NCBI GenBank assembly: GCA_023374025.1
Contig: SIJG01000005.1
Span: forward strand, 546,356-610,355
Source: Heterodera schachtii
Lineage: Eukaryota; Nematoda; Chromadorea; Rhabditida; Heteroderidae
DNA: 64,000 nt
Direction: 5' to 3'
Shown one piece after another: positions 1 through 64,000 of this stretch. The notes under the pieces were generated by a model. The model saw only the letters and a program-made list of their open reading frames with translations. It ran no database searches and was not told where the DNA came from. Within the stretch, counting starts at the first letter, position 1; the number at the start of each line of letters is the position of its first letter. A program made the position numbers and the translations under genes.

Positions 1-3000
1 AATATAATCATGGTTTTTAAAAAAAATAATGAATAATAAAATTTTTTAATTTTTTTTGTTAATCTTCCCCTTTTTATAGTAAAAGCAACAGAGTGCCTTA
101 TTTAATATGTAAATAAAATTTGGTGCGTTTGAGCACTTTCTGAAAAAATATTTATGAATTAATTTTGCAAAAAAAAAAAAATAATTAATGAAAAACTCAG
201 AATTTCTAAAAATTTTGAAAACCAATTATGGACGAGATTTTTTCAGGTTAAGTCAGTCCTTTACAGCGGAGTACGTCTGTAAAATTTGGTGAGATTATAT
301 TGATTTTAGGAGGCGCTAGGTTCGATGAAACTTTTTTAAAATTTAAGCCTAAACTTTCGCATATTTAAAAAGCAATTTAAAATTTTTAAAATTTTTATTC
401 ATCTCCCTTTTTGATAGTAAAAGCATCAGAATGCCTTATTTAAATTGTAACTAAAATTTGGTTAGTTTCAGATATCTCTCTGAAAAAATATTTATGAATT
501 AATTTTGCAAAAAAAAAATAAATAATTAATGAAAAACTCAGAATTTCTAAAAATTTTGAAAACCAATTATGGGTTAGATTTTTTCAGGTTAAGTCAGTCC
601 TTTACAGCGGAGTACGTCTGTAAAATTTGGTGAGATTATATTGATTTATGAGGCGCTAGGTTCGATGAAACTTTTTTAAAATTTAAGCCTAAAGTTTCGC
701 ATATTTAAAAAGCAATTTAAAATTTTTAAAATTTTTATTCATCTCCCTTTTTGATAGTAAAAGCATCAGAATGCCTTATTTAAATTGTAACTAAAATTTG
801 GTTAGTTTCAGATATCTCTCTGAAAAAATATTTATGAATTAATTTTGCAAAAAAAAAATAAATAATTAATGAAAAACTCAGAATTTCTAAAAATTTTGAA
901 AACCAATTATGGGTTAGATTTTTTCAGGTTAAGTCAGTCCTTTACAGCGGAGTACGTCTGTAAAATTTGGTGAGATTATATTGATTTTAGGAGGCGCTAG
1001 GTTCGATGAAACTTTTTAAAATTTAAGCCTAAACTTTCGCATATTTAAAAAGCAATTTAAAATTTTTAAAATTTTTATTCATCTCCCTTTTTGATAGTAA
1101 AAGCATCAGAATGCCTTATTTAAATTGTAACTAAAATTTGGTGAGTTTCAGATATCTCTCTGAAAAAATATTTATGAATTAATTTTGCAAAAAAAATAAA
1201 TAATTAATGAAAAACTCAGAATTTCTAAAAGTTTTGAAAACCAATTATGGACGAGATTTTTTCAGGTTAAGTCAGTCCTTTACAGCGGAGTACGTCTGTA
1301 AAATTTGGTGAGATTATATTGATTTTAGGAGGCGCTAGGTTCGATGAAACTTTTTTAAAATTTAAGCCTAAACTTTCGCATATTTAAAAAGCAATTTAAA
1401 ATTTTTAAAATTTTTATTCATCTCCCTTTTTGATAGTAAAAGCATCAGAATGCCTTATTTAAATTGTAACTAAAATTTGGTTAGTTTCAGATATCTCTCT
1501 GAAAAAATATTTATGAATTAATTTTGCAAAAAAAAATAAATAATTAATGAAAAACTCAGAATTTCTAAAAGTTTTGAAAACCAATTATGGACGAGATTTT
1601 TTCAGGTTAAGTCAGTCCTTTACAGCGGAGTACGTCTGTAAAATTTGGTGAGATTATATTGATTTTAGGAGGCGCTAGGTTCGATGAAACTTTTTTAAAA
1701 TTTAAGCCTAAACTTTCGCATATTTAAAAAGCAATTTAAAATTTTTAAAATTTTTATTCATCTCCCTTTTTGATAGTAAAAGCATCAGAATGCCTTATTT
1801 AAATTGTAACTAAAATTTGGTGAGTTTCAGATATCTCTCTGAAAAAATATTTATGAATTAATTTTGCAAAAAAAATAAATAATTAATGAAAAACTCAGAA
1901 TTTCTAAAAGTTTTGAAAACCAATTATGGACGAGATTTTTTCAGGTTAAGTCAGTCCTTTACAGCGGAGTACGTCTGTAAAATTTGGTGAGATTATATTG
2001 ATTTTAGGAGGCGCTAGGTTCGATGAAACTTTTTTAAAATTTAAGCCTAAACTTTCGCATATTTAAAAAGCAATTTAAAATTTTTAAAATTTTTATTCAT
2101 CTCCCTTTTTGATAGTAAAAGCATCAGAATGCCTTATTTAAATTGTAACTAAAATTTGGTGAGTTTCAGATATCTCTCTGAAAAAATATTTATGAATTAA
2201 TTTTGCAAAAAAAAATAAATAATTAATGAAAAACTCAGAATTTCTAAAAATTTTGAAAACCAATTATGGACGAGATTTTTTCAGGTTAAGTCAGTCCTTT
2301 ACAGCGGAGTACGTCTGTAAAATTTGGTGAGATTATATTGATTTTAGGAGGCGCTAGGTTCGATGAAACTTTTTAAAATTTAAGCCTAAACTTTCGCATA
2401 TTTAAAAAGCAATTTAAAATTTTTAAAATTTTTATTCATCTCCCTTTTTGATAGTAAAAGCATCAGAATGCCTTATTTAAATTGTAACTAAAATTTGGTG
2501 AGTTTCAGATATCTCTCTGAAAAAATATTTATGAATTAATTTTGCAAAAAAAATAAATAATTAATGAAAAACTCAGAATTTCTAAAAGTTTTGAAAACCA
2601 ATTATGGACGAGATTTTTTCAGGTTAAGTCAGTCCTTTACAGCGGAGTACGTCTGTAAAATTTGGTGAGATTATATTGATTTTAGGAGGCGCTAGGTTCG
2701 ATGAAACTTTTTTAAAATTTAAGCCTAAACTTTCGCATATTTAAAAAGCAATTTAAAATTTTTAAAATTTTTATTCATCTCCCTTTTTGATAGTAAAAGC
2801 ATCAGAATGCCTTATTTAAATTGTAACTAAAATTTGGTGAGTTTCAGATATCTCTCTGAAAAAATATTTATGAATTAATTTTGCAAAAAAAAATAAATAA
2901 TTAATGAAAAACTCAGAATTTCTAAAAATTTTGAAAACCAATTATGGGTTAGATTTTTTCAGGTTAAGTCAGTCCTTTACAGCGGAGTATGTCTGTATTG

Positions 3001-3368
3001 ATTTTAGGAGGCGCTAGGATCGATGAAACTTTTTTAAAATTTAAGCCTAAACTTTCGCATATTTAAAAAGCAATTTAAAATTTTTAAAATTTTTATTCAT
3101 CTCCCTTTTTGATAGTAAAAGCATCAGAATGCCTTATTTAAATTGTAACTAAAATTTGGTGAGTTTCAGATATCTCTCTGAAAAAATATTTATGAATTAA
3201 TTTTGCAAAAAAAAAATAAATAATTAATGAAAAACTCAGAATTTCTAAAAATTTTGAAAACCAATTATGGGTTAGATTTTTTCAGGTTAAGTCAGTCCTT
3301 TACAGCGGAGTACGTCTGTAAATTTGGTGAGATTATATTGATTTTAGGAGGCGCTAGGATCGATGAAA
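1..3368. repeat. Satellite array, ~340-bp monomer (left part)
   Basis: Ten head-to-tail monomers can be followed from a recurring ATGAAAAACTCAGAATTTC landmark at 188, 529, 869, 1207, 1547, 1886, 2226, 2564, 2904 and 3227. Spacing is 338-341 bp, except 323 where the ninth monomer has a small deletion. The first ~150 bp are a diverged edge monomer. Variation is mainly in poly-A length and a few substitutions, so the array is young or homogenised. No monomer has a convincing coding frame. Confidence 0.95.
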
Positions 3369-3373
3369 CTTTT

Positions 3374-3672
3374 TGTTCGGGTGATGACCCCGAGAGAGAC
3401 ATTTTAATTATTTTATTTATGTTATTTTCCTCTCTCTGTCTCCCACACTATTTCTCTCATTTAATTGTGTCTGTACTCCCTTTGTAAGGTCAGACACATC
3501 TTTCCTCCCCCATATTTTGACCCCCGCTCATTTCCAATGTTCATTCTGTTTTCTTGTTGTATTCCCACATTTCCTCCAATTGTCCTCCGCCTCAAATATT
3601 TATTTATTTGTTTCCAATAAATAATTGATTATTTCTTGGACTGTTTTAAGCTCGGTTAGGTAAGACCGAACA
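3374..3672 (+). repeat. 5' LTR of the gypsy-type element
   Basis: 299 bp, begins TGTTCGGGTGATG and ends GACCGAACA. It differs from the 3' LTR at two positions, both G to T (in CATTCTGTTTTC and in AATAATTGATTA). It contains CCAATAAATAATT near its end as a possible polyadenylation signal. Confidence 0.95.
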
Positions 3673-3689
3673 ATTGGCGACGCCCTTCT

Positions 3690-3945
3690 TCAACTCAAGC
3701 CGGGTTGGCTGAGCATCATCGTCTAAAGCCGAGTCGGCCATCAACAATTTTGAAATTCTAAGGCCGAGTTGGCCATCATCGAATTTCACAAGCCGAGTCG
3801 GCCATCACCAAATTTTGAAATTCTAAAGCCGGGTTGGCTATCATCGAATTTCACAAAGCCGGGCTGGCATTCGTCAAACAGCAGTAAAACAAAACTGCGA
3901 AATTCATTCAAAGCCGAGTTGGCATTCGACATAGTTTGCTGAAAG
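3690..3945 (+). repeat. Leader repeats with palindromic GCCGAGTCGGC core
   Basis: Between primer site and gag start the leader holds seven copies of a motif of the type AAGCCGAGTTGGCCATC, spaced 25-55 bp. The core GCCGA-G-TCGGC is an inverted repeat. Alternate copies are also linked by CATCGAATTTCACA or TTTTGAAATTCTA spacers, so the array is two nested repeats. The position fits packaging or dimerisation signals of retroelement RNAs; that role is inference. Confidence 0.8.
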
Positions 3946-3961
3946 CGAACACAACTCAAAA

Positions 3962-6900
3962 ATGGCTGCGAACCTCGACCAATTGGTGAGATTGATGACT
4001 CAGCAACAGCAACAATTTGAGGACCAACAGAGATTGGTGCAGCAGCAGTCGCAACAAATTGCGCAGTTGCTAGCGAACCAAAATGCTGCAAACAACGCAG
4101 CTGGTCAACGAAATCCACCAAATGCAGTTGCCATTCCTTCACTGCCGGACATTTCGCTGTTCGAAGCGTGTGATGAGAAGAGTCGTGTGAGCGAATGGCT
4201 CGACCGATTCAAATTCGCCCTCGACTGTGCCGCTCCAACTGCAACTGATCAAATCAAGGTCAAGTCGCTGATGAACAAGCTGAGCGAGATGGCTTTCAGC
4301 GAGTACAGCCGCTCAGTTCTGCCAGCTTCAGTCACCGATTTCGACTTTCCGACAACAGTGCTGAAATTGGAGAAGCTTTTCGCCAAACCCCAGTCAATCT
4401 TCATCGACAGGTATGAATGCCTAAAAGCGGTGAGGGGAGATGGCGAGGACTTTCGGCACTTCATCAATCGGCACAAAAAGCTGCTGAACGACTTCAAATT
4501 CGACGATTTGAAGAAAGAGCAATTTTACTCGTTAATGCTCTTGACGGCACTCAAAGCGCCGAGCGACGCAACACTGAGGCAACGGATTTTGGCCAAATTG
4601 GCAACGGACGGACAAAACGTGTCGTATGACGGAATAGTGGAAGATTTAATCAACTTCCAGTCAACGATTGCGGAGGCTCGAGCGATCGAAACGCCGATCA
4701 GCTCTCGGAATGTAAATGCTGTCCATCAAAAGGGCAAGCAAAATTTCCTGCCGAAGAACAAATTCACCAAAAGTGGACAAACCACAACGGCGAACAAAAG
4801 TTGTTGGCGATGCGGAGAATGTGACCATCCGCCATTCAACTGCCGATTCAAATTGACAAAGTGTCCGAAATGTGGTACCAATGGTCACTTGGGAAAGAAG
4901 TGTGAAAGTGTTCAGGCATGGAAGAAACAACAAAGTGCAAAGATGATGGGAAACAAGAAAATCGGACATTTGAGGATCGGAATGACCTCATGTTCGATCA
5001 ATGCACTTTCGTTGATGCAGATCAAAATTCTGCTGAACCAACAAAAAGTCCAATTCTTCCTCGACACCGGATCGGACATCGACGTGATTGATGAGTTGAC
5101 TTATGCCGAAATTGGCAAGCCACCGATCGAAGTGTGCGACGAAATTGGGAAGACCTTTGATGGAAAGGAAGTTCCATTCATTGGAAAAGGTATTGGCATA
5201 TTCAAATTCGGCGAGATTGAAGTGAAGCGCCCATTTTACGTGGCAAAAGCTGGCTCACTTAATCTGCTGAGTTGCCAAACCATGGACAAATTTGGTTTGT
5301 TGGACGAAATGAAGCTGAAGATCAGCAACGTGGCAGTAAACTTGTGCAACGCCGGCCGCCCAAAGGGAGAGAAAATTATCCCCAGTGGCACAAAACAAAT
5401 GGTCGGCACAGAAGCCAAAATTGAGGCATTGAAAAGGGCCTTTCCCGAAGTCGTTAAAGACGGGTTAGGACTCTGCACAAAGGAGAAGGCACGACTGTCG
5501 TTGAAAGAAGACGCCACACCCATTTTTCGAAAGGCACGCCCTGTGCCATACAACTCTTTGGAAGTTGTCGAAAAAGAATTGGGCCGATTGGAAAAGATGG
5601 GCGTGATCAGCAAAGTCGACCATTTGAACTGGGCAGCGCCTATTCTAATTGTGAAAAAGGCCGACGGCTCAGCGCGACTTTGCATCGACTATTCGACAGG
5701 TCTAAATGATGCACTTCTCGACTGTCAGCACCCGCTCCCAGTACCTGAGGATATTTTTGCCACCCTGAATGGAGGTAAAATCTTTTCCCAGATTGATCTG
5801 AAGGACGCGTATTTACAAATCGAATTGGACGAAGAATCCAAAGATTTGTGCGGATTGGCTACACATAAAGGGAATTACCGAATGGAACGGTTGCCCTTCG
5901 GTGTAAAGTCGGCACCAAGCATATTCCAATCAATTATGGATAAAATGCTGGCCGGACTAAATTTTGCCACCGCTTACCTGGACGACATAATCGTTGTCAG
6001 CGGAACGACTGAACAACACGTCCGACATTTGGAAGAAGTGTTTTCTCGAATCCAAGCCTACGGATTCCGAGTAAAACTGGAAAAATCGACCTTCTTCCGA
6101 GACCAAATCAAATATTTGGGTCAAATAATCGATCGGAATGGACGCCGACCGGACCCAGCAAAAACTCATGCAATTCGCCAAATGCCGGCTCCAAAAGACC
6201 TTTCGTCACTTCGATCATTCCTCGGCATGGTAAACCATTACCAACAGTTTGTAAAGAACATGCGCTTCACTCGGAAGCCTTTGGACGACATGCTGAAGGA
6301 TGACGTTGAATGGAAGTGGACGGAAGAACGACAAAAAGCATTCCAAAAATTGAAGGAAGTGCTTACATCGGAACTGCTCCTCACCCATTATGATCCTAAA
6401 TTGGACATAATTGTGGCAGCCGATGCGTCGGAACTCGGAATAGGGGCCGTCATCTCCCACAAATTTCCGAACGGACAAAGCAAAGCAATTGCACATGCCT
6501 CAAGGTCGCTCACTCCAGCAGAGAAAAATTACTCTCAAATTGAAAAGGAGGGCTTAGCATTGATTTTTGCAGTGCAAAAGTTCCACAAAATGATCTACGG
6601 CAGACACTTCACATTGCAAACTGATCACAAGCCGCTGATCAGCATTTTCGGAAGCAAAAAAGGCATACGGCAGTGCAGCGCAAATCGGCTGCTTCGCTGG
6701 TCACTTACATTGCTGGCCTACGACTTCGACATTGAGTATGTCAATACCAACGATTTTGGTCAAGCCGACGCACTCTCCCGCCTAATTGCCAAAGAATTTG
6801 AATGTGATGATGAAAGAGTGATCGCCGCGTGCAACATCGACGAAGATCTTGGAACTGTTTTGGATATGGCAAAGCAAATTCTGCCAATCAAATTTGAAAA

Positions 6901-8242
6901 TTTGGTCTCTGAGTCCAAAAAGGACAAAACAATGCAAATTGTTATGAAATTCGTCAGAGACGGTTGGCCTGATGAACGCAAATTGGCGCCACAATCAGAA
7001 GAGATTGAGCTTTTCGGCAGAAGAAAAGCTGATCTGACAATTCTGAAGGAATGTCTGATGTATGGCGAACGAATTGTGATCCCTGAAAAATTCCGGACCA
7101 AAATTTTGACACTGCTACACAAGGGCCATCCTGGAATTAAAAGGATGAAACAACTCGCCCGGCAGTATGTCTTCTGGCCGAAATTGGACCAACAAATCGA
7201 GGAATTCGTCAAGAATTGTGCACCGTGTCAATTGGCCGCTAAGGCACCGACAAAAACGGATTTGCACTCATGGCCAAAATCAACGCGGCCATGGCAACGA
7301 ATTCATGCCGATTATGCGGGCCCTTTCTTCGGAAAAGAATTTCTGATTGTTGTGGACTCATATTCGAAGTACCCGGAGGTATTCGAAATGACCACAAAAT
7401 CAGCGGCCGCAACAATCGAACGACTACGGTATCTGTTCACACGACACGGTATACCAGAAACATTGGTAACCGACAACGGAACGCAGTTCGCCGCCAGTGA
7501 ATTCGCAAAATTCACAGAAGCAAATGGAATTGCTCACCTATTTTCCGCTCCGTACAACCCAATGTCCAATGGACAAGCGGAACGGTTCGTGGACACTTTT
7601 AAGAGAGCATTTCGAAAAATAAAAGGGGAGGGAGTGCCAAATAAGGAAATAATCAACACTTTCCTGGTCACTTACCGCACGACACCGAACGATTCGCTGC
7701 CGGATGCAAAATCCCCCGCCGAAATGCTCCTTGGCCGAAAACCGCGCACCACGATTGATCTCTTGATGCCGCCTCTTCCACAGCCAACGGAGAGAGACGC
7801 AAAAATGGAGCAACATTTCAATCGCCGGTTTGGCACTCGACCGCAGAAATTTGTGTCAAATAAGCCAGTTTGGGCTCGACACCGACTCTCGCAGAATTGG
7901 AGAGCTGGGACAATTTGTGAATGCACCGGAGTCATTTACACGGTCAAATTCTCCGACGGTTCGACAAATCGCTTCCATGCGAATCAGTTGCGAAACCGGG
8001 AAAACACAGCAAATGGCCACGAACCATTAAATCTTTTAAATGAGGCATTCCATCTGCCGATCACCGAGCCGAACGTTGGGATTGTAGGGCAGGACCTTGA
8101 GCCAAGGCCTGAGCCGATCAACGATGAGCACCAGGACGAGATCGAACCGGATCAGGCCCGTCGAAGCCCGACACCGCCGCAACAAGCGCCGCGCCGGAGT
8201 GGACGAAACCGACGAGCCCCCGATCGCTACTCGCCCGGATGA
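3962..8242 (+). CDS. Gag-Pol polyprotein of the gypsy-type element (1426 aa)
   Basis: One uninterrupted frame, without a gag-pol frameshift. Gag occupies about residues 1-330 and has a Gln-rich N terminus and two CCHC zinc knuckles (C-X2-C-X4-H-X4-C at 281-294 and 301-314). Aspartic protease has DTG at 368-370. Reverse transcriptase has YLDD at 672-675. RNase H shows D821 and TDHKPL from 887. Integrase has an HHCC zinc module (H1053, H1056, C1086, C1089) and a D-D-35-E core (D1117, D1171, E1207), followed by a GPY/F-like segment near 1330-1370 and a Pro/Arg-rich tail. All catalytic residues I looked for are present. The order PR-RT-RH-IN places it in Ty3/gypsy; it resembles the K02A2.6-type (Mag-like) elements of nematodes. 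ATG 3962 is the first start after the leader repeats. Confidence 0.97.
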   Translation: MAANLDQLVRLMTQQQQQFEDQQRLVQQQSQQIAQLLANQNAANNAAGQRNPPNAVAIPSLPDISLFEACDEKSRVSEWLDRFKFALDCAAPTATDQIKVKSLMNKLSEMAFSEYSRSVLPASVTDFDFPTTVLKLEKLFAKPQSIFIDRYECLKAVRGDGEDFRHFINRHKKLLNDFKFDDLKKEQFYSLMLLTALKAPSDATLRQRILAKLATDGQNVSYDGIVEDLINFQSTIAEARAIETPISSRNVNAVHQKGKQNFLPKNKFTKSGQTTTANKSCWRCGECDHPPFNCRFKLTKCPKCGTNGHLGKKCESVQAWKKQQSAKMMGNKKIGHLRIGMTSCSINALSLMQIKILLNQQKVQFFLDTGSDIDVIDELTYAEIGKPPIEVCDEIGKTFDGKEVPFIGKGIGIFKFGEIEVKRPFYVAKAGSLNLLSCQTMDKFGLLDEMKLKISNVAVNLCNAGRPKGEKIIPSGTKQMVGTEAKIEALKRAFPEVVKDGLGLCTKEKARLSLKEDATPIFRKARPVPYNSLEVVEKELGRLEKMGVISKVDHLNWAAPILIVKKADGSARLCIDYSTGLNDALLDCQHPLPVPEDIFATLNGGKIFSQIDLKDAYLQIELDEESKDLCGLATHKGNYRMERLPFGVKSAPSIFQSIMDKMLAGLNFATAYLDDIIVVSGTTEQHVRHLEEVFSRIQAYGFRVKLEKSTFFRDQIKYLGQIIDRNGRRPDPAKTHAIRQMPAPKDLSSLRSFLGMVNHYQQFVKNMRFTRKPLDDMLKDDVEWKWTEERQKAFQKLKEVLTSELLLTHYDPKLDIIVAADASELGIGAVISHKFPNGQSKAIAHASRSLTPAEKNYSQIEKEGLALIFAVQKFHKMIYGRHFTLQTDHKPLISIFGSKKGIRQCSANRLLRWSLTLLAYDFDIEYVNTNDFGQADALSRLIAKEFECDDERVIAACNIDEDLGTVLDMAKQILPIKFENLVSESKKDKTMQIVMKFVRDGWPDERKLAPQSEEIELFGRRKADLTILKECLMYGERIVIPEKFRTKILTLLHKGHPGIKRMKQLARQYVFWPKLDQQIEEFVKNCAPCQLAAKAPTKTDLHSWPKSTRPWQRIHADYAGPFFGKEFLIVVDSYSKYPEVFEMTTKSAAATIERLRYLFTRHGIPETLVTDNGTQFAASEFAKFTEANGIAHLFSAPYNPMSNGQAERFVDTFKRAFRKIKGEGVPNKEIINTFLVTYRTTPNDSLPDAKSPAEMLLGRKPRTTIDLLMPPLPQPTERDAKMEQHFNRRFGTRPQKFVSNKPVWARHRLSQNWRAGTICECTGVIYTVKFSDGSTNRFHANQLRNRENTANGHEPLNLLNEAFHLPITEPNVGIVGQDLEPRPEPINDEHQDEIEPDQARRSPTPPQQAPRRSGRNRRAPDRYSPG

Positions 8243-8249
8243 GCCAATC

Positions 8250-8260
8250 AAAAGGGGAGG
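8250..8260 (+). other. Polypurine tract
   Basis: AAAAGGGGAGG directly abuts the 3' LTR and follows the pol stop by 7 bases. This is the expected plus-strand priming site. Confidence 0.9.
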
Positions 8261-8559
8261 TGTTCGGGTGATGACCCCGAGAGAGACATTTTAATTATTT
8301 TATTTATGTTATTTTCCTCTCTCTGTCTCCCACACTATTTCTCTCATTTAATTGTGTCTGTACTCCCTTTGTAAGGTCAGACACATCTTTCCTCCCCCAT
8401 ATTTTGACCCCCGCTCATTTCCAATGTTCATTCTTTTTTCTTGTTGTATTCCCACATTTCCTCCAATTGTCCTCCGCCTCAAATATTTATTTATTTGTTT
8501 CCAATAAATAATTTATTATTTCTTGGACTGTTTTAAGCTCGGTTAGGTAAGACCGAACA
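8261..8559 (+). repeat. 3' LTR of the gypsy-type element
   Basis: 299 bp, same ends as the 5' LTR, two mismatches. It is followed by target duplication CTTTT and the continuing satellite monomer. Confidence 0.95.
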
Positions 8560-9528
8560 CTTTTTTAAAATTTAAGCCTAAACTTTCGCATATTAAAAAG
8601 CAATTTAAAATTTTTAAAATTTTTATTCATCTCCCTTTTTGATAGTAAAAGCATCAGAATGCCTTATTTAAATTGTAACTAAAATTTGGTGAGTTTCAGA
8701 TATCTCTCTGAAAAAATATTTATGAATTAATTTTGCAAAAAAAATAAATAATTAATGAAAAACTCAGAATTTCTAAAAGTTTTGAAAACCAATTATGGAC
8801 GAGATTTTTTCAGGTTAAGTCAGTCCTTTACAGCGGAGTACGTATGTAAAATTTGGTGAGATTATATTGATTTTAGGAGGCGCTAGGTTCGATGAACTTT
8901 TTTAAAATTTAAGCCTAAACTTTCGCATATTTAAAAAGCAATTTAAAATTTTTAAAATTTTTATTCATCTCCCTTTTTGATAGTAAAAGCATCAGAATGC
9001 CTTATTTAAATTGTAACTAAAATTTGGTGAGATTATATTGATTTTAGGAGGCGCTAGGTTCGATGAACTTTTTTAAAATTTAAGCCTAAACTTTCGCATA
9101 TTTAAAAAGCAATTTAAAATTTTTAAAATTTTTATTCATCTCCCTTTTTGATAGTAAAAGCATCAGAATGCCTTATTTAAATTGTAACTAAAATTTGGTT
9201 AGTTTCAGATATCTCTCTGAAAAAATATTTATGAATTAATTTTGCAAAAAAAATAAATAATTAATGAAAAACTCAGAATTTCTAAAAGTTTTGAAAACCA
9301 ATTATGGACGAGATTTTTTCAGGTTAAGTCAGTCCTTTACAGCGGAGTACGTCTGTAAAATTTGGTGAGATTATATTGATTTTAGGAGGCGCTAGGATCG
9401 ATGAAACTTTTTTAAAATTTAAGCCTAAACTTTCGCATATTTAAAAAAGCAATTTAAAATTTTTAAAATTTTTATTCATCTCCCTTTTTGATAGTAAAAG
9501 CATCAGAATGCCTTATTTAAATTGTAAA
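8560..9528. repeat. Satellite array, right part, with a shortened monomer
   Basis: The ~340-bp monomer resumes exactly where the retroelement split it. Landmarks lie at 8756 and 9264. Between them one monomer is cut to about 170 bp (junction near 9030, where AAAATTTGGTGAG joins directly to ATTATATTG), an internal deletion through a short repeat. The array ends inside a monomer at about 9528. Confidence 0.93.
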
Positions 9529-9963
9529 ACAAAAACTTATTTAAAAAAAGAAATACGGCTTGTGACTAATTTGTTCATAAATTAACAACTCTAATTATCG
9601 TTTCATATGGTTTAATTGTCCAATTTTTGACCCTGTGTTTTAAAAAAATGATTAAATATATTTAAAAACAGATTATTATTAAGAATTAGATATTTTTAGA
9701 TGTTTCCAAGCAATTAATTGATTTTTTCAAACATTTTTTTCTTTTTAAAAAAATTTCAAAAAATCCAGGTCCAGGCCTGGATCCAGGTCTCGAGGGGCCT
9801 GGATTTTTCCTGGACCTGGATTTTTGTCCAGGTCCAGGTCCAACATGGAATCCAGGTCCAGGCCTTTTTCAAAATGTCGAGCTCTACTATTTTCCCATTT
9901 TTGGCCCTGTTTTTGGCATTTTTTCACGAAAAACATTTATTGATTTATAAATAAAAAATACAG
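9529..9963. repeat. Non-coding junction with CCAGGTCCAGG-type repeats
   Basis: Mostly A/T-rich. At 9768-9870 there are about ten copies, in both orientations, of CCAGGTCC/CCTGGA-type units. They give short Gln-Val or Asp-Leu-rich frames that are simple-repeat translations. This looks like the relic of a small palindromic element; ends and target duplication are not visible. Confidence 0.5.
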
Positions 9964-12470
9964 ATTTTTTAATACCTAAAGGCGAGAACCGTTTGAAAGA
10001 ACAGCAATCATTAAATAAAGCTTCATCATCACAAAATATTGAAGCAACTGGAGTTTGTTCAGATGATGAAAGTTATTTTTCACTCTCAGAGTCAGAGGAT
10101 GAAGAAAGTTTGTGCAATTAATTTTACTAAAATATCCAAATAAAAGTTAATTAAATATGTTTAATTAAGGAAATCCTGGCACTTACGTGTATGTGCCAGC
10201 CTCTGAAAATGATCAAAGTACGCGCTAAAAACACTTATAAAAATTTTTGCCTTGAATTGCGTAATAGTTTTTATATCCCTACTTTTGTTAATTACTATAA
10301 AAAATGATAAATTTAAATTAAGCTGGTGATGGGTACCATATTTTTGTGCCCGATGAACCTGAACAGAGTAGTTTTCTCGAAATGCCATCCATGCCGACAA
10401 TGCCATCCATGCCGACAATGACATCCATGCCGGCAATGCCATCGATGCCAAGAATGCCATCCGTGCCTGCAATGCCACCCATGCCGGAAATGCTGCCGAC
10501 AACGTTGACATTCCCAATACATAGTGAGTTAATTAGTCATGTTAATGTTTCTCTCTGCCTCAAAAATATTTAAAATATATTTTAAAATTTTTAAAATTGG
10601 CCAATCTCAAAATTTTGTTCAATAATTTTTTTTGGAACTAATGACGCTTAAATCAATGCAATTTTTAATTTTTTCTACAAACCCAAAAATGACTATTCAA
10701 ACAGATTTACTCCAAAATAAAATCATAAATAGAATTTAAATATTAAAACTTATTTGTTTAAATAGATAATTACAAGCCTTGATTTATTTATATACATATA
10801 TCTAGTGCAACAAAATTTTTAAATTCAAACTAATTCATCCTTTTCTTAAATCATCCGATGAAGAAACTGATGAATCCTCAGACTCGGAAGATGAAGAAGG
10901 TATGTGACAAAATATTTAAATTTTTGTATAAAAATTGGTTGGCTTCCAGACTGGGGTTGTAAGGCGTTCGGGATCTTTTTGGCTTCGAATTTCACACTAT
11001 GGCAATTTTAAAAATTATTTTTCCGTTGGAAATCTTCAGTCCCTGCAATTTTAAAACTCAAAATTTTTTTCAAAAATTGGATGCAGAAAAACATATGAAA
11101 CAATTACAAAGTCATCTGGAAGAGGAGGCAAAAAATACTGTCACAGGATATATGAAAGAGTTAAAAAGGGAAATGAGAAAGTCTAAAATCCATAAAATAA
11201 TGCCAACACCGGAAATGCCGGGATTTCCGCCATTCTCATCCCCGCCGGCATTGCCATCCATGCAACAACTGACATCCGTGTTAATAACAGGTACAAATTT
11301 AAAAATTTAAAAAAAGAGCAAGCGCCTTCCTAACCATGGTCTCAAGGGCGTAGGCGAGGGGCGGGGGGGCTGATGAGGCTAAAGCGCTCCGCCCAGCCCC
11401 CCGCCGCCCCGAAACCCAAAAAAGTAAAAATTTTCAGCAAATTTTTTTGAAATTTTAAGAAATATTCTTAACAAAATTGCATTAAATACTCAACAATTTT
11501 CCCGGCGGCGCCTATCTGCACCGCCGAACCCCCATTTTTACCATATTTTTGAAAAATGGAGCCATGGCAAAAAATATGAATTTTTGGCAAAAAACAGCGA
11601 AAAATTTTGTAAAATACTCCCCATAGTTCGGGATTTTAAAAAAAACAAAAAATATACCCCCCTAATCGTTATAAAATCCATGAATAAATTGTTTTTATTT
11701 ATCTTAGTTTATAGGGATGCGATTTTTATGTTTTTACAATTTTTTTGCGGCTTAGTTATGGCGAGAGAAGCCCAAAAAAAGCATTTTCTCCGAACAAATT
11801 TCGATTTAGAGCGACTTATAAAAACATAAAAACACATATTTCGGGTTTTGGCACATATTTTGCAAATATTTTGGCATTTAGAAAAATAATTTTATCAGAA
11901 AAGGAGCAATTTTAGCCTAGAAATATGTTTGATTTGCAATTGTGCGGGCGAAAATGAAAAAGAAATAGATTTTTCGGGATTTTTATGCATAAATAAAATT
12001 GATTTTTCCAATTTTAACACATATTTTGGCACATATTTTGGCATTTTTGGGGGTATTTAGCACATATTTCAGCATTTTTTAACACATATTTTATTACATA
12101 TTTCAGCATTTTTAGCACATAAAAATCCCATCCCTATTAATTTAATCTCAAATGCTTAATATATTCCAGAAAAAATTGCAAGAGCTTATTTTGATAAGAT
12201 ACGATATGAAAACGTTAAAAAAAGAGATGAATAAAATGGATTGCCAGAGGATATTTGCCACAGCTAAAAAATCATATGACTCAGCAAAAAGACATTGCCA
12301 AAAAATATATGGCACTTTGGAACAATTCTTCCCATAGTGCCAACATTGCCAGTTGCGCCAACACAACCCATTCTTCCAACAATACTTCCCATTACGCCAA
12401 TTCTACCCATAAAGCCTCGGGAAAGGTGGTAAAATTGAAGAGCACACATTGAGCATTGGATGATGATGAT
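9964..12470 (+). pseudogene. Truncated copy of the secreted modular gene at 26632-30101
   Basis: The plus strand holds exon-like blocks homologous to exons 3-8 of the minus-strand gene: 9982-10107, 10170-10217, 10323-10523 (expanded MPxMP repeat), about 10846-10899, 11087-11290 and about 12170-12432. The first three and the fifth keep phase-1 borders and open frames. The copy lacks the signal-peptide exon and exon 2, since the satellite and CCAGG repeats lie where they should be. The acceptor of the sixth-exon equivalent reads TTTTCTTAAATC where the intact copy has TTCTTACAG. The last exon is out of frame, with the helical part and the Pro-rich tail in different frames. A truncated miniature element sits in its last intron. 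It is the opposite arm of an inverted duplication. Confidence 0.8.
11343..11667 (+). mobile_element. Truncated CAAGGGCGTAG-family miniature element
   Basis: Starts CAAGGGCGTAGGCGAGGGG and runs collinear, in reverse, with the complete member at 18756-19107: GC-rich end, GGCGGCGCCTATCTGCACCGCC segment, then TACCCCCCTAATCG. It stops before the opposite inverted terminus, so no target duplication can be scored. Confidence 0.75.
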
Positions 12471-13319
12471 GATGAGGAGGAGGAGGAAGGAGACGAAGTA
12501 TATGCAAATGTAGATGAAACAATTTGGGCAAAAAAAAAAAAAAAAATTCATTTTTGGATCCTGGCAATAAAAAAATGAAAATCAAAAAAAAAAAATCATT
12601 TTTCTAACAGAAATTCTATATTAGCTTTCAAACACTTATTCATTGTGTATGAGATTGCAATGATAAAGTTTCATCGAACATATATATTTTTTAAAATGTG
12701 GAATATTTTTTTCAAAAATTGTGCTTTTAAAATTAAAAAAATGCCGGATTCGTACTCAGCGCCTCAAAAAACCACAAGAAACTTGTTAATAAAATTTCAG
12801 AAAAGTTTAAAAAAAAAATTCTTTTTTTTTGGCACCAGTAAAAGAAATTATTGCCAAGTTTTACTAAGCATAATACTTCCTCAAAATAAATCTTTAGACA
12901 ACAATAAAAAACCCGAAAGGATACACAAAAAAATTTTATGCTATTTTCCCGAAAATTGGCCAACATTTGCTTTATCAAAAACTTACATGATGATGAGTAA
13001 GGAGAAGAAGAAGTACATGCACATGTAGATGAAACAATTCGGGCAAAATTAAAAAAAAACCAAAAAAATTCGTTTTTCTATTCGGGCAACAAAAAAATAA
13101 AAATCAAAAAAAAAAATTATATTATTTACCTTTCTATCCCTTTTTTCTGTATGAGATTTCTGTTGATAAATTTTCATCGAAAATTATGATTTTTTTAAAT
13201 AAACTGAAAAATTTTGACCTTAACTTTTTTTTATAACTCAAATAAAATTTTTTGAAATTACATAGAATAATAGAGAAACCCTTGGGCTATCTAAGCATAT
13301 GAATGTTATGAATTTTGAA
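12471..13319. repeat. Degenerate flank shared with the opposite arm
   Basis: A GATGATGAGGAGG/AAGGAGAAGAAG block plus ATGTAGATGAAACAATT occurs at 12461-12530 and again at 12985-13050, a ~530-bp direct duplication. The same material appears inverted near 24900-26040, beyond the 3' end of the intact gene. I see no credible gene; long runs of A produce the open frames here. Confidence 0.6.
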
Positions 13320-13327
13320 ATTTAAAC

Positions 13328-14203
13328 TAGGGTGGTTGCACCCCCGGCCGACCCCGCCCCGACCCCGAACCCCGACATTTTGGCCATTTTTCGGGGTTAA
13401 CTCAGAGCCCGACCCCGAGGTTTCCAATCACGACAAGCCCCGAACTTGCTGACCCCGACAACCCCGAACCCCGACATTTTGGCCATTTTTCGGGGTTAAC
13501 TCAGAGCCCGACCCCGAGGTTTCCAATCACGACAAGCCCCGAACTTGCTGACCCCGACAACCCCGAACCCCGACATTTTGGCCATTTTTCGGGGTTAACT
13601 CAGAGCCCGACCCCGAGGTTTCCAATCACGACAAGCCCCGAACTTGCTGACCCCGACAACCCCGAACCCCGACATTTTGGCCATTTTTCGGGGTTAACTC
13701 AGAGCCCGACCCCGAGGTTTCCAATCACGACAAGCCCCGAACTTGCTGACCCCGACAACCCCGAACCCCGACATCTTGGCCATTTTTCGGGGTTAACTCA
13801 GAGCCCGACCCCGAGGTTTCCAATCACGACAAGCCCCGAACTTGCTTACCCCGACAACCCCGAACCCCGACATTTTGGCCATTTTTCGGGGTTAACTCAG
13901 AGCCCGACCCCGAGGTTTCCAATCACGACAAGCCCCGAACTTGCTGACCCCGACAACCCCGAACCCCGACATCTTGGCCATTTTTCGGGGTTAACTCAGA
14001 GCCCGACCCCGAGGTTTCCAATCACGACAAGCCCCGAACTTGCTGACCCCGACAACCCCGAACCCCGACATTTTGGCCATTTTTCGGGGTTAACTCAGAG
14101 CCCGACCCCGAGGTTTCCAATCACGACAAGCCCCGAACTTGCTGACCCCGACAACCCCGAACCCCGACTTTTCCAACCCCGACGGTCGGGGATGCAACCC
14201 TAG
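13328..14203. mobile_element. hAT-like element filled with a 99-bp tandem array
   Basis: Begins TAGGGTGGTTGCACCCCC and ends GGGGATGCAACCCTAG, giving imperfect inverted termini. It is flanked by a perfect 8-bp duplication ATTTAAAC (13320-13327 and 14204-14211), the size used by hAT transposases. The inside is almost entirely a 99-bp tandem repeat, about 8.5 units, with a TTGGCCATTTTTCGGGG landmark every 99 bp. It has no coding capacity. Confidence 0.88.
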
Positions 14204-14378
14204 ATTTAAACAATTCATGCATTTAAAAGTCCTGGAATTTTTTTATGACCATAAGTTTTTTTTACTCTCTTTTTCGTATAAAATTTTGCAGTCTTGAATT
14301 TGAGTTTTACCTTTTTGAAAATTTTGCTGCCGCCGCTTTTTGCGCGTTTTTGCCAACTATTCGTGTGTGTTTTTTTTT

Positions 14379-15198
14379 GGTAAATATTGATCATAGTCAC
14401 CAAACTCAAAAATGCTTAAAAACGGTCAGAATCAATGTAAATAGGTTAGAAATGGGTCGGAAAAATAGAATTGGGGGCGCGCTTGTTGTTTTTCAAAATT
14501 TCGAATCCCGAACCCGGGTTGAGCCGGTTCAAAACTCGAAAAATTAAGAGATTTGGCACTATAACTTTTTTTAAATGATCGAACACTGACAAATTTGGTA
14601 TCATTCGAACTTTCGCAAAAGGGAGCATGCGAAGACGGAGCAAGTAGTGGGGCTAGACGGAGGGCGGAGGAAGACGTCTGACGAGCGCCACAGGCGGTGA
14701 CTGCGGGGGCCCGAAGGGCCCCCGCCAATCAGTCAACCGCCTGCGGATCACGCGCGGACTTCTTCCGTAGCCCGTAGTCTCGCCCCACCTACTGGCCGCC
14801 GTAGTCGAGTGTGCGGCGGTTTTTTAGCGCAATAAGCTAAATTAAATTTTTTATATTTGACGTTCTTTTATAACCCCTAAAAATTGTTTTTCTTTTAATT
14901 TATAAATTTTGTTCGAATTGGGGTTCGGGGTTCGGAATTTTGCAAAATAAAGGTCATATTCGTGATCAGCGCCACAAATTACCCTAGAAAATTATTTAAA
15001 ATGTCTTTTGAGTGCTTTTTATAGTGCGGCCATTTGAGTCTCAGCTGAGTTTGGCACTCCAACTCCGGCACTTTTTCAGCCTGAAAAAGGGCAAGCGCGC
15101 CCCCAATTCTATTTTTCCGACCCATTTCTAACCTATTTACATCGATTCTGACCGTTTTTAAGCATTTTTGAGTTTGGTGACTATGATCAATATTTTCC
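14379..15198. mobile_element. Foldback/MULE-like element with ~115-bp inverted termini
   Basis: The segment 14379-14490 (from GGTAAATATTGATCATAG to GGGGGCGCGCTTG) recurs almost perfectly as its reverse complement at 15086-15198. Both ends abut runs of T; a 9-bp T duplication is possible but cannot be distinguished from a homopolymer. The interior has a GC-rich part, including a GGGGGCCCGAAGGGCCCCC hairpin (about 14704-14723), and no credible transposase frame. Confidence 0.82.
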
Positions 15199-16465
15199 TT
15201 TTTTTTTTTTTTTTTTTTTTTGCATTTTTTTTTTTTGGAATCCCGAGGTTTGTTTATGAGAGTTTGCTTTACTTTACAATTTTTCCAGGCATCTTAATTT
15301 CCCGTATCGGGTCGGGGCTTAGGCGTGTGCGTAGCCAAACTATTGGCTTCGGGGGGGGGGGACTGAATTCAAAAATTAGATTTTAAGGGGGTATATTTTT
15401 CTTTTTTAGAAACCCCGGATTAGGCGGTGTGTTTTTGATTAATTAGATTAATATATAATTATTTTTTTTTTAATTTTAATAAAAAAATCTTTATATTTAT
15501 ATGTTTAAATAATTATTTACTTATTATAAAAAAACTATTTTCGTTTTAATTTTTTTCATTGGATTTGGTATAATCAATAAACAAATTTCGAAACTAAACG
15601 ATACCATTTAAGCTTTTAAAAAAAATGAAAGGATGTACAATATTTATGATGGGAAGTATTTAAAAATGTTACAGTCAAATAAATAATGATCGATTAAATT
15701 TAAGTTCGAAAACAAGACGCCAATCAGTTTTTACATCGATTTTGATTTTTTCTTAGATCACGGCTCAATATGGACGATCAAAAAATGGAGCAGCAGCAGT
15801 GCGCGTCACATGATTAATGAGGCTAAATGAAGGGATTCATTAAAATAATTAAATTATGAAAAATAAATTAATTATTCCCAAAAATGTAGAGCGATTAAAA
15901 ATAAAATAAAACAAATAAAAATCACTTTAAAATATAATAAAACAAATAAAAATTACTTTTGAAAAGAGATAATAATTAATAATAACTTTTCCATTCTTTA
16001 AATTTAGAATTTGTTAAAATTTATTATTTACTATTATTTTTCTAAAGAATTTTACAAATATAAATAATGAAATGATTTCTTTGAATTTACAATAAAAAAA
16101 TATTTTAAATTGTTTTTTTAAACTATTTTTGTCTTATTTGCTCAAATATGATTAAATATTAATTTCATTGAATATATCTTAATTTAATGCAAAATTTCAG
16201 TAAAAAAAAAATCGTTAAACTTTTTTTAAAAATGTAATTTCAAAAAAAAAAAAATAGTAGAGAAGTTTCAGGGTTTCGGAAAATTACAAAATTTTCTGAA
16301 TTATTTTATTTAAACAAATATTTAAACTGTATATTTTAAATGCTTCTCTGCTCTTTGTTTACGAAATTATAAAACACCCAAAAAAAATTATAAAAAAATA
16401 TTAATTCATTTAAATTGACAAAAATGATAATTTTTGAAAATAATTTTATTTAATTAAAAACATTT
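15199..16465. other. Intergenic, with a truncated miniature element
   Basis: A/T-rich with long T runs. About 15323-15430 matches the CAAGGGCGTAG family (GTGCGTAGCC, GGCTTCGGGGGG, TTAAGGGGGTATATTTT) but is truncated at both ends. I see no gene. It also contains the downstream flank of the cyk-4 gene. Confidence 0.6.
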
Positions 16466-19400
16466 TTACATGCTCCGCTGCTCTCGCTTTTGTTGTTCTG
16501 TTGACGGTGTCCATGTGACTGGGCCCAACATGGAGCTGTCCGCCGAAAATGCGGAGGTGTTTGTTGTGCCATTGTTGCTGCTGCTTATTGCCGATGCTTT
16601 TGCTTCCGATGACTGATGATGATGATCATTATGTTGCGTGATTGGCATTTGTGGCACTTCCGCCGCCGCCGCCGTCAATGGCATTGGCACTAATTTTGAT
16701 GGCATTTCCGCGGTGCAACAATGGACAAGGATTTGAGACCACTGAAGGAAAACAAATGTTCAATTATAGTATTTAGCATAACTCGGATTTTTGTTAATAT
16801 AAATTTTTGGCATAAAATTGTAATTCAAATAATTTTTTTTTTAATTTCCCATTTTTCTTATAAATTTTAAAATTATTTAAAATATCCTCATTTTTTAAGA
16901 AGATGCAAGACTGAAAGTAAATGATTCGAGTCGAGACTAAAACACCGGAATGACAAAACACAAGATTTGCGTGCCGAGAATTCACAAAAAGAATTCAAGA
17001 CCCAGACTAAAATCCCGAAACGCGAGATAAAGACTCTCGAGAATCGCAAATTTCTCACGTATTAGATTTTGTTTTTAAATTATTGAAGGAGGTTTCAAAA
17101 GTTTTATTTAATTTTTCTCCTTACTTCGCCAAATTTCAGCAGCTGTTCCATGATAATGACTTTCTCCAACTCTTCCGGTGGTATTTGAACATTTTCCTTT
17201 AAAAAAAATAAAAATAAAAAATTACTTTTATCACCTGTTGGGCCGCTCGAAGCACATCTTCCGAATGTTTTGGCAGCGAACTGCACACAGTTGGTGCCAA
17301 TGCAATGGCAAGTTGACGGGTCAAAAAAAGTAAAAAAATAAAATAAAAAAAAAAAAATTAAATAACCTCCATAACATTAATTGCAAAACTTCATTCTCAT
17401 CCATATTCAGAAAGTTATTTATTTAAAAAAGTATTTCAAAAATAGTTCAAAAAAATTTAGAATTATTTTTTCGATTGAAAAAATCAGAAAATTGAAAGCT
17501 TTCTATAAAAATTTTTAAATCCCATAATATCAACAATTTTAAAACAGTATAAATCGTTTGAGGCATTACAATTTTGAGGAAAATGGTGAACAATATTTGG
17601 TCCAAAAATTCCCAAAAAAATATGGCACGAAACTTACAATTTCCTGATCAGACTGATCAGCATTGGCATAAACAGCTCTGTGTTCACGGCTGATCATTTG
17701 CTGCCAATGTAAGCACAGGTAGGCCAACGTGTCCCGGTTGGGCAATGGGAAAAGGTCGTCAACCGCGTCGCGCAAAAGGCGCTGATCGTTGCGCTGCGCG
17801 GCCTGCAGAAATTCGTTGTACGACGAAATTGGGATCAGAGGCTCCTGCAAAAAATTAAATTAATAATTAGAATTTAAATACAATTAAAACAATACAAAAA
17901 TAATTTATTTTTTTTAAATGTATTATTGAATAATTAGAAATAAATTAACCATGAACAGAAAAATAAATTAATTTTATTTATTAATTTTAAATGATTTTGT
18001 TATTAATTGATCAAAAAAAAATTAACAAGAAAAATTAGTTTGGAAATTTTTTCTTTATAAATTTAATTAGTGTAAAATAAATAAAATTATTTTGGTCATA
18101 GAAAAAAAATTAGTGAATTTTTAACACATATAATAAGATTTAAAAGATTTTCAAAAGTATTTGTTTAAAAAAATGGAAGTAAGAATTAATAATTTTCAAA
18201 ACGACAAAAAAAAAATTATGTGAAGTTAATTACGTCATTAGCAAGTGAAAAAAAGTAATATACAGTATACAGAAGATAAAAAAAGTAAATTATTTTTAGA
18301 TGTTTAATTACTGACTAATTGGTAATTAATTGTTTCTTACAGTATTTAGAAATAATCAAAATTATAAAAATAATAATAAAATTTCACCTTCAATTCCTGC
18401 AAAAATGATTTGATAAATCCAGTAAGTGTCCTTGCATTGAGTCCCTTCAAAACTGTAGCTGACCGTAATTTTTCAAAATCATCGAAAAGTGCCAAAATTG
18501 TCGGATCAGACCTAAAAGATCAAGTATCAACAAACTGATCCTTAAATGCTGAAAATCTATAAATTTAAAAAATGTCGGCACGATAATTTTAAAATTTAGC
18601 GAAATTTATTTTAGAGAAATTCAAAAAAAAAATTAATCAATTTTCCTTAAAAAATATTTTGTTCAGGGGTGGGCTGGTTGCAGTCCTGGAGAAGCCTCTA
18701 ATTTAGGAATTTTGCACTACAAAATTTGCAGTACAAAAATTTAAGGACATAAAATCAAGGGCGTAGCCAGACCCTTGGCTTCAGGTGGGGCTGAAATCAA
18801 AAATTCGATTTTTAGGGGTGTATTTTCCGTTTTTTAGTCGATCTTTAGGGGTGTGTTTTTCGTTTTTTGAAATCCCGAATTAGGGGGGTGTATTTTACAA
18901 AATTTTTCGCCGTTTTTCACCAAAAAATTACAATTTTTTGCCTTTTTGGCCTTCATTTTTCAAAAATATAGTAAAATGGGGGTCCGGCGGTGCCGATAGG
19001 CGCCGCCGGGAAATTTTTTGAGAGTTTTAACTGATAATTTTTTACTTTTTTTGGGTTTCGGGGGGGCTTTAGCCCCCTCAGCCCCCCCCCCCCTGCCTAC
19101 GCCCTTGCATAAAATAAGGACAATTTGCCCACCAAGCAGGCTTCTCATGCTCATACACAGCAATGCCATTTTTCTCATCAGATTCAATCGCGTAAACACA
19201 ACGGATCAGCTGGGCCGGCACTTTGGGATTTGTTGCCGGACAAAAATCCGCGAGACGAAATTTTTGTGCTGGAATTATAATGAATGAAAAAATTTGTGGA
19301 GTTAATTACGCATTAATTAATTAATTAGTCCCACCGCCAGTAGATTTTGGTGGTGGCACAACAAATGGTACACATGGCAACGGTGCCAAGAAACGGCAGT

Positions 19401-22400
19401 TGAAATGCACACACAATTTACAGTCTGAATACGGTAAATACAAAAATGGCAAGCTGTAGCATTTTTAAGTAAATTATTACAGATAACCAGCAATTAAATA
19501 GTTGAGTAATTTGGTGAAACTTGTGGGTGAAGCTTTTGAAAATTAATTTTCGTGAAATAATTTGGTACAAATATTTTTGTCGCATGAATTAAAATTTTCT
19601 TTTTGACATTTTCACTCATATTTCAATTCAATAATAATTTTTATGATCTGAAATAGTTGAAAAAAACCATGATTCGGGAATATATGTTTAAATTTTTGAA
19701 TTTTCACTCAAATTTTGGCATTTTACATTCAATTAAATCGGGAGAGCCGTTCAATTCAAGAAACATTTTTATGACCAGAATTAATAATTAAAAATAAATT
19801 ATAAATTATATAAAAAAAATAATTCATTAGTTTTTAAATTCCCAATGTTTTTTATTTAAAAACAATCATTGTTTTCACCTTTACATCTGTGGAAGCTGAG
19901 GCCAAGCCGATTTTCGCACATTTTGCAATTCTGCAACATTTTGCCAAACGCGCGCTCCTCCACAAATTGGTGATCACAACTGTTGATTGGCCGTCCACGA
20001 GCCCATCCTGGGCCGAAGCCGGGCAATCTTACAAAAAATAAAAATAAATAAATATAAATAAAAATATTTAAAAATAATAATAATTTTTATTGTCCATACT
20101 TTTGACGACGACTATTCGATTGTGGTGTTCGAGAACAGAAGCGACGGCGCTGGGCTGCTGGCGTTGTGAACTATTTAAAAATAATTATAATGAATTTTGA
20201 CAATGTTGGACAATTGGTAGAACTGATTAAAGTCCCCTGTGGGTGTTAAAATTCTGATCACTCCCGATGACCACATGATGGAGTGATCTGATCAAGTGTG
20301 GGTGGTGCAATTCACTTTTTTTTAAATGAGCACAAAAAATTATATTAGTGTGCATTTTTCATGTATTTATCAAGTGCAGTTAAAAATTGATGTCTTCAAA
20401 ATTTAGAGATTTTAAGAAAATTAAATTTTTTGGAAAAAAATACTAAAAAATTTCTTTATACTTTCTGATTAATAGGTATGCCTGGTAAAAAAAAAATAGC
20501 TCGATTAAACAAGGATACGTAGGTGCAATGACAAAAAATTGTTCAGTTTACAATTTAGAAACACAATGTACTGTAAACAAAGCGATGTTAAAAGGCGGCG
20601 CCGCCGATAAAGTTTTGGAATTACTACAAATTTTTACACGACTTTTAGAGGAAAAAAGTCAATTAAAAAAAACATTTCCTAAAATTTCTCAAAAACCCAC
20701 AAAGTTTCCTACCTAACCCATTCAAAAATTGCAAAATGAATAGGAAAAAACTTCATTTATCGGTCCCCTGCTGCATAACGATGACCAAGCAAGCAATAAT
20801 TGATAATTATGGAAAATTAAAATGGATATTTTACAATTTTTTTTTGTAAGTCATGAATGGGAGGGGGAGTTGTGCCAATTTATTTTTTCGCAACCTTTTT
20901 TATGCCGGCGGCACCGGCACCGGTCAGTTTGCTGGTTGGGAACAAGCCCGGCTCGGAGATGGAACGACGCCGTCGCATATCGGGGCACGAGGGTGGTGGT
21001 GGTGGCGGTTGTTGCGGTGCCAGTGCCACCGCCGCTGGACGCGTGCTGTTACCAGCATCACAAGCAGCGGCACGACGTCGTGCCAGCCGGACAGGCAAAC
21101 GGGTGGCGCCGCCACAAGCAGTGAGCGGAGTGCGGTGATCAAAAAGTTAGTTCAAAAAATGAATTTAAAAATGGAAACTTAATTTTTTGGAGGAAATTTA
21201 AAAAAATACTTGAAAAAAAAACTTTGCTCAAAGGCAATAAAATATTAATCATTGGTATCATTATGAAAGCCCTAAATGATGGCAATAGCCTATAAAATTT
21301 CAAAAAATTTTATTAAATTTCAAAAATTGATCAAAAAGTCAATAAAATTAAACTTTCATGGTGTATCATCATTCGAAATGCCGAAAGAGTTTTGTATGAT
21401 AAATTAAATTGATTGGCAAAAAATATGAAAATGCGATTATTTTTCAAGTTTTTCCATTACAACACATTAAATTTTAAAGATTTTTTTTTTTCAAAGTTCA
21501 TGTTTTGTTTGAATTTATAAAAAAAAATGAATGTCTCAGCACGAATTCCATTCATCCCTGGTGAAAAAAATACGGGACCGGCACTTTGGAAGAGAAAAAA
21601 TCTCGGCATTCGACGGGAGGCAACCTTAATTTGCCTCAACCCTTCCAGCAAGTTTTTTTTGAATTTTTTTAAATGCCAGATATAGCTGTATCTTTGAACT
21701 TTTGCGGGCTCAGAGATTTAAATGATCGGGAAATTTAAATTTGGCACTAAATTTACCGGCAAATGCCGCAGTACGCTGCGCGGGTCGGCCAGCGTTCTTC
21801 ACAGACTGTAGTCGACAACGGTTGACGAATTTCGGCATGCTGGTGCAGTTGTGAGCGGAGTACGGTAGGGAGAAATCAGAAATGGTAATAAGATTTTAAT
21901 TGTTATTTGAATTTATTCGATGAAATTAGATTTAATATAAAGGCAAAAAGAAAAATTGAAAGATTGGAAAAAACCAGTATAAAAATATGTTTAGAGAAAA
22001 ATAAGGCAAAAATTAATGATTTTTAAAATTAAAAAATCGATTGTAGTAGTGTTTGAAAAATCCATAAAAAAGGACAGTCCTTGTAAATAAGGACTAAGTT
22101 CAGGATCTCTGACACTATTGTTTCACCTGTCTGTTAAACGCCAGTCTTGACCGTTTGTCCGACAAAATCATATGATGCGAACTGGAACGACGCTTTGAAC
22201 GATTCTTTTCGCTTAAAAAATAAAAATATATTTAAAAAATAAAATTTTAAATAAAATTTTCGATAAAAATTTTTTAATTTGATTTATGTATTAACCCATT
22301 TTTGTGCTGATTGAAAATGTTCTGCACTGTTCTGTCACCGGATAGAAACACATCATCATTGTTGTCCCGCAGAAGTGTCGATTTTCTGACAGTCACATTC

Positions 22401-23799
22401 TGCAAATTTAATTCGAAATAAAAAAGAAAATTTAAAAAACATATAAAAATCAAATTTTTTTTGATTTGTATATTTGAAAGAAAACAAATTCAAAATAAGA
22501 TGAATTAAATTAATTCCTGGACAAATGCTCAGATAATACAGATTAAAAAAAAGAAACCTTAAAAGACAAAACCGAAATGCATAATTCGAAATCCCGAAAA
22601 ATAAAATTAAGAATTCGAATAAATCATAAAATTTCTTGAAAATCCTTGAAAAAGATATATTGCTAACATCCTTTCGTAAAAATCCCTAACCCAAATTTTT
22701 CGAATATCGACCCGGTGCTAGAATTCGGGTTCGGGATTTCAGATTGATGACCAACGATTTCATGAACCGATACATCATTTTTCAAATGTTTTTCTCACCA
22801 TTAGTTTTTCGCGCATTTTTCACAAATTTTTAGCCACATAATTAAGTAATACCCCTCAAGCAATTAAGCTAATTACTGTTCACATTATCCCACCTTAAGC
22901 TCATCCTGGGCCAGTTCAAAGATGTGACGATGTTGCTCAAGTTCAGCTGTCAGGCACTCATTTTTTGCGTTAGCTGCCGCCAAATCGGACACAAGCTGAT
23001 GAATGGTTGATTTGTTCTCATACAGGATTTGCTCATAATTGCTGAAAATTTATAATTACAAATTACAAAATAAATAATTAAAACAATTAAAATAAAAAAA
23101 AAATTCTTGCCGTTAATCGGATAATAAAAAATTAATAATATAAATTAAAAAATTTGTTAATTTTACAAAAAATTAATAAAGAAATAACAAAATTGATTCA
23201 ATTAAATTGAATATTAAATTTTAATATTTAAAAATTTAAATATTTTATAATAAAATCTTCAAAAAAAATTTAATTCGGCCCATTTTTACCCAATCTGTCG
23301 CTTCAGGCGATTGTTCAATTCGGAAAGCCGTTGATTGTCCTGCGATGAGAAGCGCAATTTGTGCTGCAGCTTCTCGATCGTGCCAAACTGTTGAAGAACA
23401 ACTAAAAAATAAATAAATATTTAATTCGATAAATAATTTAAAAATTTTCGAGAATTAAATTATAAATTATTTAAAATTTAAAAAAAAATGATAATTATTG
23501 TGCCAATAAAAATATCAAATTATTCCCATAAAATAAAATTATTTTTAAAAAAATGATAATTATTGTGCCAATAAAAATATCAAATTATTCCTATAAAATT
23601 AATTTTTATGTTTTTTATCATATATTATATTCAACAAATAAAAAGTTCCGTCATTAAAATTTAATAATTAAAAAATAATTATTTAATTAAAAATAATTTA
23701 ACGACCTTCCGGGTCGATCAGATTCATATTCCGCCCTGAACAGATACGTGATGAAAGCTCAAAAACTGCAAGCGTGTCTGTGTGCAATTTATGTTCCAT
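16466..23799 (-). CDS. cyk-4: RACGAP1/CYK-4 orthologue, centralspindlin RhoGAP (~14 exons, ~584 aa)
   Basis: Exons, minus strand: 23799-23706, 23401-23290, 23041-22894, 22399-22296, 22211-22127, 20170-20100, 20027-19879, 19424-19335, 19268-19133, 18511-18388, 17844-17638, 17321-17235, 17196-17125, 16741-16466. Phases agree throughout. The order is coiled coil (about 32-120), basic linker, C1 zinc finger (H224, C239, C242, C253, C256, H261, C264, C272), RhoGAP (about 291-480), WSQ at 494 and a tail containing SMLGPVTWTP, which resembles the RACGAP1 tail. In animals this protein pairs with kinesin-6 at the central spindle and works in cytokinesis through Rho-family GTPases. Odd points: the arginine-finger position reads VYEHE (E324); exon 17321-17235 is preceded by TTTTTTTG rather than AG; a further exon (20895 to about 21130) is possible. 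Confidence 0.88.
18748..19115. mobile_element. hAT-like miniature element in a cyk-4 intron, with target duplication
   Basis: Element 18756-19107 (352 bp) has inverted ends CAAGGGCGTAG / CTACGCCCTTG. It is flanked by perfect 8-bp duplications CATAAAAT (18748-18755, 19108-19115). It lies in the cyk-4 intron between the exons at 19268-19133 and 18511-18388, only 26 bp from the nearer splice site. It is the best-preserved member of a family with partial copies near 11343, 15323 and 30832. Confidence 0.93.
20520..20716 (+). other. Unassigned short open frame inside a cyk-4 intron
   Basis: A 62-codon frame with Lys/Leu-rich helical content, on the strand opposite the host gene. The composition is more protein-like than the A/T-rich surroundings, but I recognise no family and see no splice partners. 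It may be a transposon fragment. Confidence 0.25.
20895..21130 (-). other. Possible additional cyk-4 exon
   Basis: A GC-rich island in the 2-kb intron between cyk-4 exons 5 and 6. Minus-strand frame 0 is open and reads a Pro-run followed by RRRRSISEPGLFPTSKL and ends GIKK at a GTTGCG donor, in phase with the next exon. An RRxS-type basic Ser motif suits the linker before the C1 domain. The upstream border has no AG in frame (TAACTTTTTG precedes it). The gene stays in frame with or without this exon. Confidence 0.4.
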
Positions 23800-23871
23800 T
23801 ATAATTCGAAAATAAATGCTAAAATTATATGAGTGACAAATTTTTTGAAAATGAAATATATATATAAAAAC

Positions 23872-24362
23872 CTAGGCAATCCTGAAGAATGTGTGTCCCT
23901 AATTTTTATTATTTTTTTAAATTTTGGGTCAAAACCAGTTTTTAGGGGTTTTCGAGGGTGCCGATTATGAACCTGAACTCGGATTTGCCCAATTCCGAAG
24001 CCCGGATCGGATCCGAATTCGAACAAAAAGTTGAGAAATTTTTTTCAAGAATGGAATTTTTTTTTGCGGTAAAAGTTTCTAATTCATTTAACAACTAATT
24101 ATTTTGACGGAAAAAATGCTTCAATTGTTAATTGGATAAAAAGGCGCAATTTGTGTCAAAATTTGACCGGTTTTAACGTATATATTGGAAAAAAATTTAG
24201 TAAAAATTTTTTTCAACCTTTTGTTCAAAATCGATCCGAGGTTCGGAATTAGGCAAACCCGAGCTCAGACTCGTAATCAGCACCCTCGAAAACCCCTGGA
24301 AACAGATTTTAAGCCGAAAATAAAAAAGCTTAATTAGGGACACCCATTCTTCAGGATTGCCT
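23872..24362. mobile_element. Palindromic miniature element, TIR AGGCAATCCTGAAGAATG
   Basis: The ends are inverted copies (AGGCAATCCTGAAGAATG at the left, CATTCTTCAGGATTGCCT at the right). Imperfect symmetry continues inward through GTGTCCCTAAT and CGAGGGTGC for over 100 bp. Flanks TATAAAAAC and CCTAAAAAC agree at 7 of 9 bases, a likely aged 9-bp duplication. It lies just upstream of the cyk-4 start codon. Non-coding. Confidence 0.75.
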
Positions 24363-25027
24363 CCTAAAAACTAAAATTCATTAAAATAATGTTTTAAATT
24401 GGTAAAATAATATTATGCTTTATTTAATATGATTTAAAGTTATTTTATTGCTTTAGGAAGGTTGGGTAAAATAATTAAATAAAGGAAAATGAAAAAAAAA
24501 ATTTAATGACACAAAATGTTCATTTTGTTGGGGATGGCACGGACTAAAAATGTGAATTGATTGGTCCGTTCGTTGGCTGTGTGCCTGTGACCTGACCTTT
24601 CTTTTTGAGATGTTAGGGAGAATTGGTTACCAATTTTTTGCATTTGGCATTTTATGGTGGCCGAATCAATTAATGCCATAGGCAAATTAAGGGACGCCGA
24701 CTAATTTTTGCAATAGGCAAATTTAAGGGGGGCTCGGCAACGATTTGTTCGACAAAAAATTTAAAAAAGGTTATATATTAAGGGTGAGGATTTATTTTTG
24801 TTTTTAAAAAGATGCCAATACTGGAAGCTAAGGTCTATAACTTAATATAGCGCCAAAAAAACGCGAAAAATATTTCGGTTAAAAATTTTGGCGCTAAAGT
24901 TTTTGTAAAAGCAAATGTTGACCAATTTTCGGGAAAATAGCATAAAAAATTTTTTGTTTATCCTTTCGGGGGGGTTTTTTTTTAATCGTTGTCTGATCTG
25001 AATATTTATTGAGTTAAGTATTATGCT

Positions 25028-25465
25028 TGGTAAAACGGTACTTTTCCGTTTGGGGGCCCCACATTTATTTAAATTAAAAACGTCAACAAAAAGCGCGATG
25101 AATATTCAAAAAACAGCGCTTCAACTGTTATGGCCAAAAATGTGTGAATCCTGGTACATTGTGTACTTTTGGCCATAACTTTGCTCAAACTTGGCCAAAT
25201 TTTTTAAAATTTAGGTGAGCTAATAGAGAAATGTTAGGCCTATCGAATGATAATTTGAAATTCTAATTCTGTTGACATTAACAAAAGTTATGAGCAGTTT
25301 TTGGTTGAAAATTTCCATTTGATGGTTTTTATATAACGACTCAGCACCAAAGCAACAATTTGGGCCAAAATATAATCGAATGGATTCGCATGGCGCGCGA
25401 GTTTTGGTGACGTTTTTTAATTTAAATAAATGTGGGGCCCTCAAACGGAAAAGTACTGGTAAAAC
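25028..25465. mobile_element. TIR miniature element with 9-bp target duplication
   Basis: Element about 25037-25456. The termini are inverted over about 45 bp (GTACTTTTCCGTTTG, then GGGGCCCCACATTTATTTAA). It is flanked by TGGTAAAAC at 25028-25036 and 25457-25465. The opposite arm of the inverted duplication (12845-12880) carries the uninterrupted site, so insertion is shown directly. Nine-base duplications point to Mutator-like transposases. Non-coding. Confidence 0.9.
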
Positions 25466-26049
25466 TTTCGGCAATAATAATGTCTTTTACTAGTCTGAAA
25501 AAAAAATTCTTTTTTTTTTTTAACTTTTCTGAAAATTTTATTAACAAGATTTCTTGGGGTATTTTGAGGCCGCTGGGTATGAATCCGAACCTTTTTTAAT
25601 TTTAAAACCATAATTTAAAAAAAAATTATATATATTCGATGAAAATTTATCATTGCAATCGCATATGTTACACAAAGAGAAAGGTGTTTGAAAGGCAATG
25701 TAGAAGTTTTGTTAGAAAAATGAATTTTTTTTTTTGAATTTCTTTTTTTTGTTGTTGTCCGAAGAAAAAAAAATGAATTTTTTTTTTTTGATTTTCTTTT
25801 TGTTGTGCCCGAAAAGAATGAATTTTTTTTTATATTTTCATTTTTTTGTTCCGAATAAAAAAATGAATTTTTTTTTTTGATTTTCTTTTTTTTGTTGTTG
25901 TCCGAAGAAAAAAAAATGAATTTTTTTTTGATTTTCTTTTTGTTGCCCGCCGAAAAAGAAATCTATTTTTTTCTTTTTTCTTTTTGCCCTAGTTGTTCCA
26001 TCTACATATACATGTGTTTCTTCTTCTTCTTCATCATCATCATCATTAT

Positions 26050-26595
26050 TAGGGCCGTTAGTGACTAAAAATCTCGAAATAGTTAACTAAAATAGTGAGT
26101 AAAAATGCCAAAATAGTGACAAAATAGTGAAAAAAGTCCAAAATAGTGACGAAAAAAACCCAAAATAGTTACCTAAAAAAAGTTTTTAAAATAAAAATTT
26201 TGCCAAGAAAGTAAATTTTTGAAAAAAATTTTTTGAAAAATTTTAGCTCGATTCTTAGGGGTGTATTTTTTTTGAAATTTTTTTAGGTCGATTCTTAGGG
26301 GGTGTATTTTTTGGTTTTATTGCACTTTTGTTAAGGAATTTTCCAAAAAATGTCGAAATAGTGAAAAAATAGTGACAAAACGCCAAAATAGTGATTTTTA
26401 ACTATTTTAGTGACGAAGTCGCCAAAATAGTGATTTTTAACTATTTTAGTGACGAAACGCCAAAATAGTGATTTCTAGTGACCGATAATGACATCAGAAT
26501 CGAAAATTTTTAATGCAGAAATGCGTTTTTTGAGCTCCTTTCTTCAAATCAATTGAGCAAAAAAAAAAGTTTTTTCACTAAAAGTTGCGGCCCTA
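26050..26595. mobile_element. hAT-like miniature element with AAAATAGTGAC repeats
   Basis: Ends TAGGGCCG and CGGCCCTA. Flanks ATCATTAT (26042-26049) and ATCATCAT (26596-26603) agree at 7 of 8, although they lie in a CAT microsatellite. The interior is built of AAAATAGTGAC and ATTCTTAGGGGTGTATTTT units. The opposite arm (about 12455-12475) lacks the insert. Confidence 0.8.
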
Positions 26596-26631
26596 ATCAT
26601 CATCATCATGCTCAATGTGTGCTCTTCAATT

Positions 26632-29600
26632 TTACCAATTCCGAGGCATTGATGGCATTGATGGTGTCGATGGAAGTGATGGCATTGAGGGTTGTGATGG
26701 CATACTTGGCAATGAGGGCTGACTCGGCAGAGATATTCCTCGTGCCTTTTGTGCCATAATGCTTTGTTCCTGATTCATATGCCATTGTAACACTCGCAAA
26801 TATTCTATGTCAATTTTATCCATATAATTCATAAGGCCTTCTAAGTCCCGCAAATATTGGAGGAACATATGGTCTAACTGATTAAAATGAGCATTGGCAC
26901 ATCGTTCTGCAAAATATTTATGCATGTTCATATATATGTATTTAAATGTAAATGAAGTAATTTTTCTCATATATGTTTATATTAATTGAATTAAAATACT
27001 ATTGCGTCTATGCATATGGTTCTCTTCTAGTTTTTATATTATGTGATTGATTTACCTTTTTGTAATTTAATTGATATTTTAAATGATCATAAAGCAATTA
27101 ATAGGGTTCAATTTGTGCTTAAGCTAATATTAGTATTAAAGATTTTGTACCTATTGCAAGCTGCACCTTTAGGAAAAGTAGTCAAGAAATAAGCCCAAAA
27201 TTAAGATAAAGAAAATGCAAAAAAAAAAGGGCATGAAAAAAAACTATAATGACACGGCACGGAGCCAGCCCTAAATGCAGCATTTCCACGTATCAACTTC
27301 AAATTGAAGCTTGATTTATAAAAAAAACCTCTATTAAAACGGCCCCCATCAGCATTTTCTTAGAAATTGCTTAATTTATGTCAAAAAACAAGCAAAAAAA
27401 GCAAAAATTTCGATTTTTGGGTTGATTCTTCGCTAAGAATGAGTAAATTTTACTAAAAAGAATTTTTAATGCCATATTTAACCATTTTTAAAAGTTTTAC
27501 GTTACATTTAGCGAATTTTAAGAAAAATTGAGAAATTATACCTCAATTATGAAAAATGTATGTCCATAATTTTGCCATTTTATGTCCATATTTTGCGATT
27601 TTTGGTCCATATTTTTGGCCATATTTCGCGATTTGATATCCATATTTTTTATGCCCTAAGGCACGGAGCCAGCCCTAAATGCGGCATTTGCCGCGTATCA
27701 ATTTCAAATTGAAAATCTAATAAAAGTATAAGGCGCTAGCTAATAATCCGCTTGCATATTTTTGTTTATTTTTTTGTATATTTACCAGCATTTGACACGG
27801 ATGTAAGTGTGCCCATGGATGGTAATGCCGGCCGGGATGGTAATTGTGGCAATTCTGGAATTGCCGGTTCTGGATTTGTTGGCATTTCCTGCATTGTTGC
27901 CGTTTTCATTTTATTTGTTAATTTTTCCATATACCCTTTGACAACATTTTGTGCTTTTTTCATATGATTTTGTATTTTTTCCATGTAATTTGCTGTCTTT
28001 TCTTCGGCTGTTTCGATTTTCGGTGCAAATTTTTGCTTATATCCTTCAACTCTATGTTGAACTTGTTCAAAATAATGTTGTACTAAACGTAGAGAAAAAA
28101 TGTAATTACAAAAAAAATAAATTGATTAATTACACAAATATAATGAGTCTAAAATAACATAAAAATTTTACAAAAAAAAAAAAAATTTCCGTAATTTATA
28201 GAGAAAATCCGTAATTATTATTTTCTTTTTATTCCATATATATTCTTAAAATCAATATATGATATGAAAATTTCACCCCGTAATTCGGCTCGGCAACCTA
28301 ACAAATTTATTAATAATACACAAAATTATTCAGTAATTAAGGCCCAATTCGTAGACACATTTTGTGTCAAAATGGACATAATTTTTAACCACAGAAAACA
28401 AAAAATTTTTAATATGGCAAAACTTAAAATTTTTAAAAATATTTAATATTAAAATGATTAATTATATTCACTATGTGTTGGAAATGCCGGCGGCATTATC
28501 GGCTGGCTCGATGGCATAGATTCTTCATCTTCCGAGTCTGAGGCCTCATTTTCAGACTCTTCATCAGATGATATTTCCACTGTAAGAAAAAGGGATGAAT
28601 AAATTTTGAATTCAAAATGAAGAATGCACTACATTAGGGCAAAAATTGGTTGTGTTCATTTTCAATTAAAAAAAAATTTGATCATTTTCCTTAAAATTTT
28701 TTCGTAATTTTTTAAGAGAGTTAGTTGTTTTTTGAAATTTAAATTTTTGTATTTATTTTTTTAATTATGTATATAACTAATTTAAATTGATCATTTTTTG
28801 GTAGTCAATTAATTGTTTAGATAGCCAGTAATGGATTTTTTTAAATGCATAATTTTGAATTCGTTTGCATCATTAAATAAAGAAATTTAATATTTGAAAA
28901 ATAGAAAAAATAATTATTTAGGCACAAACTTAAAAACTTTTAAATAATTTTTTTAAAATATGTTTAAACAAATAATATTTAAAAAATTAATATTTAGTTC
29001 ACTGTTTGCTAGAGACGTCGATGTTGTCGGATGCGTGGATGGCATTTCGGAAACATTACCCTGTGCCGGTTCATCGGGCACAAAAATATGGTACCCATCA
29101 CCAGCTTAATTACATTTACTATTTTTTGATAGTCAATTAACAATAGTAGGGATATAAACTTTATGTATAAACTAATAAAAATATATATTTGTTAATTAAC
29201 CCATGATAAAAAAAATTTTTTTTTTTTAGCGCGTACTTTGATCATTTTCAGAGGCTGGCACATACACGTAAGTGCCAGGATTTCCTTAATTAAACATATT
29301 TAATTAACTTTTATTTGGATATTTTAGTAAAATTAATTGCACAAACTTTCATCATCCTCTGACTCTGAAAGTGAATAATATTTCTCATCATCTGTGGATA
29401 TTTCAGCTGCTTCAGCATTTTTTGATGACGATGCTTTATTTAATGATTGCTGTTCTTTCAAACGATTCTCGCCTTTAGGTATTAAAAAATTCTATATTTT
29501 TTATTTATAAAATCTATAAATTTTTTTCGTGAAAAAATGCCAAAATTGGAAAATAGAACCATAAAGAAATCAAAATTGGAAAATGTTAATTGCTAAACAA

Positions 29601-30101
29601 TTTAATCCCACTTTATCCTTATTTTTAATATCTCAATTTTTTAAATAAGTTTTTATTTTTTTATATTTATAAAAAATTACTTTCTTCATTTTCCAAGTCT
29701 GTCGCTCTGCTGACAATTCGCTTCATCGGCGGCGGATGATTTTCATAATATTTCCCGTTGATGTACAAATTACTTCCTCGGAATGAAAAATGCGTGGCGT
29801 GTTCACCCGAAGTCACATAATCTCGGCCATCAACGCGAACTGTGTATACGGTAGGTGGTTGTTGCGCATTTCCTACAATAATTAAGCAAAATATATCGAT
29901 AAAAAATGAAAAATAAATGTTTTTGGGTTTTTTATTTCAAATAATTATTCTTATTTTTGATATTTTACATATCCTAAAATTATTTTTATGAATTTTTATA
30001 AAGATTATTTAATTAATTTCTTTTTTTTTCTTTATCTTACCATTATTCAAAGCGGAGGAAAGCACAATAAAAATAATGGCGGAGAAGAGAAATATGCGCA
30101 T
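26632..30101 (-). CDS. Secreted modular protein, 8 exons, all introns phase 1 (402 aa)
   Basis: Exons, minus strand: 30101-30041, 29872-29681, 29472-29347, 29284-29237, 29104-29003, 28579-28472, 28082-27786, 26906-26632. Summed length is 1209 nt. Each internal exon is a multiple of three (192, 126, 48, 102, 108, 297) and every intron is phase 1. Exon 1 is a signal peptide (MRIFLFSAIIFIVLSSALNN). Exon 2 carries VYTVRVDGRDYVTSGEHATH. Exons 3 and 6 are Asp/Glu/Ser-rich (SESEDDES, SDSEDEES). Exons 5-8 end in Pro-rich MPxMP or LPSxPSMP tails. Exons 7-8 begin with helical segments. I recognise no family. Doubtful: exon 3 uses AAAG as acceptor and GTTTGT as donor; without that donor the frame stops at TAA 13 bases later. 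A TATAAAAG motif lies 40-47 bases before the start codon. Confidence 0.8.
27225..27716. repeat. ~55-bp direct repeats in the last intron of the modular gene
   Basis: GGCACGGAGCCAGCCCTAAATGC and the following ~30 bp occur at about 27256-27310 and 27660-27716. Between them are CATATTTTTGG-type units similar to those at 11860-12120 and 36290-36430. It is probably an eroded element; its ends are not defined. Confidence 0.55.
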
Positions 30102-30500
30102 TATGCATAAATTATGTGAATTCAGATGAATGGCACAACACTTTTATATTGGCAATCAGAAAATTGTCATAATTGCCAGCTTCTTACATTGATTTATCAA
30201 TTTACTTAAGTTTAATTTATTTAAGAAATAAATATATGAAGAGCATCAAATCATTTTTGGCATTAAGGCCAGAGAAATGTTAGAGAAAAATTTTTTTTTT
30301 TGCTAATGGCCATAATTGTCAGCTTCATCAATTGATTTATGCCATGCATTTAAGTTAAATTTATTTATGAAATAAAGGTAAGAGCATCAAAAATTTGTGG
30401 CATTAAGGGCAGAGGGATGCTAGAAAAAATAAAAAAATTGGCTAATGGCTAAATGCCCGCTTCAGCAATTGATTTATCCACTAGCTTAAGTTAAACATGG
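30102..30500 (-). promoter_or_regulatory. Upstream region of the modular gene, triplicated, with ATGCCA motifs
   Basis: Three imperfect ~140-bp direct repeats share AGCTTC..TTGATTTAT, AAATAAA and GAGCATCAAA..GGCATTAAGG. ATGCCA occurs on the gene's strand at 30263-30258 and 30403-30398, and on the other strand at 30339-30344. ATGCCA is the published DOG-box hexamer of Globodera dorsal-gland effectors. A TATAAAAG lies at about 30148-30141. Confidence 0.5.
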
Positions 30501-30831
30501 TTTGACAAATAATTAAAATGAATTAAGTAACTATACAACTACTATAATTATTATATTTCATAATGGATAGAACATATATTATTTTCTCCGAGCCATCGGC
30601 AAATTTAATATGTGAGATTTGATTGATTAGTTATAATTAAAGATCGAATTTTAGGTTTTTTTACCGGCAGAACCTGGTGAGAGAAGCACGAAAATTCACA
30701 ATTTTCTCCGAACAATTTTTCATTTCGAGCGACTTTTTAGCACTTAAAAACACATAAAACTGGCGTTAGCACTTATTTCGGCATTTTCTTTTCATTAATT
30801 ATATAATTAGATTGGCGGAGTCAAGGGCGTA

Positions 30832-31202
30832 GCCCCCCCCCCCCCCAAAAACCCAAAAAAAAAGTAAAAATTTTCAGTAAATTTTTTAAAATTTTAAGCA
30901 ATTTTTTTAATAAAATTGCATTAAAATACTCAAAAATTTTCCCGTCGGCGCCTATCGGCACCGCCAGACCCCCATTTTACCATATTTTTGAAAAATGGAG
31001 GCCATAATGGCAAAAAATAGTAATTTTTTGGCGAAAAACGGCGAAAAATTTTGTAAAATACACCCCCCTAATTCGGGATTTCAAAAAAGCAAAAATACAC
31101 CCCCCTAAAAATCGACTGAAAAAAATACACCCCTAAAAATCGAATTTTTGACTTTAGCCCCCCCCCCCCCCCCCCGAAGCCAAGGGTCTGGCTGCGCCCT
31201 TG
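30832..31202 (-). mobile_element. CAAGGGCGTAG-family miniature element
   Basis: The ends CAAGGGCGTAG and GCTGCGCCCTTG are inverted, and internal blocks match the 18756-19107 copy in reverse orientation. Flanks GGCGGAGT and GGCAGAGG agree at 6 of 8. C-runs at both ends look length-unstable. Confidence 0.8.
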
Positions 31203-31356
31203 GGCAGAGGTACGTGCCCCCCCCCCCACCCAAGCCGAAACCCTGTAATAAGCCATTTTTTAATCTCAAAACCGGGTCGAAATAAAATAATAATAAACTG
31301 AAGCATTCGATTTAAAAATTTAAATTTCCAAAAATATTCATTCTTAGGGGTGGAAC

Positions 31357-31871
31357 AGCTACATGACATTTCGCCTACTAACCCAAAAACATTCATTTCG
31401 CCTACTAAGGTAAAATCCGACGTTTCGCCTATTACATTTCGCCTACTATTCATCTCGCCTACTGACATTTCGCCTACTTGTCTTTTCGCCTACTAACCCA
31501 AAAACATTCATTTCGCCTACTAAGCCAAAATCATTCATTTCGCCTACTGATATTCGCTTACTGGAAATAATTGAAGTGAAGAAAAAATTCTTAGACGTAT
31601 AATTATGAAATAGAGCATATATATTTGGTGAAATTCGTTGACGAAACGTCTATATTAGGTTAGTAGGCGAGATATTCAGTAGGCGAAATATCCAGTAGGC
31701 GAAATGAATGTTTTTGGCTTAGTAGGCGAAATGAATGTTTTTGGCTTAGTAGGCGAAATGAATGTTTTTGGGTTAGTAGGCGAAATGAATGTTTTTGGGT
31801 TAGTAGGCAAAATGTAAGTAGGCGAAATGTCGGTAGGCGAGATGTCGAGTAGGCGAAATGTCCGTACACCG
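31357..31871. mobile_element. Palindromic minisatellite element (ATTTCGCCTACT units), 8-bp duplication
   Basis: The left half repeats CATTTCGCCTACTAACCCAA-type units and the right half carries the same units inverted (TTAGTAGGCGAAATGAATG). The whole is a large foldback with minisatellite arms. Flanks GGTGGAAC (31349-31356, 31872-31879) are identical, an 8-bp target duplication. Confidence 0.88.
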
Positions 31872-32151
31872 GGTGGAACTTTCACATTTTGCGCCAAAAA
31901 GCGAAATGTGAAACGCCAAAAAAAATGCGAGAAGTGAAACCCATTTTTTATTCTCAAAACCGTGTTGAAATTTAATTTCATTTAGCGTAATAATCGAACC
32001 TTTATAATGCTGCCAAAGGTGATCATACTACATAAAAACTCGGCACATTTCAAATGATCAAACTTTCAAATAAGCAGATCCACCCGAAAAATGCTTCAAT
32101 AACATAACCTTTCAACGAAAAAAAGGTCTATCTAAGATTTATATATTTTAT

Positions 32152-32535
32152 GTACTTGTCTAGTTTACGGGACAGATTTCACATACATTTTCAAATGCCT
32201 ATAAATGTGTTTTAGAAATTAGTGAAAATAAGTTTTAAGGGGTATTGCGGGTCGCTGATCACGAATACAGCATCCATTTTTGCCAATCTCGAACCCCCCT
32301 GACCCGGACTCGAACAAAAATAAAATTAGAAAATTTGTATAGATGATATCATCAGGAAGCCTAAATTCTTTGTCCTTGTACAGCTCTTGTAGTGAATGGT
32401 AGCGCTGATCTGAGCCCGGATTCGTGATCAGCGACCCCCCAATACCCCTTAAAACTTATTTTCACTAATTTCTAAAACACATTTATAGGCATTTGAAAAT
32501 GTATGTGAAATCTGTCCCGTAAACTATACAAGTAC
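32152..32535. mobile_element. Miniature element with ~118-bp inverted repeats
   Basis: The left arm, from GTACTTGTCTAGTTTACGGG to GTCGCTGATCACGAAT, is repeated in inverse orientation at the right with only a few mismatches. About 150 bp of loop separate the arms. The flanks are T/A-rich and no exact duplication can be fixed. Non-coding. Confidence 0.85.
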
Positions 32536-33088
32536 CTATTTTTATATGGTGCGGATTTTTAGTGGCGAAAATTCGCAAAAGAATTTTAATATCTCGGGTT
32601 TCAATTGCAGACAAAAAAAAAACAAAAAATTTTTAAACTTTTAAAGTTGTTAATACGAAATTGAAAGTTGACCATTCAAAAAACATTCATTAGCAAAAAA
32701 GAAAAAGAAAAAAGAAGCTGAAATTGAATAAAGAAAATAAAATGAAAAAATTGATTTGTTTTAATTGGGATAGTCATAACAAATATTAAATATCAAAATT
32801 TTTCATTTTTTACTCGGATTTTTTTTATTAGGCTTACAATTCGTAAAAACGAAAATTCTTTAATGTTTTCACAACAAAAAATCAACTTAGAAAAATTCCA
32901 TAATCATATTTGTTCAAGGAATTTTCATTTTCTGAAAAACCTGCCAATAAAAACATGAATTCTAGTTTAATACATAAATACATATTTTTATTTTATTAAA
33001 AAACAAATAATATTTTTTAATTTTTTTAAAATAATTTTTCTTTTATTATTTCGAAAAAGTAACCAATATTCGGAAGCATAATGTTCAA

Positions 33089-33107
33089 TTGCCATGTTGG
33101 CAAACAA
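33089..33107 (+). promoter_or_regulatory. Conserved palindromic promoter motif, first PAH gene
   Basis: TTGCCATGTTGGCAAACAA, 113 bases before the start codon of the gene at 33220. The same block, ATGCCAAGTTGGCAAACAA, stands 106 bases before the next gene. The core TTGCCA..TTGGCAA is an inverted repeat. Confidence 0.6.
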
Positions 33108-33219
33108 CGAATATGTATGTTTATATAAAAAAAATTTTCCATAATTTTAATTTTATTATTTATTCATTGAAAATTTTTTATTCGTCAATTTTGCATAAAA
33201 TTTACTTATAAATAAAAAA

Positions 33220-34173
33220 ATGAAAGGAATAATGTTGGTTTGCCTGCTAATTGCCCTAATTGAATTCGGTAATTTTAAATTAAATATTAATTTTATCTTG
33301 GTTTAATTTGAAAATTTTGTATTCTTAATTAATAATATTGTTTTAATTGAAAAGTAACCTGAAAAATGCTAATAAAGTTTTTTTCCCCATCAAAATTCTT
33401 TGGTTGTGATTTTATAATGCCGAAAATGACAAAACTAATCCGAAAAACTGTGCGCTATTTCTAATTGTTTTTCTTGATTAATTATAAATTTTGTATTACA
33501 TAATTAGGCAATTCAATGCCTATCGATGAAGGAAATGATGATCAAACTAAACCTGCTGTTGACGTTGAAAAATCAGTTGGACGCAAGCGAAAGAAGAACT
33601 TTGAAGATGCAATTAATTTTGTAAATAAAATTAAGGTACGCCTAATTAAAGACAGAGAAAATGTTAATACGGCATTTTAAAATTCTTCATTTTTTAATTA
33701 TTCCCCAAATTTATGAATCTTAGCATTTTTTTTTTAATTTTCCAATCCCACATTTCTAATAGGCTGTCATCTTGTCCAGGTCCCCGGTGTTTTTGTGGGC
33801 TCAAAAATCCGAATCAGAGATAGTTTGGCCTCGAAATCTGATAGACTCGATTTCAAGAAATTTCGTAAAAAGCCGAAAATTTCTAGAAAATTTTTGATTT
33901 TTATTTGGAAATCTCAAAAAAAGTTCATTAATTTTTGTATACTAAGAAATTAATTTATTTTAAACCAATCAGCAACGATTCATTGACCATGAAAATGTGT
34001 ACAAAAATTTTCTGAACATTTTGAACAATTATCGACGAGGCAATTTAAAAAACAAAAATCCAAATGAAGTTTTTTGGCAAGTTGCCACACTTTTCCATGG
34101 CCACGATGACCTGATCAAAGAATTTGAAGCCTTTTTGCCCGAACAAACAATTCGTCGCAAATTGAACGATTAA
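33220..34173 (+). CDS. Secreted SIN3-type PAH-domain protein A (125 aa, 3 exons)
   Basis: Exons 33220-33268, 33508-33635, 33973-34173, with introns of phase 1 and phase 0. Exon 1 is a signal peptide (MKGIMLVCLLIALIEFG). A short acidic segment and a basic patch GRKRKKN (41-47) follow. Residues about 49-116 match the paired amphipathic helix (PAH) fold signature: INFVNKIKQRF, then VYKNFLNIL, then VATLFHGHDDLIKEFEAFLP. In SIN3 corepressors PAH domains bind short repressor helices in the nucleus. A PAH domain alone behind a signal peptide is unusual; KRKK could act as a nuclear signal in a host cell, which is inference. AATAAA lies at 34241-34246. It is a paralogue of the next gene: same module order, VPIEEG/MPIDEG after the signal peptide. 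Confidence 0.85.
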
Positions 34174-34723
34174 AATGACGTCCAATTTAATTGTCAGTGA
34201 AAGAAGGAAGGACAGATGATGATAGCATATTGAAATACAAATAAAATGATATAATAATTTTAACGATCAATGATGTAAATTAAAACTATAATTCATTAAA
34301 ATAGTAGAATATGTTTTTTCTTGTGTTTCATTGGATATTAAATGATTTGTTCAGAATTCAAGTACAAACACGTTTATTAGTCCTTGAAAAAAGGCACATG
34401 ATCAAAGAATTTATCATCCGTTAAAAATCAAGAAAAATTTACTATTTTATATGTTTCAATATTTATAATATTTTCTTTAAATTTGGCTGAAACCTATAAA
34501 ATTGTCACATTTTGGCAATAAAAATTTTGCAATATTTTTTAAAATAGTTTTCCCATATTATTTTATTGGAAAATAAAACGAATTATTAATTATTAGTTCA
34601 TTTAAATTAATTATATCAAATTATTTTAATTTTCTTTCAAAATAATAAATATATTACAATTTTTTATATTCGTATTTCATAAAAAAATATATAAAATAAA
34701 ATTTTCTATTAATAAAATCGATG

Positions 34724-34742
34724 ATGCCAAGTTGGCAAACAA
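34724..34742 (+). promoter_or_regulatory. Conserved palindromic promoter motif, second PAH gene
   Basis: ATGCCAAGTTGGCAAACAA, 106 bases before the start codon at 34849. It is nearly identical to the motif before the first PAH gene and includes the hexamer ATGCCA. Confidence 0.6.
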
Positions 34743-34848
34743 TTTAGAAATATTAAGCATTACAAATTAATATCTCAAGAAAATATTATTTTATTATATT
34801 ATCTTTTATTCAGATAGATAAATCTTCAGTGAAATTTATTTTATTGAA

Positions 34849-36086
34849 ATGATGCTTAATGGAATTTTCTGTTTTTGTCTGGTAATTGTCTATCTTCAAT
34901 TAGGTAATTTTTGATAATTCAATTATTTAAATCAGGGAACAGATTTTAGGTGTTTGACATCGCAAAATGGGTACCTAAATAAGTGCTAAAAAAAGTGCCA
35001 AATATATGCTAAAATCAGGAAAATTCTAATTTTTGTAATTAAAAAACGGTTGAAAACTCAAAATTCCAAAGTGACTACGATTTTTTTTTTAAATTTTTCC
35101 CTCTTCGGCGCCTAAATTTCTGTGCTTAGACGATGAATTTTTAGTCAATTTGCTAACAGATTTTTCTTGAATTTTTCTTTAGAAATTTTTCGATAATTGA
35201 GAGAATTAGGGAAAATAAATGTTAGAACGAACATAAATATGATTTTAAGTATCAGTACCCCAAATAGTTTTTTTTTTGGTGTTTATAACTCGCTCTATTT
35301 ACAAAAATAGGGTGGAGAAAATGGGTTTTTTTGGTGGATTTTTTATTCTAATTAGCCAAATATGTTTTTTCTCAAAAATTTCTTATTGTTAAAACTTTTT
35401 ATCAAATTGTTTTAATTACCAAAATCCTGGCTGGCCCTTTCATTAAAAAAATCAAATTTTACAAACAGGTATTTCAGTGCCTATCGAAGAAGGTTGTAGT
35501 GTTGCTGAAAGTTCAACTTCGAGTAATGAGACGAACAACGATAGCGAAGAAACCAAGCCAATTAAAAATTTTGGTAAAAAAATTAAAAAAAAATTTAATT
35601 AATTATTATTGTATAAAAAAATGATTTCCAGATAAATTTGCTAATTGGCAAATATAAAGTTTTAATATCGTGGTAAAATTTGAAAAAATACACACAAAAA
35701 TAAATATATAAATTTTAATTTAAGAAACTGAACATTTGAATCAAAGAAAGCGAAAAAAACCTGACCTTCAAGATACGGTTAATTATGTGAATAAAATTAA
35801 GGTCAATAAATCTCCTTTTTTTAAATAAATAAATTAAATTGGCATTTTATTTAATTAAATTGAGTTCTATAAATTAATTTGACTTCTCTAGGAGCGTTTT
35901 AGTGATAATAAAAATGTCTACAAACAGTTCCTGGACATACTGAAAAAGCATAAAAATGACCATAAAGAATTACTTTGGCAAGTTGGCCAACTATTTCATG
36001 GCCATGGTGATCTGATCGACGAATTCATTGACTATTTATCTGCGATGGACGGGAATGATCAAATTCGCCAAAAAACCGATGATTAA
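34849..36086 (+). CDS. Secreted SIN3-type PAH-domain protein B (143 aa, 4 exons)
   Basis: Exons 34849-34903, 35469-35573, 35725-35801, 35892-36086; phases 1, 1, 0 are consistent. The signal peptide is MMLNGIFCFCLVIVYLQLG. An acidic Ser/Thr-rich spacer follows, then a basic patch QRKRKKP (60-66) at the same place as in protein A. PAH residues about 70-128: VNYVNKIKERF, VYKQFLDIL, VGQLFHGHGDLIDEF. Compared with A, the loop between the second and third helices is shorter and the basic patch lies on its own exon. The first intron holds about 560 bp of A/T-rich sequence starting CAGGGAACAG that may be an eroded element. The function in SIN3 is known; a role as a secreted mimic is inference. Confidence 0.85.
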
Positions 36087-36439
36087 AACGATTTTTTTAA
36101 AATTTTTCTGTTTAAAAAAGAATATCCATTCGTTTTTTTATGTTGTTGTTTATTTGTTGCTTTATATGGTAAATCTCTGCTGGTTTTTGTCATATTAAAG
36201 AAATTGCTAAAATTTATTATTTTTAAGGTTAAATCCATTTTTTGGTAGTTTTTGTACATTTTTTAAATTTATTTAAGCAAATATTGAATATTACATTTTT
36301 ATGAATTTTTGGGGATTTAAACATATATTTTGGAGTTTCAAGCCCATATTTGAGCTTTTTAGTCCAACTTTTAGGCTTTTTTAGTCCATATTTTATGTCT
36401 ATATTTGGTTTTTAGTCCATATAATTTACAACCCTAATC

Positions 36440-37075
36440 ATAAGTGGGCTAGGAATTTAAGTCAAATGACTTTTTTTTTTTTGCTGACTCCAAATAGCCT
36501 TAAAATGACTTAAAAAGTGTTGTACACTTTGTTTGAATCTTCTAACATGCATTTTTTTGTGACTTTTTTTTTGACTTTTTTTTTACACTTTTTTGGATTT
36601 TTATGACTTTTTTGAGTTTTTGCGACTTTTTTCGTGACTTTTTTGACTTTTTGAGGCAAATTTGAAATTCATCAAAGAAAATGCCGAAGAATACAAAGAA
36701 AATGCCAAAAAATAAAATTTCAATCGGTGAAAAGGCAATGAAACCTGGATGAAATTTTTCGTAATTGTTGGAATAATCACTTTTTTATGCCTTAATAAAA
36801 TTGCCTAAAAATCAGATCTCAATGTATAAAATTTTATTCTAAAATTGTTATAAATTGGATTTTTTTAACTTTCGCCTAATTTTTCAGGACTTTTTTTGCA
36901 TTTTTTGATGCTTTTTTTTGGATTTTTTTTTGTGACTTTTTGGCTATTTTTCAGGACTTTTTTCAATTTTTTCGTGACTTTTTATGATTTTTTTTGTGAC
37001 TTTTTGGCGATTTTTGTGACTTTTTTAGTCGACTTTTTAAAGATTTTTAGTGACTTAAATTCCCAGCTCTAGAGT
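36440..37075. mobile_element. hAT-like miniature element with GACTTTTTT units
   Basis: The left end GGGCTAGGAATTTAAGTCA and the right end TGACTTAAATTCCCAGCTCTA form inverted termini. The interior consists of degenerate TTTTTGTGACTTTTT units. I cannot find a matching flanking duplication, so the ends are approximate. Confidence 0.65.
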
Positions 37076-37258
37076 TTTGTTTTTTAAATGTATATAAAAT
37101 TGAACTGTATAAACACTAGTAAAGGGGACGTTTAAAAGTAACAAAGAAATTTTAATCAATTTAAAAAAAAGTGAAATTAATTAATTACGTAACAAATCAA
37201 TTTGAATAAAGAAGAAAAGGACTAATTTATAAGCATTTTTGTATGTATTCCAGTTGTG

Positions 37259-37338
37259 TCAATTCATACTCTTCTTATGCTTGTTATCGCTCATATCATC
37301 CGAAAATTTTCGCTTCTGTCCAGAAAGATTATTCATTT
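37259..37338 (-). CDS. Orphan terminal exon with a KRK basic motif
   Basis: After an acceptor (AAATTTAG, read on the minus strand) a phase-1 frame gives EMNNLSGQKRKFSDDMSDN, then KHKKSMN and a stop. The KRKFSDD and KHKK motifs recall the basic patches of the PAH genes. I found no signal-peptide exon for it; an element at 37512-38140 lies upstream. It may be the remnant of a gene of this locus. Confidence 0.4.
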
Positions 37339-37503
37339 CTAAATTTTAAAAATTATTCGGAACTGATTAAGAAATAATTAATTAAATTAAAATTATCAAT
37401 TTGCCTATACCCAGTAATTGCACATAATTATTTTATTCCTTATTATTTTATTTAATTAAAATTAGTAAAATTATTAAATTATCTATACCCAATAAATGCA
37501 CTT

Positions 37504-38148
37504 ATTATTAGTAGAGACCGACTAAAAAGGCACCAAAAATCGTGAAAAAGGCACTTTAATAGGCACCAAAAAATTGTAAAAAAGGCATAAAAAGGCATTT
37601 AAAATCTTTTTATTAAGGATTTTTAGGGAGCAAAACACGTAAAACTTAACCAATCATTTAAATGATAATTAAATACTTTATAATGTTTTTCGAAGAAGGA
37701 AAATTTTAAACCTAAAATTTATTATCAAGATAAAGAAATTAAATTTTGACGGTCGATTTTTGAGGAGAATTTTTCAATTCTTAGGGGTTTATTTTCTGAA
37801 AAATTTTCGGGCCATTTCTTAGAGGTGTATTTTTGAAAAAAAATTTCAATTCTTGGGGGTGTATTATCTAAAAAATTTTCGGGTCATTTCTTATGGGTGT
37901 ATTTACCCGATTTTATTGCATTTTTAATGGAATTTTTCGGAAAAAACGCCAAAACAGGCACCAAAACGGCAAAATGCCAAAAAAGGCATTTAAGGCACGA
38001 AAATCCCGAAAAAGGCAAAAAAAAAGGCATAATAAAAGTCAACGTAGAAGCCTCAAACCAAGTGGAAAATGTGTTATTTGTGCTTAATATATCGAAACTA
38101 GTGGCAGAAAAAAGGCATATGCCTCAAAAGTCGGTCTCTAATTATTAG
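37504..38148. mobile_element. hAT-like miniature element with perfect 8-bp duplication
   Basis: Element 37512-38140 (629 bp), ends TAGAGACCGACT / AGTCGGTCTCTA, perfectly inverted over 12 bp. Target duplication ATTATTAG lies at 37504-37511 and 38141-38148. The interior has AAAAAGGCACCAAAA repeats and the TTCTTAGGGGTGTATTTT block shared with other families here. Short open frames inside are not genes. Confidence 0.93.
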
Positions 38149-38310
38149 TGCTCTATTATTTTAAAGTCTTCAAATCATTTTAATCAACATTTCTGTTATT
38201 TTTTTGGAATTCTACCCCATAATATAAAATTTAATTTCATTTTATTTTTAAAAATTAAAAAAAATAATATTTTTAATTAGTTTCCCGTTATGCGCTTTAT
38301 TTTTATTTTT

Positions 38311-39288
38311 TTAATCCATAATTTTTAATACGGCACTTGTGTCCATCAGTTTGGGCTGTTGCTCGATTGGCAGCCAACTATAAACGCTTTCGGCTGCCTC
38401 TGATGCCACCCGCTTTATGTCATAATTAGCCGGCGGCGGTGGCGGCGCCGCTTTGATGTCCGCCAGCTTTTTTGGCTGTTTGTCCGCCGGAAGCCATCCG
38501 TACACATTGGCAGCCGCTTTTGCGGCTGCCACACGCTTCAAGTCATAATCTATTGGCATTTTGATCGGTGCTTGTGGCGGTGGGTTCACTAAAAAATAAA
38601 TATTTGAATGCCCATGATTAATTAAGAAAAAAGCCGCCAATTTTCGTAGATAATTTTATTGAAATTTCATTTTTTTGAAAAAACCCATCGACTTTACCTT
38701 TTCAGCAATTTTATGAAAATTTTTATGTTTTTTTTCTTAATCAGTCAATTGAGTTTTTCTTAGATCTTTGAAATTTTTCCGACTATCACTGATAAAGTGG
38801 GTTCAACCGAATTACAGAGAGCTATCGTTGACGAAAAACACACAATAAATAATTTGTTGCTTTTGAGAAAATTTGTGGATTTCAAAAATAAAATAAAATG
38901 GAGGGGTTTATGAAACGCTCTCATTTTAACGCCTCATTAAAACATTAATTACCGGTCTCAGTTTGTTGGATATTTTTTTTTGGCTGTTTGTCCGCCGGAA
39001 GCCATCCGTACACCTTGGACATAGCAATTGAACTCGGCATTGAGCCGTCATATTCATCCGCCGGCGTTTCCTTTTCCATTGGTGGCATTGGTTTCACTTA
39101 ATTTTTATGGGTTTTTTAATTTTATGGAATTTTTTAATTTAAAAAACTATTTTATTCTACAATAACTATGAAAAATATTGGGAGAATAAATTATACTCTA
39201 TAAAATTAAGAAATATTAAATATAAAATTTTACCGAATTGAAATAAAATTGCCAAGCAAAAAGTGATCAGCATAATGTCTTTTCTCAT
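38311..39288 (-). CDS. Secreted protein with VYGWLPxxxQPK repeats (158 aa, 3 exons)
   Basis: Exons, minus strand: 39288-39234, 39096-38953, 38588-38311; both introns phase 1, total 477 nt. Exon 1 is a signal peptide (MRKDIMLITFCLAILFQF). The mature part has three copies of V-Y-[GS]-W-L-P-x3-Q-P-K at 48-58, 96-106 and 136-146. The last two are preceded by YD[LI]KRVA and an Ala-rich helix (AAAKAAANV) and joined by a Pro-rich linker (APPPPPAN). The repeats are closely similar in DNA, so the gene grew by internal duplication. I know no family with this motif. ATGCCA stands about 330 bases upstream (39617-39622, opposite strand). A secreted repeat protein in this setting could be an effector; that is inference. 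Confidence 0.85.
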
Positions 39289-40916
39289 TTGTAATCGGAA
39301 ATATGAATATGAATAAATTTTAGTGATAACTTTTCAAAAATTAATTTGATTTTATATGCGAAATATGCCTTGGGGGTAATTAATAAATTGACGTCATTTG
39401 TTTATGGACGAAAAATAAAATATTAATATTATCCATAAACAGGAAGCATATATTATATCCGGTTTTGCCAAGTGATTTTCACACGAAATATGAATTATTA
39501 TTATTATTTTTTTGTTGTTATTTCCGTATACAGTCATGGTCATATGTTTAGCATCAGTGCTAATAATTGGCTTAAATTTTATAAATTGACCCATAAAATC
39601 TTTTAACAAAGAGCAAATGCCAAGTATATGATACCGATCGATAGCATATTCAATGGGCTTTCAAATGATACCAAAATGGTCCAAATCCATTACCTTCGAT
39701 GAATATGCGATCTGGCAAATTGTACCATACCCCTATTTTGGGGTGGTAATATGTTAAGCATCAAAAGTTAACTCGACCAAAACTCAATTTTCAATATAGG
39801 AAATATTCTGAAAAAATTACTGTTAGGCTAACTTTTGATACTGATCAAAAAAATATTTTAAACCGACTTGATCAGACCACTCCTTCATGGTGATCTGGAA
39901 ACCCCAAAATACAGTGAAAATCGGGAAAATTTTGGGGAAAAAATTCTTAGGGGGGTTGGGAATTTTTTTTTGGAAATTTTGAGTAGGCCCATTGTAAAGA
40001 TCATGGCAATTCATCGCAATTAGTACAAAGGTAATTCATACAATGGGATTTAGTTTATAACGAAAAACTGGAATTTTGAAAATGAATTTTTGTCAAAAAA
40101 TGGAAAATTTTCAAAAAATCAATGATAGTTGTAAAACTGTCAAAAAATTTTTTAAATTTTTCAAATAAAAAATAATTAGCCTAGCCTTTTGTTACATTTT
40201 TCCAAATGTATGCATGTAAAATTGGTATCGCATCGATACAAAAATTTTTTTTTACCAGAAAAAAGGGTCAACAATAATTGATACTTTAATAATAATAATA
40301 ATAATTTTTCGGAATCGACTTTGTTTACATATAAGGGAATGAACCGGAAAAAAAAATATAAAAAGCCCAGAATTTTGGGTGTAAAAAATTTTATCCGCAT
40401 TTAATACAGAGTAAAATTTCCCAAATTTTCGAAAATAGCTGTTTTTTCATAGTCGCTTTAAGTACGGAAACATACTGAAAGCCATCAATCCTGCAATATG
40501 AGATCATTTAATCATGGATTTTCCGTAAGCTGATCATTGCCCACTTGAAAGCCCAGAAACAATTTTCATGAACCGAATTTTTTTACAAAAATTAAATTAC
40601 CGAAAATTTAAAAATTAAACACACCCAAATTTCGTTTATGAAATGATCGTAAAATAAATGTAAACGAAAATTTATACAAATAGGAAAGTACAGTATACAC
40701 ATAAATAAAGAAAATTTTTTACAGATAGTAATATCCATAAAAAACCTGAGGTATATATGATGACATGTAAAAAAAAAAAAGTTTGTGGTAAAGCTAATAA
40801 AAAAGTGACTACAAAAGCTAAAATAAAAAAAGATACTAACAATGCTAAATAACTAAAAAAAAATTCAAAAACACAACAACTATCTCTCCTCAGTGTCCAC
40901 TCGAAATGCCACCAAT
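39289..40916. other. Intergenic, no gene recognised
   Basis: A/T-rich. 39530-39780 carries ATGTTTAGCATCA / ATATGTTAAGCATCA, perhaps an eroded transposon. 40640-40916 is the downstream flank of the minus-strand gene starting at 43647. An 82-codon hydrophobic frame (40672-40920) overlaps that gene's last exon in another frame and is probably fortuitous. Confidence 0.5.
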
Positions 40917-43647
40917 TCAAGTTGACATTGGCATTGGCTTGGCCACAGCCGGACGATGTTCATCTAAGAAAAATAAATTTTAAAATTATTTTTAAGAATT
41001 GAGTTAGAATTTAATTAAATTTTTATTTTCACGCGTTGACCTGAAGAAAGCGGCACAAAATTTTTTTTATAAATTTTTTAAACATTTTTGGCTGTTTTAA
41101 ATTTTTGCTATTTGCTATTTGAGATTAATAATGTATATTTATCGTGTGAGGGTTTTTTTTTCTCGTCATTTATTAAATGATTATGAGTAGGGCTACGATT
41201 TTTAGGCTCTAAAACCCCCCCAAAATAGGCTCTAAAAAATGGAAAATAGGCACTAAAAACCTCATTTTTAGGGGGGTGTAAAATGACAAAGTATTCAAAA
41301 AAGTAAAAAATTAGGCCAAATCAGTATTGAGAAAAATAATTTTTAAATCACAAATTCTTGTTAAGAAAATAAATAAATTTTGGAATGAATTTTTGAAAAA
41401 TTTTCATTTCTTAGGGGTGTATTTTTGAAAAGTTTCGGGTCGATTCTTAGGGGTGTATTCTTTGAAAAATTTTTGGGTGGATTCTTAGGGGGTGTATTTT
41501 TAAAATTCCCAAAAAAAATTATTCGTAAATTTATTTATTTAATTTTTTTTTTTACATAGATTTGAGTAGAATTTATTTATTTGACATTATAATTCTTTTC
41601 ATAAAAAAACTGTGAATTTCTCAAAAAATTTCTCTTTAATTGTTACCTTCTCCACTAATATGTGGGCCGAAAATGTCATCATTGAAATTAAACTTCGCAT
41701 CTTCATCAACTTAATATTTTAAAGTATCTTAAATTTAAACTAATTTTTAAAATTTAAAAAATTCCAATATTGCAAATTATAAATATTATATAATTAGTAA
41801 ATTCATTTTATTTAATAACCGAATTTTATTGTTATCAAAATCAGCTTATTTAATATGGAAAAATTTAAAAAACATTTTATTAAAAATATCATTTAAAGTT
41901 TAAAATATTGACAATTAACACAATTTAAAATAATAATTATGCATTAATACCATATAAATTATAATTTAATTAGACCTAGTTAATAATAATTATAAATTAA
42001 TGAAATTACTCTTGCACACTCCGTCATGCGATTTCGGATGCACAATTTGTTCCTGTTCTTTGTTAATTGAGTTTTCTTGCTGCATTTTCATCTCATTCAT
42101 TTTGATGTCATCGCCACCAACCTCATGATCGTAATAATTATCGCCATCTGTTTTAATTAATTATAAAAAATTTATTTTAAAAAATATTTATATTACGATC
42201 TGCTGCTGGCAATGAATGTTTATGGCCATCTGCTTCACTCGTTTCAGTTCTTGTTTCATCATGATTCAATTTTGCTTAATTTATAAAAATATAATTAATT
42301 TCAGTCAAATTATGTTTAAACTCCTAATTTAATTTCGTTTTATCATCATTCAATTTAAGTTAATTGCAGAAAAAAAAAAAATTTAATTTTAATTGCAAAA
42401 AATAAAATTTAATTAACTCTAATTAATAGGGCTTCCTTTTTTAGGCAAATGCTTCGGGGTTTTTGTGCCTAATGTGCCTATTTTAGGGTTTTTGAAAAAA
42501 TGATTAACAAAATGCAATAAAAACGAAACATACACTCCTAAGACATGACCCAAAAAATTTTCACAAAATATACCCTATGAATTGAAAAAATTTCGAAAAA
42601 TTAATCCCAAAATTTAAAATTTTTTTCTTAATAAAAATTTTTGGTTTAAAAAATGCAGAGCTTCGATATCTGAGTATTTTTACTCATTTTGTGGTCTTTT
42701 AGAGGGTCAAAGAGGATTTTTTTGAAAAATGAGGATTTGCGGATTTTTGTGGTCTTTTGAGAAATTTGAGGATTTTTGTGGTGTTTTGATAAAAAAGTGA
42801 CAAAACGCATGATTTTTTTAAAAATTAGGTATATTTGGCAAAATGGTTGAACTTTTTCTTCAAATCTTAAACATTTTTTTCGAAAAATCCTCATTTTGTA
42901 ATAAATTTTAATTAATTTTCCTTTTGAATACAGAAATAAATGTCGTCGAAACGAAAATTCTCCTTTCTTACGAGATAATTTTTTTTTTTTTGTTTATTTA
43001 CATATAATGATGAATATTAAACATTAACTGCACAATTATGGCGAATAATATATTTCTTTTTATTTCAAAATTTTGCGAAACAACAGGGTCCCCCCTTTGG
43101 TTTTTTGATAAAATTCAAAATCTTTCACTTTTTTGTTGGTTTTTTTGTCATAAAAATCATAAAAACGCAAAAAAGTTATAAAAATCAAAAAAAAAAAACA
43201 AATAATTTTATTTTTTATGTTTTTTTACATTAACCCTCTAACTAAAAAAAATAAAATTTATTAAAACATAAAATTATTTTTATTAAATCATTTATGCCGA
43301 CATTTTTCAGCGTCCAATGGTCCAGCATTTATATGATCTAAAAAAATAATTAAAATAAATTACATTTCTTATTTTTATGTTGCAATTTAAATTTGAGCAT
43401 TATAACTTTGTCTGAGTTCCTATTTTTTCTCATTTCTAATTATTTTCGAATTTCGAGAGAGAGACAAAAATATTCTGGCACTATTTTTGTTTTATAAAAT
43501 TCGAAAAATTACAAAAAAATTAATAGCATTTAAATTTGGCATTAAAAATTGTCACATACGTTTGTTGCGATGGAATGTGCATATCATGGCGATGAAAATA
43601 AAGGTGAAAATGTTCATTTTAGTCATGAATAATAATATTTTGTTCAT
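40917..43647 (-). CDS. Secreted modular protein with phase-1 introns (~137 aa model)
   Basis: Exons, minus strand: 43647-43560 (signal peptide; MNIFTFIFIAMICTFHRNK from the internal Met), 42274-42197, 42147-42010, 41709-41647, 40963-40917. All introns are phase 1, and the internal exons (78, 138, 63 nt) are multiples of three. The mature part is acidic and His/Asn-rich: LNHDETRTETSEADGHKHS, YYDHEVGGDDIKMNEMKM, FNFNDDIFGPHISGE, then DEHRPAVAKPMPMST and a stop. No known domain. A further exon at 43337-43288, also phase 1, would instead end the protein early (HHINAGPLDAEKCRHK, then a stop), so two products are possible. A degenerate copy of the 42274 exon lies near 42335-42365. The join from exon 1 to 42274 is the least certain step. 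Confidence 0.62.
41190..41530. mobile_element. Truncated miniature element, TAGGGCTACG end
   Basis: Starts TAGGGCTACGATTTTTAGGC and carries three copies of the ATTCTTAGGGGTGTATTTTT block. The opposite inverted end is not found, so it is probably truncated. It lies in the intron before the last exon of the secreted gene. Confidence 0.55.
42420..42900. other. Eroded element sequence inside an intron
   Basis: Starts TAGGGCTTCCTTTTTTAGGC and contains inverted versions of the GGGGTGTATTTT block (ATACACTCCTAAGACATGACCC). From about 42640 there are TTTGTGGTCTTTTGAG repeats. No terminal pair or target duplication is defined. Confidence 0.4.
43288..43337 (-). CDS. Alternative terminal exon of the secreted modular gene
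   Basis: Acceptor TTTTTTAG, phase 1, in frame with the signal-peptide exon 43647-43560. It encodes HHINAGPLDAEKCRHK and a TGA stop, with AATAAA a few bases beyond. Joined to exon 1 it would give a 45-residue precursor, i.e. a small secreted peptide. Confidence 0.4.
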
Positions 43648-43699
43648 TTTCAATTTCTGTTTTATACGGAAATTTTCACACGAGAACAATGGAAATAGC

Positions 43700-44380
43700 A
43701 TTTATATAATGAGAATGGAAAAGAAAAAAAGACAAGGTAAAAGAGTTAGTATGACAAATGAAGAGTATGACAGAGAATTAGAGGAATATGACCTTTTGCA
43801 TATTATAAAACCCAAGAAAAGAGCGTTTTGATAAATGAGAGTGGAAAAGAAAAAAAAGACAATATAAAATAGACAGTTGGCCAAATGAAGAGTATGACAG
43901 AGAAAACGGGCGAAATACGACCTGTGGCATAAGTCATACAATTGTTGGCATATGCAGCAAAAAGAAGATACACGTATTACTTTTGAGAATAAGACGAATG
44001 AAGAGTTATGGAGGTGAAATATGACCTTTTAGAATTGAAAATACGGCTATATGAGAGCATACATTGTTGACATATGCAGCATCTATTCTATTTATAATAC
44101 AATGAAATAGTGTTTATACAAAAGAGAGTGGAAAAGAAAAAAAAACAATGTAAAATAGACAGTTGGCCAAATGGAGAGTAGGACAGAGAAATCGGCGAAA
44201 TACGACCTGTGGCATAGATCATACAATTGTTGGCATATGCAGCATGAAAGTATCACACATTTTATTATACACTAAGGGTATGACGAATGGAGAGAAATTG
44301 AAGAAAATTAGCATTTTAGCATTGAAAATATGGCTATATGAGAGCATACATTGTTGCCAAATGTAAAATGGCATGGATAA
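43700..44380 (-). repeat. Upstream tandem units with ATGCCA motifs
   Basis: Alternating units (GAGAGTGGAAAAGAAAAAAA..ACAGTTGGCCAAATG..AAATACGACCTGTGGCAT and GACGAATGAAGAG..GCTATATGAGAGCATACATTG) repeat with a compound period of ~290 bp, starting near 43709, 43834, 43993, 44121 and 44281. ATGCCA occurs on the strand of the adjacent gene at 43930-43925, 43951-43946, 44215-44210, 44236-44231 and 44374-44369. The array sits just upstream of the signal-peptide exon. Confidence 0.6.
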
Positions 44381-44860
44381 AGTGCATTATGAGAAAATTA
44401 TATTTACATTTACAATATTGAATATAAGTGTAATTTATATATTTTTATAATGTTTATTTTAAATTTAAATTTTTAAAAATATTAAAATGAGACTGTGATT
44501 ATCTTGAATTATTCCAAATTTATTTACCATAATTTTTATCAAATTTTAAAAGCTAAATAGAATAAAATGGGCCCACAGCATTAAGACGTGCCAAAAATTT
44601 CTCGAATTTCCTACGGCGCGCTTATGTTGGACGCCGAAATCACCTTTCAAATTTTTGAAAAAACTAGCCCATGAATAATTTTGATTTTATAAAATCAACT
44701 AATACCGTTCATATTAATTCTAAAAAATTACATAAAATTTTGCTGGTTAAATAAAGAAAAAAAAACGCTTTGATGGAATAATTTATTCAACCGTAACCTA
44801 AATAAAAATAAATTCATTTTGGCCTGAAAACCACTAATCCGTTTTTGTACTAATATATAT

Positions 44861-45194
44861 ATTCAAATGGCGCAGTGGCAGGTCATCCACAGGCAACTCA
44901 TCCACAGTCAAGTCGTCCACATTTTTCTATGATAAAAATTAACTGGGTGCAATACGCAAATTTTTTTTTGAATTTTCCAAAAATGTTCTAATCTGGCCGG
45001 GATTCGAAATTGAGCCAAAGCGCCCCGATTACCCTTAAAAATAATTTAAGGAAAAATTAAAAAAGTTTTGGGACCAATGTTCTTTACATTTTTATTTTTA
45101 TTTTTATTCGAGAAAAATGTAGATGAGTTGACTGTGGATGAGATGCCTTGTGGATGAGTTGCCTGTGGATGACCTGCCCTGACCCCATTCAAAT
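44861..45194. mobile_element. hAT-like miniature element of CATCCACAG units, 8-bp duplication
   Basis: Element 44869-45186 (318 bp). Ends GGCGCAGTGGCAGGTCATCC / GGATGACCTGCCCTGACCCC. Both arms contain CATCCACAGGCAACTCATCC and its inverse. Flanks ATTCAAAT (44861-44868, 45187-45194) are identical. Non-coding. Confidence 0.92.
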
Positions 45195-45491
45195 AACACG
45201 AATTTAGTAAATGTTTTCTTAAAATAATTTGGTGCAGTTCAGGTGCCTTCATGACGGAGCGTTGCACAATGTGCGCTCGTCATGCCGCCCAACAGAAGTG
45301 GTTAGGTTACGGTGTGCCCCACCGTATTGGGCCGGTGTACGGTACTCATTGTTGGCCAACCCACCCACAATGAGCGGTCAACCGACAATGAGCAACTGGG
45401 TACTGGAAAAGGCTGGCCTGTTTGATTCCAGGACATCAATCTGTAAAAGAATGGAATAAAAATTAAAACTAATTACCACAAAATTGGGTGT

Positions 45492-45893
45492 TAGGGCCGG
45501 ACGCTCAGTTCAGTCCCGCATGGTTCGGCCCCAGACAAGTTTTCGATCTATAACTTTTTTTTCTTTGTCAACCAAATCCAACAATCTTGGTATCATTCGA
45601 AAGCTCTTCACATGCTCTATTAGCCTTACAAAAAGCAAAAAGATTTTCAAGCCTGGAAAAAATTTATTAAGAAAAAACTTCAAAAATTTCGACTTTTCGC
45701 AATTTTCATGAATAACTTTTTTAGAAATTGTCTAATCACAAAGCAATATCTTAGAAAAAGCTTCTATAAATATTAAGCTTTCGAATTATACGAAAATCGT
45801 TTGATTTAATTGGCAATGAAAAAGTTATAGTCAAAAAATTGGCTGGGGCCGAACCGTGCGGGGCCGTACTGAGGTAAACCGGTAAGGACCCTA
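45492..45893. mobile_element. Probable hAT-like miniature element, TAGGGCC ends
   Basis: The left TAGGGCCGGACGCTCAG...GGTTCGGCCCCA and right TGGGGCCGAACCGTGCGGGG...GGACCCTA are inverted over about 45 bp with mismatches. A smaller internal symmetry surrounds GAAAGCTCTTC. No flanking duplication was found. Open frames crossing it are artefacts. Confidence 0.6.
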
Positions 45894-46239
45894 TTTATTT
45901 CTTTATTAATTTAAAATCTCGACTATGGCTCTATAACAGCGCCAGGAAATTAATTACCCAATTTTGCCCTCCCGTTTTAAAAACGTTAAAAAGATTTTGG
46001 AAAATTTATCCGACACATCAGCAGAAAGCTTCATTGTTTATGCTAAACTTTTTGAGAAGCAACAAAATTAAACTACAGGAACTGTTTTTTGATACGATTA
46101 AATTATTCATTAATATAATATTTTAAAATGAATTTTTATAAATTAATAAATAAATTTAAATCAATCATCTAAATAGAAATTGAATTTTTTGATTTTATAT
46201 TTTTGTGTTAAAATCCCGTCAAATTAGGTTCTTTATTGG

Positions 46240-47430
46240 TCATCTTCCGTCTTCAAAGCAAATCATTTTGTTCATGAAATTCAGGTTATATCTTCTTAAT
46301 GAGACTAGTGGAATGTTCAATGTTTGGGCAATTTTACGATCGGCGAGCATCGGATTTTGTTTTTTCATTTGATAAAATTGCGTCGCAAATTCCATTTTTT
46401 CAGCAATTGTGTAAGACTTTCTATCTGTACTAAATTTTAAATGAATGAAATTCTTTTATAAATTTAAATTAAAAAATTAAATTAAATTAAATTCACTTTT
46501 TGAAGTGTTTTGATTGCTATTTAATTTCTCGGCCCATCTTTCAATTGTCACATAACCCACACCAATCATTTGCTTAATTTTTGCTTTAAATTCATTCCAT
46601 TCCTTTCGTGAATTTTTTCCATTTTTCATAAATTCATTTTTTATTTTAAAATATTTTTCAACAATTTCATTTCTTTGTTCATCATTATTTTGATTTTTCA
46701 AAGGTTTTCCATTTTTTAATTGTTTCTTCCATTTATAAATGGTTTTGTTATTTATGCCCAAATATTTGGCCAATATTTTTTGACATTTTTTTCTTTTCCC
46801 TTCCAACTTTTCATTTAATTTTTTTATTTTTTCATATAATTGATCAAATTGCTTTACTATTTTATATTTTTCATCATACGTATAATAATGCTTTTTGATC
46901 ATTCCAAATTCTCTTTTCCATTCGTAAATTTTCTTCCGATTTGCACACAATTTTTTAGCAATTTTAATTTCAATTTTATACCATTCTTTGTTTGAATATT
47001 TCCTTCCCATTTGATTAACTTTTTCTTTAATTTTGTGAAACTTTTCCACAATTTCTCTTTTCTTTTTATCAATTGCTTTTAAGAAATGATCAGAAATTTG
47101 TCCATTTTTTGTTGGCATTGGCAATTGGTCGCCCAATTCATCACAATCTGTGGACATTTCATCACTCTCTTCTTCTTTCACTTCCAAACTTTCATCAAAA
47201 TTTTGATCAATTTGTTGGATATGTTGTCCAAATTGGTTATTCTGATCAGCATTTTCTCCATAAATTATTTGATCAATTCGACAAATGTTTTCATCTGTTC
47301 TTTCGTCCCATTTTTGGCCAAATATTTCATCAAAACTTTTTTCTTCGTTTATTTTGCCAGCTTCAATTTGGTTAATTGCATTTTCTAATATTAAAACCCG
47401 CAAGAATATAAATATTAATAATATTTCCAT
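46240..47430 (-). CDS. Secreted helix-turn-helix repeat protein 1 (372 aa, 2 exons)
   Basis: Exons 47430-46497 and 46424-46240, phase-1 intron (GTGAAT donor, TAGTACAG acceptor). N-terminal signal peptide (MEILLIFIFLRVLILENAIN). An acidic region follows (EVKEEESDEMSTDCDELG), then four ~55-residue repeats: an amphipathic helix starting REIVEKF or alike, then KIA..LG....IYxWKK, the pattern of transposase/homeodomain-like HTH motifs. The fourth repeat is on exon 2 (DRKIAQTLNIPLVSLRRYN). A basic GKRKKCQK run lies between repeats 1 and 2. HTH repeats bind DNA in many proteins; a secreted form may act in the host nucleus, which is inference. Exon 1 is intact. The conserved block at 47508-47575 lies upstream. 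Confidence 0.85.
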
Positions 47431-47507
47431 GATTTTTTTGTAAAGATAAAATGAAATGATTTTTAATAATGTTTTATAAATGAATTTTGTAATTATTCAT
47501 TTTTAAT

Positions 47508-47575
47508 ATGGCTAGATTATTCGATCAATTATTAACCACATTTAGTCATTATATCATAATATGATGCATCAATTA
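47508..47575 (-). promoter_or_regulatory. Conserved upstream block of the HTH-repeat family
   Basis: Contains TCAATTATTAACCACATTTAGTCATTATA (read on plus as two pieces: TCAATTATTAACCAC, ATTTAGTCATTATA) and ATATGATGCA. The same block stands about 100 bases before the start codon of copies 2, 3 and 5. Confidence 0.6.
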
Positions 47576-49123
47576 TATTAATATAATTAAATTATAGTAT
47601 ATCTAATACAGCTATCAAATATGTCAAATTTATGATGATCAAATCAAATTAGATGTCAAAATAAATGTTATTAATCAAATTTCAATTTATTGAAAGAAAT
47701 TCATTGTTTGGGAGATAAATTTTTGATATTTTTGTTCCCGTTTTGACCTAGGGTACCACAACGACCCCCAATATTTTTGAATTTGTGATTATTTCGAATT
47801 TTAATAACAGTTTTGGCAAAGTGTAATGAACATAAACCGAAAAATATTCGCATAAAATAGGGTTACACGGGTCCGGGTACCCGACCGGGTCCAGACCCGG
47901 ATACCCGGCTTTTTCAAGACCCAGACTCGGTACCCGGACCCGACTTTTTGAAAGTCCAATACCCGTTACCCGACCCGGTAGGTCCGGGTCAAATCGGGTC
48001 AGAAAATACACTGGTAAGAATGGGGTTCTGGATCAAATGTTGAGCAAAGTTGGAGGAAATATAATTTTTTTTTTAATTTAATTAATTTTTTATTAGAAAC
48101 TAATCATTTATTACTACTGTGGCTTAATGATTAGTTTCTTGGGTTCTTTTACTTCTTTCTCAGGTTCAATTCTTCCTCATATCGGCCTCTTTTAAAAAAA
48201 AATTATAAGATTTTTGTTGAAAACTCTTATTTTATGGATTCAAACCCAGGTTTTTCTTTAAAAATGAAAAAAGGGGGGCTTAAACCTACGTAAAGAAAGC
48301 TCAAAAATTTTTAAAGAAAAATTTTTAGTTTTAATAAATAAAAATGTACAAAAAAAAATTTCTTATAGTTTTTTATAGTATCCAAATAATGATTTTGAAG
48401 GATTGAACCTTATGCTCCTTTTATAATTGTATATTTTTGGTATTCGAATTCAGGTCCGGGGTTCGGAATTCAGAGCAATGTTGTTATGAAATTTACTTTT
48501 TACTACAATACTTAATGCCACAGAAATTTATTTTAAAATTTTTGTATCACTGACACAATGCGCCACCGGGTTAAAAATTTGGATTTTGTAAATTTTATTA
48601 ATTAAATTAAAAATTAAAAGAACTAATAATAAAAAAAAAAAATCCATATTAAAATACAGGATTGAACTTATAGGATGTGGGAACTGATAAAAAAGAGTTT
48701 TTTGTAGAAGAAAAATTCCTCAAAAATTCATTTAATTCATAGGGTAAGTAAGCTAAACTCTCGAAATGACTAAGGAAGAATTGAGAACTTAAGAGTTTAA
48801 ACCTTAATTAGATGCCAATATTGATCATTTTAATTCCATCTACAAAAAGTTTATTTTTCATGACCCTCAAACTGACTACCAAATAAATCAGTATTTTCCA
48901 TTTTACTTATTTGAAATTTAACTACCCAAATGCTTTATTGTATATTTCCGATTTATCTAATGTTATACTGTCTATCATTTTGTGTTTTGAATTTTGGTAT
49001 TTATTTATGTTTTGAGAAATAAAATTTAAAACACATTTTCTTCTAAAATAGAGTTGAATTTTAATTAAACAATTTATTTCATCTCAAAAAATTGGGTGCG
49101 GTTTTATTGGCCATCTGTCATAT
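47576..49123. other. Intergenic, truncated element at 47868-48005
   Basis: 47868-48005 starts TAGGGTTACACGGGTCCGGG and is made of GGGTACCCGACC-type units in both orientations, like the outer part of the 13328-14203 element; its far end is missing. The remainder is A/T-rich with no gene that I can support. Confidence 0.5.
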
Positions 49124-50296
49124 TCAAAACATTTCCAATTTTTGCTCAAATTCAGATTTGTATTTTATTAAGGACATTAGCTCAATCTTCAACAATTCTG
49201 CGATTTTCACATCCGAAAATTTTGGAGTTTCCTTTTTCATAAGGTAATATTGCTTCATCATTTCCATTTTTTCGACAATTGTGAACCTTTTTCGCTCTGT
49301 AATATATTCAAATAAAAAAATTTATTTTTAAATTTAAAAATAAAAGTTTAATTGAATTGACCTTTTAAATTATTTTGTTTAATTCCTAATTTCTTTGCCC
49401 ATTTTTCAATCGTCCAATAACCCACACCAAACATTTGTTTAATTTTTACATTAAATGCCTTCCATTCCTTCTGCGAATGTTTTCTCATTTGCATAAATTC
49501 ATTTTTTATTTTCAAATATTTTTCAATAATTTCTCTTTTTGCTCTTCAGTTTTTTGGGTTTCCAAAGATTTTCCATTTTTTAATTGTTTTTTCCATCTAT
49601 AAATGCTTTTTAAACTTACGCCCAAATGTTTTGCTATTATTTTTTGACATTTTTTTCTTTTTCCATTCAATTTTTCATTTAATTTTTCATTTATTTTTCC
49701 ATATATTTGATCAAATCGCTTTAATATTTGAACTTTTTGCTCATATGAATAACTATTTTTGATCATCATTCCAAATTCCCGTTTCCATTTGTAAATTTTC
49801 TTCCGATTTGCACCCAATTTTTGTCCAATTTTTCTTTCAATTTTTTGCCATTCTTTTTTTGAATATTTCCTTCCCATTTGATTAACTTTTTCTTTAATTT
49901 TGTGAAACTTTTCCACAATTTCTCTTTTCTTTTTATCAATTGCTTTTAAGAAATGATCAGAAATTTGTCCATTATTTGTTGGCATTGGCAATTGGCCGAC
50001 CAATTCATCATAATTTATGGACATTTCTTCACTCTCCTCTTCTTTCACTTCCAAACTTTCATCAAAAATTTGATCAATTTGTTGATCATTTTGTCCAAAT
50101 TGGTTATTCTGATCAGCATTTTCTCCATAAATTATTTGATCAATTCGACAAATGTTTTCATCTGTTCTTTCGTCCCATTTTTGGCCAAATATTTCATCGA
50201 AACTTTTTCTTCGTTTATTTTGCCAGCTTCAATTTGGTTAATTGCATTTTTGAATATTAATGCGCATAGTAATAAAAATGTTACTAATATTTTCAT
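49124..50296 (-). pseudogene. HTH-repeat protein 2, two frameshifts
   Basis: Exons 50296-49362 and 49296-49124 are collinear with copies 1 and 5. The frame breaks twice, each time by one missing A in an A-run: near 50210 (five A where copy 1 has six) and near 49540 (five A where copies 3 and 5 have six). Signal peptide (MKILVTFLLLCALIFKNAIN), acidic region, repeats and exon 2 are otherwise well kept. Because both lesions are homopolymer length changes, assembly error is a real alternative to decay. Confidence 0.8.
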
Positions 50297-50385
50297 ATTT
50301 TTTGTAAAAAAAAAATAATGAATAATTTTTATAAAAAATTGTTTATTTCCCAATGAATTTTGTAATTATTAATTTTAAGACTGGC

Positions 50386-50450
50386 TAAATTATATATACA
50401 ATCAATTATTAACCACGTTTAGTCATTATAACATCAATATGATACAACAT
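50386..50450 (-). promoter_or_regulatory. Conserved upstream block, HTH copy 2
   Basis: TCAATTATTAACCACGTTTAG followed by TCATTATAACATCAATATGAT, matching the blocks of copies 1, 3 and 5 at the same distance from the start codon. Confidence 0.6.
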
Positions 50451-50749
50451 TTTAATAATATTTTGCTTTTCTCAGCGAATTGGGGAGTAATTAATATGAG
50501 CTAAACGATAATTAAGGGGGTTTTTCATTTTTGTTCTCATCCGGTGTTATCTGATCAAAGATTCAACTAATCTAAATGAATTTGATCAGTTTTATACAAT
50601 TCATTGCCTTTATGCCCACCTGCTTAATGATTCGTTTCATGAATTTTAATTTTAAATATTTTTGAAATGCATGGAATTAAGTAAAATTTATGAATAGATG
50701 AAATCAATGTCAAAATAAACTGCACAGCATATTAAAGATAAAGTATATG

Positions 50750-51191
50750 AAATTACGGAACCGCAAAGGGAAGCGGCACAAGTTGGGTTAAAGCAAACTC
50801 AAAAGCGGACCGATAAAGAGACGCGGTATTTGAAAATGCGCAACGCGTGCGAGATGAAGCATATACAAAAGCGGGAACACTAAAAGAGGAGGTGCAACGG
50901 ATCAAAAATCAAGCATATGCAAATGCGGAGACGATGAGGACGAATGCGAGACGGGCGAGAGAGAAAGCACGCGTAAATGCAGACAGAATGAGAGACGCGG
51001 CCTGTGCGAATGGGGAACGCGACCGCGACAAAGCGTATGCGAATGCGGAAAAGCAAAGGGACCGCTTAGTGTCACAACGCATCCGAAACGAAGCAAGAGC
51101 TACCGCAAGTCAGCGCAGAGATGAGGCACAACGCCAACGCACTGAATTGTACGGAAATGCGGACAAGCAAATGGAGACGGCGCTCTTTTAA
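50750..51191 (+). pseudogene. Fragment of an Ala/Arg-rich repeat protein (RDxAYANAExxR units)
   Basis: An open frame from about 50820 to 51191 encodes degenerate 11-residue units such as RDKAYANAEKQ and RDEAYTKAGTL, a charged Ala-rich helix resembling LEA-type repeats. Upstream, the same units continue in another frame with a stop (CGATAAAGAGAC). At 51957-52010 a stray unit (RIREEAYANPQ) follows a minisatellite. There is no signal peptide, start or splice structure. GC and codon use differ from the neighbours. I read it as a decayed gene of unknown function. Confidence 0.5.
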
Positions 51192-51649
51192 TTGATACCA
51201 AATTTGTAGGCTTTGGCCAAATATCCAATGAAACAGAGGATAGTCATAATGGACGCGTTAAAGCAGAGCGTTTATTTCAAGTGTTAGGGTTTGTTGTTTA
51301 GACTCATTAGACATTTTGTCGTTAGGAATTTGTGATTTTATGGCCATTCTAATTCACATTAGAAGAGCCGGGGCACCCAAATTATAATCAATTACCTAGC
51401 ACATGGTCGGTCATATGGTGGCAAGGCAAAACGGTAATTTTTTTATGTTTATCTTGTTTTTAAGGCGTAATTTACTAAATCTTCATGTAAAACGGACGCA
51501 AGCACCCACAATTGTAATCAGCAATTGAAAGAAGATTCGATTCCAAACTTTGAAGAATGGCACCCACAATAATAATCTGACGAGAAGATGGACTATGGAG
51601 GGACGAATTTGAGGTTTTGGGGTGAGGAATGGCATGAAGATGTTTTTGG

Positions 51650-51955
51650 AGCAGGGCGGGGCACTCAAAATAATCACAAAATGAACTCAAAAACATCACA
51701 AAATGAACCCATTTTTGACGGGCACTCAAAAACAATCACAAAATGAACTCCATTTTTGGATCAGTGACCATTTTCTAATTTCTAATCGGGGCACTCAAAA
51801 ACAATCACAAAATGAACCCATTTTTGACGGGACACTCAAAATAATCACAAAATGAACCCATTTTTGACGGGGCACTCAAAAACAATCAGAAAATGAACAC
51901 ATTTTTGACGGGGCACTCAAAAACAATCACAAAATGAACCAATTTTGGAGGGCAC
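51650..51955. repeat. ~41-bp minisatellite (GGCACTCAAAAACAATCACA)
   Basis: About seven copies of GGCACTCAAAAACAATCACA + AAATGAACCCATTTTTGACG with small indels. It interrupts the degenerate Ala/Arg repeat gene, whose unit reappears right after it. Confidence 0.85.
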
Positions 51956-52009
51956 TCTATGGACCGCATCCGCGAGGAGGCGTATGCGAACCCGCAAGGG
52001 ATTATCGAT

Positions 52010-53508
52010 GCCTCGCTTTCAAGCGAATAATGGGGTGCAATGATAATTATGGGATGAAGCAGATATGTGTCATAATGCTTAAATATTTAAGTTTGTGGGC
52101 TGACATCGCCATTGGACGGAACAGGAGATGAAATAATTGCTTGTTTCAAGCCGAAAGGAGCAATTGGACCGATAGGGACCAAAATTTTGCGCGAGTTTAG
52201 GGCAAATGAAACGGTGAAAGATGGACGAAACGATCACGAAGAAGCCGTGTTATCTGATGATGATGCAGGGCTGGATTGAGTCGGAGATGACGACGAATTG
52301 TTCATTTATTAGCCCCTTTTACTGTTGAATTGCGTTTAATTTTTTTGGAAAATGTGCCAAATATTTATTTTGTTCTTAACTTTGAAAAAGGTCTTACTTA
52401 TATTGTAATTAGCCGGTTTTAGCGAAAATAAAAACAAAATCTTTTTGGCTGTCAAATAAATTTAAACCTCATCACAGACAGACCAATGGCAATGATAGAG
52501 AATATAATTTTAATAAATCCAATTAAGAATTATTGCTGAAAGACAATTTTACGTTCAAATCTTTATATAACATGTCTTTAGCAACCCAATTGAGAATATT
52601 TGCATGACATGGTCAACCGATTGGGAGACGGACACATGCTGGTTGCCCTGTCGGTTCGGCTCGGTCCACCAAATTGTCCAAATTGTCCCACCCCCCCCCC
52701 TAGGGCATGATTGTTTTGTTTGCACAGAAGCCAGCATACCTTGTGCCCGTGCCTAGCTGCTTCTCAAAGCAATTTTGTCCATTCATTGCTCATCACCATC
52801 AGTAGAGATGAAGCCGCCGCTTGCATCGGCCGGGGCATCCAAATTAACTCCCCCCCCGGCTGTGCTTCCTTCTCCACCAATTTTTAGCCGCACTTCCCCC
52901 AGGGCATGAAAATGGGCGGTAAACAGTCAAATTGGGCAAATCCAACACAAAGGCACAAGGTGTTGTGGCGTTGTGTTGACGACGCTTTTTGTCGGACGTC
53001 CGCCGCCGGTGGGTCCAACCGAAAATGTTGGCTAATTTGCGTCGCTAAACGTCCTTTCATGTGCAATATGTTGAGTAGTCATTGACAGCAACAGCTTCTC
53101 CTTCAATCTATTTTTACATCTCCCAACCAAAAAGAACATTTTCATTGAATTGCTTGAATGGATTTACAAATACACAAATATACCTATACGACAAAATTCT
53201 CACCCTAATAATTATAGAACAGAGATACGAAAAAATATTTGATTTTTTTTTATCTATTTTACCATTTAAAAGTCTATTTATTGTAAAGATTGGACCTGTT
53301 TTTACTCATAATTTGCTGTGAAAAAAGAACTCATTACTGTAAAAGAACAAAAAAAAATTACTAAACAAAATTCTTGAAATTATGGAACAACTTCATTCAA
53401 AATATATCTCTCCATATTTATCTTTTTGAATTTTAATTGAATTTTTGATATATTTTTTCCATGCAATTCATTTCATCTCGACAAATTTTTGGTCGCCACC
53501 TGTCCTTT
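52010..53508. other. No gene recognised; GC-richer patch 52600-53060
   Basis: 52600-53060 is less A/T-rich and contains C-runs, but six-frame reading gives only short frames without splice support or known motifs. The rest is A/T-rich. Confidence 0.4.
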
Positions 53509-54655
53509 TCAAAACTTCTCCACATTTTCTTGAAATGCAACTTTAAATCTGGCTAATGACGCTGTTGAGATTTTGAAAATTTGGGCAATTTTTCGATCAC
53601 TGAGATTTTTATTTTCATTTTTCAGCTGATAATATTGCTTCATCATTTCCATTTTTTCAGAGATTGTGTAAACATTTTTCTCTGAAATTTATTTTTTTTA
53701 AATTATTATAAATATTAAATTAACCTTTTGAAATATTTTGATTGTTGCCAATTTTCTTTGACCAAATTTCAATTGTCTGAAAACTCACACCAAACATTTG
53801 TTTATTTCCATAAAATTCTTTCCATTCTTTCTGTGAATGTTTTCCATTTTGCTTAAATTCGTTTTTTAATTTAAAATATTTTTCAACAATTTCCCTTTTT
53901 TGCTCATCAGCTTTATGATTTTTCATTGAGTTTCCTTTTTTTAATTGTTTCTTCCATCTTTGAATGCTTCTGATATTTATACCCAAATGTTTTGCCAATA
54001 TTTTTTTACATTTTTCACTTTTTCCCTCCAATTTTTCATTTAATTTCATTTTTAATTTGCCATATATTTGATCAAATTGTTTTAATATTTCTCTTTTTTC
54101 CTCATTTGAATAACTCTTTTTGACCATCATTCCAAATTCCCTCTTCCATTCGTAGATTTTCCCGTAACTAACACGCAATTTTTGAGCAATTTTTCTTTCA
54201 ATTTTAATCAATTCTTCTGATTATTTCTTTTCCATTTTCCTAAATTTTTCTCTTATTGAATGAAATTTTTCCACAATTTCTCTTTTCTTTTTATCAATTG
54301 CTTTTGAAAAATGATCAGAAATTTGTCCATTTTTTGTTGGCATTGGCAATTGGTCGCCCAATTCATCACAATTTGTGGACATTTCTTCACTCTCCTCTTC
54401 TTTCACTTCCATATTTTCATCAAAATTTTGATCAAATTGTCGAACATTTTGTCCAAATTGATTATTCTGATCAGCAATTTCTCCATTAAATATTTGATCA
54501 ATTCGACAAATGTTTTCTTCTGTTCTTTCGACCCATCTTTGACCAAATATTTGAACAAAACTTTTTTCTTGCTTTATTTTGCCAGCCTCAACTCGGTTAA
54601 TTGAATTTTCGAATATTATTGCACATATGAATAAAAAGAATAATAATATTTTCAT
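53509..54655 (-). pseudogene. HTH-repeat protein 3, one nonsense codon
   Basis: Exons 54655-53725 and 53681-53509 with a phase-1 intron. It is the close inverted relative of copy 5 (same exon 2 apart from a few residues, same 3' flank). In the first HTH repeat the codon at 54223-54221 is TAA where copy 5 has TAT, after which the frame continues unchanged through the other repeats. Signal peptide MKILLFFLFICAIIFENSIN is identical to copy 5. A single-base lesion: young pseudogene, readthrough, or consensus error. Confidence 0.85.
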
Positions 54656-54728
54656 TATTTTTTTTTGTAAAATATAATGAATTTTTTTATAAAAAAATAA
54701 AATGAATTTTGTAATTATTAATTTTATA

Positions 54729-54795
54729 GCCTGGCTAAATTATTCAATCAATTATTAACCACATTTAGTCATTATATTATCAATATGATGCAATA
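54729..54795 (-). promoter_or_regulatory. Conserved upstream block, HTH copy 3
   Basis: CTGGCTAAATTATTCAATCA, ATTATTAACCACATTTAG, TCATTATATTATCAATATG; a near-perfect inverse of the block before copy 5. Confidence 0.6.
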
Positions 54796-55453
54796 TTTTA
54801 ATAATAATTCAATTATTATTATATTCTCCTTTTCTCACCGAATTGGGGGTAACATGAGAAAACAAAAAATCATGTTGGAAAAGCGCAGACGGATCGGATT
54901 AATTAATGAATTAATTAAACAAAATAAATGTTGATTTTATTTTTTTGGTATCTGATGTTGTTTGCTCATTGATTCGACCAAATGTAAATAACAAAAGCAT
55001 TGATTTTTAAGTCGAAGCTATGATCCGATAAAATCAAAAGTCAAAATATATTTTATTTTCTTGATTTGAGATAGTGAAAATCCCAAATTTTAAAATTTTA
55101 AAAAATATTTTAGTTTTAAAATTTCACAATTTTTAAAGAAGTTTTACTTTCTAACCTTCCATTCTTAATAGTGCATAAAAATCTCGTTGTCTTGTGCCTA
55201 AATAAGGCCCTAAAAACACGAGAAACCAGATGAGACGAGACAAGACGAGCAATAGCCCTAATATTTTAAAAAATTGAAAAAAATTTGTGTTGCAAATTTT
55301 GATTAAGCAAAAATTTTGGCGGTTTTTGAGTTATTCTTATCATAAGTAAAACATATTTTCTATTAATGAATAAAATTTTAAAACATTTCTTGTTCGGCTG
55401 CCAAATTTCAATTTTTGGATTCCTAATCCCAATGTTGTACTTTTTTTCCAGGT

Positions 55454-56112
55454 TTTATGTTGATTTTTAAAAAATTGGTATATTTTTTGAATATGGCAGA
55501 TGGCCAATAAAAATAGCCAATTAATCGCGTTGAAAGATTTGCATCAAATTTTTGAAATGAATTTTTATAATTCGCAAAATAAATTTAAATCAATATTAAA
55601 TAGAAAGTGAATTTTTATATTTATATTTTCCTGTCGAATTTATTTGGACAAATTATTTTTTATTGGTCATTTTCCGTATTTAAATCAAATCCACTTTTTT
55701 CATTAAATTCAAATTTGTATTTCCTTAATGAGCCTAATGAAATTTTCAACTTTTCGGCAATTTTTATTTGATGGAAAAAGAGAAAAACGTCAAAAAAATA
55801 TATTAGCTAAATAAGCAAACTAATTCACAAGGTAAATTCTAAAATTTTTTTTATTACATTACAACTTTAAAATTTATTTTTAAATTTAATATATTAGAGA
55901 ACGAAAATGTTTAACAAATTTTTGAAAATTTTTAAAATGATTAAGCAATATTATTTACGATGAAAAAGGAAATGCCAAAGTTTTCCGGTTGGAAAATCGC
56001 CGAAATTTCGAAAAATAGGTCTTTATGTTGATTTAAAAAAAATTGGTATATTTTTTGAATATGGCGGATGGCCAATAAAAATAGCCAATTAATCGCGTTG
56101 AAAGATTTGCAA
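55454..56112. repeat. Duplicated 90-bp block around a relic HTH exon 2
   Basis: TTTATGTTGATTT through AATCGCGTTGAAAGATTTGC occurs at 55454-55543 and 56022-56112. Between them, 55640-55780 is a decayed second exon of the HTH family on the minus strand (TTTTATTGGTCATTTTCCG start, no intact frame). Confidence 0.65.
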
Positions 56113-56454
56113 CGGATTAAATAGGTGCGAGCAAAGAAATGACACTGAATTTTTAGCTTTTCTTTGAAGCTTTCTATGATAGAGTTCTAAACCCATATAA
56201 TTCCACATATTTGCCCATTTAGTCCATATTTTCAAATTTGTCAGTATTTTGGCATTATATCGCTATTTTATATCCACTTTTGGCATTTTTCCAAAAAAGC
56301 GCTATTCAAACGGACCCATTAATTAAATTGGACTTGTTGACGCCTAATTTTTTTTTTATATAAAATTTCTCGAGAATAAAGTTCATATTTTAAATTTTCT
56401 TAAAAGTAATCTATGTCAAAAAAGCAAAAAATGAAAATTTCGCATTTCCTATTC

Positions 56455-57275
56455 TTTCGCTAAAAATTAATAAATTTTATCGTTGTTATTATGGGTTAGA
56501 CATACAGTTTTTCGTAAATATATGCTTCTGATATTTATGCCCAAATGTTTTGCTAATATTTTTTGATATTTTTCTCTTTTTCTCTCCAATTTTTCATTTA
56601 TTTTGTCATATAATTGATCAAATCTCTTTAATATTTGAAGTCTTTGCTCATATGAATATTTATTTATATTCATTCCAAATTCTCTTTTCCATTCGTAAAT
56701 TTTCTCTTTATTTGTTCCCACTTTTTTTGCAATTTTTCTTTCAATTATCACCCATTCCTTTTTTGAATATTTCTTTCCCATTTGCTTAATTTTCTTCTAT
56801 TATTTTTTGACATTTTTTTCTTTTTCCATCCAATTTTTCATTTAATTTTTCATTTATTTTGCCATATATTTGATCAAATCGCTTTAATATTTTATGTTTT
56901 TCCTCATCCGAATAATTATTTACATTATTTAGTCCAAATTCTCTTTTCCATTTGTAAATTTTCTCTCTATTTGTACCCAATTTTTGTGCAATTTTTCTTT
57001 CAATTTATCCCATTCCTTTTTTGAATATTTCTTTCCCATTTGCTTAATTTTCTTCTTATTTTTATGAAAATTTTCCACAATTTCGCTTTTCTTTTTATCA
57101 ATTGCATTTGAAAAATCAACACAAATTTGTCCATTATTTGTTGGCATTGGCAATTGGCCGCCCAATTCATCACAATTTGTGGTAAGCAAAAAGAAAAATT
57201 CGAATTCCGATTATTTTTCGCTAAAAATTAATAAATTTTATCGTTGTTATTATGGGTTAGACATACAGTTTTTCG
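56455..57275 (-). pseudogene. HTH-repeat protein 4, fragments between direct repeats
   Basis: 56516-57190 retains pieces of exon 1 in at least three frames: the CDELGGQLPMPTNNGQI region, first repeat (KKYSKKEWDKLKEKLHKNW), and second and third segments with IYKWKREFG and IYEWKREFG. Signal peptide and C terminus are missing. A 60-bp direct repeat (TTCGCTAAAAATTAATAAAT...ACATACAGTTTTTCG) brackets it exactly at 56455-56514 and 57216-57275. Confidence 0.75.
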
Positions 57276-57690
57276 CCATTTTTTGTGCTTGGATTCAATC
57301 CCCTTTTTGAAGAGGGATTTCTTTCGTTATTCCTTCTTTAATAATTATTTTTTAAATGAATTAACAAAATGGCAAAATTTAAAAATTTGTAACCTGGCGG
57401 CGCCTGTCGGCAGCTCATTTGTCAGGTAGAGCTCATGATTTTTCGTAATTTTTATAATTCAGACAAGATTTTTGCAAAAATATGAAAGCTTGCATATAAA
57501 TTCGTTTTCTGTAATTAAAAAATTTTTAAAATTTTAATTAGGGTTTTCATGGCCGCTGGACACCTTAAAACATTAATTTTTGATTTAATCATTTGTTCCG
57601 TCGGCGCTTTTCAGAGATAAATCATTTGATAAGTTCCTATTACTTATTCCCCTATTCAAGGATAATATAATAAAATTAAACATTATTAAA

Positions 57691-57758
57691 ATGATACATC
57701 ATATTGATGATATTAATGACTAAATGTGGTTAATTATTGATTGAATAATTTAGCCAGA
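57691..57758 (+). promoter_or_regulatory. Conserved upstream block, HTH copy 5
   Basis: CATATTGATGATATTAATGAC, TAAATGTGGTTAATTATTGA and TTGAATAATTTAGCCAG, 78-145 bases before the start codon. Found in the same place and orientation relative to copies 1, 2 and 3. It lacks ATGCCA. Confidence 0.6.
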
Positions 57759-57835
57759 CTATAAAATTAATAATAACAAAATTCATTTTATGTTTTTATA
57801 AAATAATTCATTATATTTTTACAAAAAAAAAAATA

Positions 57836-58963
57836 ATGAAAATATTATTATTCTTTTTATTCATATGTGCAATAATATTCGAAAATTCAATTAACCGAGT
57901 TGAGGCTGGCAAAATAAAGCAAGAAAAAAGTTTTGATGAGATATTTGATCAAAGATGGGACGAAGGGACAGAAGAAATCATTTGCCAAATTGATCAAATA
58001 ATTCATGAACAAAATGCTGATCAGAATAGCCAAATTGGACAAAATGTTCGTCAATTTGATCAAAATTTTGATGAAAATATGGAAGTGAAAGAAGAGGAGA
58101 ATGAAGAAATGTCCACAAATTGTGATGAATTGGACAGACAATTGCAGATGCCAACAAAAAATGGACAAATTTGTGTTGATTTTTCAAATGCAATTGATAA
58201 AAATAAAAGAGAAATTGTGAAAAAATTCCATAAAATAAAAGAGAAAATTAAGCAAATGGGAAAGAAATATTCACCAAAAGAATGGAGTAAAATTGAAAGA
58301 AAAATCGCACAAAAATTGGGTGTAAATCGGGAGAAAATTTACGAATGGAAAAAAGAATTTGGATTAATCAAAAATAGTTATTCATATGATCAAAAACTTC
58401 AAATATTAAAGCAATTTGATCAAATATATGGCAAAATAAATCAAAAATTGAATGGAAAAAGAAAAAAATGTCAAAAAAGAATAGCAAAACATTTGGGCAT
58501 AAGTTTAAAAAGCATTTATAAATGGAAGAAACAAATTAAAAAAGGAAAATCTTTGAAAAAGGAGAAAACTGAAGAACAAAAAAGAGAAATAATCCAAAAA
58601 TATTTTAAAACAAAAAACGAATTTGTGCAAAAGGGGAAACATTCACGAAAAGAATGGAAAGAATTTGATGCAAAAATTAGACAAATATTTGGCGTGAGTG
58701 ATAGAGCAATTGAAAAATGGGCAAAGAAAATTGGAATCAATCAAAACATTTCAAAAGGTTAATTTAATTTTATTATTTAATTTTAATATTATATTTTAGA
58801 GAAAAAGATTTTTGAAAAAATGGCAATGATGAAGCAATATTATCAGCTGAAAAATGAAAATAAAAATCTCACCGATCGAAAAATTGCCGAAAATTTGAAA
58901 ATCTCAACAGCTTCATTAGCCAGATTTAAAGTTGCATTTCATGAAAATGTGGAGAAGTTTTGA
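57836..58963 (+). CDS. Secreted helix-turn-helix repeat protein 5 (361 aa, 2 exons)
   Basis: Exons 57836-58757 and 58800-58963; the 42-bp intron is phase 1. Best complete member. Signal peptide 1-20 (MKILLFFLFICAIIFENSIN), Asn/Gln/Asp-rich acidic region 27-110, then four HTH repeats at about 124-176, 186-234, 249-299 and 309-355. Each has a long charged helix followed by KIA..LG(V/I)....IY.WKK. Basic run GKRKKCQK lies at 207-214. The last repeat (DRKIAENLKISTASLARFK) is on exon 2. AATAAA occurs at about 59018 and 59038. The repeats resemble the HTH units of transposases, so descent from a transposase or psq-like protein is possible. DNA binding and secretion into a host are inference. Confidence 0.87.
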
Positions 58964-60090
58964 AAAGGACAGGTGGCGACCAAAAATTTGTCGAGATGAA
59001 ATGAATTGCAACGGAAAAATAAATCCAAAAAATTCAAATAAAATTCAACTTTCTTTAAGGAGAATCTATGTTTTTATTTCTCGAAAACTAAAAAAATTTA
59101 AATTTTTAAAGAGAAAAATACAGTACACCTTAAATAAATGAGAAAATAGAGTACAACATATTATGGAAAATTTCTATTTTTGCCTTTTTTCTTCGGAATT
59201 GATAATCTTTTTAGCCAAATAATCATAAAATTAAAAATTGAATAATTTTTTACCTTTTTTCAGTTTACTTTTTTCAATTAATGATAAATCTATTTGGGGT
59301 TTTATCACCAACTAAACTAATCACACTTATTTCAAGTTTTTGTCACTTTTTTATAGCTGTTTTATTTGTCAATAAAAATTTGTAAGAAATAAAAAAAAGT
59401 TAAAAAAACATTTTGCTCAACCCAAAATTTTAATTAATTTTTTAATAAGACCAAGAAAAAATGGACACAATTTTATTGATTTTTTTTGGCAAAATAACAT
59501 ACCGTATATTCTCTAATTACGGCCCTGTCTCCATTAATCCCGCTGTCTCCAATTATTCCCTCCCCTTTCTGAGGAGGTTGAAGCTCAATGACTAAAATCG
59601 TTTTTTTTTGAAATGCCGCTGTAGACAATGAAATTGTACGGATGTCCAAATGTTAAGTGTTTCTCAATTTGCCGTAGGATTGGCGGTGACTGTTGTTGCT
59701 TAACTTAAACTGTAAGAAGTTTGAACAACAAATATTTTCCCATTAAAAGAAATTTTAATGATTGTTTTATTGTTCATTAATATAAAATAAATAAAATGGT
59801 TAAAGATCAATGATCATTTCGTAATTTATTCCAATTAATTAAATTGAATTAAAATTTAATGAAAGCTTAGGATGATAAAAAATTGATTAACAACCAACAG
59901 TTCAGCTAACCTTAATCCAATTAATTAAATTTTTAAACTTTGGCCGCCTATTTCCTGAGAAGGACACGTCAAATGAAATGCTTGAAATGATTAAAGAGAT
60001 TTTGATGCCGTGGGGCAGATAGAAAATTACAGAATAAATTTATAGAATTTTTAATGTAACCATATGTTGTCCTCTTCAAGCCTTCTTAAA
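58964..60090. other. Intergenic, no gene recognised
   Basis: The first ~120 bp repeat the 3' flank of HTH copy 3 in inverse orientation. The rest is A/T-rich without motifs I can support. Confidence 0.5.
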
Positions 60091-60094
60091 ACAT

Positions 60095-60437
60095 TGACGG
60101 ATCAAAATTACTTCCTTATTTCAACATCAGTCCCGTCATCTCCTAACCCTTTTGCCATCACTTGTTCTTTGTCCAATCCCTCTAATTGTCAGTGGGCGGT
60201 CCGTTCACGATCACTATTTAAGCCCGTAGCGTTCCCTCACAATTGTTCATCCCCTGGTTCATTTATTCCACCTGTCTCCAATTGTGCAGACACGAATCGG
60301 GAGGTGTTCCACACAGTCGACTGTTGTTCCCCCTTTCCCCTTCCGAATAAAGGATATTATTCGAATTACCGCTACACAGTGTTTTGGGGAATGCATTAAC
60401 ACCAAAGTATCTCAATAATATTTTTATTTAATATTCA
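60095..60437 (+). repeat. 5' LTR of the non-autonomous element
   Basis: Contains a CTATTTAAGCC TATA-like motif (about 60213) and GAATAAAGG (about 60345) as likely promoter and polyadenylation signals. A 111-codon frame here is repeated in the 3' LTR and is not a gene. Confidence 0.9.
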
Positions 60438-61619
60438 TGGAGGTCCCGCCGCTGTACATTTGGAGACGGCTATTTGTTCATTTTTTTTTCAATTAAGTAT
60501 TCATTTTTGATTTGTTTGATGTGCTAAAAACTCATTCTTGAATGGATGAGACTGACTGATCAATGATCAGAGAACGGGAAAAAGGAAGAAATCTGGGGAA
60601 AGAATGGAGAATGGCCAGCAGAAAGAGTGATGAAAAGAACCTCTGATTTGAGAGACAAAATTGATCAGCGATTGATCGGTTGGCTTTAATGAAAAAATGA
60701 TCAGAGTATCGGTTGGCTCTAAAGTCAAAAATGATCCGAGAGGGATCAAAAAATGAATAATTTGAAAAGGGACTTGAACATGAGCAAATTATGCTGAAAA
60801 GACCAGAAAGTGATCGGTGGTTTGGCCGAAAGTGATCAGCTATCCGGATCAAAGGTTCTGATCAGAAAAGCTAAACAAAAGAGAACAAAATGCGAGTGAA
60901 ATGAATGAGTGATACCGAAAGTGACGATTTTGAATTGAAACTCAAAATTTCCGAAGATCAAAAATCATCAGTGGTTGATAATGAAAGGCTGGAAAAGGCT
61001 CTAATGAATTTTCATTTTAAAACTTTTACATTATTATTTAATTCGATGTAAGGTGCTCAGAACTTGTCTCCCAAAATTTTTCGGAATTTTTTTTAAAAAA
61101 ATCTTTCGAAATTTTTAACATTTGCTGTTGAAAAGAAAAATTTATGACATGCAATTACGTCATAAGACCGAAAGTTGAAAGATCACGAGAAAAGTGATCG
61201 GCTGATTGTTTCCAAACAAATGACTCCCAAAATGTTCCAAACACTGGAAGCAATTAAGAAAAGCCAGAGCAATTAATTATACAATTGCGACAATAGGAGA
61301 AGTGAGTCACGAGAAAAAGAGAAAAAAGGAGACACAAAACAATACCCAATTAATGGCTAAGAAATAGCGGAGAGTAACAAAAGGTGCCAAATGACAAATG
61401 CCAACATTGCTCAAAAGAATGGAATGTTTGAGGAAGTTAAATAAGAAAAAACGACGATCGGCAACAACGAACAAATGTTTTGGAAAATTGTTTAAAAATT
61501 GAAAATTGGGTAAAATAAATTAATTGGGAAGAAATGGTTCACAAAAAGGAATTAATCGTGGATAAAAGATGAGAATTAAATAAATGTAAATATTGAAATA
61601 GTATATTAAGCCAAGAGGG

Positions 61620-62270
61620 AATGTGATACTAGACCAGAAGGATAAAGGGCAACTGATCAGAAAGTGAAAAGGCGACGGGTCAGGAAAAGACAACAACTGA
61701 TCAAAAAAATTAAATGATCAGAATTCAAGGACGACAACTGATCAGAAGTAAAGGCAACTGATCAGAAAGTTAAAATGAATTGATGAGAAGGAGAAAAGGC
61801 AACTGATCAGAAAGAGAAAAGGGGCTGGTTGTAAAAGATAACAATTAGAAAGAAAAAAGTAAATGATGATCGGAATTTAAAGGGCAACTGATCAGAAGGA
61901 AATTAAGCACAAAGAGAAAAGTGGACTGGCAGGAAAAAGACAGAAATGATCAGAAAGAAAAAAATAAGTGACCAGAAATAAAAAAGGCAGTATAAAAAAC
62001 AGACAGAGAAAAGTCAGCTGGTAAGAAGGGAAAACAAATATGATCAGAAGGAGAAAAGAAATATGCTCAGAAAGAGAAAAGACGAAAAAATTTATCTGAT
62101 GAGAAAAGTGAATTTATCGCAAAGAGAAAAGGCAATTGATCAGTAATAAAAGGCAACCGAGCAGAATGTGAAAAGTCAATAATCAAAACGAAAAATGTGA
62201 TCAGATCAATGAAAGTAAAGTTAGTGATCAGAATGATCGAACCCAAATGATCAGAGGAGAGTGGACAATC
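61620..62270 (+). repeat. Degenerate AACTGATCAGAAAG repeats inside the LTR element
   Basis: Roughly fifteen or more copies of (A)ACTGATCAGAA(AG)nGAAAAGG at irregular 20-45-bp spacing. TGATCA is a palindrome. The purine bias of the plus strand is strong throughout this interior. Confidence 0.75.
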
Positions 62271-63169
62271 CTCAGTAAACGAAATTTTTGGTTTTTGACC
62301 ATGCGAAATTATATGTTCGTGACCGAGTTAATGGCTAATGATTACAGTCAAGGACAGACGGTGAACAGAGGGCTATTTTGGAAAAATTTGTTGGAATGGA
62401 TATAATCATTTTTTGAGGAAATGTGCCACAGCAGAAAGAAAAAAAGGCACAAAAAGGCTGTTGAAAAATTGAGTGATAAATACAGCCAAAAGAAATTGAG
62501 TAATTAATGCAGCTAAAAAATTGAGTGATAATGTTAGCTGAAATACATGATTATAAAAAGCTTCAGCGAATTCCTAGGTCAGTCGTTCTTAAATTAAGCA
62601 AGGAAAAATACTGAAAAGGGAAAAAAATATAAGAAAGCATGATGAAATTCAGTTGATTCTTAACAAATTTGTTTGTGAAAATTTACTTAGAAATTGCAGT
62701 GTTTGTGTGCGTTTGTTATGAGGAAATTGAATAAAGAGAACTGATCATTTGGATTCAGAGATTCAAAACATACCCAGAGGCGATCAAAGCCTGAATTATG
62801 GTGGTCTGATCAAAGGCGGATGAAAATGGTTGAAAAATTGTAATAACTGACAGAATTTGAAAATGCGTGAAAGAAAAAGACAAAAAGATGGAAAGCGAAG
62901 ACGGATAAGGCGATTGAATTCAAGCAAACGAGGAGCGGATGCCGGAACAATGGAAGAAACCGCTGACTGACGAGCCTTGACCAAAACGACCATGAACCGA
63001 TTGATCAACAAATGGACGAACCGACAGACGGACGAACAGAACGAGACCAACTGACGCGACCGCTAACCCGAGAAGAAAGAAGAATGACAACAATGAAAAC
63101 TGACCAAGAAGAGCCGCGCAGATCATTTTTAATTTGATGTTCGAGGACGAACATTCCGGAGGTAGGGGA

Positions 63170-63512
63170 TGACGGATCAAAATTACTTCCTTATTTCAAC
63201 ATCAGTCCCGTCATCTCCTAACCCTTTTGCCATCACTTGTTCTTTGTCCAATCCCTCTAATTGTCAGTGGGCGGTCCGTTCCCGATCACTATTTAAGCCC
63301 GTAGCGTTCCCTCACAATTGTTCATCCCCTGGTTCATTTATTCCACCTGTCTCCAATTGTGCAGACACGAATCGGGAGGTGTTCCACACAGTCGACTGTT
63401 GTTCCCCCTTTCCCCTTCCGAATAAAGGATATTATTCGAATTACCGCTACACAGTGTTTTGGGGAATCCATTAACACCAAACTATCCCAATCATATTTTT
63501 ATTCAACATTCA
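63170..63512 (+). repeat. 3' LTR of the non-autonomous element
   Basis: 343 bp, matches the 5' LTR with seven differences, six of which are in the last 60 bp or so. Preceded by GGAGGTAGGGGA. Confidence 0.9.
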
Positions 63513-63516
63513 ACAT

Positions 63517-64000
63517 CAATAAAATGAGGAAGACCCCCTAAATTCACTTCATATCACAATGTTCGTAATAATTAAATTTAATTATTATTTTAATTTAATT
63601 TGCTAAATAATTAATCATAACTTAGCTTAAACTTAGTCAAATTAATGAAATTTAGTATTTATTCGCGACATCTCCAAGTATCCTCTATTACATATGTAAT
63701 TTTTATAATTGTGAGTTTAATTTACCTCGGCAGATTCTAAACGACGCCATTTATCCCCCCTAATGTGCCCATGAAATTTTTTGAAAAAGCACGCCGCAAA
63801 AAAATTGGTGTGAAAAGCAAAACAAAAACAAAAAAGTCATGGCGGAAGAAATTTGGGTCTTCGTAATTACAAAAAGTTACATTTTTTATAATCTAAGTAA
63901 ATTTATACAAAATATAATAATTATTACAAATAACAAATAAAAAATAATTTCTTTTAATTAAAGAAATATAATTTACAAAATAATAGAATGGTAAAATATT
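63517..64000. other. Window end, no gene established
   Basis: A/T-rich. ATGGCGGAAGAAATTTGGGT at about 63839 followed by CTTCGTAATT could be a first exon with a donor, but nothing else supports it. Confidence 0.3.

What the first reader, a model, noticed from the sequence alone, without database searches (positions are those of the whole stretch)
33220..36086. Two tandem genes for secreted proteins with a SIN3-type PAH domain and a KRKK basic patch
Both genes start with a signal-peptide exon, continue with an acidic spacer and a KRKK patch, and end in a single PAH domain (VNKIKxRF, VYKxFLxIL, LFHGHxDLIxEF). PAH domains are known from SIN3 corepressors, which are large nuclear proteins. A stand-alone PAH behind a signal peptide suggests an exported mimic that could occupy host repressor or corepressor interfaces. 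The two copies differ in linker length and exon division.
Basis: partly seen in the sequence, partly recalled or inferred. Interest (0 to 1): 0.93.

Follow-up and report, generated by a model that had tools for sequence, protein, structure and literature searches.

The report
Secreted SIN3-type PAH2 decoy proteins
Two neighbouring intact genes in a cyst-nematode genome, part of a family of four, encode small proteins with a predicted secretion signal, a basic patch and a single PAH domain of the kind found in the SIN3 gene-silencing machinery; they are likely injected into plant root cells, where they would block the plant's own SIN3 partners.

The parts
33220..33268 (+). gene 1 exon 1, predicted signal peptide (MKGIMLVCLLIALIEF), ends in phase 1
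33508..33635 (+). gene 1 exon 2: spacer, basic patch, first part of PAH helix 1 (FEDAINFVNKIK), ends in phase 0
33582..33596 (+). gene 1 basic patch RKRKK (nuclear-targeting-like, by eye)
   Evidence: read from exon 2; same letters in H. trifolii P0004
33973..34173 (+). gene 1 exon 3: rest of the PAH domain and short tail, with stop
   Evidence: Pfam PAH 54.3 bits, E 1.1e-14, within about 33997-34137
34849..34903 (+). gene 2 exon 1, predicted signal peptide (MMLNGIFCFCLVIVYLQL), ends in phase 1
   Evidence: 17 of 18 residues the same in P0001
35469..35573 (+). gene 2 exon 2, acidic spacer
35725..35801 (+). gene 2 exon 3: basic patch and first part of PAH helix 1, ends in phase 0
35745..35759 (+). 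gene 2 basic patch RKRKK
   Evidence: read from exon 3; RKRKS in P0001
35892..36086 (+). gene 2 exon 4: rest of the PAH domain and tail, with stop
   Evidence: Pfam PAH 39.0 bits, E 6.5e-10, within about 35916-36035
33090..33107 (+). upstream element TGCCATGTTGGCAAACAA, 130 bases before the gene 1 ATG (not shown to act)
34725..34742 (+). upstream element TGCCAAGTTGGCAAACAA, 124 bases before the gene 2 ATG; overlaps the DOG-box core ATGCCA at 34724-34729 (not shown to act)
   Evidence: DOG box = ATGCCA in passages of PMC4901422 and PMC10946958

Best explanation
The two genes belong to a family of four intact genes that each encode a hydrophobic leader predicted to act as a signal peptide and one SIN3-type PAH domain, and the proteins are likely nematode effectors that would enter the host nucleus and act as decoys of the plant's SIN3-like (SNL) corepressors. 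Shown here: gene structure, PAH membership, nearest match to PAH2 for genes 1 and 2, absence of the HDAC-interaction domain, orthologues in H. trifolii. Predicted: secretion (leader hydrophobicity) and the helical-bundle fold. Inferred and untested: gland expression, injection, nuclear entry by the basic patch, binding. Proposed mechanism: the free PAH2 binds the amphipathic SIN3-interaction helix of host repressors and keeps them from SNL-HDA19, so their target genes would gain histone acetylation. In Arabidopsis seeds, loss of SNL1 and SNL2 raises acetylation and expression of AUX1 and other auxin genes (PMC5114640, abstract and passages), the kind of change a feeding site could use.
Confidence: 0.5

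Rival explanations
1. The proteins are secreted by the nematode but act inside or on the nematode (body fluid, egg, cuticle) and never reach a plant nucleus; the PAH was reused as a plain helix-binding module.
For: Only a leader is seen; gland expression and delivery were not testable here; promoter evidence is weak.
Against: All four genes carry basic stretches (RKRKK in genes 1 and 2, PKRRKIE or PKRKKIE in the tails of genes 3 and 4), hard to explain in a body-fluid protein. The family searches returned Heterodera proteins and one sedge protein, and none from Globodera pallida or Meloidogyne although their SIN3 is in the same database; that search needs shared 5-residue words, so it is not proof of absence.
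Confidence: 0.17
2. The leader exon is not used; the genes make small nuclear PAH proteins that trim the nematode's own SIN3 complex.
For: The public model of the gene 1 orthologue P0004 starts at the ATG in exon 2; a short PAH-only protein exists elsewhere, P0005 in the sedge Rhynchospora.
Against: All four genes keep a hydrophobic first exon with the same phase-1 donor; P0001, P0002 and P0003 include it; the leader of gene 2 is 17 of 18 identical in H. trifolii while its spacer pieces are 27 of 34 and 8 of 13. Pocket positions 308 and 311 of gene 1 differ from the tylenchid SIN3.
Confidence: 0.12
3. The proteins reach the host nucleus but act as adaptors, not decoys: the PAH holds a host transcription factor and another part of the protein recruits something else.
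For: Genes 3 and 4 have long charged tails after the PAH.
Against: Genes 1 and 2 end about 10 to 16 residues after the PAH and their orthologues show no second Pfam domain over its cut-off.
Confidence: 0.14
4. Origin rival (independent of the function): the PAH was not copied from the nematode's own SIN3 but captured from a plant SNL gene, or reshaped to resemble it.
For: P0004 (gene 1) shares 6 of 21 plant-private states, P 0.003 by shuffling, but 0 of 9 tylenchid-private, 0 of 9 yeast-private and 0 of 6 Parascaris-private ones; pocket states F310, N333, R336, N339 are those of the sedge; BLAST identity 35/69 with the sedge PAH2, 29/68 with the H. schachtii SIN3 PAH2.
Against: The phase-0 intron lies at the same codon as in own SIN3 PAH2. 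Only one plant sequence was in hand. E305, D306 and H369 of the six shared states also occur in PAH1 (alignment). By BLAST bits SIN3B, Nilaparvata and yeast PAH2 score above the sedge for P0004, and for window exon 3 alone H. schachtii SIN3 PAH2 (51.6) scores above it too (48.9). Gene 3 shares 2 of 8 tylenchid-private states (P 0.04) and 3 of 19 plant-private (P 0.17). Topology tests reject neither sister group (all members with tylenchid PAH2 p 0.10, with plant PAH2 p 0.22).
Confidence: 0.3

Closest known systems
SIN3 / Sin3A, Sin3B, plant SNL1-6 corepressors (PAH2 domain)
   Same: PAH domain, PAH2-type helix 1, predicted fold, same intron position as own SIN3 PAH2
   Different: One PAH only, predicted signal peptide, basic patch, no HDAC-interaction domain; 106-173 residues in the four public models against 1331 and 1407 for the two cyst-nematode SIN3 proteins
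GS-like effectors of cyst nematodes (PMC5919673, abstract and outline)
   Same: A housekeeping gene family gives rise to a multi-copy family with a leader
   Different: Here a scaffold domain instead of an enzyme; gland expression and delivery are reported there, not here
Heterodera effector 32E03 (PMC12937675 passages)
   Same: Would raise histone acetylation in the host nucleus
   Different: 32E03 inhibits histone deacetylases; here the proposed step is loss of HDAC recruitment
TOPLESS-binding effectors with EAR motifs, such as HaRxL21 (PMC12886408 passages)
   Same: Aim at a corepressor-repressor interface
   Different: Those carry the repressor-side motif and bind the corepressor; these carry the corepressor-side domain and would bind the repressor
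Small plant PAH protein P0005 (Rhynchospora)
   Same: Short PAH-only protein, the one non-nematode hit of the family search
   Different: Two PAH domains and, as read by eye, no leader

Membership tests
PAH domain (Pfam PF02671) | Profile score above the curated cut-off of 21.3 bits | tested here: met
   54.3 and 39.0 bits for the window exons; 34.5 to 49.7 for the six other sequences scanned
PAH domain (Pfam PF02671) | Four-helix bundle | tested here: met
   predicted only, on the H. trifolii orthologues: helices 65-80, 85-97, 102-112, 117-131 and a short one at 135-141 in P0001, five in P0004; best match Sin3 PAH2
PAH2 subtype | Nearer to PAH2 than to PAH1 or PAH3 (genes 1 and 2) | tested here: met
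PAH2 subtype | Nearer to PAH2 than to PAH1 (genes 3 and 4) | tested here: inconclusive
   they branch between PAH1 and PAH2; best BLAST of gene 3 is PAH1, of gene 4 PAH2
PAH2 subtype | Pocket residues V311 and L332 | tested here: met
   V and L in all four genes (hand-placed alignment)
SIN3 corepressor family | Several PAH domains in one protein | tested here: not met
   one PAH per protein
SIN3 corepressor family | HDAC-interaction domain and Sin3 C-terminal domain | tested here: not met
   no such Pfam match in P0001-P0004; own SIN3 on contig C1 is a separate gene
Cyst-nematode effector | N-terminal signal peptide | tested here: inconclusive
   hydrophobic leaders in 4 of 4 genes, but no signal-peptide predictor was available and one public model lacks the exon
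Cyst-nematode effector | DOG box ATGCCA upstream (dorsal gland) | tested here: inconclusive
   3 of 4 genes within 500 bp (not gene 1), P 0.05 for hits and 0.02 for genes
Cyst-nematode effector | Gland-cell expression and delivery into the host | not testable with these tools
   no RNA or protein data at hand

The most novel reading that the evidence does not exclude
A plant parasite carries a forged copy of its host's corepressor docking domain: gene 1 is a secreted PAH2 whose ligand pocket has plant residues (F310, N333, R336, N339) instead of those of the nematode's own SIN3, gained by gene capture from a plant or by convergence, so that it soaks up host repressors. It would be the first exported SIN3-type decoy.
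Probability: 0.3. Interest if true: 0.92.

Novelty: new variant of a known kind. Interest (0 to 1): 0.8.

Why it matters
Effectors known to attack host corepressors carry the repressor-side peptide (EAR motif for TOPLESS; PMC12886408 passages). A secreted corepressor-side domain would be the reverse trick and would put the SIN3-SNL hub on the list of parasite targets. It is directly testable: about 70 residues, a known pocket, known mammalian ligand rules and a small set of host SNL partners. It also offers a case to ask how a nuclear scaffold domain becomes an export product, and whether its pocket came from the host.

Tried and rejected
Chance motif match: rejected by E-values. Pseudogenes: rejected, all exons open with GT..AG and consistent phases. 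Exons of the normal SIN3 gene: rejected, SIN3 is on contig C1 and matches the public H. schachtii SIN3 P0006 (95% with my rough model). More copies nearby: a six-frame profile scan of C5:476001-690000 (5043 open frames; 355 bases at 546001-546355 not scanned, frames cut at 10-kb borders) found only pieces of these four genes above threshold; whole-genome searches with one member of each pair gave the same four, SIN3 and two chance-level places, E 1.6 and 2.9. Relatives in viral contigs: none. Donor by tree: not resolved; 77-78 columns, long branches, bootstrap not settled. Promoter element as a gland mark: TTGGCAA lies 118-126 bases before genes 1, 2 and 3, a number of genes reached by 0 of 300 shuffles at 200 bases (motif chosen after looking); but TGCCANGTTGGCAAACA is at 10 places in the genome (reversed control 0), 2 of them these genes, and the other 8 are related repeats, 7 of 8 with TATAAAAG some 20-25 bases on, none with a signal-peptide-like ATG within 400 bases (random stretches: 165 of 1000), so it is not used as evidence. 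A 15-base extension hit only gene 1. Effectorome paper PMC11309470: its main text holds neither SIN3 nor PAH (section 7 read); supplementary tables could not be opened. Library searches: ten. Searches (5 papers; none; 3; 15 listed of 228) aimed at secreted or effector PAH/SIN3 proteins; no listed title or abstract start describes one. Plant SNL sequence in the text of two papers: none. Solved plant PAH chain: none among 17 matches to P0005. Small slips: searches (file not yet present; exon borders off by one or two bases, put right), upstream stretches of genes 2 and 3 shifted by 1-2 bases.

A recalled Arabidopsis SNL PAH2 looked even closer to gene 1 than the sedge; it entered no call, as no tool returned it.

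Full report
WHERE IT IS. The window is C5:546356-610355 of a genome of 178.5 Mb in 356 contigs, given without a name. Gene 3 of the family is 97% identical to H. schachtii niasHS_013727 and SIN3 95% to H. schachtii niasHS_010070 with my rough model, so it is most likely Heterodera schachtii or a close relative (inference).

GENES. Gene 1 has three exons and gene 2 four; coordinates are under parts. Every intron is GT..AG; the first is phase 1 and follows the hydrophobic leader, the last is phase 0 and splits the PAH right after VNKIK. Leaders have 11-residue hydropathy means of 3.55 and 3.12, and 3.15 and 2.49 in genes 3 and 4. The spacers lead to RKRKK. Pfam PAH hits are E 1.1e-14 and 6.5e-10.

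A FAMILY OF FOUR. A search of the whole genome with the PAH profile gave 6 places, all 12 first-look candidates scored: the two window genes, two genes at C5:510.6 and 512.6 kb, and two pieces of the ordinary SIN3 gene on C1. The extra pair (L007: gene 3 on minus, exons 5096-5048, 5002-4973, 4919-4840, 4787-4422; gene 4 on plus, exons 6256-6313, 6357-6386, 6431-6504, 6569-6874), about 67 kb from gene 1, is divergently arranged and has the same leader exon, phase-1 donor and phase-0 PAH intron, with a basic stretch (PKRRKIE / PKRKKIE) in the tail. A profile scan of 214 kb around found no fifth gene.

RELATIVES. In about 5.8 billion proteins the family profiles gave 4 and 5 hits at E <= 0.01: H. 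trifolii P0001 (gene 2), P0002 (gene 3), P0004 (gene 1), H. schachtii P0003 (gene 3), and a sedge protein with PAH1 and PAH2, P0005. The database holds Globodera pallida and Meloidogyne SIN3, but no family member from them was returned; the search needs shared 5-residue words, so this is not proof of absence. Between the window genes and H. trifolii, gene 2: leader 17/18, helix 1 11/12, helix 2 17/20, helices 3-4 28/30, spacer pieces 27/34 and 8/13; gene 1: helix 1 11/12, helix 2 19/20, helices 3-4 33/36, spacer 26/30 of which two residues lie outside the public model.

POCKET. PMC8657803 (passages) lists 19 residues of the SIN3A PAH2 pocket. P0004 keeps 13 of 19 against 20 of 51 elsewhere (Fisher P 0.028), P0001 10 of 19 against 15 of 46 (0.11), P0003 9 of 19 against 15 of 49 (0.16). 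For comparison: own SIN3 PAH2 14 of 19 against 21 of 52 (0.013), sedge PAH2 11 of 19 against 23 of 49 (0.30), human PAH1 9 of 19 against 12 of 49 (0.064). V311 and L332, L and M in the two PAH1 rows, are kept in all four genes. Gene 1 has the best case for a working pocket; gene 3 (H at 329) the weakest.

ORIGIN. For descent from the nematode SIN3: its PAH2 is split at the same codon and phase (NRIK/GRF and VNKIK/QRF); PAH1 is split elsewhere. Against: P0004 shares 0 of 9 states private to five tylenchid SIN3 PAH2 (0 of 8 by the definition) and has I308 and V311 where all five have L. For a plant-like source: 6 of 21 sedge-private states, P 0.003 by shuffling, among them F310, R336 and N339 of the pocket; N333 is also shared (2 of 115 other SIN3 have it). 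The rows were the 120 listed of 1514 proteins found: 5 taken as tylenchid, 115 others, plus yeast and one plant. E305, D306 and H369 are common in PAH1. P0001 shares 4 of 19 plant-private states (P 0.02), P0003 3 of 19 (P 0.17) and 2 of 8 tylenchid-private ones (P 0.04). By BLAST bits the sedge is fourth for P0004 and below H. schachtii SIN3 PAH2 for window exon 3 alone. Constrained trees reject neither tylenchid (p 0.10) nor plant (p 0.22) sisterhood. The window copy of gene 1 has the same F310, N333, R336 and N339, and F304 where P0004 has I (read).

MECHANISM. Established elsewhere: PAH2 binds single amphipathic helices of repressors in a hydrophobic cleft formed mainly by helices 1 and 2 (PMC7948954 and PMC8657803 passages); plant SNL PAH domains bind the repressor VAL1 (PMC9266683 passages); SNL1 and SNL2 work with HDA19 and their loss raises H3 acetylation and expression of AUX1 and other auxin genes in seeds (PMC5114640 passages); blocking Sin3A PAH2 with SID decoys re-expresses differentiation genes in mammalian cells (PMC5190053 passages). 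A free PAH2 without the HDAC-interaction domain should compete for the same helices and bring no deacetylase. Predicted: leader and fold. Inferred: gland expression, injection, nuclear entry, binding, derepression.

NOVELTY. The 2026 reviews PMC12886408 and PMC12937675 hold no SIN3, and the first no SNL (term searches of their main text); PMC11309470 holds neither SIN3 nor PAH in its main text. Library searches aimed at secreted or effector PAH/SIN3 proteins listed nothing relevant (the last showed 15 of 228). Subscription papers and supplementary tables were out of reach.

Noticed in passing
window 46480-47496 (-), 49515-50228 (-), 53723-54739 (-), 56470-56796 (-), 57749-58759 (+): A second tandem family in the same window: leader-like starts in three of the five places (for example MKILLFFLFICAIIFENSINRVEAGK) and helix-turn-helix matches (HTH_23 E 1.9e-9 at 57749-58759; 4.5e-7 and 4.9e-7 in two others; HTH_23 under its cut-off at 46480-47496; 56470-56796 not scanned). 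The copy at 53723-54739 has a stop inside. Candidate secreted DNA-binding-like proteins.
   Followed up: partly
L007 4422-5096 (-) and 6256-6874 (+), contig C5:510.4-512.9 kb: Divergent pair of further stand-alone PAH genes with leaders and basic tails; gene 3 looks partly PAH1-like, so the two pairs may imitate different SIN3 pockets.
   Followed up: partly
SIN3 proteins P0006-P0010: All five SIN3 PAH2 domains taken as tylenchid have L308 and L311 where the 115 other listed SIN3 have I and V: a change of the pocket edge in these plant parasites' own SIN3.
   Followed up: partly
window 33090-33107 and 34725-34742; L024-L031: Palindrome TGCCAAGTTGGCA before the window genes (one mismatch at gene 1) also sits some 20-25 bases before TATA boxes in related repeats at other places of the genome (7 of 8).
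   Followed up: partly
window 3935-8239 (+): Open frame of 1435 residues that reads by eye like a retroelement polyprotein; only listed.
   Followed up: no
window 13331-14200 (+): Open frame of 290 residues made of near-perfect copies of a unit of about 33 residues (PDNPEPRHFGHFSGLTQSPTPRFPITTSPELAD).
   Followed up: no
P0004 (H. trifolii niasHT_027053): The public model begins at the exon 2 ATG and misses the leader exon, so a secretome screen on that annotation would overlook it.
   Followed up: yes
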